A stretch of 50,126 bases of DNA from Ruminococcus sp. (lineage in GTDB: Bacteria > Bacillota > Clostridia > Oscillospirales > Ruminococcaceae), in contig JAFZRF010000002.1 of NCBI GenBank assembly GCA_017620025.1, positions 1 to 50,126 of the forward strand. The letters are read 5' to 3'. The position numbers and the translations under genes were made by a program. The notes under the pieces were generated by a model that did not search any database, was not told the origin of the DNA, and saw nothing but the letters and a program-made list of their open reading frames with translations. Below are positions 1 to 50,126 of this stretch, one piece after another; position 1 is the first letter of the stretch, and the number at the start of each line of letters is the position of its first letter.

Positions 1-1
1 C

Positions 2-310
2 AAGCTTTTGTATGAAGTAGCCGATATCGGAAGCAACTCATTATGGCTTGACCATGGGCATATTCAGCCACTGCTTATCCATCTTATCGAAGAAGGCTGC
101 CTGAACGCTGTTCCTGCGGAGACAACTGTCAGCGGAGATGTCAACGGAGACGGAACAGTCGGAATAGCCGATGCAGTGCTGCTCCAGAAATGGCTTCTTG
201 CAGTTCCCGGTACAGAGCTTAACGACTGGAAAGCCGCCGACCTTAACAGCGACAATTCTGTTGATGCCTTTGATATGGTATTTATGAGAAATAAGATAGT
301 AAGCGAGTAA
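2..310 (+). CDS. C-terminal fragment of a dockerin-bearing secreted protein (5' end outside window)
   Basis: The reading frame is already open at the left edge, so this is the end of a longer gene. The TTG at 8 is not a credible start because no ribosome site is visible. The last 60 or so residues form a type I dockerin: a calcium loop beginning GDVNGDGTVG, then a second one, DLNSDNSVDAFD, each followed by a short helix. In this family the dockerin docks the enzyme on a cohesin of the cellulosome scaffold. About 40 residues before it (around IGSNSLWLDHGHIQPLL) belong to an upstream module that I do not recognise, so the catalytic activity is unknown. A strong terminator follows 22 bases after the stop. 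Confidence 0.85.
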   Translation, partial: KLLYEVADIGSNSLWLDHGHIQPLLIHLIEEGCLNAVPAETTVSGDVNGDGTVGIADAVLLQKWLLAVPGTELNDWKAADLNSDNSVDAFDMVFMRNKIVSE

Positions 311-331
311 TACCTCCTTGAATTACCAGAA

Positions 332-368
332 GCCTCCCGGTTCAGACAGAGCCGGGAGGCGATTTTTG
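332..368 (+). terminator. Rho-independent terminator
   Basis: A 9-bp perfect stem, GCCTCCCGG with CCGGGAGGC, surrounds an 11-nt loop and is followed by GATTTTT. It ends the dockerin gene. Confidence 0.9.
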
Positions 369-523
369 TATGTGTTCTGTTTTGCTCAGACGTATGTGTT
401 TTGATTTGCATATGATAGATAAATATGATCCATAGTCTGCTCGCTCCCGGTTTTCGAAATGATAATTCTTCTAAAACCAGTATAGACCTCAGAACTGATA
501 ATGTCAACTCTATGGAGCGTAGA

Positions 524-552
524 TTGACTGCGATCATTCCCGCGGTTATAAT
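524..552 (+). promoter_or_regulatory. Sigma-A promoter of the flavodoxin-like gene
   Basis: TTGACT (524-529), a 17-nt spacer, and TATAAT (547-552). The start codon at 592 lies about 33 nt beyond the expected transcription start. Confidence 0.8.
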
Positions 553-591
553 AAATACAGATATTCCGTAACTCACAGGGAGATGATTCTT

Positions 592-1275
592 ATGAAAATA
601 CTTGTACTGAACGGCAGCCCAAAGCGTGAAAATAGCGACACGATGCATATAACACGGGCATTTCTTGACGGCATGAAGGAGGCCGCACCACAGGACATTC
701 ACATCGTCAATATCATAGACAGGCATATCGAATTCTGCACAGGCTGTTTCACCTGCAAACGCAACGGCGGAGAATGCATCCATGATGATGATATGAAAGC
801 ACTTCTCAGCGAGGTTATGGAGAGTGATCTTCTGCTGCTGAGTTTTCCTCTCTATGCCTACGGTATGCCCGCACCTCTGAAGGCATTCATCGACCGTACA
901 ATGCCGCTTTCAAGTATGGCAATGAAGAAACAGGGCGACCGGTATGTTCACGTAGGTCAGGCTGACTTTTCGCACCTGAGATACATGATGATCTGCGGCT
1001 GCGGATTCCCAAACAGCAAGCAGAATTTTGAGCCTGCCGCAGCTCAGTTCCGGCTGATGTTCCCGGACAGGCATACTATAATCACAGTACCTGAAAATCC
1101 GATGTTCAATGCTCACGAAGCAACAGAGGTGACAACACCCAGACTTGCACTCGTCAGACAGGCTGGAAAGCAGTATGCCGTGACCGGCGGGATAGAAGAT
1201 GATCTGCTGGCGGAGATATGCTCTCCGATGATACCGGAAGAAATGTATGCAGAAATATGCAACAGAAAAATGTAA
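592..1275 (+). CDS. Flavodoxin-family NAD(P)H-dependent FMN reductase-like protein
   Basis: A 227-residue protein of the NADPH-dependent FMN reductase / flavodoxin-like-fold family, expected to bind FMN and reduce a flavin or quinone-type substrate in the cytoplasm. The N-terminus (KILVLNGSPK, then a Ser/Asn-containing phosphate-binding turn) is the typical FMN phosphate loop. A Cys pair (FCTGCFTCKRNG) and the stretch FPLYAYGMPAPLKAFIDR are characteristic of this iron-sulfur-flavoprotein-like subgroup. The in-frame ATG at 583 overlaps the AGGGAG ribosome site (577-582), so the ATG at 592, 9 nt downstream, is the better start. The gene is a single transcription unit with its own promoter and terminator. 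Its physiological substrate cannot be read from the sequence. Confidence 0.85.
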   Translation: MKILVLNGSPKRENSDTMHITRAFLDGMKEAAPQDIHIVNIIDRHIEFCTGCFTCKRNGGECIHDDDMKALLSEVMESDLLLLSFPLYAYGMPAPLKAFIDRTMPLSSMAMKKQGDRYVHVGQADFSHLRYMMICGCGFPNSKQNFEPAAAQFRLMFPDRHTIITVPENPMFNAHEATEVTTPRLALVRQAGKQYAVTGGIEDDLLAEICSPMIPEEMYAEICNRKM

Positions 1276-1283
1276 CAGCAAAA

Positions 1284-1324
1284 ACAGGGCAGGAACGATC
1301 TGGTTCCTGCCCTGTTTTTGTTTT
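1284..1324 (+). terminator. Rho-independent terminator
   Basis: A 13-bp stem, ACAGGGCAGGAAC with GTTCCTGCCCTGT, followed by a T-rich tract (TTTTGTTTT). Confidence 0.92.
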
Positions 1325-1426
1325 ATAACTGACCTGAATAATAATGAGAACAGGAACAATTCATGAAATTTTGTCAAAACTAATGAAATATCTAAATTTA
1401 TTTTACATTTTCCTTGTTTTCGCCAA

Positions 1427-1455
1427 TTGAATACATTAACATAATATGGTATAAT
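1427..1455 (+). promoter_or_regulatory. Promoter of the dockerin metalloprotease gene, with a long leader
   Basis: TTGAAT (1427-1432), a 17-nt spacer, TATAAT (1450-1455). It lies in an A+T-rich stretch between the preceding terminator and the gene at 1585. The leader is about 120 nt. It contains a small TCCGG/CCGGA hairpin near 1486 but no riboswitch that I recognise. Confidence 0.7.
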
Positions 1456-1584
1456 ATATTTCAGGTATTTGTCATGTATTGACATTCCGGGGAAGAACCG
1501 GATCAACGTTCCAGCATTACTGTATTACAGGATAATACCGTTTACGTTTTGCGGAGAGTACACTATCATATTCAGGAGGTAGAA

Positions 1585-3702
1585 ATGAAAAAACTGGTCT
1601 CAATCATAATGTCTGTAGTCATGCCGATATCCATGCTTCTGACTCCTCAGGTCGAGGCTCTTGCTGCAGATGACAATATCCCTGCTTCCGTGCAGGAGAA
1701 ATTTAACGAAATGACCGAACTCCGTAAGGAGGCTTTAGCTGATTACCAGAAATATGCAAACTCCAGAGCAGTTTTCGATTACGAAGAACGCCCTGTTTAC
1801 CGTATGCTTCTCATAGAAGGCAGGAACTTTGTAAGCGAAAAGGGTAATAAGTTCTCCGCAACCGAGGAGGATGATCTGATATTCAGCAGAGTACCGGAGC
1901 AGCTTGAAAACCTTGTTGAGTATCTTACGGATTTCAAAGTTGATATGCAGGTTGACACACTTATAATTGATGATGAAATTACTTTGACAAGCAATTATCC
2001 ACAATTTGAGGACGTTACTTTTATTATGGACAAATATGTCCCCTTCGGCAAGTATGACAGTGTTCTTACGCTTATCCACGAAAATGCGGACTGCGGTAAT
2101 CCGAGTACTACTCTCTCTACATTTGATCCCTTCTCCGGCTGCGGATACGGCTGGTCTTCTATTATGGACGTCGATCATGAAGAGATCCGTCCGGGTATTC
2201 ATGAAAACGAAGACTTCCATTATTATACGACGGATGTTGTGCTTCACGAATGGATACATCAGCTTGAATCGTTCGCAGCTATCACTGTCAACGACGATGA
2301 GAATATTTTCATGCCTGATGCCGATATCGAAGGATTACTCGATGAAGAGGCTGTTGTACTTAATGAAGACGGAACAAAATTCAGAAACAGCGAATATGAA
2401 TGGGATAATGTATGGCCGGAGGACACTGTACGCGGCCACAGCAAGGAATACTATGTAGGAGGGGATATCAAGTCTATCTCCTATTCTCGTGCATTCCTTA
2501 CCGGAGCATTATATAATATAGAGAAACAGCGCTATGTAGGAATGTTTCCTGCATTCTGGAAGTTCTATAACAACAAATTAATGTTTGGCGAATTCTATGG
2601 TTATAAAGATGAAGGCTTCAAGTTGATCGATAAAAATAGCTACGATGAGTCCTATACAGATTATCCTGATTACAAAAACAAGGAATATGTATGGAGACTA
2701 TCCTATGATCTCAGGAACGATAATATCAAAGTAACCAATGAATGTTTCCCATATGGTGTATATTCCTCATGGCTGTCTGATCATATCAACGATTTGTTTA
2801 CAAGGATAAGCTTCAACAGCGAGGGCGATTACTACATCATAAATTCCTCAAATCAGAAGTACCTCTGTGTCGGCGAGTACGACCGGCAGATCGGAGCTAC
2901 TATGATGACATTCTCCGATTACAAGGATGATGATTCTATCAGATGGACCATTTCTTACGATGGTGATAATTTTGTAAGGATAACTTCAAAGACTAATCCG
3001 AATCTCATGTTCGATATCAATAATAACAGGGACTGGAATAATAATATCGTAGAGCTTTATCGTGAGACAGGCTATCCTACGGCACAGTCATTCCAGCTCA
3101 GACTGAATCTTGATGATACGTATACTATCTACCCTCTTCTCTCTGTACAGCGCTGCGTTTCTGAGAAGGACGGAAAGGTTGTACTCAATCCCGATAACAA
3201 GACTCCGGAGCAGAAGTGGCAGATAGTAAAGGTTGAGGACGTGCCGGAAGAGCCGGTCACAACTACAGAGCCTGTTGCCACAACAACTGAGCCCATTCCC
3301 ACAACTACAATGCCGGCAGCTACAACGACTGAGCCCGCATCTGCTGCAACCACAACTATACCTGCAGCGACTGAGACAGCTCCCGCAGTTACATCAGCAG
3401 AAGCAACGACAGCTCCTTCTGAAACGCCTACAGAGCCCGTCACCGAACCGCCTGTATCTGTGGAGACTCCCGGAGATGTAAACCGCGACGGACTTATAGA
3501 CGCCTCTGATGCTTCTGAGGTGCTTCTTGAATATGCAAGGATAGCCACAGGTGCTGAACCTGCACTGTCAAAATTTCTTGCCGATGTCAACGGAGACGGA
3601 AGAGTCGATTCCGCTGACGCTTCTCTCATTCTTGCTTACTACACTAATAATGCAGTAGGCGAGGAGATAAGCTTTGCGGATTTTATCAGGGAGAATCTAT
3701 AA
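1585..3702 (+). CDS. Secreted zinc-metallopeptidase-like protein with ricin-type lectin module and C-terminal dockerin
   Basis: A 705-residue protein starting at the ATG 5 nt after AGGAGG (1574-1579), which gives a clean signal peptide (KK, hydrophobic core, cleavage near ALA-AD). The region around residues 200-230 contains HEWIH, an HExxH zinc-protease signature followed by acidic residues. Residues of about 410-550 form a ricin-B-like module (YYIINSSNQKYLC, later QKWQIV), which usually binds carbohydrate. A Thr/Pro/Ala/Glu linker of about 75 residues follows. A two-repeat type I dockerin ends the protein (GDVNRDGLIDASDA, then DVNGDGRVDSADA). It is probably a cellulosome-attached protease, or one that acts on glycosylated protein. 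The peptidase family beyond HExxH is not identified. Confidence 0.85.
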   Translation: MKKLVSIIMSVVMPISMLLTPQVEALAADDNIPASVQEKFNEMTELRKEALADYQKYANSRAVFDYEERPVYRMLLIEGRNFVSEKGNKFSATEEDDLIFSRVPEQLENLVEYLTDFKVDMQVDTLIIDDEITLTSNYPQFEDVTFIMDKYVPFGKYDSVLTLIHENADCGNPSTTLSTFDPFSGCGYGWSSIMDVDHEEIRPGIHENEDFHYYTTDVVLHEWIHQLESFAAITVNDDENIFMPDADIEGLLDEEAVVLNEDGTKFRNSEYEWDNVWPEDTVRGHSKEYYVGGDIKSISYSRAFLTGALYNIEKQRYVGMFPAFWKFYNNKLMFGEFYGYKDEGFKLIDKNSYDESYTDYPDYKNKEYVWRLSYDLRNDNIKVTNECFPYGVYSSWLSDHINDLFTRISFNSEGDYYIINSSNQKYLCVGEYDRQIGATMMTFSDYKDDDSIRWTISYDGDNFVRITSKTNPNLMFDINNNRDWNNNIVELYRETGYPTAQSFQLRLNLDDTYTIYPLLSVQRCVSEKDGKVVLNPDNKTPEQKWQIVKVEDVPEEPVTTTEPVATTTEPIPTTTMPAATTTEPASAATTTIPAATETAPAVTSAEATTAPSETPTEPVTEPPVSVETPGDVNRDGLIDASDASEVLLEYARIATGAEPALSKFLADVNGDGRVDSADASLILAYYTNNAVGEEISFADFIRENL

Positions 3703-3715
3703 ACGGAATTACTGA

Positions 3716-3758
3716 AGTAACGGCCACAGTGAATCTAACTTTGTGGCTGTTATTTTTT
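3716..3758 (+). terminator. Rho-independent terminator
   Basis: TAACGGCCACA pairs with TGTGGCTGTTA (one G-U pair) and a run of T follows. Confidence 0.88.
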
Positions 3759-3895
3759 TCCAGACACCAGACAGAAAAGCACATCCGTGGTTATAATGTT
3801 CCGCAAACCGAAAAAAAGCATTGCCTGACAGTTGACGTTAAAGGAAGATAATCACATTTCAAGTGAATCAGCATCCGGAAATATCAGGATTATTA

Positions 3896-3924
3896 TTGAC
3901 ATAAGTCGTAAATCGCAGTATAAT
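3896..3924 (+). promoter_or_regulatory. Consensus sigma-A promoter of the NifX-like/MBL operon
   Basis: TTGACA (3896-3901), a 17-nt spacer and TATAAT (3919-3924): both hexamers are perfect. Confidence 0.88.
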
Positions 3925-3952
3925 TGAGATAATTCAGAAAGGAAGCACGATC

Positions 3953-4354
3953 ATGAGAATTGCAGTAACTTACGAAAACGGACAGATATTCCAGCACTTC
4001 GGCAGAACCGAGCAGTTCAAGCTCTACGACGTTGCCGACGGCAAGATAATCAATGAGCAGGTAGTCGGAACATACGGTGCAGGTCACGGAGCACTTGCAG
4101 GTTTCCTGAAGAACGCTCAGGTCGATGTTCTGATCTGCGGAGGTATCGGCGGCGGAGCCCAGATGGCTATGCAGGAGGCTGGAATTGCTCTCTACGGCGG
4201 AAATACAGGAAGTGCCGATGATGCTGTTTCGGCTTTTCTCACACAGACGCTTGAGCAGAACTCCAATCCCACCTGCGACCACCACCATGAACACGGCGAG
4301 GGACATTCCTGCGGTGATCATGGCTGCGGCAGCCACAGCTGCGGTAATCACTGA
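3953..4354 (+). CDS. NifX/NifB-type dinitrogenase Fe-Mo cofactor family protein with His/Cys-rich tail
   Basis: A 133-residue protein. Residues 1-100 match the small NifX/NafY/NifB C-terminal fold that carries metal clusters in nitrogenase maturation and is widespread as an orphan in anaerobes (IAVTYENGQIFQHFGRTEQFKLY start, central ICGGIGGGAQ glycine stretch). The last 30 residues are an extension of alternating His, Cys, Gly and Asp that should bind a metal such as Zn, Ni, Fe or Cu. No other nitrogenase gene is present, so a nitrogen-fixation role is not supported. It shares an operon with the hydrolase at 4354, whose ATG overlaps this stop by one base, which suggests translational coupling. 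Confidence 0.85.
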   Translation: MRIAVTYENGQIFQHFGRTEQFKLYDVADGKIINEQVVGTYGAGHGALAGFLKNAQVDVLICGGIGGGAQMAMQEAGIALYGGNTGSADDAVSAFLTQTLEQNSNPTCDHHHEHGEGHSCGDHGCGSHSCGNH

Positions 4355-5163
4355 TGAGAATAGTAACGCTTGTAGAGAACACCTGCGGACATGAGGGCTG
4401 TATCGCAGAGCACGGACTTTCACTCTATATTGAGACAGAACGGCATAAGCTCCTTCTTGATACCGGACAGACTGACGCAGTGGTAAAGAATGCGGAAGTC
4501 CTCGAAATTGACCTTTCCGCAGTCGATACGGTGATACTCAGTCACGGGCACTACGACCACTCGGGAGGTATCCTGCCGTTCTCACAGATAAACCGTACCG
4601 CACAGATAGTAATGCAGAAGTCGGCCGCCGAACCGCACTACAACGGTGAACGCTACATCGGTATAGACAAGGCTATACTCAGCCTGCCGGATGTCCGCCT
4701 TATTGACGGAGATGTTCAGCTCGATGACGAGCTGCTCCTGTTCAGCGGTATCACCGGCAGACGGTGTTATCCGCAGGGCAACCGTAAGCTTTCACGTATG
4801 GAAAACGGCATACAGGTCCCCGATGATTTTGCACACGAGCAGTGCCTCGTTATTAAGCAGGACGGTAAGCACTGGCTGCTTTCGGGCTGCTCCCATAACG
4901 GTATACTCAACATCCTCGACCGGTACAAGGCGATATTCGGAAATGCTCCCGATTACGTTATCACAGGATTCCACATGATGAAAAAGGAAAGTGAGCATAC
5001 CGAGGAAGAAAAGGCGGTCATCATTCAGACGGCACAGGAGCTTTCCGGGCTTGATACCGTTTTTTACAGCGGTCACTGTACGGGTATCCCTGCATTTGAA
5101 CTGATGAAGAGCATCATGGGCGATAAGCTTATTGCCTTGCACAGCGGAGAAGAAATACGATAA
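4354..5163 (+). CDS. Metallo-beta-lactamase-fold hydrolase
   Basis: A 269-residue MBL-fold protein. The metal motif SHGHYDHSGG (residues 63-72; His64, His66, Asp68, His69) is complete, and later SGCSHNG, GFHM and SGHCTG supply the remaining metal ligands. Overall it resembles the archaeal-type MBL subgroup annotated as RFA-P synthase-like (7,8-dihydropterin-related), but that substrate is doubtful in a Firmicute. It is translationally coupled to the NifX-like gene (TGATG overlap) and ends before a strong terminator, so the two form a two-gene operon. The pairing of a metal-carrier-like protein with an MBL enzyme is suggestive, but the reaction is unknown. Confidence 0.88.
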   Translation: MRIVTLVENTCGHEGCIAEHGLSLYIETERHKLLLDTGQTDAVVKNAEVLEIDLSAVDTVILSHGHYDHSGGILPFSQINRTAQIVMQKSAAEPHYNGERYIGIDKAILSLPDVRLIDGDVQLDDELLLFSGITGRRCYPQGNRKLSRMENGIQVPDDFAHEQCLVIKQDGKHWLLSGCSHNGILNILDRYKAIFGNAPDYVITGFHMMKKESEHTEEEKAVIIQTAQELSGLDTVFYSGHCTGIPAFELMKSIMGDKLIALHSGEEIR

Positions 5164-5170
5164 TCCATTA

Positions 5171-5199
5171 GTCCTCACAGCGAACTGTGAGGACTTTTT
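5171..5199 (+). terminator. Rho-independent terminator
   Basis: GTCCTCACAG pairs perfectly with CTGTGAGGAC around a CGAA tetraloop, followed by TTTTT. Confidence 0.93.
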
Positions 5200-5243
5200 G
5201 CATAGAGAATACCCTGCCTGTAAAAAATATACCACAGGTTTAC

Positions 5244-5272
5244 TTGACATTTTTGGAAAGTCGTGATATAAT
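5244..5272 (+). promoter_or_regulatory. Consensus promoter upstream of the 51-residue ORF
   Basis: TTGACA (5244-5249), a 17-nt spacer and TATAAT (5267-5272). The first good start codon downstream is at 5327. Confidence 0.85.
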
Positions 5273-5326
5273 GGACACAAAGCACGGGAAAACTCCCGCA
5301 ATCCAGCTAACGAAAGGGTGAAAACA

Positions 5327-5482
5327 ATGAACACTGTTATAAGCAAGCTTACCGCTATGTCTGCAAAAATGTTTGATATTAATTATCAGCAGTCAAGCTG
5401 TTTTTTCCAGCAGGGAGAGAATGGCTCAGTTGTGCTGCACACAAGACACAGGTATGCTTGTTCGGTTGCCCGGAAAGGGTGA
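5327..5482 (+). CDS. Small ORF, 51 residues, possible leader peptide
   Basis: The ATG at 5327 follows an AAAGGGTG ribosome site by about 8 nt and lies downstream of a perfect promoter, so translation is plausible although the ORF is short. The product begins MNTVISKLTAMSAKMF and contains two Cys and a basic C-terminal third. No signal peptide or membrane segment is evident, and I recognise no family. The next structure is a terminator-like hairpin (5529-5563) and then a small XRE regulator gene. The arrangement is promoter, small ORF, terminator, regulator, so the ORF may be a leader peptide, a small free-standing gene, or a decayed gene remnant. Confidence 0.5.
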   Translation: MNTVISKLTAMSAKMFDINYQQSSCFFQQGENGSVVLHTRHRYACSVARKG

Positions 5483-5528
5483 GCAGAGATAGTGTTACAT
5501 TGTAAACCATCTTCTGATAGAACAGAGC

Positions 5529-5567
5529 CGTCTGTGTGCAGTATGTACTCTCACAGACGGTTTTATT
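5529..5567 (+). terminator. Terminator or attenuator between the small ORF and the XRE gene
   Basis: CCGTCTGTG pairs with CACAGACGG, followed by TTTTATTATT. It lies only 32 nt upstream of the XRE start, so XRE expression requires read-through or an unseen promoter. Confidence 0.8.
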
Positions 5568-5594
5568 ATTCTATTCAGAAAGGTGGTTATTTTT

Positions 5595-5825
5595 ATGCCG
5601 GTAACAGCTCCGACTATCGATATGGCAGCAACAGGCGCTAACATAAAAGCGCTTATCAAGACAAAAGGGCTGAAGGTATCCGATGTACAGAACATATGCG
5701 GGTTCAATACTCCGCAGGCGATATTCAAATGGATGAGAGGAGACGCTATGCCCTCCATCGACAACATGGTCATACTGGCACATATCCTTGATGTGCCTAT
5801 CGATAAGATCATAATAACAAATTGA
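5595..5825 (+). CDS. Small XRE-family helix-turn-helix protein
   Basis: A 76-residue protein that is almost entirely one helix-turn-helix domain (residues 14-72: ANIKALIKTKGLKVSDVQ ... IFKWMRGDAMPSIDNMVILA ... DVPIDKII), a typical lambda-repressor-like fold. The ATG at 5595 is chosen because AGAAAGGTGG lies 9 nt upstream; the GTG at 5583 overlaps that ribosome site. There is no sensor or dimerisation domain. It probably binds DNA as a small repressor. The target is unknown; the adjacent leader with a terminator could be an autoregulated region. Confidence 0.8.
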   Translation: MPVTAPTIDMAATGANIKALIKTKGLKVSDVQNICGFNTPQAIFKWMRGDAMPSIDNMVILAHILDVPIDKIIITN

Positions 5826-5829
5826 ATAC

Positions 5830-5850
5830 TCCCGCCCGTTCAGGGCGGGA
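5830..5850. repeat. Perfect inverted repeat after the XRE gene
   Basis: TCCCGCCC and GGGCGGGA flank a GTTCA loop, an 8-bp G+C-rich hairpin 4 nt after the stop codon. No T-tract follows, so it is not a classical terminator. It could be a processing or pause structure before the tRNA genes. Confidence 0.6.
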
Positions 5851-5858
5851 AACAATGA

Positions 5859-5929
5859 TTCCGTTTCGTCTAATGGCAGGACGCCTGTTTCTGACACAGG
5901 TAACGGGAGTTCGACTCTCTCAACGGGAA
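5859..5929 (+). tRNA. tRNA-Gln (CTG), first copy
   Basis: A 71-nt cloverleaf. The acceptor TTCCGTT pairs with AACGGGA, discriminator A5929. The anticodon stem CCTGT/ACAGG holds the loop TTCTGAC, giving anticodon CTG. The T-arm GGGAG-TTCGACT-CTCTC is standard. CCA is not encoded. Confidence 0.93.
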
Positions 5930-5934
5930 TTCAC

Positions 5935-6008
5935 TTCCGCTTCGTCTAATGGTAGGACATCTGCTTCTGACGCAGAAGATGTAAGTTCGATTCTTTCAGC
6001 GGGAACCA
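5935..6008 (+). tRNA. tRNA-Gln (CTG), second copy
   Basis: The acceptor TTCCGCT pairs with AGCGGGA, discriminator A6005, and CCA is encoded (6006-6008). The anticodon stem TCTGC/GCAGA holds the loop TTCTGAC (anticodon CTG). It lies five nt after the first copy and differs mainly in the stems. Confidence 0.94.
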
Positions 6009-6124
6009 GCGCAGAGCCTGTGCCCCCGTCCGCGTTGACATTCGCAGCTCGCTTACTTTGTACGAAAATGTTACTCTGCTCTCGCTCACGGCAGTGGTAT
6101 CAAATGTAACACATACACAATTAT

Positions 6125-6195
6125 GACTGTGTAGCCAAGTGGAAAGGCAATGGACTGCAACTCCATGAGCGCAGGTTCAACTCCTGTCACAGTCT
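6125..6195 (+). tRNA. tRNA-Cys (GCA)
   Basis: A 71-nt cloverleaf: acceptor GACTGTG with CACAGTC, discriminator T6195 (usual for Cys), anticodon stem ATGGA/TCCAT with loop CTGCAAC. CCA is not encoded. The 116 nt before it (6009-6124) contain no further tRNA or ORF that I can support. Confidence 0.94.
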
Positions 6196-6203
6196 CTGCA
6201 TAT

Positions 6204-6279
6204 GCCTCTGTAGCTCAGTCGGTAGAGCGCAGGTCTGAAGAATCTGGCGTCGCAAGTTCAACTCTTGCCGGAGGCACCA
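6204..6279 (+). tRNA. tRNA-Phe (GAA)
   Basis: A 76-nt cloverleaf: acceptor GCCTCTG with CGGAGGC, discriminator A6276, encoded CCA 6277-6279, anticodon loop CTGAAGA in the stem CAGGT/ATCTG. Confidence 0.95.
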
Positions 6280-6351
6280 TTCCGTTTCGTCTAATGGGCA
6301 GGACATCGGTCTTTGAATCCGATAATGGAAGTTCGAGCCTTCCAGCGGGAA
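6280..6351 (+). tRNA. tRNA-Gln (TTG)
   Basis: Begins on the base after the CCA of tRNA-Phe, so the two must be separated by precise processing. The acceptor TTCCGTT pairs with AGCGGGA, discriminator A6351. The loop CTTTGAA gives anticodon TTG. The pair closing the anticodon loop is a T-T mismatch (TCGGT against TCCGA). CCA is not encoded. Confidence 0.88.
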
Positions 6352-6386
6352 TTCTCACGAAACCAATAAATACAAAGGAGGAGAAA

Positions 6387-7433
6387 ATGAGCAGAAAATT
6401 AGCAAGTATTCAAAGAATATGGAAGATAGAGCCTATCGAAGGCGCTGACAGGATAGAGCTGGCTTATGTGCTTGGCTGGCAGTGCGTGGTTAACAAGGGA
6501 CAGTTCAAGCCTATGGACCTGGCTGTTTATTATGAGATAGACAGTTTTCTTCCCATACGTCCCGAGTACGAATTCATGAGGGCGTCGAGTTATAAGAACA
6601 CCGAGATCATGGGTGAAGGCTTCCGTCTGAAAACTCAGAAATTCCGCGGACAGGTATCGCAGGGACTTCTTCTGCCTGTCAGTCAGTTCCCGGAAATACC
6701 GGCTGATGCAGAACCCGGAGCAGATGTTACCATGATACTCGGAGTCCGCAAGTGGGAAACAGAGGAACGTGCAACTTCGGGAGGTACCGTCATAGGTGAT
6801 CTGCCGAGAAGCATCCCGAAAACTGATGAAACAAGAGTGCAGGCTGATCCCGGACTCATAAAGGAGTTTGCAGGACTGGAATACTACATCAGCACCAAAA
6901 TGGACGGCAGTTCCCATTCGATAAGCATAGACGAGGACGGTATCCACGTTACCGGTCATAACTACGAGTACAAGGACGACGGCAACAGCGGTTTCTACAA
7001 GCTCGTCAACGAGCGCGGCTATAAGGAGAAACTCAAGGCGTTCGCTGAAAAAGAAGGCTTGAAGGAGCTTACCGTACAGGGCGAGCTTTGCGCTCCGGGC
7101 ATACAGCAGAACCGCCTGAAGCTCAAAAGGCCGGAGTGGTATGTTTTTACCGTAATGGAGAACGGCAGGCGTGTCGGTCTTGACAGAATGCTTGAAGTAT
7201 GCAAGGAACTGGAGTTCACTACTGTACCGATAGAAGAGATCGATACCGATCTGCCAGCGAAATACCCGACAGTAGAGGCTCTGCTTGAACGAGCAGAAGG
7301 CAGCTACCCTAACGGCGGCAAAAAGGAGGGCATCGTTATACGTCCCACTGAGCCTGTCTTCAGCAGCAATATCGGTGCTGAACTGAGTATGAAGGTAGTA
7401 AGCAACAGGTATCTGCTGAAAAATGATGACTGA
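6387..7433 (+). CDS. RNA ligase of the DraRnl (Rnl5)-like family
   Basis: A 348-residue ATP-dependent RNA ligase. Residues 1-110 resemble the N-terminal OB-like module of Deinococcus RNA ligase (RIWKIEPIEGADRIELAYVL; later FRGQVSQGLLLP). The nucleotidyltransferase core follows: motif I STKMDGSS with Lys171 as the adenylated lysine, motif IV EGIVIRP, and motif V with SMKVVSNRYLLK at the C-terminus. The ATG at 6387 follows AAAGGAGGAG. The open frame extends back to 6150 but runs through tRNA-Phe and tRNA-Gln, so upstream starts are excluded. Family members seal 3'-OH/5'-phosphate nicks in RNA duplexes. The gene starts 36 nt after the tRNA-Gln(TTG) end with no visible terminator between, so it may be co-transcribed with the tRNAs and act in RNA repair. 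Confidence 0.88.
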   Translation: MSRKLASIQRIWKIEPIEGADRIELAYVLGWQCVVNKGQFKPMDLAVYYEIDSFLPIRPEYEFMRASSYKNTEIMGEGFRLKTQKFRGQVSQGLLLPVSQFPEIPADAEPGADVTMILGVRKWETEERATSGGTVIGDLPRSIPKTDETRVQADPGLIKEFAGLEYYISTKMDGSSHSISIDEDGIHVTGHNYEYKDDGNSGFYKLVNERGYKEKLKAFAEKEGLKELTVQGELCAPGIQQNRLKLKRPEWYVFTVMENGRRVGLDRMLEVCKELEFTTVPIEEIDTDLPAKYPTVEALLERAEGSYPNGGKKEGIVIRPTEPVFSSNIGAELSMKVVSNRYLLKNDD

Positions 7434-7496
7434 GATAAACTGATTTACTGCTTATACCGCTTATTTCACACAAAAGAATTTTTCTGAAACAAAAAA

Positions 7497-7535
7497 GTCC
7501 TCACAGCCGATGCTATGAGGACTCTGTTGTTTTAT
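7497..7535 (+). terminator. Rho-independent terminator after the RNA ligase
   Basis: GTCCTCA pairs with TGAGGAC, followed by the T-rich sequence CTGTTGTTTTATT. Confidence 0.75.
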
Positions 7536-7631
7536 TCAGATAAACACATTAACGTGAATATCGTGCCGCTTAGTATCCTGAATTACTTCTTATCAGCTAT
7601 AGCAGCCTTAACTGCGCACATAATGCCGGTA

Positions 7632-7660
7632 TTTACAACACCGCATATCTATGCTATAAT
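7632..7660 (+). promoter_or_regulatory. Promoter of the MoxR operon
   Basis: TTTACA (7632-7637), a 17-nt spacer and TATAAT (7655-7660). The predicted transcript starts near 7667, after the in-frame ATG at 7663. This excludes that ATG and supports a start at 7705. Confidence 0.8.
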
Positions 7661-7704
7661 GAATGCAAAGCATTACTAAATCCAGATACCGGGAGGCACA
7701 GAGA

Positions 7705-8622
7705 ATGATAAACAAACTGAAAAAACACATAAGCGAATACTTTACAGGAAAAGAAGAAACTATTGAGAACCTGCTGATATGCCTTTTCGCCGGCGGACAT
7801 ATCCTCCTTGAGGGCATACCCGGTGTCGGCAAGACCACTCTTGCCTCGACTCTCGCAAGGTCGGTGGACTGCGATTTCGGAAGGATACAGTTCACTCCCG
7901 ATACTCTTCCAACCGACGTCATGGGAACAGAGGTATTCAACATGAAGACAGGCGAGTTCGAGTACCGTGAGGGGGCGATAATGCACCAGATAGTGCTCGC
8001 AGACGAGATAAACCGCACCTCCCCGAAAACGCAGGCAAGCCTTCTTGAAGCGATGGCAGAGGGGCAGACCACAGTAGGCGGCGTAAAGCACAGGCTGCCC
8101 GAGCCCTTTATGGTCATAGCCACCCAGAACCCCGTTGAGTTCATGGGCACCTATCCTCTGCCCGAAGCGCAGATAGACCGCTTTATGATGAAGATAACCA
8201 TTGACTATCCCGGAGAATCCGAGGAGCTTCGCATGACGAGGAATATGCTCACCGGAAAGACTGTTGAGAAGGTCGAAAGCATCATCACCTCGGAGGAAGT
8301 CGTAAGGATAAAAGAGCAGGTCGCCGGTGTCGCCATAAAGGACGAGGTCATCAGGTATGCGAGGGATATCGCTGAGATGACAAGGAACGAGGAGCGTTTC
8401 GTACTCGGGGCAAGCCCGCGCGCCGTACTGGCTCTCGTCAGGGCTTCACAGGCAAGAGCATTCATGGAGGGACGCGACTTTGTAAAGCCCGATGATGTGA
8501 AGTCGGTCGCCCCCTTCGTTCTCGGACACAGGCTCACACTCACTCCCGAGGCAAAGATAGCAAAGGAAGACAAGGACGACATACTCAGAAAGCTGATCCG
8601 CAAAACAAAGATACCGATGTAA
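7705..8622 (+). CDS. MoxR-family AAA+ ATPase
   Basis: A 305-residue MoxR ATPase. It has Walker A GIPGVGKTT near residue 38, Walker B VLADEINRTSP near residue 99, sensor 1 MVIATQNP, and a C-terminal lid with ARDIAEMTRNE and sensor 2 GASPRA. MoxR proteins act as chaperone-like ATPases that assemble or activate partner proteins, usually encoded next to DUF58 proteins as here. The start is the ATG 8 nt after GGGAGG (7691-7696). The DUF58 gene follows after 38 nt and a third membrane gene overlaps that, so a three-gene operon is likely. Confidence 0.93.
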   Translation: MINKLKKHISEYFTGKEETIENLLICLFAGGHILLEGIPGVGKTTLASTLARSVDCDFGRIQFTPDTLPTDVMGTEVFNMKTGEFEYREGAIMHQIVLADEINRTSPKTQASLLEAMAEGQTTVGGVKHRLPEPFMVIATQNPVEFMGTYPLPEAQIDRFMMKITIDYPGESEELRMTRNMLTGKTVEKVESIITSEEVVRIKEQVAGVAIKDEVIRYARDIAEMTRNEERFVLGASPRAVLALVRASQARAFMEGRDFVKPDDVKSVAPFVLGHRLTLTPEAKIAKEDKDDILRKLIRKTKIPM

Positions 8623-8660
8623 CATAACGGCCTGCTCACTGAGCGATAAAAGGAACGAAC

Positions 8661-9827
8661 ATGAAAAGAAACAGAATAATATGGTTCTGCCTCTGGGTGC
8701 TGTCGATCGTTGGTATCAGCTTTAAGGGCGGCCCTGTGACCTATGGCTTCTTCGCCCTCCTTACACTTGTCCCCGTTGTCTCCGTCATTTACCTTATAGC
8801 GGTATACTCGCTTTTCCACATCTATCAGGAGCTCGAACAGCGCTTTGTTCCGGTAAATGAGCCTGTCCGCTACCGCTTCATACTGGTAAACGAATATCCG
8901 CTCCAGTTCGTCGGCATAAGAGTACGCTTCTTCTCCTCCTTCTCCGCTATCACAGACCTGGATGACAGGACGGAATACGAACTGAGACCGGATACAAGGA
9001 TACAGAAGGAGACAAAGCTGATATGCAAATACAGGGGCGAATATGATGTGGGTGTCAAGGAGATAGAGATACAGGATTTCTTCCGCATTTTCAGGATAAG
9101 GTACAAAAACCGTGAGCATATCCATGCCGTTGTCAGGCCGCAGCTGGTGAAGACTGATACTCTCGGCGGTATCGAGCTGTCCGATGCGGTGAGGGAATCC
9201 TCTCTCAGCAGGTCAGAGCCGGATGTGCTGAGCCGGGAATACATCCCCGGAGATGACCGCAGATTCATAAACTGGAATCAGTCCGCAAGGACCGGCAGCC
9301 TTATGACAAGGCTCCATACAGGCTCGAACCATCAGGAAATAGCTATCATAACCGACACATACAGATACAGCACCGATCAGGCGGACTTCCTGCCGCCGGA
9401 GAACAAGATACTCGAGACAGTGCTTGCCCTTGCTTACTACTTCAGCCGGAACAATATCTGTGCCGCTGAATATCACCTGGCCGACGGGCTGATACGCCTT
9501 ACGGCGGACAACACACAGAAGTTCGAGGAGTTCTACGGCTTTGTCTCGGATATAAGCTTCACTGCAAGGAACAGTCATCAGCTCCTGTACGGCTCCGTGA
9601 TGCAGAGAAGGGATATCCTTGAAAGCTCCATGGTATTCCTGATACTGTCGTCATGGGATACCGATACAGCCCTTCTGCTGAAAGCCCTTGGAGATAACGG
9701 CCTGCATACGGTCCTGTGCTATATCAGTGACAGCGAAAATGACCTTCCCGATCTTTCCGGCCACAAGGGCGCAGATATCATACGGATATCACCCTTCTGC
9801 GATCTGAGGGAGGCGCTGGGAGAATGA
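8661..9827 (+). CDS. DUF58-domain membrane protein
   Basis: A 388-residue protein with two N-terminal membrane helices (about residues 5-50) and a cytoplasmic DUF58 domain, recognised by REYIPGDDRRFINWNQSART near the middle. DUF58 proteins resemble von Willebrand A domains and are the usual partners of MoxR ATPases. The start ATG follows AAAAGGAACG by a few nt. The stop overlaps the ATG of the next gene (ATGA). The role of the MoxR/DUF58 pair is not established for ruminococci; envelope stress or protein-complex assembly is a family-level inference. Confidence 0.9.
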   Translation: MKRNRIIWFCLWVLSIVGISFKGGPVTYGFFALLTLVPVVSVIYLIAVYSLFHIYQELEQRFVPVNEPVRYRFILVNEYPLQFVGIRVRFFSSFSAITDLDDRTEYELRPDTRIQKETKLICKYRGEYDVGVKEIEIQDFFRIFRIRYKNREHIHAVVRPQLVKTDTLGGIELSDAVRESSLSRSEPDVLSREYIPGDDRRFINWNQSARTGSLMTRLHTGSNHQEIAIITDTYRYSTDQADFLPPENKILETVLALAYYFSRNNICAAEYHLADGLIRLTADNTQKFEEFYGFVSDISFTARNSHQLLYGSVMQRRDILESSMVFLILSSWDTDTALLLKALGDNGLHTVLCYISDSENDLPDLSGHKGADIIRISPFCDLREALGE

Positions 9828-10252
9828 AGAAGTATTATGACATCATCAACACCCTGCCGCTTTCCCTGCTTCTCCTGCTGCTTGCCGGCGGATATGCAGG
9901 GATCCCCTCGGGCAGCATAGCCGCCTTTGTACTCTGCATTATGTTCACGGTCTGGACAGCACTCCTCCGCAGTATGAAACGGAAGGAAAGGCTTCGCAGC
10001 GCCGGCATCGTCGCCGTATTCCTCGCAGGATTATATATTGCGGCCGGAGAGAGATACCGGGAGCTGTTCAGAGAGCGGTACTTCTGGATAATATGGCTCT
10101 TCTGCCTCTGCGCCGGCGCACTGGCAGCCGCCCTCATCATGGACAGGAGCATCTGGCTGAAACGAACGGAAGCGGCAGCTATGCTCGGCTGCCTCAGTCT
10201 GTTAAAAACTGATTCAAGCAGGAAGCTGCAATCAACGCCTTCTACAGATTAG
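9824..10252 (+). CDS. Small integral membrane protein, third gene of the MoxR operon
   Basis: A 142-residue protein with about four hydrophobic helices (around residues 10-28, 31-48, 60-72 and 86-108) and a short polar C-terminus. It overlaps DUF58 by four bases and so is translated with it. In many genomes this position holds a long transglutaminase-like membrane protein (TgpA type). Here only a short membrane protein is present and no transglutaminase Cys-His-Asp core follows before the sigma factor gene. It may be a truncated TgpA membrane domain or an unrelated subunit. No family is recognised. Confidence 0.75.
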   Translation: MKKYYDIINTLPLSLLLLLLAGGYAGIPSGSIAAFVLCIMFTVWTALLRSMKRKERLRSAGIVAVFLAGLYIAAGERYRELFRERYFWIIWLFCLCAGALAAALIMDRSIWLKRTEAAAMLGCLSLLKTDSSRKLQSTPSTD

Positions 10253-10392
10253 CGAAATAAGAGGAATGCAGGGTACGGTTGATTTCGCCTGCTGTATAAT
10301 AAAAATAATCAGAAACACTTTGAGTTTTTTCTCTGACAAGGTACTAATAAGTGAAAGGGCATCACAGAGCCCTTGAAAGGAGGGAACCCCGG

Positions 10393-10944
10393 ATGGATAA
10401 CGGTGCAGGTAGCTACCGCCGTTACCTTGCAGGCGATGATGAAGGGCTTCATGAGATAATTAGCGGATATCGGAAAGGGCTTATATTATATCTCAACAGC
10501 TTCGTGCAGAACATCCGGACGGCAGAGGAACTTGCCGAGGATACTTTTGCGGAGCTGGCGATACGCTGTCCGGCGTTCTCGGAGAAAAGCTCATTCAAGA
10601 CCTGGCTCTATGCTATCGGCAGGAACATTACTGCAAAGTATCTCCGGAAGCATGCTAAAGTGAGCATCGTCCCGCTTGGTGAGCAGGAACACCTTGCCGA
10701 CGAGCAGGACCTCGAAGGCAGCTATATCAGAAGCGAACAGAAGCGCATAGTGCATCAGGCTTTACACAGCCTGAAAGCCGAATACCGTCAGGTGCTCTAC
10801 CTCTCCTACTTCGAGGGGTTCAGCAATGCGGAGGCTGCTGTAATCATGAAGAAATCAAAACGGCAGATAGAAACGCTTCTGTATAACGCAAGAAAGGCTT
10901 TGAAGACCGAACTGGAAAGGAGAGGTTTTGAGTATGAAGAATGA
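10393..10944 (+). CDS. ECF-type RNA polymerase sigma factor
   Basis: A 183-residue sigma-70 family protein of the extracytoplasmic-function type. Region 2 spans about residues 12-80 (AEELAEDTFAELAIRCPAF, then FKTWLYAIGRNITAKYLRK). Region 4 is at about 125-178 (HSLKAEYRQVLYLSYFEGFS, then KSKRQIETLLYNARKALK). The ATG at 10393 is 8 nt after AAAGGAGGG; the GTG at 10351 lacks a site. The stop lies 11 nt inside the next gene, a single-pass membrane protein that is a natural candidate for the cognate anti-sigma factor. No convincing ECF or sigma-A promoter could be assigned upstream, only a TATAAT at 10295 with a poorly placed -35. Confidence 0.9.
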   Translation: MDNGAGSYRRYLAGDDEGLHEIISGYRKGLILYLNSFVQNIRTAEELAEDTFAELAIRCPAFSEKSSFKTWLYAIGRNITAKYLRKHAKVSIVPLGEQEHLADEQDLEGSYIRSEQKRIVHQALHSLKAEYRQVLYLSYFEGFSNAEAAVIMKKSKRQIETLLYNARKALKTELERRGFEYEE

Positions 10945-12175
10945 CGAAGAGATGTTCAGAAGCGTTATATCAAGACGTGATAAGTACCGTAGGAACAGGT
11001 CAGGACTAAAGCGTATACTTACATTTGCTGTACCGGCTGCAGTTTGTCTGTGTATCACTGCGGTTGTCGGGGCGCACTTGCATAAAGGCCTCAATGAGAT
11101 ACCGGGCCTGCCTCCGGGACAGGAGATAGCTGCGGAACAGCCGACAGATACTGCCGTGACCGCACTTGCTACAGACAAGGTGTCAAAGGATACTGAAACA
11201 AAAACAGAAGTCACTGCCTATGACGAGGAAAGTACAGAGGCAGCAGAGAAGAACACCTCCGAGGAAAAGCCTGCATCAGCGACGGAAGCGACAGACAGCT
11301 CTGCTGTGCAGGAAGCGTCAGCCGCTGATAATAAGCCTGTATCGGAAAAAGCTGATCAGGCAGAACACGGCACGACGGCTGCTGCGAGAACAGAAAAAGC
11401 AGGCAAGACTACAGCGTCAGCAAGGAACACCGAGCCTGCTGCAAGGACTACAGAAGCACCAAAGGCAACAGCACCGAAGCAGCCGGAGGTGATATACAGC
11501 AGGACCGGAGCAGACGCTGAAGATGCTGCTATGATCGGCTGGAACGGCATAACGGTATCCTATTCCCTATATGAGGTGTTAAAGGAGCAGAATGGCAGTG
11601 ATACGCTGATAGCGGTATCACCGTCTTTTGAGACAGACGAGAACTATGTATACAACGGAAAGACTATTGCTCAGCACATGAAGGACTACGATGAAGGCTG
11701 GGTGCGCAGTCAGATGATGCAGTCACTAATTAAGGAAGGTGAGTATCTGAAATACGGCGAAGCGCTTTATACGACAGGTGCTCCTGACGGCGAGAAATGG
11801 TCAAAGCAGTGGTATGATGAAAGAGTTGCTCAGTACGGAGAGCTTCTGGACAAGTATATTGTGAACGGCGAATTTCTCAGGGATAAGCTTGAGGCTGATT
11901 TAGCAGCGGACAATTCAGCAAGTCCCGCTAACTACATCAGCGCCTGCAGGGCTTATCAACAATATATGGCGAATGAGACTGCACGCAAGCTTGAAAGCCT
12001 CGGTATCCCTTATGAACTGAGAGGAGGACGTGAGCCGCTGGTAATATTCGTGACCGCAGAAGAACTCAGGAATGATCCCGCGGAGAAAGTAAGCGTATAC
12101 AGTCTCGCAGCGCAGCAGTATGCGGACGATGAGACTGCTGCAGAGGCTGCGGGGTATTCCTCTTATGATGATTGA
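10934..12175 (+). CDS. Single-pass membrane protein, putative sigma-factor partner
   Basis: A 413-residue protein. The first 25 residues are charged and presumably cytoplasmic. One membrane helix follows at about 30-47 (ILTFAVPAAVCLCITAVVGA). Then comes a 130-residue Ala/Thr/Glu/Lys low-complexity stretch that should span the wall, and a folded extracellular domain of about 230 residues rich in Tyr, Glu and Lys. The short charged N-terminus plus one helix, and the 11-nt overlap with the ECF sigma gene, suggest an anti-sigma or sensor partner. No zinc-finger (ZAS) Cys/His motif or RsgI-type domain is obvious. The C-terminal domain is not recognised. The start at 10934 is favoured over the TTG at 10928 by AAAGGAGAGG 8-9 nt upstream. 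Confidence 0.75.
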   Translation: MKNDEEMFRSVISRRDKYRRNRSGLKRILTFAVPAAVCLCITAVVGAHLHKGLNEIPGLPPGQEIAAEQPTDTAVTALATDKVSKDTETKTEVTAYDEESTEAAEKNTSEEKPASATEATDSSAVQEASAADNKPVSEKADQAEHGTTAAARTEKAGKTTASARNTEPAARTTEAPKATAPKQPEVIYSRTGADAEDAAMIGWNGITVSYSLYEVLKEQNGSDTLIAVSPSFETDENYVYNGKTIAQHMKDYDEGWVRSQMMQSLIKEGEYLKYGEALYTTGAPDGEKWSKQWYDERVAQYGELLDKYIVNGEFLRDKLEADLAADNSASPANYISACRAYQQYMANETARKLESLGIPYELRGGREPLVIFVTAEELRNDPAEKVSVYSLAAQQYADDETAAEAAGYSSYDD

Positions 12176-12297
12176 CAGTATGTGGAAGATTTGTTTTACC
12201 ATGCTATGTCTTACAAGCTGTCATAGCACTGTTTATGGATTTCGCTAAAGGAAATTCTCACGTCAGAGATTGAAAAGCAATACTATATGACAAGCTT

Positions 12298-12322
12298 AAG
12301 GGCAGCCATTACAGCTGCCCTT
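12298..12322. terminator. Hairpin between convergent genes
   Basis: AAGGGCAGC pairs perfectly with GCTGCCCTT. It lies between the convergent stops at 12175 and 12344. T-tracts are weak on both sides, so termination is likely but not certain. Confidence 0.6.
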
Positions 12323-12343
12323 GCCCTATATCCAATAAGAAAA

Positions 12344-13783
12344 CTACTTCTTTAAGTCAAGTATTATCCTGAAAACACTGCCTTTTCCGACTTCGGATTC
12401 AGCTTCGCATTTTCCGTTGTGGAGCGCGACTGTCTGCTTTACGATAGCAAGACCGAGCCCCGAAACGCCCTTGCCACGGCGCTGGCGGCTGGTATAGTAT
12501 TTGTCCCATATCCTTTCAAGCTCTTCGGGCACTATACCTTCGCCGTGGTCGGCGATCTCGATAACAGTCTTATCATCTGCCTTCAGCGTTACGCCTATCC
12601 ACTTGTTCACGCCGGCGTGACGCACAGCATTGTCCATCAGGTTATAAACTGCTCTTTGCAGACGGGAAGCGTTGCCGCTGATATGGATGCTGTCTTCAAT
12701 ACTGCGCTCGAAGACAAAGCCGTCCTTTGAATAAAGATTCTCAAAGCTGTCTGTAACTGAGGCAACGATCTCACTGAGGTCAACATCGCTCATTGCAAGC
12801 TCTGCATCCGTCATCTGCAGCTCTGAGTATTCAAGTATCTCATTGACGAGAGATGTCAGTCTGTCGGTCTCCTCAACTATTACCGCAACGTCCTCTGCAC
12901 ACTGCTTTTCGTCCGTGCGGGAAATGTCTCTTATCATTTCGGCATAGCCCTTTATCATAGTCAGCGGAGTACGCAGGTCGTGGGAGACATTTGCGAGCAG
13001 CTCATTCTGGAACTCCTGCGATCTCCGGAGCTTATCCGCTGTGTTGTCGAGCGTGGCATTAAGCTCGTCAAGCTCCGAGCAGAAGCCCTCACAGGAGGGA
13101 AGAGAATCGACTTCTTCGCCGAGTCTGTGGGCTTTCTCTGTAAGCTGAGCAACGGGGCGTGAAAAGCTCCTTGACATGAACCACGCAAGTACAAAGCCGA
13201 TGATAACAGACAGGAGCGTTACCCACAGAAGCTGTATACGTATTATTCTGGCAGTCGAGCCTACGGCGTTGAGTGTCGTTCCGATATACAGCACAGCTTT
13301 GTCATCGCAGCCATAGAAGCTGATATATCTTCCGTAGATATACATTCCGTTTGTCTGCAATCCGGCTTCATGACTGTCTGATTCGGCAAGCTTTTTCAGG
13401 AACTCGTCATAGTTCCCGGGCAGCTCCCTGTAATGTCCGCGGTCGTTCCTGGAATTCCTTCTGAAGTTCTGCCCGTTGTTCCTGTTTTTGTGTACCTGCT
13501 TGTATTCATCGGAACTGTAAAGGATTTCACCGTTTGTATCTGTAACAAAAACGAGCACTGAATTATCACGTGAGAGCTCGTCTATATATTCTGTTATACT
13601 GCTTGTATCGCTCTGCGAAGTTATCTTGTCGGCAGCGGATATTGTATTTCTTATGATCATGCCGTTATAGAAGCGCTGTAAAAAAACGGTCTGCAAAAGC
13701 CAGAGCACGGCAAAGATAACGGCAGTGAAGAATATGAAATAGCTCAGCAGCTTACGCTGGAAAGTCGTTGTTTTATGTTTCAA
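12344..13783 (-). CDS. Sensor histidine kinase (HAMP, HisKA, HATPase)
   Basis: A 479-residue membrane histidine kinase. TM1 is near residues 12-35, followed by an extracytoplasmic sensor of about 130 residues, TM2 near 180-205, and HAMP. HisKA has NVSHDLRTPLTM (phospho-accepting His). The HATPase domain has NLMDNAVRHAG, DHGEGI and GVSGLGLAIVK. The preferred start is the TTG at 13783, downstream of a GAGGGGTGGG ribosome site and overlapping the regulator stop by 11 nt. The frame stays open to 13822, but that would add 13 residues inside the regulator. The adjacent response regulator (13773-14447) is its partner. The sensor fold and signal are not recognised. Confidence 0.92.
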   Translation of the reverse strand: MKHKTTTFQRKLLSYFIFFTAVIFAVLWLLQTVFLQRFYNGMIIRNTISAADKITSQSDTSSITEYIDELSRDNSVLVFVTDTNGEILYSSDEYKQVHKNRNNGQNFRRNSRNDRGHYRELPGNYDEFLKKLAESDSHEAGLQTNGMYIYGRYISFYGCDDKAVLYIGTTLNAVGSTARIIRIQLLWVTLLSVIIGFVLAWFMSRSFSRPVAQLTEKAHRLGEEVDSLPSCEGFCSELDELNATLDNTADKLRRSQEFQNELLANVSHDLRTPLTMIKGYAEMIRDISRTDEKQCAEDVAVIVEETDRLTSLVNEILEYSELQMTDAELAMSDVDLSEIVASVTDSFENLYSKDGFVFERSIEDSIHISGNASRLQRAVYNLMDNAVRHAGVNKWIGVTLKADDKTVIEIADHGEGIVPEELERIWDKYYTSRQRRGKGVSGLGLAIVKQTVALHNGKCEAESEVGKGSVFRIILDLKK

Positions 13784-14447
13784 ATTTATATCCCACCCCT
13801 CGTATCGTCCGGATACAGTCACGGCAGTCTCCGAGCTTGCTCCTCAGCAGCTTTATCTGCCAGTCAACAGTCCTGTCAACGCCGAAGCTGTCGTAGCCCC
13901 AGACTTCATTCAGTATCCTGTCACGGGACAGCACGATACCCTTGTTCTGCACAAGAAGCAGCAGGATAGAGTATTCCTTAGCTGTGAGATCGATCTTTTC
14001 TCCGTTGACCTCGACAGTCATGCCGTAGGTATCTATAGTTATGCCGCCTGTTCTGATCATTCTCGGCTCTGATGACTGCGCTGTCTCTTTTCTGTGGCTG
14101 AGTATGACCTTGATACGTGCCATCAGCTCCATAGGGGAGAACGGCTTTGTAACGTAATCATCAACGCCTACTTCAAAGCCGAAGAGCTTATCAAACTCCG
14201 TACCTCTTGCGGAAAGCATGATGACCGGGATATCTTTGGATTCCTTTATCTTCTTGCAGGCAGTAAACCCGTCAGTATCCGGCATCATAACGTCCATTAT
14301 TATGATATCAAAGTCCTCGCCGGCACAGGCATCTATCGCCTGTCTTCCGTCGGAAACGGCTGTTACATCATAGCCCTCATGCTGAGCGTAACGGCTTATG
14401 AGGGTAACTATATTGGGTTCATCATCGGCGATAAGTATCTTGGGCAT
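13773..14447 (-). CDS. OmpR-family response regulator
   Basis: A 224-residue protein. The receiver domain has acidic DDEP near the start, phospho-acceptor Asp52 (IIIMDVMMPD) and Lys in DDYVTKPFSP. A C-terminal winged helix follows (DLTAKEYSILLLL, SRDRILNEVWGYDS, TVDWQIKLLRSKLG, RTIRGVGYKFE). GCGGAGGTGCGCC precedes the ATG. It is translationally coupled to the kinase downstream. Its own promoter lies immediately upstream; beyond that are the FMN-binding polyferredoxin and lipoprotein genes, which are possible targets. Confidence 0.95.
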   Translation of the reverse strand: MPKILIADDEPNIVTLISRYAQHEGYDVTAVSDGRQAIDACAGEDFDIIIMDVMMPDTDGFTACKKIKESKDIPVIMLSARGTEFDKLFGFEVGVDDYVTKPFSPMELMARIKVILSHRKETAQSSEPRMIRTGGITIDTYGMTVEVNGEKIDLTAKEYSILLLLVQNKGIVLSRDRILNEVWGYDSFGVDRTVDWQIKLLRSKLGDCRDCIRTIRGVGYKFET

Positions 14448-14475
14448 GGCGCACCTCCGCAGTATTATTGTAATT

Positions 14476-14504
14476 ATTATACATTAAAAGCGCCCTTTTG
14501 TAAA
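14476..14504 (-). promoter_or_regulatory. Promoter of the two-component operon, overlapping the upstream terminator
   Basis: On the minus strand TTTACA (14499-14504), a 17-nt spacer and TATAAT (14476-14481). The -35 box lies in the loop of the terminator hairpin of the preceding gene. Confidence 0.8.
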
Positions 14505-14514
14505 GAGCGCCTTT
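14485..14514 (-). terminator. Terminator of the FMN-binding polyferredoxin gene
   Basis: On the minus strand GGCGCTC and GGGCGC form a stem with one bulge, followed by TTTT. It starts a few nt after the stop codon at 14518 and shares sequence with the next promoter. Confidence 0.72.
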
Positions 14515-14517
14515 ATT

Positions 14518-15855
14518 TCAGTGTGAATGCCTGCCGCCGTGACCTTTTTCTGCTGTACTGTTCGGATTTGTGAATTCGATACCGAGAGCGTCTGCGACAG
14601 CCTCCTTTATGCCGTTGCTGCTGAATGTCGCTCCGCTGACTGCGTCAACATCCGTATCCTGTGACTGAAGTATCTCAGATATCACTCCGCTTTCCGCACT
14701 GCTGAAAAACTGCTTGTCGTCCTGGCAGGAGTTTACTGTAATATCGGTTATCTCACCGTTTTCGACCGTTACCGTTACCTTGGTCTCGCCGCGGAATCCG
14801 GTTCCCGTTCCGGTGTAGACACCGTCTTCGTATTTGCCGGCGGGTATCCCGATATCTTCGGCAGTGATCGTCTCTGTGACTGCTTCTGTCTCTTCGGCTT
14901 TCTCAGTCTCTCTGACAGCAGCGGTTTCGCCTATAACTGTCTGCTCTCCGGCAGATAAGGTTTCTTCGGCAGCTGTGGTCTCTTCAACGACTGCTGCACC
15001 TGTATCATTGTCCGCTGCCGCCTTCGGGACGAAGGTGAACGCTCCTGCATAGAAGAGCCCTGCAATTGCTGCGGCTGCAAGAACGCCTGTGATAGCCGGG
15101 AGCGTATCTGCTGAGATATTATCCTTCGGGCAGTTCTCAGCGCATTTCATGCAGTTGATACATTCGCCGGATGATACCTCGTCATACCTGTGAAGCGGTA
15201 TTGACATAGCGCATTTCGAGGTGCACAGCCTGCAGTTCCCGCATTTTCCAGACTTACGCTTTACGGGATACAGTCTCGTCCTTGAAAGCAGGGAGAATAT
15301 CGCACCGAGGGGGCAGAGGTATTTGCAGAAGAACCTCTCTATGAACAGTGATCCGATGACTATCAGCAGAAGAAGCAATCCGCCGAGAGTAAGGAAGTAT
15401 TCAAGGCTGCTCCAGGCGCTGAGTGAGGTGTATATACCGAATACCGTCCAGGGGCTCCAGAGAGAATCGCCTGTAACAGAGAAGCCCCAGACACCTGTTG
15501 CAACAAATGCAAGTACGGCATATTTCAGCAGCTTGAGGTATTTATCAGCCTTTTCTGAGATCTTAACTTTGTACGGTATAAGCTTGCCCACGGCGTTCAG
15601 AAGATCCTGCATCGTACCGAAGGAGCAGATGAATCCGCAGAAATAACGGCCGAACAGAAGAGTGACAAGGAATACCGCAAGCACAAGTATGATCCTGCCG
15701 AGATTCTCGTTCAGTACAAAGCTGCCGCTGATGACAGAGGTAATTATACCTCCGATCGAGGAGAATACTGTTATAAACAGTGCCGGTACGGTCACAAATG
15801 ATATGAGCTGTATTATCGTTCTGACTGTCTGTATCGGGTGTATCTTGTTTTTCAT
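14518..15855 (-). CDS. Membrane polyferredoxin (NapH-like) with C-terminal FMN-binding domain
   Basis: A 445-residue redox protein. About five membrane helices carry CxxxC-type motifs (FCGFICSFG, CKYLCPLG), typical of NapH/NosR-type membrane ferredoxins. Two 4Fe-4S clusters follow (CGNCRLCTSKC and CINCMKCAENCP). Next come another membrane helix, an acidic Ala/Glu/Thr linker and an FMN-binding domain at about residues 330-430, whose DAVSGATFSS is the site where ApbE-type enzymes attach FMN to Thr. The C-terminus is His-rich. It should move electrons from the cytoplasm or membrane to a flavin outside the cell. No ApbE gene is in this window. The ATG at 15855 is 9 nt after AAAGGAG; the GTG at 15864 overlaps the site. 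The lipoprotein gene lies just upstream on the same strand. Confidence 0.87.
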   Translation of the reverse strand: MKNKIHPIQTVRTIIQLISFVTVPALFITVFSSIGGIITSVISGSFVLNENLGRIILVLAVFLVTLLFGRYFCGFICSFGTMQDLLNAVGKLIPYKVKISEKADKYLKLLKYAVLAFVATGVWGFSVTGDSLWSPWTVFGIYTSLSAWSSLEYFLTLGGLLLLLIVIGSLFIERFFCKYLCPLGAIFSLLSRTRLYPVKRKSGKCGNCRLCTSKCAMSIPLHRYDEVSSGECINCMKCAENCPKDNISADTLPAITGVLAAAAIAGLFYAGAFTFVPKAAADNDTGAAVVEETTAAEETLSAGEQTVIGETAAVRETEKAEETEAVTETITAEDIGIPAGKYEDGVYTGTGTGFRGETKVTVTVENGEITDITVNSCQDDKQFFSSAESGVISEILQSQDTDVDAVSGATFSSNGIKEAVADALGIEFTNPNSTAEKGHGGRHSH

Positions 15856-15895
15856 CCCTCTCACTCCTTTATGATGTGCTGATTAATTGAACTGC

Positions 15896-17143
15896 TCAGA
15901 ACCTGCCGCCTCTGCCGCCGCCGAAGCCGTTCATATTACCGCCCATGCCGCCGTGCATACCGCCGCCCATCATGCTCTGCGGTATCTCGGAGACCTCTGT
16001 GCCGTTGATGATGATAGTACCGCCGTTGAATTCAGCAGTCCTGTCGTAGTCAAAGGAGGACATCTGTGCAGTAACATTTATCGTACCGCCGTTCACATAG
16101 ATCGAGCCGTTTGAGTCGACAGCGTCCGTATCGCCCTGACCTACTTCAACACTGATATTGCCGCCGTTTATCTCAACGGCTGTTTCGTATGAAGCCGAGC
16201 CTGCTGAGGCGTTGATGCCGTCATCTGTTGCATAGATATCGATATCACCGTCATTGATAAGCACATATGTCGCTTCAAGTCCTTCTGAACCTGTGATACT
16301 GATATTGCCGCCGTCTATCTGTAAGAGAGCGCAGGCCTGTATGCCGTCGCTTGCACCGCTTATAGTGAATGTGCCGCCTGAGATTGTTATTGTACCCTCA
16401 GCTTCGTCATTCTCGCAGTGGAAGCCGTCCTTGTTTGAGATGATATCAAATGTTCCGTCGCTTACGGAGATGGAGTCGTTTGCTTCAAAGGCATCCAGGT
16501 CAGACTTCACATTGTATGTTCCGCCTGTTATCTTCATATCGTCCTTGGAGGTTATGCCGTTGCCGTAGTATGAAGTGACATTCAGCGTGCCTGTGCCGTT
16601 GAGTACAAGGTCTTCCTTTGAGTAGATGACAGCGTCGGTGTTTGTGTCACCGTCAGCGGTGAACTGTCCGCTTACTGTGAGACTGCTCTCGCTGTCTGTC
16701 GTCGTAACGAACACCTTGTCTGCCGAAACAACATATATGGCCGGAGCATCGGTGTTTGTGATGCTTACGCCGTCGAGGACGAGCTGCACTTTAGCGTTAT
16801 CGTCTGCCTCGACTCTTATGGTGCAGTTCTCCGCTGTTCCGTTTACGGTATATACGCCTTCCTCTGTGATGTCGACGGTCTTGCCGTCAGATACAGTGAT
16901 GCTCCTTGCTTCGCTTGTGTCGGCTGTCTGTTCAAGATCGCGCTTTGTATAGAGTTCGTCTTCAGATCCTGCACTGTCAGAAAGCTGAACCAGTGAAGCA
17001 GTATCATTTTCTGCCGGAACAGCAGGGGAGGAGTTCTTGTATGATACGGGAGTATTGTTTTCTGCTGCGGTATTGTTTCCGCATCCGGTCATCGATGAAG
17101 CTGTAACAGCTGCAAGTATAAGTGCGATATATTTCTTTTTCAT
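15896..17143 (-). CDS. Lipoprotein with parallel beta-repeat carbohydrate-binding domain (DUF4353-like)
   Basis: A 415-residue secreted lipoprotein. A lipobox-type signal peptide ends at SMTGCG (Cys near residue 20). The body is made of repeated short strands such as NGGTINVTA, SGGTFTISG and NGGNISVEV, the pattern of the carbohydrate-binding domain family that forms a right-handed beta-helix. The C-terminus is Gly/Met/Arg-rich with repeated GGM units. The start at 17143 is set by AAAAGGAGAG 6 nt upstream; the frame is open to 17428 but that stretch lacks coding character and overlaps the promoter. It shares an operon with the FMN-binding polyferredoxin (40 nt gap). The ligand is unknown. Confidence 0.87.
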   Translation of the reverse strand: MKKKYIALILAAVTASSMTGCGNNTAAENNTPVSYKNSSPAVPAENDTASLVQLSDSAGSEDELYTKRDLEQTADTSEARSITVSDGKTVDITEEGVYTVNGTAENCTIRVEADDNAKVQLVLDGVSITNTDAPAIYVVSADKVFVTTTDSESSLTVSGQFTADGDTNTDAVIYSKEDLVLNGTGTLNVTSYYGNGITSKDDMKITGGTYNVKSDLDAFEANDSISVSDGTFDIISNKDGFHCENDEAEGTITISGGTFTISGASDGIQACALLQIDGGNISITGSEGLEATYVLINDGDIDIYATDDGINASAGSASYETAVEINGGNISVEVGQGDTDAVDSNGSIYVNGGTINVTAQMSSFDYDRTAEFNGGTIIINGTEVSEIPQSMMGGGMHGGMGGNMNGFGGGRGGRF

Positions 17144-17188
17144 AATAACTCTCCTTTTTTTCAGGTGTGGGTTTGTTTCTATGATTGT

Positions 17189-17216
17189 ATTATACCGCAG
17201 CTGTTTGTAATGTAAA
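17189..17216 (-). promoter_or_regulatory. Promoter of the lipoprotein/polyferredoxin operon
   Basis: On the minus strand TTTACA (17211-17216), a 16-nt spacer and TATAAT (17189-17194), about 45 nt before the start codon. Confidence 0.72.
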
Positions 17217-17313
17217 TGGAGTGAAAGTGGAATATCATGGCGGAAATGTGGAATCCCGGTCATGTTATGTGTCGGCTGTGTGAAATGAAAAGGAGAGCTG
17301 AACTGTGATCGGG

Positions 17314-18498
17314 TTATATGGTCTGAGCGCTCTGTGCTGCTTTGTTTTCCCTGATGCATCTGTATGCATATTCGAGCATACTGATGTTGAGCACTGCAAA
17401 TAACGCAAGATACAGCGGCATTATCCATATTCCTGCGGTCTGCTGTATATGTCCGAATACCATAGGCATGAAGGTGCTCCCGATATAGGCGGAGGCCATT
17501 TGAAGCCCTATCACCGCTGCACTGTTCTTCCTTCCGAAGTTGACGGGAGCCATGTGCTGTATGGCGGGATACACAGGCCCCATTCCGATGCCTGTTATGA
17601 CGAATCCCGCTGCCGCAGGTATAAAGCTCTCAGCCGGTAGCATTATCAGCAGTATGCCTGCTGCTTCAACAGCTATGCCTATGCGGATAAGCAGCCTGTC
17701 ACCGAGCTTGTCGGATATGAATGCGGATATCAGTCTTCCGAGCATAAGTCCGCCGAATATGAGAGAGCCGAATGCCGCAGCGGTCTTAGCTGAGATATCA
17801 TTTGTTCCGATGAAATAGCTTGAAGTCCAGAGAAAGCAAGTCGCTTCGCCGGAGCAGTAGGCGAAGAATCCTATGAGCGTCGGGATAACTCCTCCGATCT
17901 TCAGAGCTTCACGGATACCTGCACTGTCATGGCTCGTTTCATCTTCCGCATCAGTGTTTTTCTTCCAAAGAGGTACTGAAAGCAGACAGATAAGCATTAT
18001 GCAGGCCTGTATATAAGCCGTCCAGCGGTAACCTTCGTTCCAGTGAGCCTTTGCAAGGGCAAGCGACATGATATACGGGCTTATCACAGCACCGACACCG
18101 TAGAAGCAATGGAGGAAATTCATTACAGATGAAGAATAGTGCTTTGCAACATAGTTGTTGAGTGCCGAATCAACAGAACCTGCGCCGAGACCGTAGGGCA
18201 CGACGAAGATGAAGAGCATAGCGTAAGAGGTCGAACATGAAAAGCCTGCTAATCCCACAACAGTCAGGAGAACAGAGAAGACCAGGATCCACTGTGTCCG
18301 TATCCTTTTAATGACTGAAGGGGCGATAAGCGCCGAGATTATCGTCATGAACGATATCGACATCGACACATACCCTGCATATGAAGAAGGTACGCCGAAG
18401 TCCTTCTGCATTGCCGGCCAGCCGGAGCCGAGAAGGGAATCCGGCAGCCCGAGACTGACAAAAGCAAGATATATTATGGCAAGAAGAAATGCGCCCAT
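17314..18498 (-). CDS. Major facilitator superfamily transporter
   Basis: A 394-residue protein with about 12 hydrophobic helices. It resembles the sugar/fucose-permease-like MFS group (GLPDSLLGSGWPAMQKDFGV at the N-terminus, GLGAGSVDSALNNYVA in the fourth helix region, FGRKNSAAVIGLQMASAYIG in the C half). The transported compound cannot be named. GGAGG lies 6 nt before the ATG. It is a single gene with its own promoter, between the beta-repeat lipoprotein and the CotH operon. It may have no functional link to either. Confidence 0.9.
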   Translation of the reverse strand: MGAFLLAIIYLAFVSLGLPDSLLGSGWPAMQKDFGVPSSYAGYVSMSISFMTIISALIAPSVIKRIRTQWILVFSVLLTVVGLAGFSCSTSYAMLFIFVVPYGLGAGSVDSALNNYVAKHYSSSVMNFLHCFYGVGAVISPYIMSLALAKAHWNEGYRWTAYIQACIMLICLLSVPLWKKNTDAEDETSHDSAGIREALKIGGVIPTLIGFFAYCSGEATCFLWTSSYFIGTNDISAKTAAAFGSLIFGGLMLGRLISAFISDKLGDRLLIRIGIAVEAAGILLIMLPAESFIPAAAGFVITGIGMGPVYPAIQHMAPVNFGRKNSAAVIGLQMASAYIGSTFMPMVFGHIQQTAGIWIMPLYLALFAVLNISMLEYAYRCIRENKAAQSAQTI

Positions 18499-18572
18499 AT
18501 GAAACCTCCGTATACTTATTTATCATGTTACGTTCTGATACTCAGGTGCGCTCAGAAATGACAGTTATACTC

Positions 18573-18601
18573 ATTATACAGGAACTGTCCGGAAAAAGCA
18601 A
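18573..18601 (-). promoter_or_regulatory. Promoter of the MFS gene, abutting the CotH terminator
   Basis: On the minus strand TTGCTT (18596-18601), a 17-nt spacer and TATAAT (18573-18578). The -35 overlaps the T-rich end of the preceding terminator. Confidence 0.7.
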
Positions 18602-18639
18602 TACAGCGGTATGCCCGGATCAGGAAGCATACCGCTGTA
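18593..18639 (-). terminator. Terminator of the VTC/DUF4956/CotH operon
   Basis: On the minus strand TACAGCGGTATGC pairs perfectly with GCATACCGCTGTA (13 bp), followed by TTGCTTTTT. Confidence 0.9.
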
Positions 18640-18668
18640 TCATTTAGCAATCAATTAGGGGAGGAGTA

Positions 18669-20987
18669 TTATCTTCTGAATTTCGCAGCAAAGCCGAGAC
18701 CTGCAAGAAGCACGAGTGCAGAAGCTCCGAGCAGTATATATGCTGCTGTATTGTTCTGTGCAGCGCCGCCCATACCGGGGAAATCTCCCATGGAGGGTCT
18801 GCTGCCGTCTCCTGAGCCGCCGGGTCTGCCGGGATTTCCGCCCTGCTGTCCGATCTCTGCCGGAGCAGAACTGTCTGCTGATGTCCCGTCTTCTGTTACG
18901 GCTGCATCGTCGCCGGGGATATCATTGTTCTCGGGCTTTGTTTCAGCCTGAGCATCTTCATCACTGCCGCCGGGTCTGCTGCCTGAGCCGAAGCCGCCGG
19001 GCATCTCGCCGCCGAAATCAGGTATATTGCCGGGATCGAAGCCCTCGGGAGGCTGACCGCCGGACGGTCCTCTGCCGGAGCGCTCTGACAGTGTCGTTAC
19101 CTTTATACCGCTCGTTCCCGAAAGAGATGACATATTTGTTGCCTTTGCGCCGCTTCCGGTATTTGAACTGCCGGATGAAGTGCTGCTCTTGGTCCTGCCG
19201 GAAGAACTCCTGGGCTTATCAGAGGAAGAACCGCTCTTGCCGGATTTGTCAGTGCTGATCGTTGCGCTGCTCTCAGCGTCCTTGCCGTTCCTGCCGCCGA
19301 AACCGCCGAAGCCGCCTCCGCCGTTGTTCATTGAACCCATGTCAGAGGTGTTCAGGTCGCCGCAGTCGATAAGTGCGGAGCTGTCTGCCTTCTGACCTTC
19401 GGTTGTTGAGGGGATGGTGCCTTCAAGCTGTCCGCTTACGCTCTCTTCACGGAGAGTGCAGAACTTTGTGATGGCTTCCACGCCTGTTTTGAAGTCTTCG
19501 TATGTACAGAACTTTGTGGGATCCTTTTCAACGTACTTGTCGATCATTGCAGCTGTCTCCGAGATCATCTTCTCAAAGTCAACGCTGTCGATGAATTCGC
19601 TGAAAAGCTGGTGATAAAGCTCTGTGTACTCCTCGTTGTCGAATATCCATGATACCATGGGCCTGTCGCTCATACCGTTTGACACGGGAGTATCTATGGG
19701 TGAGTTGACTGATGAGGAAGCCTTGCCGCCCATGAATGAACCGTAGGCAAGATTATAGTCCCAGGGGATCATTGAGAGCTGGCCGTCCTCTTCATAGAGG
19801 TAGTAGTTGTGGATCATCTGACCTGTGTAGCTGTCACCGTTGACGAGAAAATTATGTACTACGAAGTAGCGGATAACCTCGTCGACATCGACAGTGTTCT
19901 CAAGGTCGGACTGCTCAAGGAGAGCCTTGAGTGAGCGGATGAGTCTCTTCTTGTCTGCATAATCAACAAGGGTCTTTGCGTTGTTGAAGATGTTGGAGTA
20001 GCTGTCGATATCATCATCTGAATACTTCAGCTTGACATCGTCGCTGCCCATGCCGAAACCGCCGAATCCGCCCTTGCCTTCGCCGTCTCCGCCGCCGAAT
20101 ATCTCGGAGGGATCGAAATCGCCGAAATCGGGCATCTCGCCGTCGCCGAACTGTGAGGGATCGAAGCTGCCGAAATCGGGCATCTCACCGTCACCGCCGA
20201 AGAACTGTGAAGGATCGAAGTCGCCGCCGCCGAAATCAGGCATACCGCCGCCGAAACCGCCGGGGGAGAAGCTGTTCTCGTCGCCGGAGCTCTCGCTGTC
20301 TTCACTGTTCTTGTTCATGAAATCGCTCATGCTGAAATCCTTGCCGTTTCCGGGACCGCCGCCGCCGAAACTCATGGAATCGGGCTTGTAGAGCTCGCCG
20401 TAGCCGCTGCCGTAGTTCCTTTCAAGGAAGGAATGCTCGATAGCCTCTACTGCAAGATACAGTCCCCAGTCCTCGCCGTTCACAGTGATGTAAACGTAGC
20501 TGCAGAGGGGCGAATCCACGCCGAAATCGTTCATGAGTGTGTATGCAAGATAATCCTTCATGTAGGTATTATCCTGGATGATATTGTTCAGGCAGAGCTT
20601 GTCGAGTCCGTGATAGGTCTTGCCGTTCTCGTACTGGTCAAACTCTATCTTGAAGCTGTAGCGGCTGCTGTTCATGTTCCTTACGGAGCTGAGGGAGGTG
20701 TTTCCCTTGGCACGGATACCTACGTTCTTTACAGCCTCGCCGTCGATAACGATATTGCAGGGTGAGTACTCCTCACTCTCGCAGTTTTCGATGAAGCCGT
20801 CCCAGTCGTTGATGACTATATCGAAGGTATGTACCTTGCTGTTATCGAAGAGACGGTTCTCATATCCTGTGGCATGAGCGGTCTTTTCGATACCTAACGC
20901 CTGACCGTTGCAGAATATCACTGAGATCAGCAGAGTGATCACAGTAATGATGACACATATCTTATCTATGCTCTTGTGTGCTGACAT
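18669..20987 (-). CDS. CotH-type secreted protein kinase with low-complexity inserts and C-terminal anchor
   Basis: A 772-residue protein. An N-terminal signal or anchor helix (about 10-28) is followed by the CotH kinase-like domain. Visible family motifs are VGIRAKGNTS, LCLNNIIQDNTYMKDYLAY, WGLYLAVEAI, NGDSYTGQMIHNYYLY and the metal-binding IPWDYNLAYGSF. The domain is interrupted at about 205-325 by an Asp/Gly/Phe/Pro insert with PDFGxFDPSxF-type repeats. After the kinase come a Ser/Lys/Arg-rich stretch (about 560-620), Gly/Pro-rich sequence, and a terminal membrane helix ending KFRR. CotH of Bacillus phosphorylates Ser-rich coat proteins using ATP; by inference this is an extracellular kinase. 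It is the last gene of an operon with VTC and DUF4956, the conserved partners. Confidence 0.9.
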   Translation of the reverse strand: MSAHKSIDKICVIITVITLLISVIFCNGQALGIEKTAHATGYENRLFDNSKVHTFDIVINDWDGFIENCESEEYSPCNIVIDGEAVKNVGIRAKGNTSLSSVRNMNSSRYSFKIEFDQYENGKTYHGLDKLCLNNIIQDNTYMKDYLAYTLMNDFGVDSPLCSYVYITVNGEDWGLYLAVEAIEHSFLERNYGSGYGELYKPDSMSFGGGGPGNGKDFSMSDFMNKNSEDSESSGDENSFSPGGFGGGMPDFGGGDFDPSQFFGGDGEMPDFGSFDPSQFGDGEMPDFGDFDPSEIFGGGDGEGKGGFGGFGMGSDDVKLKYSDDDIDSYSNIFNNAKTLVDYADKKRLIRSLKALLEQSDLENTVDVDEVIRYFVVHNFLVNGDSYTGQMIHNYYLYEEDGQLSMIPWDYNLAYGSFMGGKASSSVNSPIDTPVSNGMSDRPMVSWIFDNEEYTELYHQLFSEFIDSVDFEKMISETAAMIDKYVEKDPTKFCTYEDFKTGVEAITKFCTLREESVSGQLEGTIPSTTEGQKADSSALIDCGDLNTSDMGSMNNGGGGFGGFGGRNGKDAESSATISTDKSGKSGSSSDKPRSSSGRTKSSTSSGSSNTGSGAKATNMSSLSGTSGIKVTTLSERSGRGPSGGQPPEGFDPGNIPDFGGEMPGGFGSGSRPGGSDEDAQAETKPENNDIPGDDAAVTEDGTSADSSAPAEIGQQGGNPGRPGGSGDGSRPSMGDFPGMGGAAQNNTAAYILLGASALVLLAGLGFAAKFRR
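20080..20250 (-). repeat. Short tandem repeats in the CotH-like gene
   Basis: Degenerate repeats of roughly 40-55 nt encode GxMPDFGxFDPSxF units (three to four copies) inside the kinase domain, in phase with the reading frame. Confidence 0.75.
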
Positions 20988-20999
20988 CAGATCACGTCC

Positions 21000-21671
21000 T
21001 TATCCCATATAATCGCCGTTGTAGCTTACGAGAACTGCGCTGCTGACACCCTCCATATCTGCAAGGGCATTTACGAAATCGGTGTTGTCGTCCTTGAGTC
21101 TGATCTCCATGTTGAGCTCAACTGCGCCCTTCTGAGCTGTCTTGCTCTTGACTACGCATCTCTCAGTCTTGTCCTCGAGGAATGCCTTTGCCTTTGCCTC
21201 GCTGTCATGGCCGTCGCAGCGAATAACTACGATGTAGGGGTTCTTGTGTGCCTTGCGGTTTACGAATACAAGGAGGATAACGCCGATGATAACGCTTCCG
21301 ATAACTGCGAGCGGGATCATGCCTGCTGCAAGCACGATACCTACTGCGATAGACCAGAAGAGGAAGGCGATATCAAGGGGTTCCTTGATAGCTGTACGGA
21401 AACGCACGATAGAGAGTGCGCCGACCATACCGAGTGAAAGAACGACGTTGCTTGTAACTGCGAGGATAACCACCGTGGTTATCATAGTGAGTGCAACGAG
21501 TGTGGTGCCGAAGCTTGAGGAGTACATTACTCCCGAATAGGTCTTCTTGTAAACGAGGAAGATGAACATACCGAGACCGAATGCGAGAACAAGTGCGAGC
21601 GCCATATCAAGTATGCTTACGCTGGTAACGTTCTCAAGAAAATTGGATTTGAAGATATCACTGAAAGTCAT
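21000..21671 (-). CDS. DUF4956 membrane protein
   Basis: A 223-residue protein with four to five membrane helices in residues 18-135 and a soluble C-terminal domain (about 140-220) with alternating strands, such as YIVVIRCDGHD and AVELNMEIRL. The sequence LSLGMVGALSIVRFRTAIKEP is the hallmark of the DUF4956 family. The family is almost always encoded between a VTC-domain protein and a CotH kinase, as here (15 nt to VTC, 12 nt to CotH). Biochemical function is unknown. Context suggests a membrane partner of the VTC polymerase-like enzyme. Confidence 0.88.
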   Translation of the reverse strand: MTFSDIFKSNFLENVTSVSILDMALALVLAFGLGMFIFLVYKKTYSGVMYSSSFGTTLVALTMITTVVILAVTSNVVLSLGMVGALSIVRFRTAIKEPLDIAFLFWSIAVGIVLAAGMIPLAVIGSVIIGVILLVFVNRKAHKNPYIVVIRCDGHDSEAKAKAFLEDKTERCVVKSKTAQKGAVELNMEIRLKDDNTDFVNALADMEGVSSAVLVSYNGDYMG

Positions 21672-21686
21672 AATTAAAACTCCTTA

Positions 21687-22355
21687 TTATCCGTAAATTC
21701 TGCAGGCTGCGTATTTTGAGAATGCTCCCTCACGCCTGTCTGAAAGAGCAACTGCATCTCTGATTATGTCAGGCAGGAAACCGTCCCACTTGACTTCGAG
21801 TATGATCGAATCCGATACCGGAACTGTAACACAGTCCGTTTTCAGGAAATCCGTGCATCTCATACCGCTCCTTATGTTGTAGTCGAGCGTTACACGCACA
21901 TTTCCAGCCGGATAGATGAACGGCTCTCTTGTGTAGTCAACGATGGTTTTGGGTGCGATACCCTGAGTCTGCATCTTTGAATACAGTTCTCTGATGAGCG
22001 GATACTCTGAACTGAGCATCCATTCTGTATCTCCGTCAACAATGCTCTGTGCCTGCTCTGCCGTAAGCGGAGCGCTCTGCTTGTTGCCGAGGTGGTCTAT
22101 CTTGCTTTTCTTTTCAAGATGTATGACCGAGGTGTCGCCGTTGTAGTACCTGATACGGAATTTTTCTCTTCTGCACATACCGTTGACCTTTTCCATAAGA
22201 GCCTTGTCTGCGAGGTTATCGAAGTAAAGGCTGCGTATGAAATACTTGCCGTCTATGGTATGCGGATCAGGATAAGCGACTGTACTTAGTCTGTGTCTTA
22301 TCGTTATCATGTCAGAGTAGTTGATCTCGTGCTTTATTTCGTGTCTGAGATCCAT
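21687..22355 (-). CDS. VTC-domain protein (polyphosphate-polymerase-like tunnel enzyme)
   Basis: A 222-residue VTC/triphosphate-tunnel-metalloenzyme domain. Conserved basic and acidic residues sit on beta strands as in yeast Vtc4: RHEIKHEI near the start, IRSLYFDN, REKFRIRYYN, HLEKKSK, VDYTREPFIY, VRVTLDYNIRSG, and ILEVKWDGFLP near the end. Vtc4 makes polyphosphate from ATP. Bacterial members of this operon type are annotated as polyphosphate polymerase domain proteins, but activity is mostly untested. GAGGTGATACT precedes the ATG. It is the first gene of the VTC, DUF4956, CotH operon and diverges from a two-component system, which suggests regulated expression. Confidence 0.9.
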   Translation of the reverse strand: MDLRHEIKHEINYSDMITIRHRLSTVAYPDPHTIDGKYFIRSLYFDNLADKALMEKVNGMCRREKFRIRYYNGDTSVIHLEKKSKIDHLGNKQSAPLTAEQAQSIVDGDTEWMLSSEYPLIRELYSKMQTQGIAPKTIVDYTREPFIYPAGNVRVTLDYNIRSGMRCTDFLKTDCVTVPVSDSIILEVKWDGFLPDIIRDAVALSDRREGAFSKYAACRIYG

Positions 22356-22399
22356 AGTATCACCTCTTTTCAGATAATCAATTCCCCTTCTATGCTTTA

Positions 22400-22405
22400 A
22401 TTATA
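22400..22405 (-). promoter_or_regulatory. -10 element of the VTC operon
   Basis: A TATAAT box on the minus strand about 45 nt before the VTC start. The 17-nt-spaced -35 position reads AGCATC, a poor match, as expected for an activator-dependent promoter. Confidence 0.55.
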
Positions 22406-22447
22406 ACTGCCGACGCTGAATTGATGCTGAAAGAGGGTGTGAGGTCT

Positions 22448-22475
22448 GTTAAACCAAAGTGAAAGTTATGTGAAA
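22448..22475. promoter_or_regulatory. Three direct repeats spaced 11 bp: candidate response-regulator operator
   Basis: GTTAAA (22448), GTGAAA (22459) and GTGAAA (22470) are phased exactly 11 bp apart. A weaker GTGTGA occurs one period earlier (22437). OmpR/PhoB-type regulators bind hexamer direct repeats with 11-bp phasing. The array lies between the divergent VTC and response-regulator promoters. Confidence 0.6.
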
Positions 22476-22501
22476 CAGGGAAAAGTTGTCATTTTTTCAG
22501 C

Positions 22502-22530
22502 TTGAATTCAGCAGGGTGTTGTATTATAAT
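22502..22530 (+). promoter_or_regulatory. Promoter of the second two-component operon
   Basis: TTGAAT (22502-22507), a 17-nt spacer and TATAAT (22525-22530). A second TATAAT follows at 22533. Confidence 0.75.
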
Positions 22531-22561
22531 TAATATAATGAAGCACTAAGGAGGTGCCGTT

Positions 22562-23239
22562 TTGAAGATACTTATTATAGAGGATGAAAAGGTGCTTGCC
22601 GATTCGCTGAAGCTGATGCTGGAGTCAAAGGGCTTTGAGGCAGATGCGGTATACGACGGCGAGAGCGGTGAGCAGTACGCAATGCTCGATGTCTACGATC
22701 TTATAATACTCGATATCATGCTGCCGAAAAAGAACGGCTATCAGGTCGCAAAAAGCGTCCGTGAGAGGCATATCACCACGCCGATACTCATGCTGACTGC
22801 CAGGTCTGATGTTGATGACAAGGTGCAGGGGCTCAATTCCGGTGCGGATTACTACCTGACGAAGCCCTTCGATGCAAGGGAGCTGCTTGCCTGTGTAAAT
22901 GCCCTCCTCCGCAGACAGGGCTCGCAGGTCAACGAGCTCGTCTTCGGCAATACAAGGCTCGATATGGAGTCCGCTTCGCTGATATGCGGAGAGAACAGCA
23001 TAAGGCTCTCCGCAAGGGAATATGAAGTCATGCGTATGCTTATGACCTCCGGAACGAACCATATCTCAAAGGAGACTCTTCTTACAAAGGTATGGGGATA
23101 TGACTCCAACGCCGTTGAGAACCACGTTGAGGTATATGTCGGATTTCTCAGGAAGAAGCTCGTCAGCATCGGCTCGGATGTGCGTATCGAAGCTGTAAGA
23201 AGACTCGGCTACCATCTGGAGTGTGAAGGGAAATGCTGA
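22562..23239 (+). CDS. OmpR-family response regulator
   Basis: A 225-residue protein. The receiver domain has phospho-acceptor Asp51 (LIILDIMLPKKNG), upstream acidic EDEK and Lys in YYLTKPFDARE. The winged helix contains RLSAREYEVMRMLM, KETLLTKVWGYDS and EVYVGFLRKKL. The start is a TTG 7 nt after AAGGAGGTG, a strong site. It overlaps the kinase start by 7 nt. It is divergent from the VTC/DUF4956/CotH operon, with phased direct repeats between them, so control of that operon and of itself is likely. Confidence 0.94.
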   Translation: MKILIIEDEKVLADSLKLMLESKGFEADAVYDGESGEQYAMLDVYDLIILDIMLPKKNGYQVAKSVRERHITTPILMLTARSDVDDKVQGLNSGADYYLTKPFDARELLACVNALLRRQGSQVNELVFGNTRLDMESASLICGENSIRLSAREYEVMRMLMTSGTNHISKETLLTKVWGYDSNAVENHVEVYVGFLRKKLVSIGSDVRIEAVRRLGYHLECEGKC

Positions 23240-24444
23240 AACGGCTGAGGATAAAATTCGTTGCGGTCATAATGGCTATCGTAACTGTGCTGTTCGTCGT
23301 GATATTCGGGCTTGTACTGCATCTGACAAAGCAGAATATCGAGCGTGAGAGCATACAGATGATGCGGGCTATGGCATTCCGTCCGATGATGTCTGCGCCG
23401 CTGAACAAGCCGGACGATATGCCGGATAATATACGCCTTCCGTTCTTTACGGTAGACATCTCCTCCGACGGGAGCATAAAAGCCTCGGGAGGCGATTACT
23501 TCGACCTGACGGACGAGTCCCTGCTGAACGAACTTGTGAGCGCCGTCGATGAAAAGTCAAAGGAGACCGGTATACTCTCAAAGTATGACCTCAGGTATAT
23601 GAAGGCGGAAAAAGGCAGGGACAGGACGATAGTATTCGCCGATATATCGAGCGAGAAGGCGATGCTCAAAGGACTTATCACGAACTCCGCCGTTATCGGC
23701 CTTATCGGATATGCAGTCATCTTTCTGATAAGTCTGCTGCTTGCTAAGTGGGTGACTAAGCCCGTAGAGAAGACATGGAACGAGCAGAAGCAGTTCATAG
23801 CGGATGCCTCCCACGAGCTGAAAACACCTATCACCGTAATAATGACAAATGCCGAGATGATGGCGGATAAGAGCTATTCGGAAAGCGACAGGGAAGACTT
23901 TATAAAAAACATCCTCTCAACGTCAAAGCGCATGAGAGGACTTGTTGAAAGTCTGCTCGAGCTTGCAAGGCTCGATAACAACAGGGCGCCGAAGAAGTTC
24001 GTCAGCATCGATTACAGCAAGCTGATAAACGACAGTATACTGCCGTTCGAGCCGCTCTTCTTCGAGAACGATATGGTGCTTGATACAGAGATAGAAGGTG
24101 GGATAACTGTCGAAGGCGACAAGGACAAGCTGCGTCAGGTTATGTCGATACTCCTTGACAATGCGCTGAAATACTCCGATCCCGACGAAAAGGTGACAGT
24201 CAGGCTGAAACGTCAGACCTCAGGCTGTCTGCTGTCAGTTTCAGGTCACGGTACACCTCTTTCAAAGGAGGACTGCCTCAATATCTTCAAGCGCTTCTAC
24301 CGTGTGGACAAGGCGAGAAATGACGGCCAGAGCTACGGCCTCGGACTTGCCATCGCCGACAGCATAGTGAGTGAGCATGACGGAAAGATATGGGCAGAGA
24401 GCGAGAACGGTTACAATACCTTCTATGTCAGCCTTCCGGTCTGA
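23233..24444 (+). CDS. Sensor histidine kinase
   Basis: A 403-residue kinase. TM1 is at residues 9-31, followed by an extracytoplasmic segment of about 115 residues, and TM2 at about 152-172. HisKA has DASHELKTPITV with His194. HATPase has LLDNALKYSDPDE and a C-terminal YGLGLAIADSI. The G1 position reads SVSGHGTP rather than DxGxG, a variant also seen in some functional kinases of this type (VSNTG-like). The start ATG lies inside the end of the regulator gene, so the two are coupled. The signal is unknown; the neighbouring target operon points to envelope or phosphate-type stress. Confidence 0.92.
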   Translation: MLKRLRIKFVAVIMAIVTVLFVVIFGLVLHLTKQNIERESIQMMRAMAFRPMMSAPLNKPDDMPDNIRLPFFTVDISSDGSIKASGGDYFDLTDESLLNELVSAVDEKSKETGILSKYDLRYMKAEKGRDRTIVFADISSEKAMLKGLITNSAVIGLIGYAVIFLISLLLAKWVTKPVEKTWNEQKQFIADASHELKTPITVIMTNAEMMADKSYSESDREDFIKNILSTSKRMRGLVESLLELARLDNNRAPKKFVSIDYSKLINDSILPFEPLFFENDMVLDTEIEGGITVEGDKDKLRQVMSILLDNALKYSDPDEKVTVRLKRQTSGCLLSVSGHGTPLSKEDCLNIFKRFYRVDKARNDGQSYGLGLAIADSIVSEHDGKIWAESENGYNTFYVSLPV

Positions 24445-24475
24445 ATTGTCAACATCACTGCAGGTATATGTGGAA

Positions 24476-24510
24476 AAGTCCTCATGGTCACGGCCGTGAG
24501 GGCTTTTTAT
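24476..24510 (+). terminator. Rho-independent terminator
   Basis: GTCCTCA pairs with TGAGGGC with additional inner pairing, followed by TTTTTA. Confidence 0.82.
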
Positions 24511-24525
24511 GTCATGGTAATAAAC

Positions 24526-24554
24526 TTGACAATCTTCCTCTTTTAATATATAAT
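24526..24554 (+). promoter_or_regulatory. Consensus promoter of the DUF4178 operon
   Basis: TTGACA (24526-24531), a 17-nt spacer and TATAAT (24549-24554). Confidence 0.87.
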
Positions 24555-24592
24555 TAATAGCAACGATGTAAACCAAAGGGGGAGATAATACA

Positions 24593-25666
24593 TTGAAATT
24601 CAACATCGGTGATATAGTAAACGCTGACGGAACTGAGTATCACATCGCAGGCAGGATAACCTACAAGAATACCAGTGACGGTATGTACTGGGATGAATAC
24701 CGCATGATACCTGTATCGGGTGGTGCGGAGGCATGGCTCAGCGTCGACGAGATATATGATGAATACTCGATAAGCAAGAAGGCCTCAGTCATGACGAGTA
24801 CGGCCGGATATCATCTGGTAGATCAGGGAACTGAGGTGGTTACCTCCTGTGAGGGATCCGTGGATGTATCATACGGCGACAGGGCACGGTTTTACGAGTA
24901 TGAGGACAGCACGGAGGAAAAGATCATTTCCCGTGAGGTGTGGGATGACGAGACAGAGGTCTGCACGGGATACTACCTTGACAAGGATGAATTCTACTTT
25001 GTCCGTCATGATACCGAATACAAGGCGCCGGGTGCGGGTTCAGCGGGGCTGACTCTTATAGTACTTGCAATAGTCGCTTTGTTCATCCTTCTTCCGGATC
25101 TGATCGGTTCGATTCACTTCACACCGACTATCAGGAAAACCCTTGATAAGAATTCAAGCTTTACGTATGTTACCTCGATAACGGGTGAGGACAAACAGAA
25201 GGCGAGGGTATACAGCGTCGGTTCGTATTACACCGTAGGTGATGCGGCAAAATGGATCATAGACGGTATTGAGGGTGAGACAGAGGTCGTGCAGCAGGAT
25301 GATGAAGATCCGGAGAACGGCTCGATAGGCATCCTCACCAAGAAGGAGTACTGTCTGGTATACAAGGGAGAGGACGGAGAGGTTCTTGCTCAGGTATCCA
25401 ACAGAAAATACGCCTATACGACTGATAATACGCCTTACCACGGCACAAGCCGGGCACACAGGTATTACAGGCGTTTCTACTATTCGGGCGGCTATGACAG
25501 CGACAGCAGAAAATACAAGAGTTCGTCATCGCCTTACAGCTCATATGACGGTGACAGTATGTCGTTCTCTTCATCAGATACATACAGCAGCTATTCAAGC
25601 AGCGTCAGACAGGCCAGCATCTACTCAAGAAGCTCGTCCGGCGGCGGCCTGAGCAGCGGTAAATAA
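24593..25666 (+). CDS. DUF4178-domain protein
   Basis: A 357-residue protein starting with TTG 10 nt after AAAGGGGGAG. Two DUF4178-type beta domains flank one membrane helix at about 143-163 (SAGLTLIVLAIVALFILLP). The first domain is at about 1-85 (VNADGTEYHIAGRITYKN, WDEYRMI), the second at about 178-275. The C-terminal 80 residues are rich in Ser and Tyr and look disordered. DUF4178 genes are usually found with DUF350 and spermidine-synthase-like genes, as here. The biochemical role is unknown. Confidence 0.85.
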   Translation: MKFNIGDIVNADGTEYHIAGRITYKNTSDGMYWDEYRMIPVSGGAEAWLSVDEIYDEYSISKKASVMTSTAGYHLVDQGTEVVTSCEGSVDVSYGDRARFYEYEDSTEEKIISREVWDDETEVCTGYYLDKDEFYFVRHDTEYKAPGAGSAGLTLIVLAIVALFILLPDLIGSIHFTPTIRKTLDKNSSFTYVTSITGEDKQKARVYSVGSYYTVGDAAKWIIDGIEGETEVVQQDDEDPENGSIGILTKKEYCLVYKGEDGEVLAQVSNRKYAYTTDNTPYHGTSRAHRYYRRFYYSGGYDSDSRKYKSSSSPYSSYDGDSMSFSSSDTYSSYSSSVRQASIYSRSSSGGGLSSGK

Positions 25667-25678
25667 CAGGAGGTAATT

Positions 25679-26110
25679 ATGGATTTTTACAAGGATCTTA
25701 TCGAAATAGCAATATACTCATGTCTCGGAGTGATACTTATGGTAGCAGCAAATTACTTTGTTGATCTTATCATTCCCTGTTCTTTCCCCGAGGAGATAAA
25801 GAAGGGCAACAATGCGATCGGATTTGTTTCCGCAGGAATCAATATAGGAGTAGGAATACTCCTCAAGGCCGCTGTCTATACTCCGGCACAGGCTCTCCAT
25901 GAGGAGGATCTGCTGACCGGTATCATAGGAAGCATACTGTATTTCTGTGCAGGCGTAGTATTCTTCATGCTCGGATATCTTGCAGTAAAGCTGATAAACA
26001 GAAAGTATGAGCTCAACAGCGAGATCGGCAAGGGCAATACCTCGGCCGGTATCATGGTAGCCGGTATCTTTATCGGTATCGCCATACTTATCAGCGGAGT
26101 GATAATGTAA
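25679..26110 (+). CDS. DUF350 membrane protein
   Basis: A 143-residue protein with four membrane helices, arranged as two similar halves. Each half ends with an Asn-Ala/Ser-Gly turn before the next helix (KGNNAIGFVSAGINIG in the first, KGNTSAGIMVAGIFIG in the second), so it is an internal duplication typical of DUF350. It lies 12 nt after DUF4178 and 7 nt before the aminopropyltransferase-like gene. Function is unknown; the duplicated pore-like helices suggest a channel or scaffold, an inference only. Confidence 0.88.
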   Translation: MDFYKDLIEIAIYSCLGVILMVAANYFVDLIIPCSFPEEIKKGNNAIGFVSAGINIGVGILLKAAVYTPAQALHEEDLLTGIIGSILYFCAGVVFFMLGYLAVKLINRKYELNSEIGKGNTSAGIMVAGIFIGIAILISGVIM

Positions 26111-26117
26111 GGGGAAT

Positions 26118-27620
26118 ATGAAGAATTATCGTATCCTGATGCTGACAACACTTATTATCTCGGGCTGTTCCATGGTCTATGAGCTGATAATAAGTGCTGT
26201 CAGTTCTTATCTTGTAGGCGATTCCACATTGCAGTATTCTGTCACCATAGGCCTTTATATGTTTGCGCTCGGCATAGGTTCCTTTCTTTCAAAATTCGTG
26301 AAGAAGGAGCTGTTCAGCAGCTTTGCCACAGTGGAGATATGTATAGGAGTCATCGGCGGAACGAGTTCGCTTATACTGTTTCTTGCAAACCTGTATATTG
26401 AATCCTACGACGCAGTGATGTACATTGAGATACTCCTGATCGGTACTCTTGCCGGACTTGAGATACCTCTTCTGACACGTATAATAGAGGAGGACAGGAA
26501 GGAATTGCGCCTTACGCTGTCGTCGATATTCTCCTTCGACTATATCGGAGGCCTGATAGGCGCTATCGCCTTTCCGATGCTGCTCCTGCCGCATCTCGGA
26601 TACTTTGCGACAGCCTTCCTTGCAGGCTCCTTCAACCTTATCTGTGCTGTTATTATCATCTTCAAATTCAGTGACAGGCTGAAAAAGAGCATGGTATTCC
26701 GCATAGTCTCGGTAGTCCTTCTCGTTCTTATGGCAGCGGGAATCATGTTCTCGGAGAATATAAGCCGAGTGATAGAAGGCGGCCTTTACCGTGACGATGT
26801 GATCCTGATCGAGCAGACGCCCTATCAGAAAATAGTCGTCACAAAGCATAAGGACGATCTCCGGCTCTATATCGACGGAAACTGCCAGTTCTCCTCTGCG
26901 GATGAATACCGCTATCACGAAGGACTTGTACATATTCCGATGCTCTATGCGGAGAAGCACGACAGGGTGCTGATACTCGGCGGCGGCGACGGGCTTGCAG
27001 TACGTGAGCTGCTCAAATACCCGGATGTCAGCGAGATAACGATGATCGACCTCGACAAGGGAATGACCGATCTTTGCAGCACTGACAGACAGATCTCAGC
27101 TATCAACGGCGGCTCCCTGAGCAGTGATAAGCTCACCATTAAGAATATGGACGCCTACGAATACCTGAAAGAATCGGATGATATCTACGACGTTATAATC
27201 GTGGATCTTCCCGACCCGAACAATGAGGCGCTGAACAAGCTTTACAGCAACATCTTCTACCGGCTGTGCAGTCAGCATCTGACTGATACCGGTGTGATGA
27301 ATGTGCAGTCAACGAGTCCTTACTATGCTCCGAAGGCTTTCTGGTGCATCAGCCGGACGATAGAGAGCGAGGGCATGGAGGTCATGCCGTATCACCTGCA
27401 GGTCCCTGCATTCGGCGACTGGGGATTCAATATGGCGAGCCGTACAGAACTGAGCATCAAGCATGAATTACTGTCTGATACGCGTTATCTTAAAGCTGAC
27501 AACATAGATTCGTTGTTCTGCTTCGGCAAGGATGAAACGGATGACAGCACGGATATAAACCAGCTTACCAAACCGGTGCTTATACAGTATTATAACGATG
27601 CTGTAAGGAACTGGGAATAA
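26118..27620 (+). CDS. Membrane-integrated spermidine-synthase-like protein
   Basis: A 500-residue protein. The N-terminal 220 residues contain about seven membrane helices. The C-terminal half (about 230-480) is a Rossmann-fold aminopropyltransferase/SAM-type domain: YQKIVVTKH, RLYIDGNCQFS, DEYRYHEGLVHIPM, LILGGGDGLAVRELLKY, IDLDKGM and VDLPDPNN. The DEYRYHE and GGGDG motifs match SpeE. The group fuses SpeE with a transporter-like membrane part. No S-adenosylmethionine decarboxylase gene is nearby, so the substrate may not be putrescine. It is the third gene of the DUF4178/DUF350 operon and ends before a strong bidirectional terminator. Confidence 0.87.
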   Translation: MKNYRILMLTTLIISGCSMVYELIISAVSSYLVGDSTLQYSVTIGLYMFALGIGSFLSKFVKKELFSSFATVEICIGVIGGTSSLILFLANLYIESYDAVMYIEILLIGTLAGLEIPLLTRIIEEDRKELRLTLSSIFSFDYIGGLIGAIAFPMLLLPHLGYFATAFLAGSFNLICAVIIIFKFSDRLKKSMVFRIVSVVLLVLMAAGIMFSENISRVIEGGLYRDDVILIEQTPYQKIVVTKHKDDLRLYIDGNCQFSSADEYRYHEGLVHIPMLYAEKHDRVLILGGGDGLAVRELLKYPDVSEITMIDLDKGMTDLCSTDRQISAINGGSLSSDKLTIKNMDAYEYLKESDDIYDVIIVDLPDPNNEALNKLYSNIFYRLCSQHLTDTGVMNVQSTSPYYAPKAFWCISRTIESEGMEVMPYHLQVPAFGDWGFNMASRTELSIKHELLSDTRYLKADNIDSLFCFGKDETDDSTDINQLTKPVLIQYYNDAVRNWE

Positions 27621-27621
27621 G

Positions 27622-27650
27622 AAAGAGGCGGAAACTCCGCCTCTTTTTTG
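27622..27650. terminator. Bidirectional terminator
   Basis: AAAGAGGCGGA pairs with TCCGCCTCTTT around AAC. T runs occur on both strands, which serves the convergent genes ending at 27620 and 27657. Confidence 0.93.
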
Positions 27651-27656
27651 TATATC

Positions 27657-30011
27657 TTACTTGTTCTGATACTTGGCCTTATCCATCTCACGGATAGCTG
27701 CACGGCGTATCTTTCCGCTGCCTACGGTCTTGGGAAGCTCGGGAACGAACTCAATTACTCTCGGATACTTGTAAGGTGCAGTATGCTCCTTTACGTACTC
27801 CTTGATCTCTGTAACGAGTTCTTCGGAGGGTTCCTTGTCCTTGGTGAGAACGATGGTGGCCTTTACGACCTGTCCTCTGATCTCATCCGGTACGCCTGTA
27901 ACTGCACATTCAAGCACATAGGGGAGCTCCATGAGCACGCTCTCTATCTCGAAGGGTCCTATGCGGTAGCCGGAGGACTTGATAACATCGTCAACACGTC
28001 CGACATACCAGAAGTAGCCGTCCTCATCAACCCATGCGGTATCGCCTGTGTGGTAGTATCCGTCACGCCATGTCTCTGCGGTATTCTCCTCGTCGCCGAA
28101 GTAGCAGAGTGCAAGGCCGGGAACACCGTATCCGGGAGCCTTCTCGTCTTTCAGCTTTATGCAGATCTCACCGGTCTCGCCGACTCCTGCCGGAGTGCCG
28201 TCAGGGAGGAGGACCTGTACCTCATACTGCGGATTGGGCTTGCCCATGCTGCCGGGCTTGGGCTCCATGCCAACTACGTTTGCGATGGTGAGAGTTGTCT
28301 CGGTCTGACCGAAGCCCTCCATGAGCTTGATGCCGGTTGCCTTGTAGAACTGGTGGAATACCTCGGGGTTCAGTGCCTCGCCGGCGATGCAGGCGTATTT
28401 CAGCGATGACAGGTCATACTTGGAAAGATCCTCCTTGATGAAGAAACGGTACATTGTCGGAGGAGCGCAGAAGGAGGTGACATTGTACTTCTTGAACATC
28501 GGGAGTATATCGTCTGCGTGGAAACGGTCGAAGTCGTATACGAATACGGCAGCCTCACACATCCACTGGCCGTAGAGCTTGCCCCAGAGTGCCTTGCCCC
28601 AGCCGGTATCGGAGATAGTGAAGTGCAGGCCGTTCGGATTTGCGTTCTGCCAGTAGCGGGCGGTCACGTAGTGGCCGAGGGGGTACTGGTAGCTGTGCAG
28701 AACGAGCTTCGGGTTGCCTGATGTACCTGAGCTGAAGAATATCAGCATGGGATCTGTGCCACAGGGAGTATCGGCAGTGCGCTCGAAGTGAGTGCTGTAT
28801 GCAGTCAGCTCTGCGTTGAAATCATGCCAGCCCTCACGCTGTCCGTTCACAAGCACCTTTGTCTTAAGAGTGGGGGAGGAAGCGCAGGCCTTCTCTACTT
28901 CATCAGCTACCTCGCCGTCGGCAGTGCACACGATAGCTGATACCTCTGCCGAATTGAAGCGGTATACAAGGTCATGCTCCTTGAGCATATTGGAAGCCGG
29001 GATAACAAGTGCGCCGATGCGGTGAAGAGCGATTATGGAGAACCAGAACTGATAATGACGCTTGAGTATCAGCATTACACGGTCGCCCTTCTTGATGCCG
29101 AGAGACTTGAAGTAATTGGCTGTCTGACATGAATACTTCTTGATATCCTTGAAGGTGAAGCGGCGCTCGTTGTGTTCCGCGTCAACATAGATCATAGCGG
29201 TCTTGTCAGGACATTTCTCAGCCATTGCATCAACGATATCGTATGCGAAGTTGAACTTGTCCTGATCGGTAAAATGAACAGCGCTGAGCACGCCCTCTTC
29301 GTTGGTCTCGCACTTTACGAACTTCTCTGATACGGGATTGAGCAGGCCCGCCTTATCCACGTTTGTGAGAGCGTGATGTGCGATGTGCTCCTTGTATTCA
29401 GCCATACCTGCCTTGCCGTGAGGAGCCATTACGAAGGCGTAGATCTCGCAGTCCTCGCCGCCGAGTGCGACCTCGTCATGGGGGAGGGAGCTGTCGTAGT
29501 AGATCGAGTCGCCCTCGTGGAGTATCTCAGTATGTGAGCCGACTGTCATACGCAGTGTGCCCTTGAGGACGATATCCATTTCCTGGCCTGCGTGGCTTGC
29601 CATATGCATGGGCTGGTTGAATGCTTCTTCGGAGTAGGGGATAACTACATGGAAGGGCTCAACTGTCTTGTTCTTGAACTTGGATGCAAGACGGTTGTAG
29701 GCAAAGCCCTTTCTGCGGACTATCGGAACGCCCTCGCCCTTGCGTGTTACGGTATATCCGCTCAGCTCAGGGCTTTTGCCCTCCATGAGCTCTGTGATAT
29801 CAACATTGAATTTATTTGCACATTTATAGATAAAGGTGAAGCTGAAATCCTTCTCGCCGGATTCATACTTCTTGTAATCCTCAACGGAATAACCTGTAAT
29901 TGCAGCCATTTCCTCGATTGAAATACCAAGGTCCTCACGCAGACGTACGATTCGCTCTGCGACCTCTCTGATCCTGACTTCCGCATTCTGCAAATTTGTC
30001 ATTTCGCTCAT
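27657..30011 (-). CDS. XRE-cupin-acyl-CoA synthetase fusion (AMP-forming)
   Basis: A 784-residue three-part protein. Residues 12-75 are an XRE helix-turn-helix (SIEEMAAITGYSVEDYKKYESGE). Residues of about 120-195 are a cupin (HAGQEMDIVLKGTL, EGDSIYYDSSLPHDE). Residues of about 250-780 are a complete AMP-forming acyl-CoA synthetase: FFSSGTSGNPKLV (ATP/AMP loop), GFGQTETT, YHTGDTAW, DDVIKSSGYRIGP, and the C-terminal catalytic Lys in GSGKIRRA. The reaction is a carboxylic acid + ATP + CoA giving acyl-CoA + AMP + PPi. The substrate is not readable from sequence. A T-box leader that appears to read tRNA-Ile precedes it, which points to an acid used for isoleucine synthesis, 2-methylbutyrate being the best candidate (inference). 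AAAGGAGAA lies about 8 nt before the ATG. Confidence 0.9.
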   Translation of the reverse strand: MSEMTNLQNAEVRIREVAERIVRLREDLGISIEEMAAITGYSVEDYKKYESGEKDFSFTFIYKCANKFNVDITELMEGKSPELSGYTVTRKGEGVPIVRRKGFAYNRLASKFKNKTVEPFHVVIPYSEEAFNQPMHMASHAGQEMDIVLKGTLRMTVGSHTEILHEGDSIYYDSSLPHDEVALGGEDCEIYAFVMAPHGKAGMAEYKEHIAHHALTNVDKAGLLNPVSEKFVKCETNEEGVLSAVHFTDQDKFNFAYDIVDAMAEKCPDKTAMIYVDAEHNERRFTFKDIKKYSCQTANYFKSLGIKKGDRVMLILKRHYQFWFSIIALHRIGALVIPASNMLKEHDLVYRFNSAEVSAIVCTADGEVADEVEKACASSPTLKTKVLVNGQREGWHDFNAELTAYSTHFERTADTPCGTDPMLIFFSSGTSGNPKLVLHSYQYPLGHYVTARYWQNANPNGLHFTISDTGWGKALWGKLYGQWMCEAAVFVYDFDRFHADDILPMFKKYNVTSFCAPPTMYRFFIKEDLSKYDLSSLKYACIAGEALNPEVFHQFYKATGIKLMEGFGQTETTLTIANVVGMEPKPGSMGKPNPQYEVQVLLPDGTPAGVGETGEICIKLKDEKAPGYGVPGLALCYFGDEENTAETWRDGYYHTGDTAWVDEDGYFWYVGRVDDVIKSSGYRIGPFEIESVLMELPYVLECAVTGVPDEIRGQVVKATIVLTKDKEPSEELVTEIKEYVKEHTAPYKYPRVIEFVPELPKTVGSGKIRRAAIREMDKAKYQNK

Positions 30012-30031
30012 AATGATCTTCTCCTTTTTTT

Positions 30032-30079
30032 AAAAATAAAAAAGCCCGCCTCAAAGAAAAACGTTCTTTGAGACGAGCA
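30032..30079 (-). terminator. Intrinsic terminator of the T-box leader
   Basis: On the minus strand GCTCGTCTCAAAG pairs with CTTTGAGACGGGC (one G-U pair), followed by TTTTTTATTTTT. CTCAAA in its 5' arm (plus 30067-30072) is also the 3' partner of the antiterminator. Confidence 0.92.
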
Positions 30080-30307
30080 TCATTTACTGATTACCCGCGG
30101 TACCACTCAAATTGTGCCGCTATTGCGTAACACCACTTCAGACTCCGACAAGCCCTATTCATTAACGCAGACTCACGGGAACGCTTACTGCTAATTTCAG
30201 CATTCCGGCTCAGAAGGGATACACAGCATTGCTTATCACCGACTCACACCGACCGTCGGCTCTCTGCAGACATTGGCAATTCTCTGCTTGTCTTCCTCAC
30301 AGCTTAT
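30038..30307 (-). ncRNA. T-box riboswitch, predicted tRNA-Ile responsive (specifier AUC)
   Basis: Read on the minus strand. The T-box core UGGUACCGCGGGU lies at 30093-30105. TTTGAG just 5' of it (30106-30111) can pair with CTCAAA of the terminator arm to form the antiterminator, so the two structures are mutually exclusive. The antiterminator bulge UGGU complements a tRNA 3' end ACCA, that is discriminator A. Stem I starts with GCUGUGAGGAAG and closes with CUUCUGAGC, containing a GUGA/GA kink-turn. The apical part has the AGAGAGC and GGUGUGAG elements. By comparison with glyQS (specifier, one nt, five-bp stem, GAGC), the specifier is AUC, isoleucine. GUA or UAU in the same loop are weaker alternatives. 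Stem III is GGAAUGCU/AGCGUUCC. Confidence 0.88.
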
Positions 30308-30313
30308 GTTTGG

Positions 30314-30342
30314 ATTATATCATATCAAAATCGGTTTGTCAA
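30314..30342 (-). promoter_or_regulatory. Consensus promoter of the T-box transcript
   Basis: On the minus strand TTGACA (30337-30342), a 17-nt spacer and TATAAT (30314-30319). Transcription should start near 30307. Confidence 0.9.
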
Positions 30343-30395
30343 TACCTTTTTGAAAATTTTATCCGGCGAATATTTCTTGGCATCTATCTGCTGCA

Positions 30396-30926
30396 TCAGA
30401 GCTTATATGTTCTCACGAACGAAGAGACGTCAACTCCGCTGTTCATGTACCGCAGCAGTATCTCCGCACAGGCACGGCTGTCGCTGTCGGCCTGATGGTG
30501 GTCGAGGGCGATACCGAAGTGGTCGCACATGATGTTGAGATTATGCTTCATGTCCGGGAGGACACGCCTGCCTATCTGCACCGTACAAAGATAATCAGCC
30601 GAAGCCTTCCAGCTAATGCCGTAGTCCTGCAGACAGCGGCGGAGCACGCTCATGTCGAATACAGCGTTATGTGCAGCGAGTATGCCGCTTCCCATCAGAG
30701 GCTCTATCTCTTCCCAGAGCTGAGCAAAATTCGGAGCGCCCTTGACCTTGTTCCTGTCGATGCCGGTCAGCTGTGTATTGAAGTAATCGAAATGCGTCTC
30801 CGGGTCAACGAGGGAGAAGAAGCTCTCCGTTATTCTTCCGTTTTCTATCACTGAGATACCTATCGCGCTCATGCGGTCATTCGCACGGTTAGGGGTCTCA
30901 ACATCGAATACAATATATCTTTCCAT
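30396..30926 (-). CDS. DEDDh 3'-5' exonuclease (DNA polymerase III epsilon-like)
   Basis: A 176-residue exonuclease domain. Exo I FDVETPNRANDRMSAIG supplies Asp8 and Glu10, Exo II AAHNAVFDMSVLRR supplies an Asp, and Exo III HQADSDSRACAE supplies His and Asp, so all DEDDh residues are present. There is no polymerase or BRCT domain, so it is a stand-alone proofreading- or RNase T-like nuclease. It is encoded 18 nt after the small membrane protein gene and shares its promoter. No strong terminator is visible downstream. Confidence 0.92.
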   Translation of the reverse strand: MERYIVFDVETPNRANDRMSAIGISVIENGRITESFFSLVDPETHFDYFNTQLTGIDRNKVKGAPNFAQLWEEIEPLMGSGILAAHNAVFDMSVLRRCLQDYGISWKASADYLCTVQIGRRVLPDMKHNLNIMCDHFGIALDHHQADSDSRACAEILLRYMNSGVDVSSFVRTYKL

Positions 30927-30944
30927 CAGTTTTCCGGTATGCTG

Positions 30945-31175
30945 TTACTGCTTTTTCTTCAGTGCGGCAGCTATGACGAAGCATACGACAGCTGCTATTG
31001 CCGTGAAAACGACAGGCAGGAAATAACTGATATAGAATGCGCCGCCTGAGATCCCGTCTGTCTCCTTTATAGCGCCAAGGCTCATGATACGCTGGAATGC
31101 TGTAAATGCCGAGATCAGCAGCAGTATGCCGCCTAAGATCCTGAGCATCAGAATGCCTGCACCGATATGTCTCAT
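30945..31175 (-). CDS. Small membrane protein, two helices
   Basis: A 76-residue protein with two hydrophobic helices (about residues 5-25 and 45-70) and a Lys-rich end (AALKKKQ). The ATG at 31175 is set by AAAGGAG about 8 nt upstream; the longer frame to 31241 would overlap the promoter. No family is recognised. It is the first gene of an operon with the exonuclease. Confidence 0.72.
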   Translation of the reverse strand: MRHIGAGILMLRILGGILLLISAFTAFQRIMSLGAIKETDGISGGAFYISYFLPVVFTAIAAVVCFVIAAALKKKQ

Positions 31176-31212
31176 AATTATGCGCTCCTTTATGTAAGTA
31201 AATTGTATTCTG

Positions 31213-31241
31213 ATTATAACACGCCGGGCGTAAAAAGTCAA
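31213..31241 (-). promoter_or_regulatory. Promoter of the small membrane protein/exonuclease operon
   Basis: On the minus strand TTGACT (31236-31241), a 17-nt spacer and TATAAT (31213-31218). Confidence 0.85.
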
Positions 31242-31304
31242 TTGAAAGCTGCGGCAGACGTCAGAAAAGTATAGTTTACAGCGCCATTGTATTATCCAAA
31301 ACCC

Positions 31305-31333
31305 TTGATATTGCCTGTATAGTGTGATATAAT
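31305..31333 (+). promoter_or_regulatory. Promoter of the LRR-dockerin gene
   Basis: TTGATA (31305-31310), a 17-nt spacer and TATAAT (31328-31333). A leader of about 125 nt follows with no structure that I recognise. Confidence 0.78.
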
Positions 31334-31464
31334 GGTAATATCAAAAAGAAGAACAGAGGTCTGTACTGCGGAAAGTCAGAAAGCTGCCTCTGCAGCATAG
31401 CTGCCGTGTGTCAGACACTCTGTTTCCGGCACAGACATCAATGATACGAACAGGAGGGATATCC

Positions 31465-34400
31465 ATGAAATCAAAAAAACTACTTGCAGCAGCTGCTGCC
31501 ATATGCATCGCAGCTGTCACATCCGTACCGGCAATTAACACAGGCATTCCCGCCGTTCCGGAGATAACGGCATCTGCGGCAGAAGCTGAGTACACTGTAG
31601 ACGGCCTGTCTTTTGACTGGTATTTCGATCAGGCAGTGCTTACCAAATGCAGCAAAGATGCAGAGGGAGAGATCGTCATCCCCTCAACGGTCGAAGGAGT
31701 ACCCGTAACATCAATAAGCTACGGCGCATTCAAGGGCTGCACGAAGATCACATCCGTTGTGATACCGGAAGGCGTGAACAGCATATATTCGGGGGCATTC
31801 AAAGGCTGTACTTCACTTACCGATGTAAGCCTGCCAGAAAGCCTTGAAAATGTTGCAGCCGATTCCTTTGAGGGAACACCCTGGTTCGAGGACCTTCAGA
31901 AGAATGATCCCATGTTCATAGTCGGCGGTGTACTTGTTGACGGTAAGAAATGCAGCGGAGAGATTGTCGTTCCCGATAATGTCAGGAGCATAGCAGACAA
32001 TGCCTTTGAGAACTGTTCGGGAATAACAAAGGTGACTCTCCCGGAAAGTCTCAAAGCGATAGGCTGTTATGCTTTTCATAAATGTGAAAACCTCACCGAG
32101 ATCAATCTGCCGAAAAAGCTTGAAAAGCTCGGTTCTGCGGCTTTCAAATACTGTACCTCCCTTGAGGAGATAACCGTTCCGGGTATGGTATGTGATTCCG
32201 GATCTGAGATCTTTTCGCACTCGGGGCTGAAAAAAGCAACTCTCGGGAACGGGTTGACTTCAGTGAATTACCATATGTTCACAAACTGTGAAGAACTCAC
32301 TTCTGTTACTCTCTCTGCTACTATAGAAGTGATCGACAGTAACGCTTTCCAGAACTGCAAAAAGCTGACAGGTATAAAGCTTCCGGAAGGAATGTTCCGT
32401 ATAAATGCATGTGCTTTTGACGGATGTGAGAGCCTTGAAAAGGTCGTGTTCCCCGATCATCTCGCCTGTATAGAAACAGAAGCCTTCAGTGACTGTTCCT
32501 CGCTTAAAGAGATAAGCATACAGGATGGCACCGACCTTTATGGAGATCGTATATTCTGTCGCTGTACTTCACTTGAATCGGTAAAGCTCCCTTCCGATCT
32601 TGAGTATATATATGAGGGTACATTTGAAGGATGCAAAGCTCTGAAATCGATCGCCATTCCCGGATCTGTTACCTATATCGGAGAGAGCGCATTCAAGGAG
32701 TGTACAGGGATTGAATCCGTTGAGCTTCCGGAGAAGCTTGAAAGGCTTCTTGAAGATGCCTTTGCAGACTGCACCTCACTTTCATCCGTTAAGCTTCCGT
32801 CTTCCCTTGACTATCTGGGCGCTCGTGCGTTCTATAATACACCATGGCTTGAAGAGAAGCTCAAAGAGGAGCCGGTTTTTGTATTAGCGGGAGTCGTTTC
32901 ATGCGTAAGCAATGACAAGAGCGATATTGTGATACCGGAAAATGCCAGAAGGATATCATCCGAAGCATTTGACGGCTGTGATAATATGACATCGGTGCAT
33001 ATCCCGGCAAGCATGGAATACATCTGCGACAGTGCCTTCGATAAGTGCAGCGCTCTTGAAGATGTTTACTACAGCGGCAGCGAGGCTCAGTGGAAGGCCG
33101 TGCTGATCTACGAATACGGTAACAAACCGCTGCTGAACGCAAAGATGCACTTCGGAGAAACAGTTATTCCCGAAGGCTCTTCTGTCAGGATAATGATTGA
33201 CGACATTCTCTTTGACCTGTACAGTGATCATGCCGAGGCGGCGGGTCTCAATGAGAGGTCAGAGATCACAGATCTTGTCATACCGTCTGAGGCAGAGGGC
33301 GTTCCTGTGACAGCTGTAAAGGACTCTGCATTTGAAGGTTTATGGGAAATTGAATCAGTGACAATACCGGACAGCGTGACTTATATCGGAGAAGCTGCAT
33401 TCAGCAACTGCAGTTCACTGAGTAATGTCAAGTTACCGGACAATGGTATATATATCGGATACAAAGCGTTTGCATGGACTGAATGGAGCAGGAGGGACGG
33501 GCTTCTGATCGTGAACGGCGTACTGATCGACGGAAGCAACAGCTATTTCGGCGAGACCATCCCTGACAAGGTCACTGTGATAGGAGACAATGCGTTCAGA
33601 AATGGCGGTATCGGCTATGTAGAGCTGCCAGACAGCGTCAAAAGGATAGGACACTATGCCTTTGCCGGCTGTCGGTCGCTGAGCAGCATCAATATCCCTG
33701 ACAGCGTGACGGAGATAGGAGACAGGGCTTTCAGCGGAACCGGCATCGGACTGATAACTGTGCCGGCCAGTATTACAAAGATGGGCAGCGGAGCGTTTGC
33801 TGATAATGAAAAACTCTCTTGCGCAGAGTTCCTTGAAGGCACGGAGAGCATAGGCGATGAGGCACTGAAGAACTGTGCGGCTCTCGAAATCATCGAGCTT
33901 CCGGACGGACTGAAACGCATCGGCAGACAGGCGCTCTACGGCTGCCGCAAGCTGAGAGAGGTCAGAATACCGGAAAGCGTGTCGGAGATAGACGAGGGGG
34001 CATTTGCGTATTGCAGGACGCTGACTTCTGTTACCATTCCCGACGGTGTGAAGAAGATAGAGGATTCCGTATTCGCAAGGTGCTACGGACTCAGTGAGGT
34101 ATATATACCTGCCGGCATCGAGTCGATCGGCAGCAGTGCTTTTGTCGACTGTGAGATGCTCACAGACGTATACTTCGGCGGTACGCAGGCGCAGTGGACG
34201 GCGCTGAAAAAAAACAGCAGGACAGCCGGCAATGCAGCTGTTTTCAGAGATGCGACGGTTCATTTCAATGCAGGAGAGTCACCGGTAACAGAAACGGTGT
34301 ACGGCGATGCAAACGAGGACGGAAAGATCACTGTATCCGATGCTGTGGCAGTGCTGCAGTATATTGCGGATTCTGAGAAGTACCCGCTGTCGGAGCAGGG

Positions 34401-34509
34401 ATACGAAAATGCCGACTGCGACGGAGAGCGCGGCATAACCGGAAGCGATGCCATAATGATACAGAAGTATGATGCGGGGGTAATAAAGCAATTCCCGGCG
34501 GAAGAATAA
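31465..34509 (+). CDS. Secreted BspA-type leucine-rich-repeat protein with C-terminal dockerin
   Basis: A 1014-residue protein starting 6 nt after AGGAGGG. A signal peptide ends near ASAAEAEY. The body consists of some 25-30 BspA-type (LRR_5) repeats of about 23 residues with the pattern IxxxAFxxCxxLxxVxLPxxLxxI, interrupted by islands such as WFEDLQKNDPMFIVGGVLVD and YYSGSEAQWKA. The final 70 residues are a two-repeat dockerin (GDANEDGKITVSDA, then DCDGERGITGSDA). BspA repeats mediate protein or surface binding in oral and gut bacteria. Attached to a cellulosome, it could be a structural or adhesion component rather than an enzyme. No catalytic motif is visible. Confidence 0.93.
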   Translation: MKSKKLLAAAAAICIAAVTSVPAINTGIPAVPEITASAAEAEYTVDGLSFDWYFDQAVLTKCSKDAEGEIVIPSTVEGVPVTSISYGAFKGCTKITSVVIPEGVNSIYSGAFKGCTSLTDVSLPESLENVAADSFEGTPWFEDLQKNDPMFIVGGVLVDGKKCSGEIVVPDNVRSIADNAFENCSGITKVTLPESLKAIGCYAFHKCENLTEINLPKKLEKLGSAAFKYCTSLEEITVPGMVCDSGSEIFSHSGLKKATLGNGLTSVNYHMFTNCEELTSVTLSATIEVIDSNAFQNCKKLTGIKLPEGMFRINACAFDGCESLEKVVFPDHLACIETEAFSDCSSLKEISIQDGTDLYGDRIFCRCTSLESVKLPSDLEYIYEGTFEGCKALKSIAIPGSVTYIGESAFKECTGIESVELPEKLERLLEDAFADCTSLSSVKLPSSLDYLGARAFYNTPWLEEKLKEEPVFVLAGVVSCVSNDKSDIVIPENARRISSEAFDGCDNMTSVHIPASMEYICDSAFDKCSALEDVYYSGSEAQWKAVLIYEYGNKPLLNAKMHFGETVIPEGSSVRIMIDDILFDLYSDHAEAAGLNERSEITDLVIPSEAEGVPVTAVKDSAFEGLWEIESVTIPDSVTYIGEAAFSNCSSLSNVKLPDNGIYIGYKAFAWTEWSRRDGLLIVNGVLIDGSNSYFGETIPDKVTVIGDNAFRNGGIGYVELPDSVKRIGHYAFAGCRSLSSINIPDSVTEIGDRAFSGTGIGLITVPASITKMGSGAFADNEKLSCAEFLEGTESIGDEALKNCAALEIIELPDGLKRIGRQALYGCRKLREVRIPESVSEIDEGAFAYCRTLTSVTIPDGVKKIEDSVFARCYGLSEVYIPAGIESIGSSAFVDCEMLTDVYFGGTQAQWTALKKNSRTAGNAAVFRDATVHFNAGESPVTETVYGDANEDGKITVSDAVAVLQYIADSEKYPLSEQGYENADCDGERGITGSDAIMIQKYDAGVIKQFPAEE

Positions 34510-34536
34510 AATCCTGACGCAAAGGAGAGAACAGGT

Positions 34537-34995
34537 ATGGGATATATACTTGATCTTCGAAAAGAGGTAGGCAGCCGTCCGCTTATCATGGCAGGAGCAG
34601 GCGTCATACTCGTGAACGGGAAGAATGAGATACTTCTTCAGAAGCGCAGCGACAACGGCTGCTGGGATTATCCGGCGGGTTCCATGGAGCTCGGCGAGAG
34701 CTTTGAGGAATGCGCCCGCAGGGAGGTGCTTGAGGAGACAGGGCTTGTCTGCGGAAAGCTTGAGTACTTCATGACGCTGTCGGGAAAGGAGTCGTTTTAC
34801 GAGTACCCCAACGGCGATCAGACTTACGCAGCCGGTATAATCTATATCTGCCGTGATTTTACAGGAGAGCTGAAGCCGCAGGACGAGGAGGTCATAACAC
34901 AGGGCTTCTTCCCCCTCGATGCTCTCCCCGCAGAAAATGACCCGAGAGGGCTTGGCATATTCGACAGGCTCAGGGAGTTTTTCGGGAGCAGATGA
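34537..34995 (+). CDS. Nudix hydrolase
   Basis: A 152-residue Nudix protein. The Nudix box is complete (G-SMELG-E-SFEECA-REVLEETGL, about residues 49-71), so it should hydrolyse a nucleoside diphosphate linked to another group, with Mg2+. The N-terminal extension (YILDLRKEVGSRPLIMAGAG) is typical of a gut-Firmicute subgroup that includes NADH-pyrophosphatase-like and 8-oxo-dGTPase-like members. Substrate is unassigned. It follows the LRR gene by 27 nt with its own AAAGGAGAG site and no terminator between, so read-through transcription is possible. Confidence 0.93.
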   Translation: MGYILDLRKEVGSRPLIMAGAGVILVNGKNEILLQKRSDNGCWDYPAGSMELGESFEECARREVLEETGLVCGKLEYFMTLSGKESFYEYPNGDQTYAAGIIYICRDFTGELKPQDEEVITQGFFPLDALPAENDPRGLGIFDRLREFFGSR

Positions 34996-35036
34996 TCTGG
35001 TTGATTTGCTGCTTAATAAGCAAGAACTGAGGTGCA

Positions 35037-36065
35037 ATGATGATAGAGTTATATATCATGAATATCAGGGATGCTTTGAGGAATAAATGCTATTTCCCTG
35101 CATTGGCTTTAACTCTGACTTTGCCGGATGTATGCGGCGCGGTTGAATATCCGAAGGAAACGTCTGTAGCAAAGCGTTATATTGAATGGTATGATAAATG
35201 CCTTGGAGAAGCAGTTGCTCAGATCGAGAAACAGCCATATCTTAGCGGAGAGGTCGTTTACAATCTTAGGAATACTTTTCTTCATACCGGTTCTCCGAAT
35301 ATCGACAGCAATAAAGTCAAGGAAGAGGATAATCGACTTGACAGATTTATTCTTATACTTGGTGATGCTACAGTAATTTTGGAAAGCACATTTTTTATAG
35401 ATACTCCTTCGGTCAAATACCGTTTAATTGCGGTGGATATTACACATCTTTGTGATATGATATGCAATGCTGCTTTATGTTATTATGAGCACAATAAGGA
35501 TAAGTTTGGCTGGGATTTCCTGATAACTCCACAAGAGAGCATAACTGATCCAAGGAAGCCGCCGGAAGAAGATCTTATTATATCATTGATAAATGAAAAA
35601 TTGGAGGCTGAAGGAGAATCTTTCAGGGTTAAAAGTATTTCTAAAAAAAGCAATAAAGATCTGATTAGTGAATTATTAGATAAGATCAAGTCAGATAAAA
35701 AACTTAAACAAGAACTTGATGAAGGTAAAACGGTTCATATTGAGAAAGGTGATATTTCTCTTGATGTCACTTTCACAGATCACAATTGGCAAGTTAGGGG
35801 AAAGAGCGATACACCTTTAACATTTAGTGAAGATTCTAAAAAAGAGGTCGTTGGTAAAAGGGAAGCTCAGATAAGATCTTTTTTTGGAGAGCACTTCAAA
35901 GAAAAGAAATATAAGCAGAAGAAAGAAGTTATCATAAGGGCAGTAATGAAGTCCAAAACAAAGCAGCAGTTGAATATTGCTCTTATGAAGAACTTTTCAA
36001 GTGAGGAAACAGGAGCGATTTACAAAAAGCTAAAGCCGCTGATAAAAGATCTGCCCGGCAATTAG
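35037..36065 (+). CDS. HEPN-like orphan protein, possible RNase/abortive-infection type
   Basis: A 342-residue protein with a helical N-terminal 160 residues. It contains LRNTFLHTG with Arg78 and His83, the R-x4-H signature of HEPN ribonuclease domains, preceded by helices typical of HEPN families (ALRNKCYFPALALTLTLPDVCG). The C-terminal half is highly charged (Lys/Glu/Asp) with a short beta segment (HIEKGDISLDVTF) and a helical end. The gene is visibly A+T-richer than its neighbours and its codon use differs (many AAA, ATT, GAT, TTA). No antitoxin or MNT partner gene is adjacent. The start is ATG 35037 or 35040, after GAGGTG. It may be an RNase toxin or defence protein, which is an inference. 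A horizontally acquired origin is plausible. Confidence 0.8.
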   Translation: MMIELYIMNIRDALRNKCYFPALALTLTLPDVCGAVEYPKETSVAKRYIEWYDKCLGEAVAQIEKQPYLSGEVVYNLRNTFLHTGSPNIDSNKVKEEDNRLDRFILILGDATVILESTFFIDTPSVKYRLIAVDITHLCDMICNAALCYYEHNKDKFGWDFLITPQESITDPRKPPEEDLIISLINEKLEAEGESFRVKSISKKSNKDLISELLDKIKSDKKLKQELDEGKTVHIEKGDISLDVTFTDHNWQVRGKSDTPLTFSEDSKKEVVGKREAQIRSFFGEHFKEKKYKQKKEVIIRAVMKSKTKQQLNIALMKNFSSEETGAIYKKLKPLIKDLPGN

Positions 36066-36075
36066 GATTAACAAA

Positions 36076-36114
36076 ACACTCCCCGCAGAAATGACAACTG
36101 CGGGGAGTGTTTTT
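36076..36114. terminator. Bidirectional terminator
   Basis: ACACTCCCCGCAG pairs perfectly with CTGCGGGGAGTGT (13 bp). TTTT follows on the plus strand and TTTTGTT on the minus strand, serving convergent genes. Confidence 0.92.
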
Positions 36115-36129
36115 ATGATTCCTGATGTA

Positions 36130-36336
36130 TTACTTCTTATCCTTCTTGTCCTTCTTTCCGCCGAGGTTGGTATCATAGGAGATACCTGTTCCGGGGATAG
36201 AGGCTGTGAGCTTTTTCTTGCTGTTGAGAGTCAGGTGGAGCTTCTTTCCGCATAAAGTAACGCTGTAGCCCTTCTTGGTCTTGTTGATCTTGATGAACTT
36301 GTTCAGCTTGAAACTTTTTCTGAAGTGGAGTCCCAT
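36130..36336 (-). CDS. DUF4236-domain protein
   Basis: A 68-residue basic protein matching DUF4236: it begins MGLHFRKSFKLNKFIKIN and includes TASIPGTGISYDTN, the family signature SIPGTGISY. The C-terminus is a Lys/Asp repeat. The family is widespread and of unknown function. It follows the cyclophilin gene by 15 nt in the same operon. Confidence 0.9.
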   Translation of the reverse strand: MGLHFRKSFKLNKFIKINKTKKGYSVTLCGKKLHLTLNSKKKLTASIPGTGISYDTNLGGKKDKKDKK

Positions 36337-36351
36337 GATAAACCCTCCTCC

Positions 36352-36822
36352 TTACTCGATAGTAACACGCTTCATGATCTGCGGCTCAAGGGGCTTGTCC
36401 CTGAAATCTGTAGCAGTCTCTGCGATCTCGTCAACTGCCTCCATGCCCTCTACTACCTTTCCGAATGCAGCATACTGACCGTCAAGGTGGGGAGCATCCT
36501 GGTGCATGATGAAGAACTGTGAGCCTGCTGAGTTGGGCATCATGGAGCGTGCCATTGAGAGAACGCCTCTTGTGTGCTTGAGATCGTTCTTTACACCGTT
36601 GGCAGAGAATTCGCCCTTGATCGTCCAGCCGGGACCGCCTGTTCCTGTGCCCTCGGGGCAGCCGCCCTGGATCATGAATCCGGGAATGACACGGTGGAAT
36701 GTGAGACCGTCATAGAAACCGCTCTTTACGAGCTTCTCGAAGTTCTCACAGGAGATAGGCGCAATATCGGGGTAGAGCTCTATCTTTATCTTTTTTCCGT
36801 TTTCAAGTTCGATGATAACCAT
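36352..36822 (-). CDS. Cyclophilin-type peptidyl-prolyl cis-trans isomerase
   Basis: A 156-residue single-domain cyclophilin. FHRVIPGFMIQGG contains the catalytic Arg, and SMARSMMPNSAGSQFFIMHQDAPHLDG carries the substrate-pocket residues, with AFGKVVEGMEAVDEIA near the end. It accelerates proline isomerisation. No signal peptide is present, so it is cytoplasmic. The ATG at 36822 follows GGAGG by about 8 nt; the earlier ATG at 36837 overlaps that site. It sits in an operon with the membrane-anchored protein upstream and DUF4236 downstream. Confidence 0.95.
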   Translation of the reverse strand: MVIIELENGKKIKIELYPDIAPISCENFEKLVKSGFYDGLTFHRVIPGFMIQGGCPEGTGTGGPGWTIKGEFSANGVKNDLKHTRGVLSMARSMMPNSAGSQFFIMHQDAPHLDGQYAAFGKVVEGMEAVDEIAETATDFRDKPLEPQIMKRVTIE

Positions 36823-36873
36823 TGTAATAACCTCCATATTTTACCGGTACATCCGGTTTTTAGCTTGATTTGT

Positions 36874-37377
36874 TCATCCTACGTAGATAACGAAATCCTC
36901 TGGGAAAGTAGCATTTGTGTACTCATCCGGGATATCATCGCTTACGTTGGGATTGGGTGCGGGATCAGTCTCGTCCTCGCTTTCGTGGTAATAGCCGCTT
37001 ATCTTGTTCTTCTTGTTTTCCTCATGCTGCTTCTGGTATGCCTCTGCCATCGAGAGGGAGATCTCCTCTGTGGGCGGCTCTGCGGCTATCGTGCCGATGA
37101 CCTCGCCGTTCTCGTCGGTGACTTCCTCATAGTAGATGACTTCGTCTGTCGGCGCTTCGGTGAGCATCTCCGGCGGAGGATCCTGCTGCTCGAAGCCGGG
37201 ATCCGGCATCAGGCCGAGAGAACTGGTGCTCTTCTGAGCCGTACTGCCCGTAGCTGCCGTTTTGCTGCCGTTTTTCTGCGGAGCATCAAGAGTACTGGTG
37301 CAGGCTTTTCCTGCAATGATGACGAGCAGCGCAGCAAGCAGTCCGAGCATCATCGCAACTGGTCTTCTGTTTTCCAT
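36874..37377 (-). CDS. Membrane-anchored acidic protein, function unknown
   Basis: A 167-residue protein with an N-terminal hydrophobic helix (about residues 8-25, MMLGLLAALLVIIAG) ending in KACTS, which is a poor lipobox (Lys at -2), so single-pass anchoring is more likely than lipidation. The rest is polar, rich in Asp, Glu, Pro and Thr, and probably extracellular and disordered. No domain is recognised. It starts 7 nt after the CE2 esterase stop and is therefore co-transcribed with that gene and the cyclophilin. Confidence 0.75.
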   Translation of the reverse strand: MENRRPVAMMLGLLAALLVIIAGKACTSTLDAPQKNGSKTAATGSTAQKSTSSLGLMPDPGFEQQDPPPEMLTEAPTDEVIYYEEVTDENGEVIGTIAAEPPTEEISLSMAEAYQKQHEENKKNKISGYYHESEDETDPAPNPNVSDDIPDEYTNATFPEDFVIYVG

Positions 37378-37384
37378 TTTTTAT

Positions 37385-39094
37385 TCATCCTATTCTTGTG
37401 ATTTCTGTATTGTAGATACTGAATTTCAGACTGTCGGTGCCGCCGAGCATGAAGCTGAGCACAGCCTCCCTGTCGTCCGTTTCTGCCGTGAATTCAGCAG
37501 AGTATGGAGCCTTGTCGCCTGAGCCGGTAACGGTATCGGAGAAGTATTCCTTTCCGTCGGCGGAAGCGAGCCTGACAGGTATCTCTTTGCCTGTATCAGC
37601 CGAAGCCGTGAAGCTTATGCGGTAGACACCGCCCTTTCTGAGCCTTACGGGCGAAAGTGTTGTAACTATGGAATCCTGTGAGCTTCCACCTGTAACAGTG
37701 GTCACATGGTAGGACTTGTCCCAGGGGTTGAGGTATTCGCTCATGTTGGCGGAGGCATCGGCAGCTGTTGCAAAGGTGCCGTCGCCTGCCACATTCAGCG
37801 ACATATCATTGTATTCTATGCCGAGCGCCCTGCATATCTCCGATGCTGCAAGGGCTGCATTCTTCCTCTGTGTGATCTCGGAGGGGTGCCAGTCGGAGCC
37901 TATGCCGTCCTCCGTATAGTTCTGAGTGGGGGAGAGGTAGGTAAATATCCTGTCGTGGTGGTATCTGGTGCTGAAACGGCTTACCGCCTCCTGTATGTAC
38001 GGATACATATCCTCGCATCCCATAATGCCGACTGTACATACTATAGCGGCTGATGGATAGTGCTCGTGCACGGCTGCAAGGAAATCCACATAGTCGCTGA
38101 TATATTCCTCGGAGCGTGTTGCCGGATCCTTTGAGACATAGCCGCTGTCATTGGTGCCGAGGTTTATGAATACGACATCGGGTTCTTCCGGGAACGTCCA
38201 TTCCGCCTTTATGCCTGTCCGTGTGCTTCCGTAAAGACTGTACAGATTCTGCACAAGGCTTCCGGAGTTCTTGGTTCCGTTTGAGGTATATCCCGAGGTC
38301 GTTCCGTATCCGCTGAAGCAGACAGCGCTGTAGTCAGCGTCAAGCAGCTCTGCGGTGAGGTAGGCGTATGACTTCATGAAATTCTCGGTAGAAGTCCTGA
38401 AGCTTTCATACTGATCCTTGCCCTCTACACCGTAGGCGCAGGTAATGGAATCGCCGATGAATTCGATCAGGAGATCCTTCTTCGGCAGCGGGGATACCGG
38501 TACAGGTACATCGGAGCAGACATTGATGCTCTTTACGCCGACGCATCCGTTGTTTGCCTCGGAGAGCTGTATAACCTTTACGGTCGCTGTTCGGCTCGAA
38601 TCGCCCGAGAAGAGCTCTACGGTCTTTTCCTTTTCGGATAGGAGCTCGTCGAGTATTATCTCGCCGTCAACTATAACGCCGTATCTCGGCTTGTTGACTC
38701 CGTTGTTCTGTGTGCCGTCGCCGACTATGGTGACTGATGCAGATTTTCCCGTAACGCTGAATTCTGCTGCACAGCCGCTCTGTTCAAGCCATGCAGCCGT
38801 ATCGTTAAGGAATACACGTCCGGTATGCTTTACGTACTCTGCCGTTGCAGGCAGTACGCTTTCGGTGAATTCTCCTGTTGACTGTAAGCCCCGGCGCATG
38901 AATACAAGGTCGAAGGCGTCGCAGACTCCGTCGCCGTTGACATCGGTGCTGACAGAGTCAGGTGCGCCGAGCAGAAAGCTGCTCAGTGACTCAAGTTCAC
39001 CGGCGGTGAAGCTGACTGCGGCAAAGGCAGTCTGTACAGTAACGGCAAGGGCAGCCGCAGCGGCAAAAACCGATGCAGTGATTCTCTTTTTCAT
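37385..39094 (-). CDS. CE2-type acetyl-xylan esterase (SGNH) with N-terminal dockerin-like module and C-terminal CBM-like domain
   Basis: A 569-residue secreted enzyme. A signal peptide ends near AFAAVS. Residues 30-75 are dockerin-like with only one canonical calcium loop (DVNGDGVCDAFD); the first repeat lacks its loop. A jelly-roll domain (about 85-195) and an SGNH esterase (about 205-430) follow as in family CE2: GDSITCAYG with the Ser nucleophile, LGTNDSGY, and DWHPSEITQ with the Asp/His pair. These enzymes remove acetyl groups from xylan or glucomannan. The last 110 residues form a CBM4/9-like beta-sandwich (LRKGGVYRISFTASAD). The gene has its own promoter and heads an operon with the membrane-anchored protein, cyclophilin and DUF4236. 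Confidence 0.88.
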   Translation of the reverse strand: MKKRITASVFAAAAALAVTVQTAFAAVSFTAGELESLSSFLLGAPDSVSTDVNGDGVCDAFDLVFMRRGLQSTGEFTESVLPATAEYVKHTGRVFLNDTAAWLEQSGCAAEFSVTGKSASVTIVGDGTQNNGVNKPRYGVIVDGEIILDELLSEKEKTVELFSGDSSRTATVKVIQLSEANNGCVGVKSINVCSDVPVPVSPLPKKDLLIEFIGDSITCAYGVEGKDQYESFRTSTENFMKSYAYLTAELLDADYSAVCFSGYGTTSGYTSNGTKNSGSLVQNLYSLYGSTRTGIKAEWTFPEEPDVVFINLGTNDSGYVSKDPATRSEEYISDYVDFLAAVHEHYPSAAIVCTVGIMGCEDMYPYIQEAVSRFSTRYHHDRIFTYLSPTQNYTEDGIGSDWHPSEITQRKNAALAASEICRALGIEYNDMSLNVAGDGTFATAADASANMSEYLNPWDKSYHVTTVTGGSSQDSIVTTLSPVRLRKGGVYRISFTASADTGKEIPVRLASADGKEYFSDTVTGSGDKAPYSAEFTAETDDREAVLSFMLGGTDSLKFSIYNTEITRIG

Positions 39095-39169
39095 TTTTCC
39101 CTCCCGGAAATGGTGATGACTTTACCTGTTCAACGCAGAAAAGCCATACTATTCTATTCTCATACCAAT

Positions 39170-39198
39170 ATTATACACTATATTTCCCGACATTTCAA
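39170..39198 (-). promoter_or_regulatory. Promoter of the CE2 operon
   Basis: On the minus strand TTGAAA (39193-39198), a 17-nt spacer and TATAAT (39170-39175), about 70 nt before the start codon. Confidence 0.82.
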
Positions 39199-39280
39199 TA
39201 GTATATTTAAAAATTACGGGAAATACCCGGTATATGCCTGTATATAGCCGGAAGGGTGTGAGATACATAACTCTGTCAGG

Positions 39281-39582
39281 GGACGCCTTCACTTGCAAGG
39301 CGTCCTCTCTTCCAAAACAGTCCCCCGGACTGTTTTGGAATTCATCCCTTGCGAAGCGCCCTGCGGAAATATGCGGGGCGTTGCCCCAACCTAACCGGTC
39401 CGTCCCCTCTGTCAGCTTCGCTGACATCTCCCCACACTGTGGGGAGTCACCCCACCAGAGGCGCTGCCTCTGGACTCCGCTAAAGGGGCGCAGCCCCTTT
39501 AGAATCCCAAACTGTTTGATAAGGTACTTTTTTGACAAGCTGAGCACCCAGAGACGGTCTCTGACAGACCTCCTCCGGGTGC
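39281..39582. repeat. Cluster of at least seven palindromes in an intergenic region
   Basis: The 584-bp gap 39095-39678 holds no supported gene. It carries successive near-perfect inverted repeats: GGACGCCTT/AAGGCGTCC (39281-39305), a 14-bp arm pair beginning TTCCAAAACAG (39310-39340), GTCAGC/GCTGAC (39411-39425), CTCCCCACA/TGTGGGGAG (39428-39446), CCAGAGGC/GCCTCTGG (39455-39473), CTAAAGGGGC/GCCCCTTTAG (39480-39502), and GCACCC/GGGTGC (39544-39582) with inner pairing. Short open frames on both strands here have no ribosome sites and look non-coding. The pattern resembles an interspersed palindromic repeat family. A 12-bp piece recurs in reverse orientation at the right end of the window. Confidence 0.85.
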
Positions 39583-39621
39583 TTATAGTATGCGCTGAAA
39601 GCTCATACATTATATAGTATA

Positions 39622-39670
39622 ATAAAAAAACGCCGCAGCTTCTCTCCGTGCAGGATGAGAATGCTGCGGC
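39622..39670 (-). terminator. Terminator of the sortase/SpoIID operon
   Basis: On the minus strand GCCGCAGC pairs with GCTGCGGC, followed by GTTTTTTT. Confidence 0.88.
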
Positions 39671-39678
39671 TCTTTGTT

Positions 39679-41190
39679 TTAATATCCGTAATCGTAGGAC
39701 TGATCGCTCCAGCTGTTATACTGACCGTCGTCGTAGTACTGTTCAGGTTCGGTATACTCTATGGGGGGCTCGGTCGGATCCTCCGGCTGCTCCGGTAATC
39801 CCTCCCAGAACGAAGGATCGTTGTAATCCGGTACAGCAGGTGCCTCTGTGGGCTCCTCGCCGGTTTCCTCCTCGGTCTCCTCTTCAGTGGGCTCCTCCGT
39901 CGGCTCTTCGAGCTCGGGCGGTATGTAGTAGTTGCCGTCCTCGTTGTAGTTCGGATAGCTGAATACCGGTATTCCGCCGCACTCGGGATCTACGACCTCT
40001 GTCGGCGATGCCATATCCGGTATCTCCTCGCCCTCGGGTCTCGGAGTATAGTAGATATTGAACTTCGAGGACTTCAGGCCTATATCCATCTTGAACTCGT
40101 AGCCCTTGACCGTCTTCTGATCGTCGATATTGACGTATGTAACATAGCCGGTCTGCTCGGAATAGGTAGGCTGTATCCACTTGGTCGGATCATCCGAAAG
40201 ACGTATTCCGTATGCGCCCTGTATCAGGTTTCTCAGCTGGAAGTCGTCGATATAGGTGACTGTTCCGTAATGCGGATCGTATGCGGCGTCATAGTCGCTC
40301 GATACGCTTCTGAGATACGGCAGGTCTGCCCAGAATACCTCATAGCAGTTCGCTGTGATGCCTCCGCTCGAAGCAGAGAACATTGTCAGCGCAAAGCTGT
40401 CATTATAGTAGAGAGCCTGTCCGAGGACTTCCTTTACGGCGTCGATGACTATCGACGGCGGATTGGGCTTTCCGCGGAGATCGGCTGAATCGTTGCCGTG
40501 ATACTTGCAGTAGGTGTATACCGCAACAGCCTGTGCCTTGATTGCTTCATAGTGCATTGAACCGCCGACCTCGTTGTATACGATACGTGATATCTGCGAT
40601 ACCACATCTCCCTCAACTCCGTCGATCGTTATGCGCTCCTCCTCACCCTCGCCGGTATCCATAAGGTAGGTTCCGGGGTAGTAGTGGAAGAGGATATCCT
40701 GATAGGTCCAGTTGCTGTAGGAAGCATAGAAATTCGCACCGTTCTGGCTGAGTCCTACTCCGTGTCCCCAGCCGTAGGTAACGACTCCGAACTTTCCGGG
40801 TATGGACTCTATCACCGGCTCGCTCTCAAGGAAGGGTATATCCCCGACATAGCCGCCGGTTACATTGAGCTCGACAGGTGTAGGTCCCGCCGATTTCTTC
40901 TTACCGCTCTTATCCGTTACCTCTCCGGACTCCGGTGAGGTCTCATAGCTGATAAGAGACATACTGTCATCGTACTCTGAGAGCTCCGCCTTGTACCAGC
41001 CGGATCTGTCGCTCTCTGCCGTCTTTTCCATCTCCTCTGCGCTCACGGAAGAGGGTTCCGTGGGCTCCGGAGTCTCGGTAGTGCCGGCATTCAGCATCGT
41101 TGCGGAGGTCAGTGTCGAAAGTGCTCCGCCCGTGAGCAGGACCGCCATCATCATTGATGCCGCACGTCTGATTGTTTTCTCAAAGAACAT
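39679..41190 (-). CDS. SpoIID/LytB-domain protein with permuted motif order
   Basis: A 503-residue secreted protein. A signal peptide or anchor is in residues 1-35. The domain has both SpoIID hallmarks, but in reverse order: YGWGHGVGLSQNGANF (GHGVG at 142-146) with DILFHYYPGTY comes first. Then comes the catalytic region IVYNEVGG with Glu207 and AIKAQAVAVYTYCKYH (216-231). In classical SpoIID, the Glu/KAQA part is N-terminal and GHGVGMSQ C-terminal. The last 120 residues are Pro/Glu/Thr-rich with a Tyr/Asp end. SpoIID is a lytic transglycosylase acting on denuded glycan strands. It sits in an operon with two sortases, which suggests a role in wall remodelling during protein attachment rather than in sporulation. 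Confidence 0.85.
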   Translation of the reverse strand: MFFEKTIRRAASMMMAVLLTGGALSTLTSATMLNAGTTETPEPTEPSSVSAEEMEKTAESDRSGWYKAELSEYDDSMSLISYETSPESGEVTDKSGKKKSAGPTPVELNVTGGYVGDIPFLESEPVIESIPGKFGVVTYGWGHGVGLSQNGANFYASYSNWTYQDILFHYYPGTYLMDTGEGEEERITIDGVEGDVVSQISRIVYNEVGGSMHYEAIKAQAVAVYTYCKYHGNDSADLRGKPNPPSIVIDAVKEVLGQALYYNDSFALTMFSASSGGITANCYEVFWADLPYLRSVSSDYDAAYDPHYGTVTYIDDFQLRNLIQGAYGIRLSDDPTKWIQPTYSEQTGYVTYVNIDDQKTVKGYEFKMDIGLKSSKFNIYYTPRPEGEEIPDMASPTEVVDPECGGIPVFSYPNYNEDGNYYIPPELEEPTEEPTEEETEEETGEEPTEAPAVPDYNDPSFWEGLPEQPEDPTEPPIEYTEPEQYYDDGQYNSWSDQSYDYGY

Positions 41191-41218
41191 AAAAAACTCC
41201 TTTGGTATCAGGAACGGA

Positions 41219-42163
41219 TCAGCCTTCTGCCGGATCCGTCTTCTCCTCGGCGTATTCCTCAGGGTGTGCCTCCTTGTAGGCAGGCGTACCCTTTACTGTG
41301 GCAAGGTCTCCGCAGACCTCGCCCGGACGCAGACGCCTTGCGATAACGAGGAATCTTGAATTGTCCTCGTCGGAGTAGCAGGTGGAGAGGGTAAGTATCT
41401 TGTCGCCGTACTCCACATCTACACCGGTACTGTACAGCTGCTTTCTGCGTACATTATCCATGTAGTAGTTGAACTGCTCCTCGGTGTCGAGCTCCTCCAT
41501 ATCCCAGTACAGGAAGTCGGAATACCAGTTTCCGCCTGTAATGATGGCGTTGCTTACGACGTAGTCATAGTGATCATAGAGAGTATCGACCTCCACGAAG
41601 GGGGCTCTCTCCCAGTAGCTGTAATCCTGACGGTATCTTCTGAGCTCTCCGAACATAGTTCCGTTGGCCATATTGTGTCCGTAGATCACAAGGTTCTCGG
41701 ACTGGAGCCAGCCGACCGGTGTGAGGTTGTCACGCCAGTCGCAGAACAGCGTGCCTTCGCGCTTGAAGCTGCCGTCAAGGTCGTGGTCAAGGTAGTAGAA
41801 GTTGGCATTGAATTCTCCGCCGCCGTAGTACTCGTTGCCGGCAGGTATCTCGCCGGGATCACGTGTGAAGGGATAATCGACTGCGGTTCCGGGTATCCTT
41901 ATCCAGCCTACGATATCCTTGTTTATCTTCAGCAGTGATCTGCCGAGCGGAGTGATTCCTGCGGACTCCTCAACATAGTCGTATACCATATCGGTAGGCG
42001 GCTCTGTGGGAGCTTCTGTAGGTGCTTCAGTCGGGGCAGAAGTCGGGGCTTCCGTCACTTCCTCGACTGTTGAATTGTTCATGAAGTGTATTGCTGTGCC
42101 TGCACCTGCTGCCGCAAGAGCGAGAACCGCACAGGCTGTGATGATCTTTGCTTTCTTTTCCAT
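41219..42163 (-). CDS. Class B sortase
   Basis: A 314-residue transpeptidase. It has an N-terminal membrane helix (about 8-26), a Thr/Pro/Glu-rich spacer with APTE repeats (about 35-58), and the sortase B domain with catalytic His163 (IYGHNM), Cys262 (LTLSTC) and Arg270 (SRFLVIARR). Sortases cleave a sorting motif and join proteins to peptidoglycan; in R. flavefaciens a sortase anchors the cellulosome scaffold protein ScaE (established). It lies 8 nt after a second sortase gene and 28 nt before the SpoIID-like gene. The substrate of each sortase is unknown. Confidence 0.94.
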   Translation of the reverse strand: MEKKAKIITACAVLALAAAGAGTAIHFMNNSTVEEVTEAPTSAPTEAPTEAPTEPPTDMVYDYVEESAGITPLGRSLLKINKDIVGWIRIPGTAVDYPFTRDPGEIPAGNEYYGGGEFNANFYYLDHDLDGSFKREGTLFCDWRDNLTPVGWLQSENLVIYGHNMANGTMFGELRRYRQDYSYWERAPFVEVDTLYDHYDYVVSNAIITGGNWYSDFLYWDMEELDTEEQFNYYMDNVRRKQLYSTGVDVEYGDKILTLSTCYSDEDNSRFLVIARRLRPGEVCGDLATVKGTPAYKEAHPEEYAEEKTDPAEG

Positions 42164-42171
42164 GGGTTAGA

Positions 42172-43494
42172 TTACTGCTCCTCATTTTCAGCAGGACCGT
42201 AAGGAACGAATTCTGCATCGGGATTATAGCGCTGATATCCGCCGTACTCATAACAGAGGTTCGGCCATTTGATGTTCGGGTTCACACGGCTGTTCTCGGT
42301 GCCCTCATAGGGATCCTCATAGGTGCGCACCATTCTTGCCATGATGATAAGTCTTCCTCTTCCTGTCTTGCCGAAGATGGTATTGCAGGTAGAGAGCGTG
42401 AGCAGCTTGTCACCGTACTGAAGATCGACGTCGTTGAGTCTCAGTGATCTCTTCTTCGCCTCGTTGACGAAGTCGTAGAACTCAGTTGCTCCGTTGAAGT
42501 CGATGGTGTTCCAGCACTCATACTTCGTATCGCTCTGATCGGCTGCATCGACAATAAAGAACGAGAATATCTTGTAGGTATACTCGGCATAGTTGGAATT
42601 GAACTGTATCAGCGGATGCTCGCCGTAGAACTCGGCATCATTCTTGTAGTTTCTCAGGATACCGAACATACTTCCGTCATTCATATTGTGTCCGTATACC
42701 ACCTGATTGCCGGAATTATCAATATAGCGCTTGCCGTCAAGCACCTTGTCGTACTTGCAGCGCCAGTCAAGGAAGAGTGTGCCGGCTATGGAATAATCTC
42801 CGTAGAAGCCCTTCGTAAGATACTTATCGTTGTCTCTTGCCTGCACCACAGGAAGAGATACTATAGGATCGCCGCCGCTCTTTGAGGGTATCGTAAGATA
42901 TCCAACTGTCTCGGAGTTGATGTCAAGGAGCTCCTGAGCACTCGGGAGCAGTTCCATTGTATCGTCAACCACAGGCGGCGGGGGCTCGTTCCAGGGCTCC
43001 TCCTCGTTTGCGATATATATTTCGTTGATCGCCTTGTTCTCACGGCTGTTCTTCCAGAGAGCAAGGTAATAATCGGCCACAAGATAGCCGCAGATTACTA
43101 TTGCGACCAGTGCTCCGAGGAATACTATCTTTCGGAGCGATTCAAAGAAACCGTCGCCTTTTTCGGGAAAGAATCCTCTCAGACGTCTTCCGACGGTATC
43201 CTTCTTCTTTTTCTTCTTTTTCTTCACAGGCTGAGCGTAATCGTAAAGAGGCTCATTTGCGAAAGAGTTCTGCTGCTGTCCGCCCGAACGGTAATTCTGC
43301 TGAGGTTCTCCGTAGTAGTTATTCTGCTGAGACCCTCCGTAGTAGTTATTCCGCTGAGGCTCTCCGTAGTAGTTGTTCTGCTGCGGCGCTCCGTAGTAGT
43401 TATTGTTCTGCTGCGGTCTTACAGGCTGAAGTCTTCTCAGCGGCGGAAGATTGCTGCCGCCGTTCGCATCATGGTGCCTTGTTTCATCGTCCAT
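42172..43494 (-). CDS. Class B sortase with Gln/Asn/Tyr-rich N-terminal repeats
   Basis: A 440-residue protein. The ATG at 43494 is 8 nt after GGAGG; the longer frame to 43542 is not supported. The cytoplasmic N-terminus (about residues 25-80) contains four 9-residue repeats of the form NNYYGxPQQ, then a Lys-rich stretch (KKKKKKK) before the membrane helix at about 123-145. The extracellular sortase B domain has catalytic His in VYGHNM, Cys in LTLSTCNT and Arg in RGRLIIMAR. An intracellular repeat-rich tail on a sortase is unusual and may recruit partners. It heads the sortase, sortase, SpoIID-like operon. Confidence 0.93.
   Translation of the reverse strand: MDDETRHHDANGGSNLPPLRRLQPVRPQQNNNYYGAPQQNNYYGEPQRNNYYGGSQQNNYYGEPQQNYRSGGQQQNSFANEPLYDYAQPVKKKKKKKKDTVGRRLRGFFPEKGDGFFESLRKIVFLGALVAIVICGYLVADYYLALWKNSRENKAINEIYIANEEEPWNEPPPPVVDDTMELLPSAQELLDINSETVGYLTIPSKSGGDPIVSLPVVQARDNDKYLTKGFYGDYSIAGTLFLDWRCKYDKVLDGKRYIDNSGNQVVYGHNMNDGSMFGILRNYKNDAEFYGEHPLIQFNSNYAEYTYKIFSFFIVDAADQSDTKYECWNTIDFNGATEFYDFVNEAKKRSLRLNDVDLQYGDKLLTLSTCNTIFGKTGRGRLIIMARMVRTYEDPYEGTENSRVNPNIKWPNLCYEYGGYQRYNPDAEFVPYGPAENEEQ
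43311..43418 (-). repeat. 27-bp tandem repeats, four copies, in the sortase gene
   Basis: The string CGTAGTAGTT recurs at 43311, 43338, 43365 and 43392, exactly 27 bp apart. Each unit encodes nine residues (NNYYG plus a variable residue, PQ and Q or R), in frame. Confidence 0.92.
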
Positions 43495-43559
43495 CTGTGT
43501 CACCTCCGGAAACAGAAGCAGGCTGCACAAAGGCGCAGTCATCTCCTGTCTATCTATTT

Positions 43560-43589
43560 ATTGTACACCATTTTGCTGTGCATTGTCAA
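43560..43589 (-). promoter_or_regulatory. Promoter of the sortase operon
   Basis: On the minus strand TTGACA (43584-43589), an 18-nt spacer and TACAAT (43560-43565), about 65 nt before the start codon. Confidence 0.78.
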
Positions 43590-43731
43590 GGATTATCACA
43601 GGATGTTCACCTGAGACAGCCATTCTGACCGTCACAGATATGCGCCGGCTGACCTTTTTGGACACTGTGTACAATGTATTTTGTTGATATATGGTCTTGT
43701 ATCCGGACGGCTTGTATCCGTCCGTTGTGCG

Positions 43732-44910
43732 TTATTTGCTGTAGGTAAATGTCTTGAGCTCTGTCTCTTCTACTGCCTTCTGTATCAGCGGCTCGAAGTC
43801 GAATGCTGCCTGTGCCTTCTCTATATCTGCAAGACGGGGGCGCACCTTCGGATGACGGGGTGTGAATACCGTGCAGCAGTCCTCATAAGGGAGGACAGAT
43901 GTGTCGAATGTATCTATCCTGCGTGCGATCTCGATTATCTCGGTCTTGTCCATTCCTACGCAGGGACGGAATACCGGTATGCGGCATACAGCGTCGGTGC
44001 AGGCCATTGCTGCCATAGTCTGGCTCGCTACCTGTCCGACGCTCTCGCCGGTGATAAGTGCGAGGCTGTTATCCTTTGCCGCGATGCGCTGAGCTATCTC
44101 CATCATAAGACGGCGCATGATGATGGTGAAGAATTCCTCCGGACAGTGGTCACGGATAGCCTCCTGAAGCTCTGTGAACGGTACGCAGTAAAAAGCGATA
44201 CCGCCGCAGTAATCCGTCAGCTTCTCACAGAGCTGTTCCACCTTGAGACGGGCACGGTCTGAAGTGTAAGGCGGGCTGACATAGTGGATAGCGTCTATCT
44301 GCACTCCCCTCTTGGCCATCATCCAGCCTGCGACGGGGCTGTCGATACCGCCGGAGAGAAGAAGGAGTGCCTTGCCGCTGCTGCCTACGGGCAGACCGCC
44401 GGCACCCTTGATATTTTCAGCGTGTACATAGGCGTTGGTATCACGTATCTCGACAGTCACAGTGACCTCGGGGTTCTTTACGTCAACGCTGAGGTTCGGG
44501 AACTTCTCAAGCAGCACAGCTCCGAGCTCGGTGCAGATCTCCGGCGACTTCATGGGGAAGGCCTTGTCGGAGCGCTTGGCGTTTACCTTGAAGGTCTTTG
44601 CGTAGCTCAGTACGTCCGTGAGATACTCAACGGACTTTGTGCAGACATCTGAGAAATCCTTCTCGCAGACGCAGGCACGGCAGAGTGCGGCGATGCCGAA
44701 TATCTTTCCTACACGGTCAACCACCTCACTGAGGTCGATGCTTTCGTCCTGCGGGTCGATGTAGAGCGTGGACTGAGCCGAGGTGCATACGAAGCTGCCG
44801 AGGCTCTTTATCCTGCGCTTTATGTTCTTGGTGAGCATATCCTCAAAGGTCTTCTTGTTGAGTCCCTTGAGCGCCATTTCACCGTATTTTACAAGTACGA
44901 TCTCTTTCAT
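43732..44910 (-). CDS. thiI: tRNA 4-thiouridine synthase ThiI
   Basis: A 392-residue ThiI. An N-terminal ferredoxin-like segment and THUMP domain (about 1-170) bind the tRNA acceptor arm. The PP-loop ATP pyrophosphatase domain starts with LLLLSGGIDSPVAGW (SGGIDSP at 186-192) and includes TGESVGQVASQT and RPCVGMDKTEI. The rhodanese domain of E. coli ThiI is absent, as in Bacillus, where a dedicated cysteine desulfurase beside thiI supplies sulfur. A cysteine desulfurase gene is indeed present two genes upstream in the same direction. Products are s4U8 in tRNA and possibly the thiazole sulfur of thiamin. TAAGGAG precedes the ATG. Confidence 0.95.
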   Translation of the reverse strand: MKEIVLVKYGEMALKGLNKKTFEDMLTKNIKRRIKSLGSFVCTSAQSTLYIDPQDESIDLSEVVDRVGKIFGIAALCRACVCEKDFSDVCTKSVEYLTDVLSYAKTFKVNAKRSDKAFPMKSPEICTELGAVLLEKFPNLSVDVKNPEVTVTVEIRDTNAYVHAENIKGAGGLPVGSSGKALLLLSGGIDSPVAGWMMAKRGVQIDAIHYVSPPYTSDRARLKVEQLCEKLTDYCGGIAFYCVPFTELQEAIRDHCPEEFFTIIMRRLMMEIAQRIAAKDNSLALITGESVGQVASQTMAAMACTDAVCRIPVFRPCVGMDKTEIIEIARRIDTFDTSVLPYEDCCTVFTPRHPKVRPRLADIEKAQAAFDFEPLIQKAVEETELKTFTYSK

Positions 44911-44971
44911 ATTTATCTCCTTACTTAATATACATTCGTTCTGCCGTCCCTCAGACGGACAGTATCATATT

Positions 44972-45457
44972 CTATGCGGCATAATAGCCTATTACCTTAT
45001 ACCCGATCTGGCCGATGATGCCGGTCTGCTTCTTCTGCTCCTCAATGGTATAGGGGTGGAGCTGTCCGGTGCTGAGCGGTGACTCGGAGAGCCATACCTC
45101 CCTGATCTTTCCGCCGTCGCAGCGGGCAGACCAGTAGTAGAGCCTGCCGCCGGATGCTTCTTCATTTGCTCCGGCGAGTATCAGCGGATTCTCGCTCAGA
45201 GGGCCGGCGTCAAGGTCGATGATCTTAAAATCGGTTATATCACCGGAAACTATCGTCTCCTGCGGTGTCAGCATCTTTTCAAGGTCGGTCATGCCGACGA
45301 GAGCATTATAGCAGCTCCTGGCAGAAGTGTTCCTTGAATCGAGTATATCGCTTGCTACCCTGCTTCTGATCAAAATGTATCCGGGTATTGCTATCAGCAG
45401 GAGCAGAAATATTATACCGATCAGTATGCCCTTGCCCTTTTCATTCTTCTCTTCCAT
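44972..45457 (-). CDS. Single-pass membrane protein, pilin-like topology, between iscS and thiI
   Basis: A 161-residue protein with a short charged N-terminus, one membrane helix (about 10-30, GILIGIIFLLLLIAIPGYIL) and an extracellular domain of about 120 residues, a topology resembling type IV pilin-like proteins. No prepilin peptidase motif is clear. It starts 9 nt after the cysteine desulfurase stop and lies 61 nt before thiI, so it is in the same operon although its function looks unrelated to tRNA thiolation. Confidence 0.72.
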   Translation of the reverse strand: MEEKNEKGKGILIGIIFLLLLIAIPGYILIRSRVASDILDSRNTSARSCYNALVGMTDLEKMLTPQETIVSGDITDFKIIDLDAGPLSENPLILAGANEEASGGRLYYWSARCDGGKIREVWLSESPLSTGQLHPYTIEEQKKQTGIIGQIGYKVIGYYAA

Positions 45458-45466
45458 AAAGCCTCC

Positions 45467-46591
45467 TTATCCTCTTACGTTCTCAATTCCTTCACGGAGG
45501 GCTTCAGCGAATGTCACGAGCTCCTCTTCTGTCGTCTCTGCTGTCATGCTTATGCGGAGGGCTGAATCCGCACGCTTTCCGGTGATTCCGAACTGCGCCG
45601 GTACTCCGCTCTGCTGTCCCTTCGAGCAGGCCGAGCCGCTCGATACGTATATCTCACGCTGTTCAAGATAATGAAGCATTATCTCAGAGCGCTTTCCCGC
45701 TGCGGATATGTTCATAACATAGGGAGAACCGTCCTCCGGAGAGTTGATTTCCACGCCTTCTATTCCGGACAGGAGTTCCGTAAGGCGGCTGCGGAGGGAT
45801 GATACCCTCTCAAAGCGGCTATCTATGGTCGGGGCGAGCACCTCTGCCGCTGCTCCCATGGCTGCTATCATAGGTACAGGCTCTGTGCCGGAGCGTATGC
45901 CCTTTTCCTGCTTGCCGCCGGTTATTATCGGCAGCACTCTCGCACCCTTCTTTATGTACAGTACGCCGCAGCCCTTTCCGCCGTGTATCTTATGACCGCT
46001 CAGTGAGACGAGGTCCGCACCGAGCGATGCCGGCTTCACGGGAAGCTTCATATAGGCCTGTACGCAGTCGCTGTGTGTGATAATGTCCGGGAAACGGCGT
46101 TTCACTGCGGTAAAGGTCTCCTTCACCGGGAGTATGTAGCCTGTCTCGTTGTTCACATACATCATGGTCACAAGGAAGGTATCCTCATTGCAGGCTGCCG
46201 CAAAATCGGCCGCACGGAACCTGCCGTCAACAGGCGACACCCTTACCACCTCGAAGCCCTGCTTTTCAAGCGAAGCAAGAGTCTCCTCCACAGAGGCGTG
46301 CTCAACGGATGAGGCAACTATCCGCTTCTTCCTGCGTCCGTAGGCGGCAGCGGCTCCGCGAAGTGCAAGGTTGTTGCTCTCCGTTGCGCCGGAGGTGAAG
46401 TATATACAGGAGCTGTCAGCTCCGAGAGTATCAGCGATGATACGGCGGGCGCCGTCAACGATGAGCTGTGCATCGAGGCCTGCACGGTGCAGGGATGACG
46501 GATTGCCGAAGCCGGAAGTCATGGCGTTCACAGCCGCCTCTACAGCCTCCTTGCAGGGCTTTGTCGTTGCGGCATTGTCAAGATATATCAA
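45467..46591 (-). CDS. Cysteine desulfurase (IscS/NifZ-like)
   Basis: A 374-residue PLP enzyme that removes sulfur from cysteine as a persulfide. It has YLDNAATT at the N-terminus, FTSGATESNN, THSDCVQAYMK, the PLP Lys201 in SLSGHKIHGGKG and the catalytic Cys322 in SSGSACSKGQ. The start is a TTG (46589-46591), 10 nt after GAAAGG. The gene order with thiI matches the Bacillus nifZ-thiI pair, so its main job is probably sulfur supply to ThiI. A TATAAT lies upstream on the minus strand at 46630-46635 with no good -35. Confidence 0.93.
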   Translation of the reverse strand: MIYLDNAATTKPCKEAVEAAVNAMTSGFGNPSSLHRAGLDAQLIVDGARRIIADTLGADSSCIYFTSGATESNNLALRGAAAAYGRRKKRIVASSVEHASVEETLASLEKQGFEVVRVSPVDGRFRAADFAAACNEDTFLVTMMYVNNETGYILPVKETFTAVKRRFPDIITHSDCVQAYMKLPVKPASLGADLVSLSGHKIHGGKGCGVLYIKKGARVLPIITGGKQEKGIRSGTEPVPMIAAMGAAAEVLAPTIDSRFERVSSLRSRLTELLSGIEGVEINSPEDGSPYVMNISAAGKRSEIMLHYLEQREIYVSSGSACSKGQQSGVPAQFGITGKRADSALRISMTAETTEEELVTFAEALREGIENVRG

Positions 46592-46704
46592 ATCATTCAG
46601 ACCTTTCAGTTATAAATAGGTTACCCTTTATTATAACATATTTAAGAGTGGAATGCTATAGGAAGATGATATCTTTAATTGTTTGAACTATAACTGACTG
46701 TGAC

Positions 46705-46720
46705 CGACGGGCGCCCGTCG
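46705..46720. repeat. 16-bp perfect palindrome in a repeat-like intergenic stretch
   Basis: CGACGGGCGCCCGTCG is self-complementary. The 286-bp gap 46592-46877 has no supported ORF. The flanking sequence (46721-46800) looks like part of an interspersed repeat, not a gene. Confidence 0.6.
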
Positions 46721-46828
46721 CCATGAAAACAGCGACCGTAGAGACGTCCATTGGCCGTCCTTGCAATCCGGAGAATCACCGCATCCCGAACCAAAGCTGA
46801 CGGCTCACAGCAATTATGCATTATGAAT

Positions 46829-46858
46829 TAAAAAAGAAGGGACTGCCGGAGCAGTCCC
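46829..46858 (-). terminator. Terminator of the GH74 gene
   Basis: On the minus strand GGGACTGC pairs with GCAGTCCC around TCCG, followed by TTCTTTTTT. Confidence 0.92.
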
Positions 46859-46877
46859 ATATATCAGAGAGGTTTTG

Positions 46878-49658
46878 TTATTTCTTGAGCGGAAGGTCAG
46901 TCTGCTTGATAATGGAAGCATCGACCTTCTGTATTGTTATAGCGTCCTGACCGCTGATTCCTTCCTCGCCGTCCACATCTGCATTCACAAGACCTTTGGC
47001 TGTGAGGGGATACTTGGTCTGGTTTGCAATGAACTGGAGCACTGCAACTGCATCGGCTACTGTTACCTTGCTGTCGCAGTTGGCGTCGCCGTAGTACGCA
47101 TTGCCGTCAACATAGCCGAAGCTTACATCGTTTATTGTGCCTGCTGCTGTTGTGGGCTGAACCTTTGTGGCTGCAGCTGTTGTAGGCTGTACCTTGGTCG
47201 TGGGCTGTGCGCTTGTAGGTCTGGGTGTTGTGCCGTTTGAAAGTCTTCCGTATACGATGCCGCAGCCTACTGTGGACATATATACCGTGCCGAACTCGTT
47301 CATATCGCCTACGAGGTAGTTTCCGTTGCCGGTGCCGCCGTAGAGGTGATCGGTATTGATGCATACCCATGTCTTGCCTGAATCAGTTGAGCGGTAAACG
47401 CCCTCTGTATCGTTCTCCTCGGGCTTGCCGTAGATGTAGAGAGTATTCGGATTGCCTGCCTTCTCGGGTGCGCCGTAGCCGATGCACTTAGCGTATGCCA
47501 CACTGTCAAGGTGCTCCATCTTTGAGCCGTTCTCGGAGAAGATGTATACACCGTGGTTGCCTGTTGCCATAGCAACTGTACCCTTGGAGAGGTATGCCAG
47601 GTCGCCGGTATGCTCGAACTTCCATGAGGTCTCGTAGCCGTACATACATACCTGAGTCTCCTTGAAGGTTGCGCCGTAGTCGCTGCTTACATAGAAGGAG
47701 TAGTGTGACTCGTCGAGGGTGGGCTCTTTCTTGGTCGTATCGGATGACCAGTAGTCGTTATGCTGTGCGCCGGAAGCATATACCATCTTGGGGTCATTGA
47801 GGTCAACGAGGGTGTATGCGCCCTTGGAGGCCTGTATTCCCTGGCTCTCCTTCCATGTTGCGCCGAAATCGTCGGTATAGTAAACTCCGCCTTTGGCGCC
47901 TGTGTTGATTATCCTGTACTTGCCCTTTGAGGTCTCTGTGATGGAGAGCTTGCCGCCGGTATACTTCGGCTCGAAGGCTGTCCATGTATGTCCGCCGTCA
48001 AGTGAGTAATAGCCCTTGCCGGTGTTGTTGCCGTCACCGTTGGCTGTTCGTGCCATAACCTTTGTATCGGACGGGCAGTAAGCTATAGCAGAAGTAGAGC
48101 CCATATTCGGCACGTACTGCTCGGGTATGGAATCCGTATCAGTGTGGATGAAGCCGTCGTAATCGCCGATAGCGGAGTAGTTTGCGCCGCCGGGGACACT
48201 TACGAAATCGAGGGATACAACCTCCTCGATGCCGTCGGGCTGGAAGTGGAACTGGGGTGTCTCGTCCCAGGTATTATCGCATACGAATACGCCGTTTCCG
48301 GATGTGGAGAAGGAGCGGTCGGGCTTCACGGGGTCGATGACGTAGGCGCCAACCCAGTGTATTGCCTTGTCTCTTATCCATGCATAGCCGCCGTCATCAA
48401 GATAGTCAGCTATCGGAGGCTTTCCCCAGAAGGGAGTGATGCCGGGAGATGTCTCTATCCAGTGCTCGCCGCCGTCCTCGGACTTGAAGAACTTGTCGCC
48501 CCAGCACGGACCGTGCTCGTCTGTCCACGGCTCCCAGAGCTGTGCATTTGCGAAGAGTCCGCAGGTGGAACATACCATGTGGTCGGGATTTGAGGGATCA
48601 ACGCTGATGCCGCTGTAGCCGCCCTGGCCTGCCTGCTCGAACTCGCCTGTCTGTGTTCTGTAGAGGTGGGCAAGAGGTGAAATATCCGTTACCTTGCCCG
48701 TCTTTGTATCGAGCTTCTTCACGCTTCCGGAGGTTCCGCCGTTGCCTACTGCGACTGCTCCCTGGAATGCGAAGAAGATATTGCCCTTGCCGTCGCCTGT
48801 GATACGGCCGGGATAGTTTGCGCTGTCGAGGTCGCCGCTGATATCGGTGAACTTGTCGTCCTTCACGCTTGCTACGACTACGCTGTTCTTGCCGGTAGTT
48901 GAAGTGCCGACATAGACCTTGCCGCCGTAGATATATATAGTTGATACACCGTTCTGTGTGAAGTACTCGCCGTTATCGAGGGCATGGCGCAGATTGCTGC
49001 CCCATGTCGGCCACTTGACCTCCTCGGGGTAGAGTCCGAGATCACCGTAGCTCTTTACCGTCTTCCAGGTCTTGCCGCCGTCGGTGGACTTGATAAGGCA
49101 GGAGTCGCCTGCGTATACGTCGCCGCCGCAGTAGATGGTATTCGGATCATCGGGGTCAACAGCAATCGACTCACCTGTCTGACGGCCGTTTCCGTTGCCG
49201 TGTACCTGTATCATATCGGTAACGTCATATTCCTCAAAGGTCTTGCCGCCGTCAGTGGTCTTGAAAATGACAGTCTTTTCAGCCGAGAAGTATGCACATC
49301 CGCAGAGGAAGTACACCGTATTGTCGTCTGTGGGGTCGATAGCCATAGCATCGACACTGAGGAGGCCTCTGTCGTCCTCGTTGATGAAGCCGAAGAGCTG
49401 CTCCCAGTTGTCGGTATCATAGTTGAATCTGTAAGCTCCGCCTACGTCGGTACGTGCGTACATAGCCTTCTTGCCGGTAACGATACCGGATACGAAGCCG
49501 CCGCCGCCGATCTTCAGTGTTCCCCACTCCATCTGAGAGGCGATGCTTGAGGTCGCAGCCGCCTTCATGGATACTGCGGCCGGAAAGGTCTGGGCCGCCA
49601 GTCCTGTGCTGATGAACACGGCAAGTATCCCTGCCGCCGCCTTGCTTGATATTTTCAT
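46878..49658 (-). CDS. GH74 xyloglucanase with C-terminal dockerin
   Basis: A 926-residue secreted glycoside hydrolase. A signal peptide (about 1-30) is followed by a two-part seven-bladed beta-propeller of family GH74 (about 40-780), recognised by many Asp-box-like turns (STDGGKTW, SEDGGEHW, SLDGGHTW, STDSGKTW). The likely catalytic acids are Asp71 in YARTDVGGAYR and the Asp in AIGDYDGF (about residue 500), matching the two Asp of Clostridium thermocellum Xgh74A. It should cleave the beta-1,4-glucan backbone of xyloglucan. A Thr/Pro linker with repeated KVQPTTAA precedes a two-repeat dockerin (GDANCDSKVTVADA, then DVDGEEGISGQDA). The dockerin closely resembles that of the LRR protein, so both may dock on the same cohesin. 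Confidence 0.95.
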   Translation of the reverse strand: MKISSKAAAGILAVFISTGLAAQTFPAAVSMKAAATSSIASQMEWGTLKIGGGGFVSGIVTGKKAMYARTDVGGAYRFNYDTDNWEQLFGFINEDDRGLLSVDAMAIDPTDDNTVYFLCGCAYFSAEKTVIFKTTDGGKTFEEYDVTDMIQVHGNGNGRQTGESIAVDPDDPNTIYCGGDVYAGDSCLIKSTDGGKTWKTVKSYGDLGLYPEEVKWPTWGSNLRHALDNGEYFTQNGVSTIYIYGGKVYVGTSTTGKNSVVVASVKDDKFTDISGDLDSANYPGRITGDGKGNIFFAFQGAVAVGNGGTSGSVKKLDTKTGKVTDISPLAHLYRTQTGEFEQAGQGGYSGISVDPSNPDHMVCSTCGLFANAQLWEPWTDEHGPCWGDKFFKSEDGGEHWIETSPGITPFWGKPPIADYLDDGGYAWIRDKAIHWVGAYVIDPVKPDRSFSTSGNGVFVCDNTWDETPQFHFQPDGIEEVVSLDFVSVPGGANYSAIGDYDGFIHTDTDSIPEQYVPNMGSTSAIAYCPSDTKVMARTANGDGNNTGKGYYSLDGGHTWTAFEPKYTGGKLSITETSKGKYRIINTGAKGGVYYTDDFGATWKESQGIQASKGAYTLVDLNDPKMVYASGAQHNDYWSSDTTKKEPTLDESHYSFYVSSDYGATFKETQVCMYGYETSWKFEHTGDLAYLSKGTVAMATGNHGVYIFSENGSKMEHLDSVAYAKCIGYGAPEKAGNPNTLYIYGKPEENDTEGVYRSTDSGKTWVCINTDHLYGGTGNGNYLVGDMNEFGTVYMSTVGCGIVYGRLSNGTTPRPTSAQPTTKVQPTTAAATKVQPTTAAGTINDVSFGYVDGNAYYGDANCDSKVTVADAVAVLQFIANQTKYPLTAKGLVNADVDGEEGISGQDAITIQKVDASIIKQTDLPLKK

Positions 49659-50126
49659 GTTTTTCCTCCGTTTCCTGCTGTCCCCTCCAGTGCTAAAGGA
49701 AGGACTCGCATGGCAATAATTATAACTTATTTACTTCCGCTTAATAAATGGTCAAATTATTTGTTTTATTGTTTCTAAGGCTATTTTACCACGCAAACAC
49801 GCGGTTTGTCAATGGATTTTAATACCGAGATTCCGAAAGAAAGCGACTATTGTGCATATCTATGATAGTATTCTGTATATACTATGACAGTATTCTGAAT
49901 AACAAGATAATGCCGCAGGAAAAACACATCGGGAGAGCGCCGCTGCGAACGGGAGAAAATAGGTTATCTGCGGATGTCAGAGAGAGTACTTTAGCCGCAG
50001 CCAAAAGTAACTGCGCTGATTATGTCTCCCGTGCGATAGCCAGCTTTAGCCTGCTGTTCTTAAAAGGAAGCAAAAGCTGACAGGAGGGGGTGGAGGGCAA
50101 GGAAGGGGAGTCCAGAGGGGGAAAAC
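49659..50126. other. Intergenic right end: GH74 promoter region and edge of a repeat
   Basis: A minus-strand TATAAT at 49719-49724 is probably the GH74 -10; no well-spaced -35 is seen (TTGACC is 25 nt away). The rest is A+T-rich to about 49910. From about 50083 to the edge the G-rich sequence contains GGAGTCCAGAGG, which also occurs in reverse orientation within the palindrome cluster at 39281-39582, so a second copy of that repeat family may begin here. I see no supported gene. Confidence 0.55.

Follow-up and report, generated by a model that had tools for sequence, protein, structure and literature searches.

A tRNA-Ile-type T-box leader in front of an HTH-cupin-fused acyl-CoA synthetase in Ruminococcus, with a predicted role in isoleucine synthesis from 2-methylbutyrate

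The locus described here lies in a stretch of 50,126 nucleotides (the window) from a Ruminococcus sp. assembly (GCA_017620025.1, contig JAFZRF010000002.1), where a T-box riboswitch (RF00230) precedes a gene for an acyl-CoA synthetase on the minus strand. The covariance match for the leader RNA (30066..30309) covers the whole model, positions 1-219, and scores 117.5 bits (E 1.9e-25) against a gathering score of 93; this match at 30309-30066 is the sole T-box above that score within the window. A consensus promoter lies upstream, with a -35 element TTGACA (30337..30342), a 17-nt spacer and a -10 element TATAAT (30314..30319). The leader is therefore a T-box, and the covariance search and promoter bear out the preliminary description, which had reported a complete T-box with a consensus promoter before an acyl-CoA synthetase gene.

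The individual elements of the leader, all on the minus strand, can be assigned with the help of the RF00230 alignment. Stem I contains the conserved region AGAGAGCC (30258..30265), which we take to be the AG bulge, and the specifier triplet AUC (Ile; 30218..30220), whose position is also indicated by related leaders. The T-box core TTGAGTGGTACCGCGGGT lies at 30110-30093, and an alternative terminator/antiterminator pair with a UGGN bulge is present, as in the Ile class of this riboswitch. The antiterminator (30066..30111), with the core TTGAGTGGTACCGCGG and a UGGU bulge, folds at -12.9 kcal/mol, and the intrinsic terminator that competes with it (30038..30078) folds at -22.9 kcal/mol and ends in a T-run, each element having been folded separately as RNA. 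Thus, the alternative structures and the UGGU bulge claimed beforehand could both be located. An AAGGAG ribosome site (30026-30018) then leads to the ATG at 30011. Among 12 sister leaders from 6 loci, 5 pass 93 bits and the other 7 reach 65-92 bits, at E values of 6.6e-12 or better. A consensus fold of related synthetase leaders (82 of 83 aligned, columns of more than half gaps dropped) has 50 pairs, of which 35 show compensatory changes, and folds at -42.3 kcal/mol compared with a mean of -0.3 kcal/mol in 20 column shuffles, which serve as a weak control.

The gene behind this leader (27657..30011, minus strand) encodes an HTH-cupin-acyl-CoA synthetase fusion of 784 aa, predicted from its domains and from its closest relative of solved structure to be a 2-methylbutyrate--CoA ligase. 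Domain matches place HTH_19/HTH_3 at aa 19-79 (29775..29957), Cupin_2 at aa 138-192 (29436..29600), AMP-binding at aa 263-619 (28155..29225) and AMP-binding_C at aa 688-762 (27726..27950), all on the minus strand. The earlier assignment as an acyl-CoA synthetase is thus correct, but the enzyme is not the plain synthetase that had been described, since the N-terminal HTH and cupin domains had been missed. The N-terminal 241 aa gave no match among solved structures up to E 0.01. The gene stands alone, because the long reading frame that comes next downstream (26118-27620, plus strand) is convergent with it. Among named genomes, its nearest relatives (about 85-92%) belong to Ruminococcus flavefaciens and Ruminococcus sp., all of them rumen MAGs except for one strain. 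Also, 82 phage records match the synthetase, none at 60% identity or more among the matches listed; one unannotated faecal record of 6.5 kb spans 96% of it at 49% (best 5 of the 82 matches).

Clues to the substrate come from the best solved relative, the Macs protein of Methanosarcina acetivorans (PDB 3ETC), which matches aa 243-779 of the window enzyme with 683 bits (runner-up, 363 bits). The window enzyme differs from Macs in being HTH-cupin-fused, in lying behind a T-box and in having an activity that is predicted. The motif EGFGQTET, at residue 565 of the window protein, is the same in 3ETC, and its glycine may correspond to the Trp416 site of acetyl-CoA synthetase. That site is a glycine in medium-chain enzymes, according to the available portion of PMC10455477. 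The same portion reports 2-methylbutyrate as the preferred acid of MacsMa (3ETC), one that the enzyme carries through to the thioester, and Trp259 as critical for substrate binding. When Trp259 is located through that paper's YHTGD numbering (431-435), its equivalent in the 3ETC alignment is W476 of the window protein, the final residue of a GWGKxxW motif. The window enzyme is thereby predicted to activate 2-methylbutyrate. Its best NCBIfam match is the acyl-CoA synthetase MbcS (NF047394), yet the score of 454.5 bits lies under the equivalog cut-off of 850, and the MbcS identity was therefore not assigned.

T-box RNAs respond to the charging state of a tRNA, and identifying that tRNA depends on the correct reading of the specifier. 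Related leaders that contain a core were compiled from the genus and from named genomes, two sets that may overlap, giving 77 leaders (of the 80 named loci, 21 have no core and are not included). Of these 77, 74 read AUC, 72 of them by script and 2 where AUC ranked as the second candidate. The other three could not be read: L041 and L094 are cut at contig ends and L042 has no specifier region. An orthologous leader with a non-AUC specifier, which the preliminary description had named as evidence against its own isoleucine reading, was thus sought and not encountered in this set, and the AUC call stands. The bases around AUC vary between leaders (TATC, CATC or AATC before; A, C, G or U after), so that only AUC is retained as the specifier. 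Readings displaced by one base in either direction, UAU (Tyr) and UCC, were rejected because relatives with CAUCA or AAUCA break them while AUC stays constant. The base 3' of a T-box specifier is usually a purine, and A directly follows AUC in 34 of 55 aligned AUC leaders; in the window leader this base is C.

The specifier caller agreed with NCBIfam gene names in 10 of 10 controls, which comprised two ileS (AUC), four valS (GUA or GUC) and one leuA (CUC) leader, and one leader each for O-acetylhomoserine sulfhydrylase (AUG), ilvE (AUC) and a branched-chain amino acid carrier (AUC). All six aminoacyl-tRNA synthetase genes scanned were called correctly. Beyond the NCBIfam-scanned loci, the labels valS, ileS, leuA and metY rest on motifs recognised by eye, and 2 of 11 valS-labelled leaders gave no specifier call. 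A cognate tRNA-Ile(GAU) with discriminator A is not among the tRNAs from the 23 loci read (of 30 loci with 41 matches), nor among the five of the window, in a source genome that is 76% complete. Overall, the window leader is predicted to be a transcriptional T-box that reads tRNA-Ile. The leader in an R. flavefaciens MAG that has no specifier region (L042:2692-2893) reflects either a deletion or an assembly fault.

Leaders of this family also occur elsewhere in the order. The genomes searched for the core TTGAGTGGTACCGCG numbered 247, the source genome included; 83 have it, and 135 cores were read. An exact search for these 15 bases misses variants, such that one genome with an Ile T-box synthetase (G051, L157) is counted as without, and of the 135 cores at least one, L266, resembles a chance match inside a coding stretch. 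Eighty-three cores, in 61 genomes, precede the HTH-cupin synthetase, and their specifiers (79 called by script and 4 by eye) fall into two types only: 56 AUC for Ile, and 25 GUA plus 2 GUC for Val. The usual targets of T-boxes are genes for aminoacyl-tRNA synthetases, transporters or classical biosynthetic enzymes, whereas the target here is an acyl-CoA synthetase, and the sister leaders on paralogous synthetases read Val rather than Ile. In a tree of 113 proteins made by a quick method, with two truncated Ile-type proteins (<600 aa) left out, the 28 Val-type enzymes (L116 and 27 from the 247 genomes) all group in a single clade, nested among the Ile types, that has a support of 100. Where the two genes lie in tandem, the Ile-type gene is ahead of the Val-type gene in 18 of 18 pairs, with cores 2.6-2.7 kb apart.

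The two types of enzyme also differ at one position. Residue 472 (codon at 28596..28598, minus strand, in the window gene) is Gly in all 65 Ile-type and Ala in all 28 Val-type enzymes, and it is the sole type-separating alignment column that is invariant in both types. This residue sits in the motif GW[G/A]KxxW, whose final Trp aligns with Trp259 of MacsMa, and 3ETC itself carries Gly in this column. Residue 472 would thus lie near the acyl pocket, a placement based on the 3ETC alignment and the paper's numbering. A change from Gly to Ala adds one methyl group, and isobutyrate has one carbon fewer than 2-methylbutyrate; the Gly472Ala change would fit the use of isobutyrate instead of 2-methylbutyrate. 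Nevertheless, a single fixed difference on a long branch is no proof of a substrate switch. Gly472 is also present in 13 of 13 paralogues treated as being without a T-box, and Ala is also seen here in some split synthetases that fall outside the Val clade (3 of 7, with 3 of the 7 not read). One paralogue type, about 62% identical (G000:C29:6406-8709 and orthologues), is mostly without a T-box core in the genus, yet has Gly472. An AUC T-box nonetheless accompanies this paralogue type in G010 (L028) and in one G006 copy (L134).

The gene context of the tandem relatives provides additional hints regarding the remainder of the pathway. Stretches downstream of Val-type genes could be inspected at 20 of 27 loci, with L152 counted separately, and VorB-, VorA- and VorC-like genes plus an ATPase gene are present in 18 of these 20 (G114 and G199 being without Vor-like genes), while an IlvE-like gene is present in 15. 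Seventeen of the 20 stretches belong to tandem pairs headed by an Ile type, and Vor-like genes are found in all 17. The Vor and IlvE names rely on Pfam matches (POR_N, PFOR_II, TPP_enzyme_C, POR, Aminotran_4) and on similarity to those proteins. In 52 short control loci, where the T-box precedes some other gene, there were no Vor-like genes, one IlvE-like gene and three TIM-barrel-AMP-binding genes, which is a weak control because these loci are only about 3 kb long. VorB-like genes occur in 1 of 80 named loci (mostly Ile-type or without a T-box, flanks of at most 3 kb), and adjacency to Vor is therefore a trait of the tandem clusters and not of lone Ile-type genes. The Vor-like and Ior operons of the source genome lie on other contigs with no T-box core beside them. 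The 2-oxoacid:ferredoxin oxidoreductase cluster, mostly with an aminotransferase, by the tandem relatives would complete the route from an activated branched acid to an amino acid.

Some clusters carry further genes or other arrangements. At L151 the order is Ile-type gene, ATPase, VorB-like, VorA-like, IlvE-like, a Leu T-box (its CUC specifier read by eye), a LeuA-like gene and a gene for a TIM-barrel-AMP-binding protein; at L152 it is Leu T-box, LeuA-like, a similar TIM-barrel gene, Ile-type, Val-type, IlvE-like, ATPase and Vor-like genes. In L153 and L155, an unfused HTH-cupin gene and a synthetase gene lie beside Vor-like genes, and in L156 such unfused genes lie beside a similar ATPase gene with an oxidoreductase-family match. 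The fusion of a TIM barrel (AP_endonuc_2) with an AMP-binding domain occurs behind a Leu (CUC) T-box or after a leuA-like gene with a Leu T-box (L284, L285 and L288; L042:6967-7217 with the gene at 7362; L151:11857-14000; L152:3891-6356), its domains having been identified by Pfam on the L151 copy, and it is a candidate isovalerate--CoA ligase for leucine. Also, the synthetase has as its neighbour in 11 loci (e.g., L042:5352-6794) a protein of 480 aa that contains an ACT region and matches metallo-beta-lactamase at a borderline level; this protein is present in 6 of 60 relatives and gave no match in the source genome. At another locus (L169, G000:C54), an indolepyruvate-type oxidoreductase adjoins a gene named by eye as phenylacetate--CoA ligase-like, a pair that possibly represents a parallel route for phenylalanine.

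If the synthetase serves a substitute route to isoleucine, genomes that carry it might be expected to lack the classical genes. Gene content was compared in 246 of the 247 genomes, the source genome (only 76% complete) being left out. A match to ilvA is present in 5 of 54 genomes with an Ile-type T-box synthetase versus 110 of 192 without (p 5e-11), and ilvC is present in 11 of 54 versus 129 of 192 (p 9e-10); for the Val-type synthetase, ilvC is present in 1 of 27 genomes with the gene versus 139 of 219 without (p 8e-10). When stratified by family, these p values become 2e-7, 1e-6 and 2e-7, respectively, and the ilvA association collapsed to 134 genera has a p of 2e-7. For cimA there is no association with the Ile-type synthetase (14 of 54 versus 51 of 192, p 1). 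One of the 115 ilvA matches (G043) and four of the 65 cimA matches, all fragments (G253, G076, G105, G144), fall below the cut-off. Within the genus, where relatedness is not removed, ilvA is found in 3 of 17 genomes with the element versus 14 of 17 without, and ilvC in 5 of 17 versus 16 of 17; 34 of 36 genomes were usable, G003 and G026 having been left out for too little upstream sequence. A set of 24 genomes from 24 families points weakly in the same direction (p 0.13 for ilvA, 0.08 for ilvC and 0.009 for ilvA or cimA). In the genus, the genomes G008, G019 and G035, given as 98-99% complete, carry the element and show no match to ilvA or ilvC above the cut-offs.

The element does not always mark a complete loss of isoleucine synthesis. 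Nineteen of the 54 genomes with the Ile-type synthetase have ilvA or cimA, and the notion of invariable loss was ruled out by the 8 that keep ilvC plus ilvA or cimA, together with the lack of association for cimA. Furthermore, ilvA itself lies behind an AUC leader with the same core in 7 of 10 ilvA leaders, from loci that agree with the ilvA places found in the gene search. The other three (L203, L223, L232) have a CUC (Leu) specifier, and thus the specifier does not always fit the amino acid expected from the target gene. AUC leaders of the same type are found on ilvA in 7 genomes that keep this route and on the putative acid-activating enzyme mostly where ilvA is missing, a distribution that suggests T-boxes follow the replacement of a whole pathway.

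An uncharged cognate tRNA stabilises the antiterminator of a T-box and permits transcription into the gene, whereas a charged tRNA does not. At the window locus, uncharged tRNA-Ile would accordingly let transcription enter the synthetase gene, and charged tRNA-Ile would not. The synthetase would convert 2-methylbutyrate to 2-methylbutyryl-CoA, a VOR/IOR-type ferredoxin oxidoreductase would form 3-methyl-2-oxopentanoate from it by reductive carboxylation, and a branched-chain aminotransferase would then yield isoleucine, a sequence that would stand in for the route from threonine. A duplication of the module in relatives appears to have given a daughter clade with a Val T-box (GUA or GUC) and a Gly-to-Ala change near the presumed acyl pocket, which would fit isobutyrate and valine, so that the specifier would name the acid. 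We regard it as quite probable that a tRNA-Ile T-box gates a 2-methylbutyrate-activating enzyme for isoleucine synthesis and that the Val-type duplicate matches isobutyrate and valine. The gate on isoleucine synthesis from 2-methylbutyrate was already proposed in the preliminary description, from which the Val and Leu counterparts were not visible, and the proposal gains support from the AUC leaders, the closeness to 3ETC, the tandem Vor clusters and the fact that ilvA and ketol-acid reductoisomerase are mostly missing.

A broader version of this reading is conceivable, although we hold it tentatively and at somewhat less than even chances. Ile, Val and Leu T-boxes might each gate a dedicated acid-activating enzyme, for 2-methylbutyrate, isobutyrate and isovalerate, respectively, the last being the separate TIM-barrel-AMP-binding fusion with its CUC leader. 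The tRNA codon of each leader would therefore name the acid used, one Gly-to-Ala change would have gone along with the switch from Ile to Val, and the fused HTH-cupin region might act as an additional, second sensor at the protein level.

Other functions for the enzyme must be weighed against the proposed activation of 2-methylbutyrate for isoleucine. It could instead activate propionate, with propionyl-CoA being carboxylated to 2-oxobutyrate and passed to the ordinary IlvBCD route. Such a route would likewise replace ilvA and cimA, and of the 11 genomes with the Ile-type synthetase that keep ilvC, 3 are without ilvA or cimA (G049, G232, G244). However, 2-oxobutyrate would be a dead end in the 43 of 54 genomes that have no ilvC match, and MacsMa, the best solved relative, favours 2-methylbutyrate and carries its activation through to the thioester (PMC10455477, available portion), which makes the use of propionate unlikely. 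It is also quite unlikely that the enzyme chiefly supplies 2-methylbutyryl-CoA for anteiso branched-chain fatty acids, with the T-box being merely a proxy for isoleucine status. MbcS has a branched-acid role and is the top NCBIfam model (454 bits, below the cut-off of 850), but the location of tandem pairs beside Vor- and IlvE-like genes, the missing ilvA and ilvC and the matched Val copies indicate amino acid synthesis, and the two uses of 2-methylbutyryl-CoA are not exclusive. Finally, that the leader is a remnant or its specifier misread, such that tRNA-Ile does not control the gene, is highly improbable: the C after the window specifier and the L042 leader without a specifier region are outweighed by AUC in 74 of 77 leaders despite varying flanks, A after AUC in 34 of 55, compensatory changes in 35 of 50 pairs and correct calls for all 6 aminoacyl-tRNA synthetase genes scanned.

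Fibre digesters of the rumen require branched short-chain acids. An Ile T-box on a branched-acid enzyme would help to explain this need among fibre-digesting rumen bacteria. In the available portion of PMC7356843, 2-methylbutyrate and isobutyrate are described as the precursors of Ile and Val, respectively, in rumen fermentation, and mixed isoacids are marketed as a feed additive (PMC10311502, likewise in part). The chemistry and ecology predicted here resemble the formation of isoleucine from 2-methylbutyrate in the rumen (Robinson and Allison 1969, as cited in PMC7356843); that citation names no gene or regulator for the route, whereas a gene and a leader are proposed here. In the literature searched, in part as excerpts, no assignment of a gene and its control to the rumen need for branched acids was found.

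The T-box is of a standard kind and the enzyme is Macs-type; what appears to be new is their pairing and the specifier-matched duplication. Our literature search found no T-box paired with an acyl-CoA synthetase, a CoA ligase, 2-methylbutyrate or reductive carboxylation, and no report of specifier-matched duplication of T-box synthetases, although earlier mention of either is possible; isobutyrate was not among the matches listed. In the available main text of TBDB (PMC7778990) and of a T-box survey (PMC2494555) the term "CoA" does not appear, nor do "CoA synthetase" and "CoA ligase" in the available text of another survey (PMC3766115). If the leader RNA tells which amino acid the enzyme serves, the substrates of dozens of unassigned acyl-CoA synthetases would become testable predictions, down to one residue.

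Several other observations were made in the course of this analysis. A T-box with a UAC (Tyr)-like specifier (L002, G000:C10:53105-53316) lies before an ORF resembling a membrane protein, with a tyrosyl-tRNA-synthetase-like ORF next (both by eye). T-boxes of the same class with a GUC (Val) specifier precede DUF1015-like and TIM-barrel-like proteins at L300 and L238, again as judged by eye. The window itself also encodes a leucine-rich-repeat protein with a dockerin (31408-34509) and a carbohydrate esterase family 2-like protein (37385-39094), which we presume to be proteins of the sort found in cellulosome-making ruminococci.
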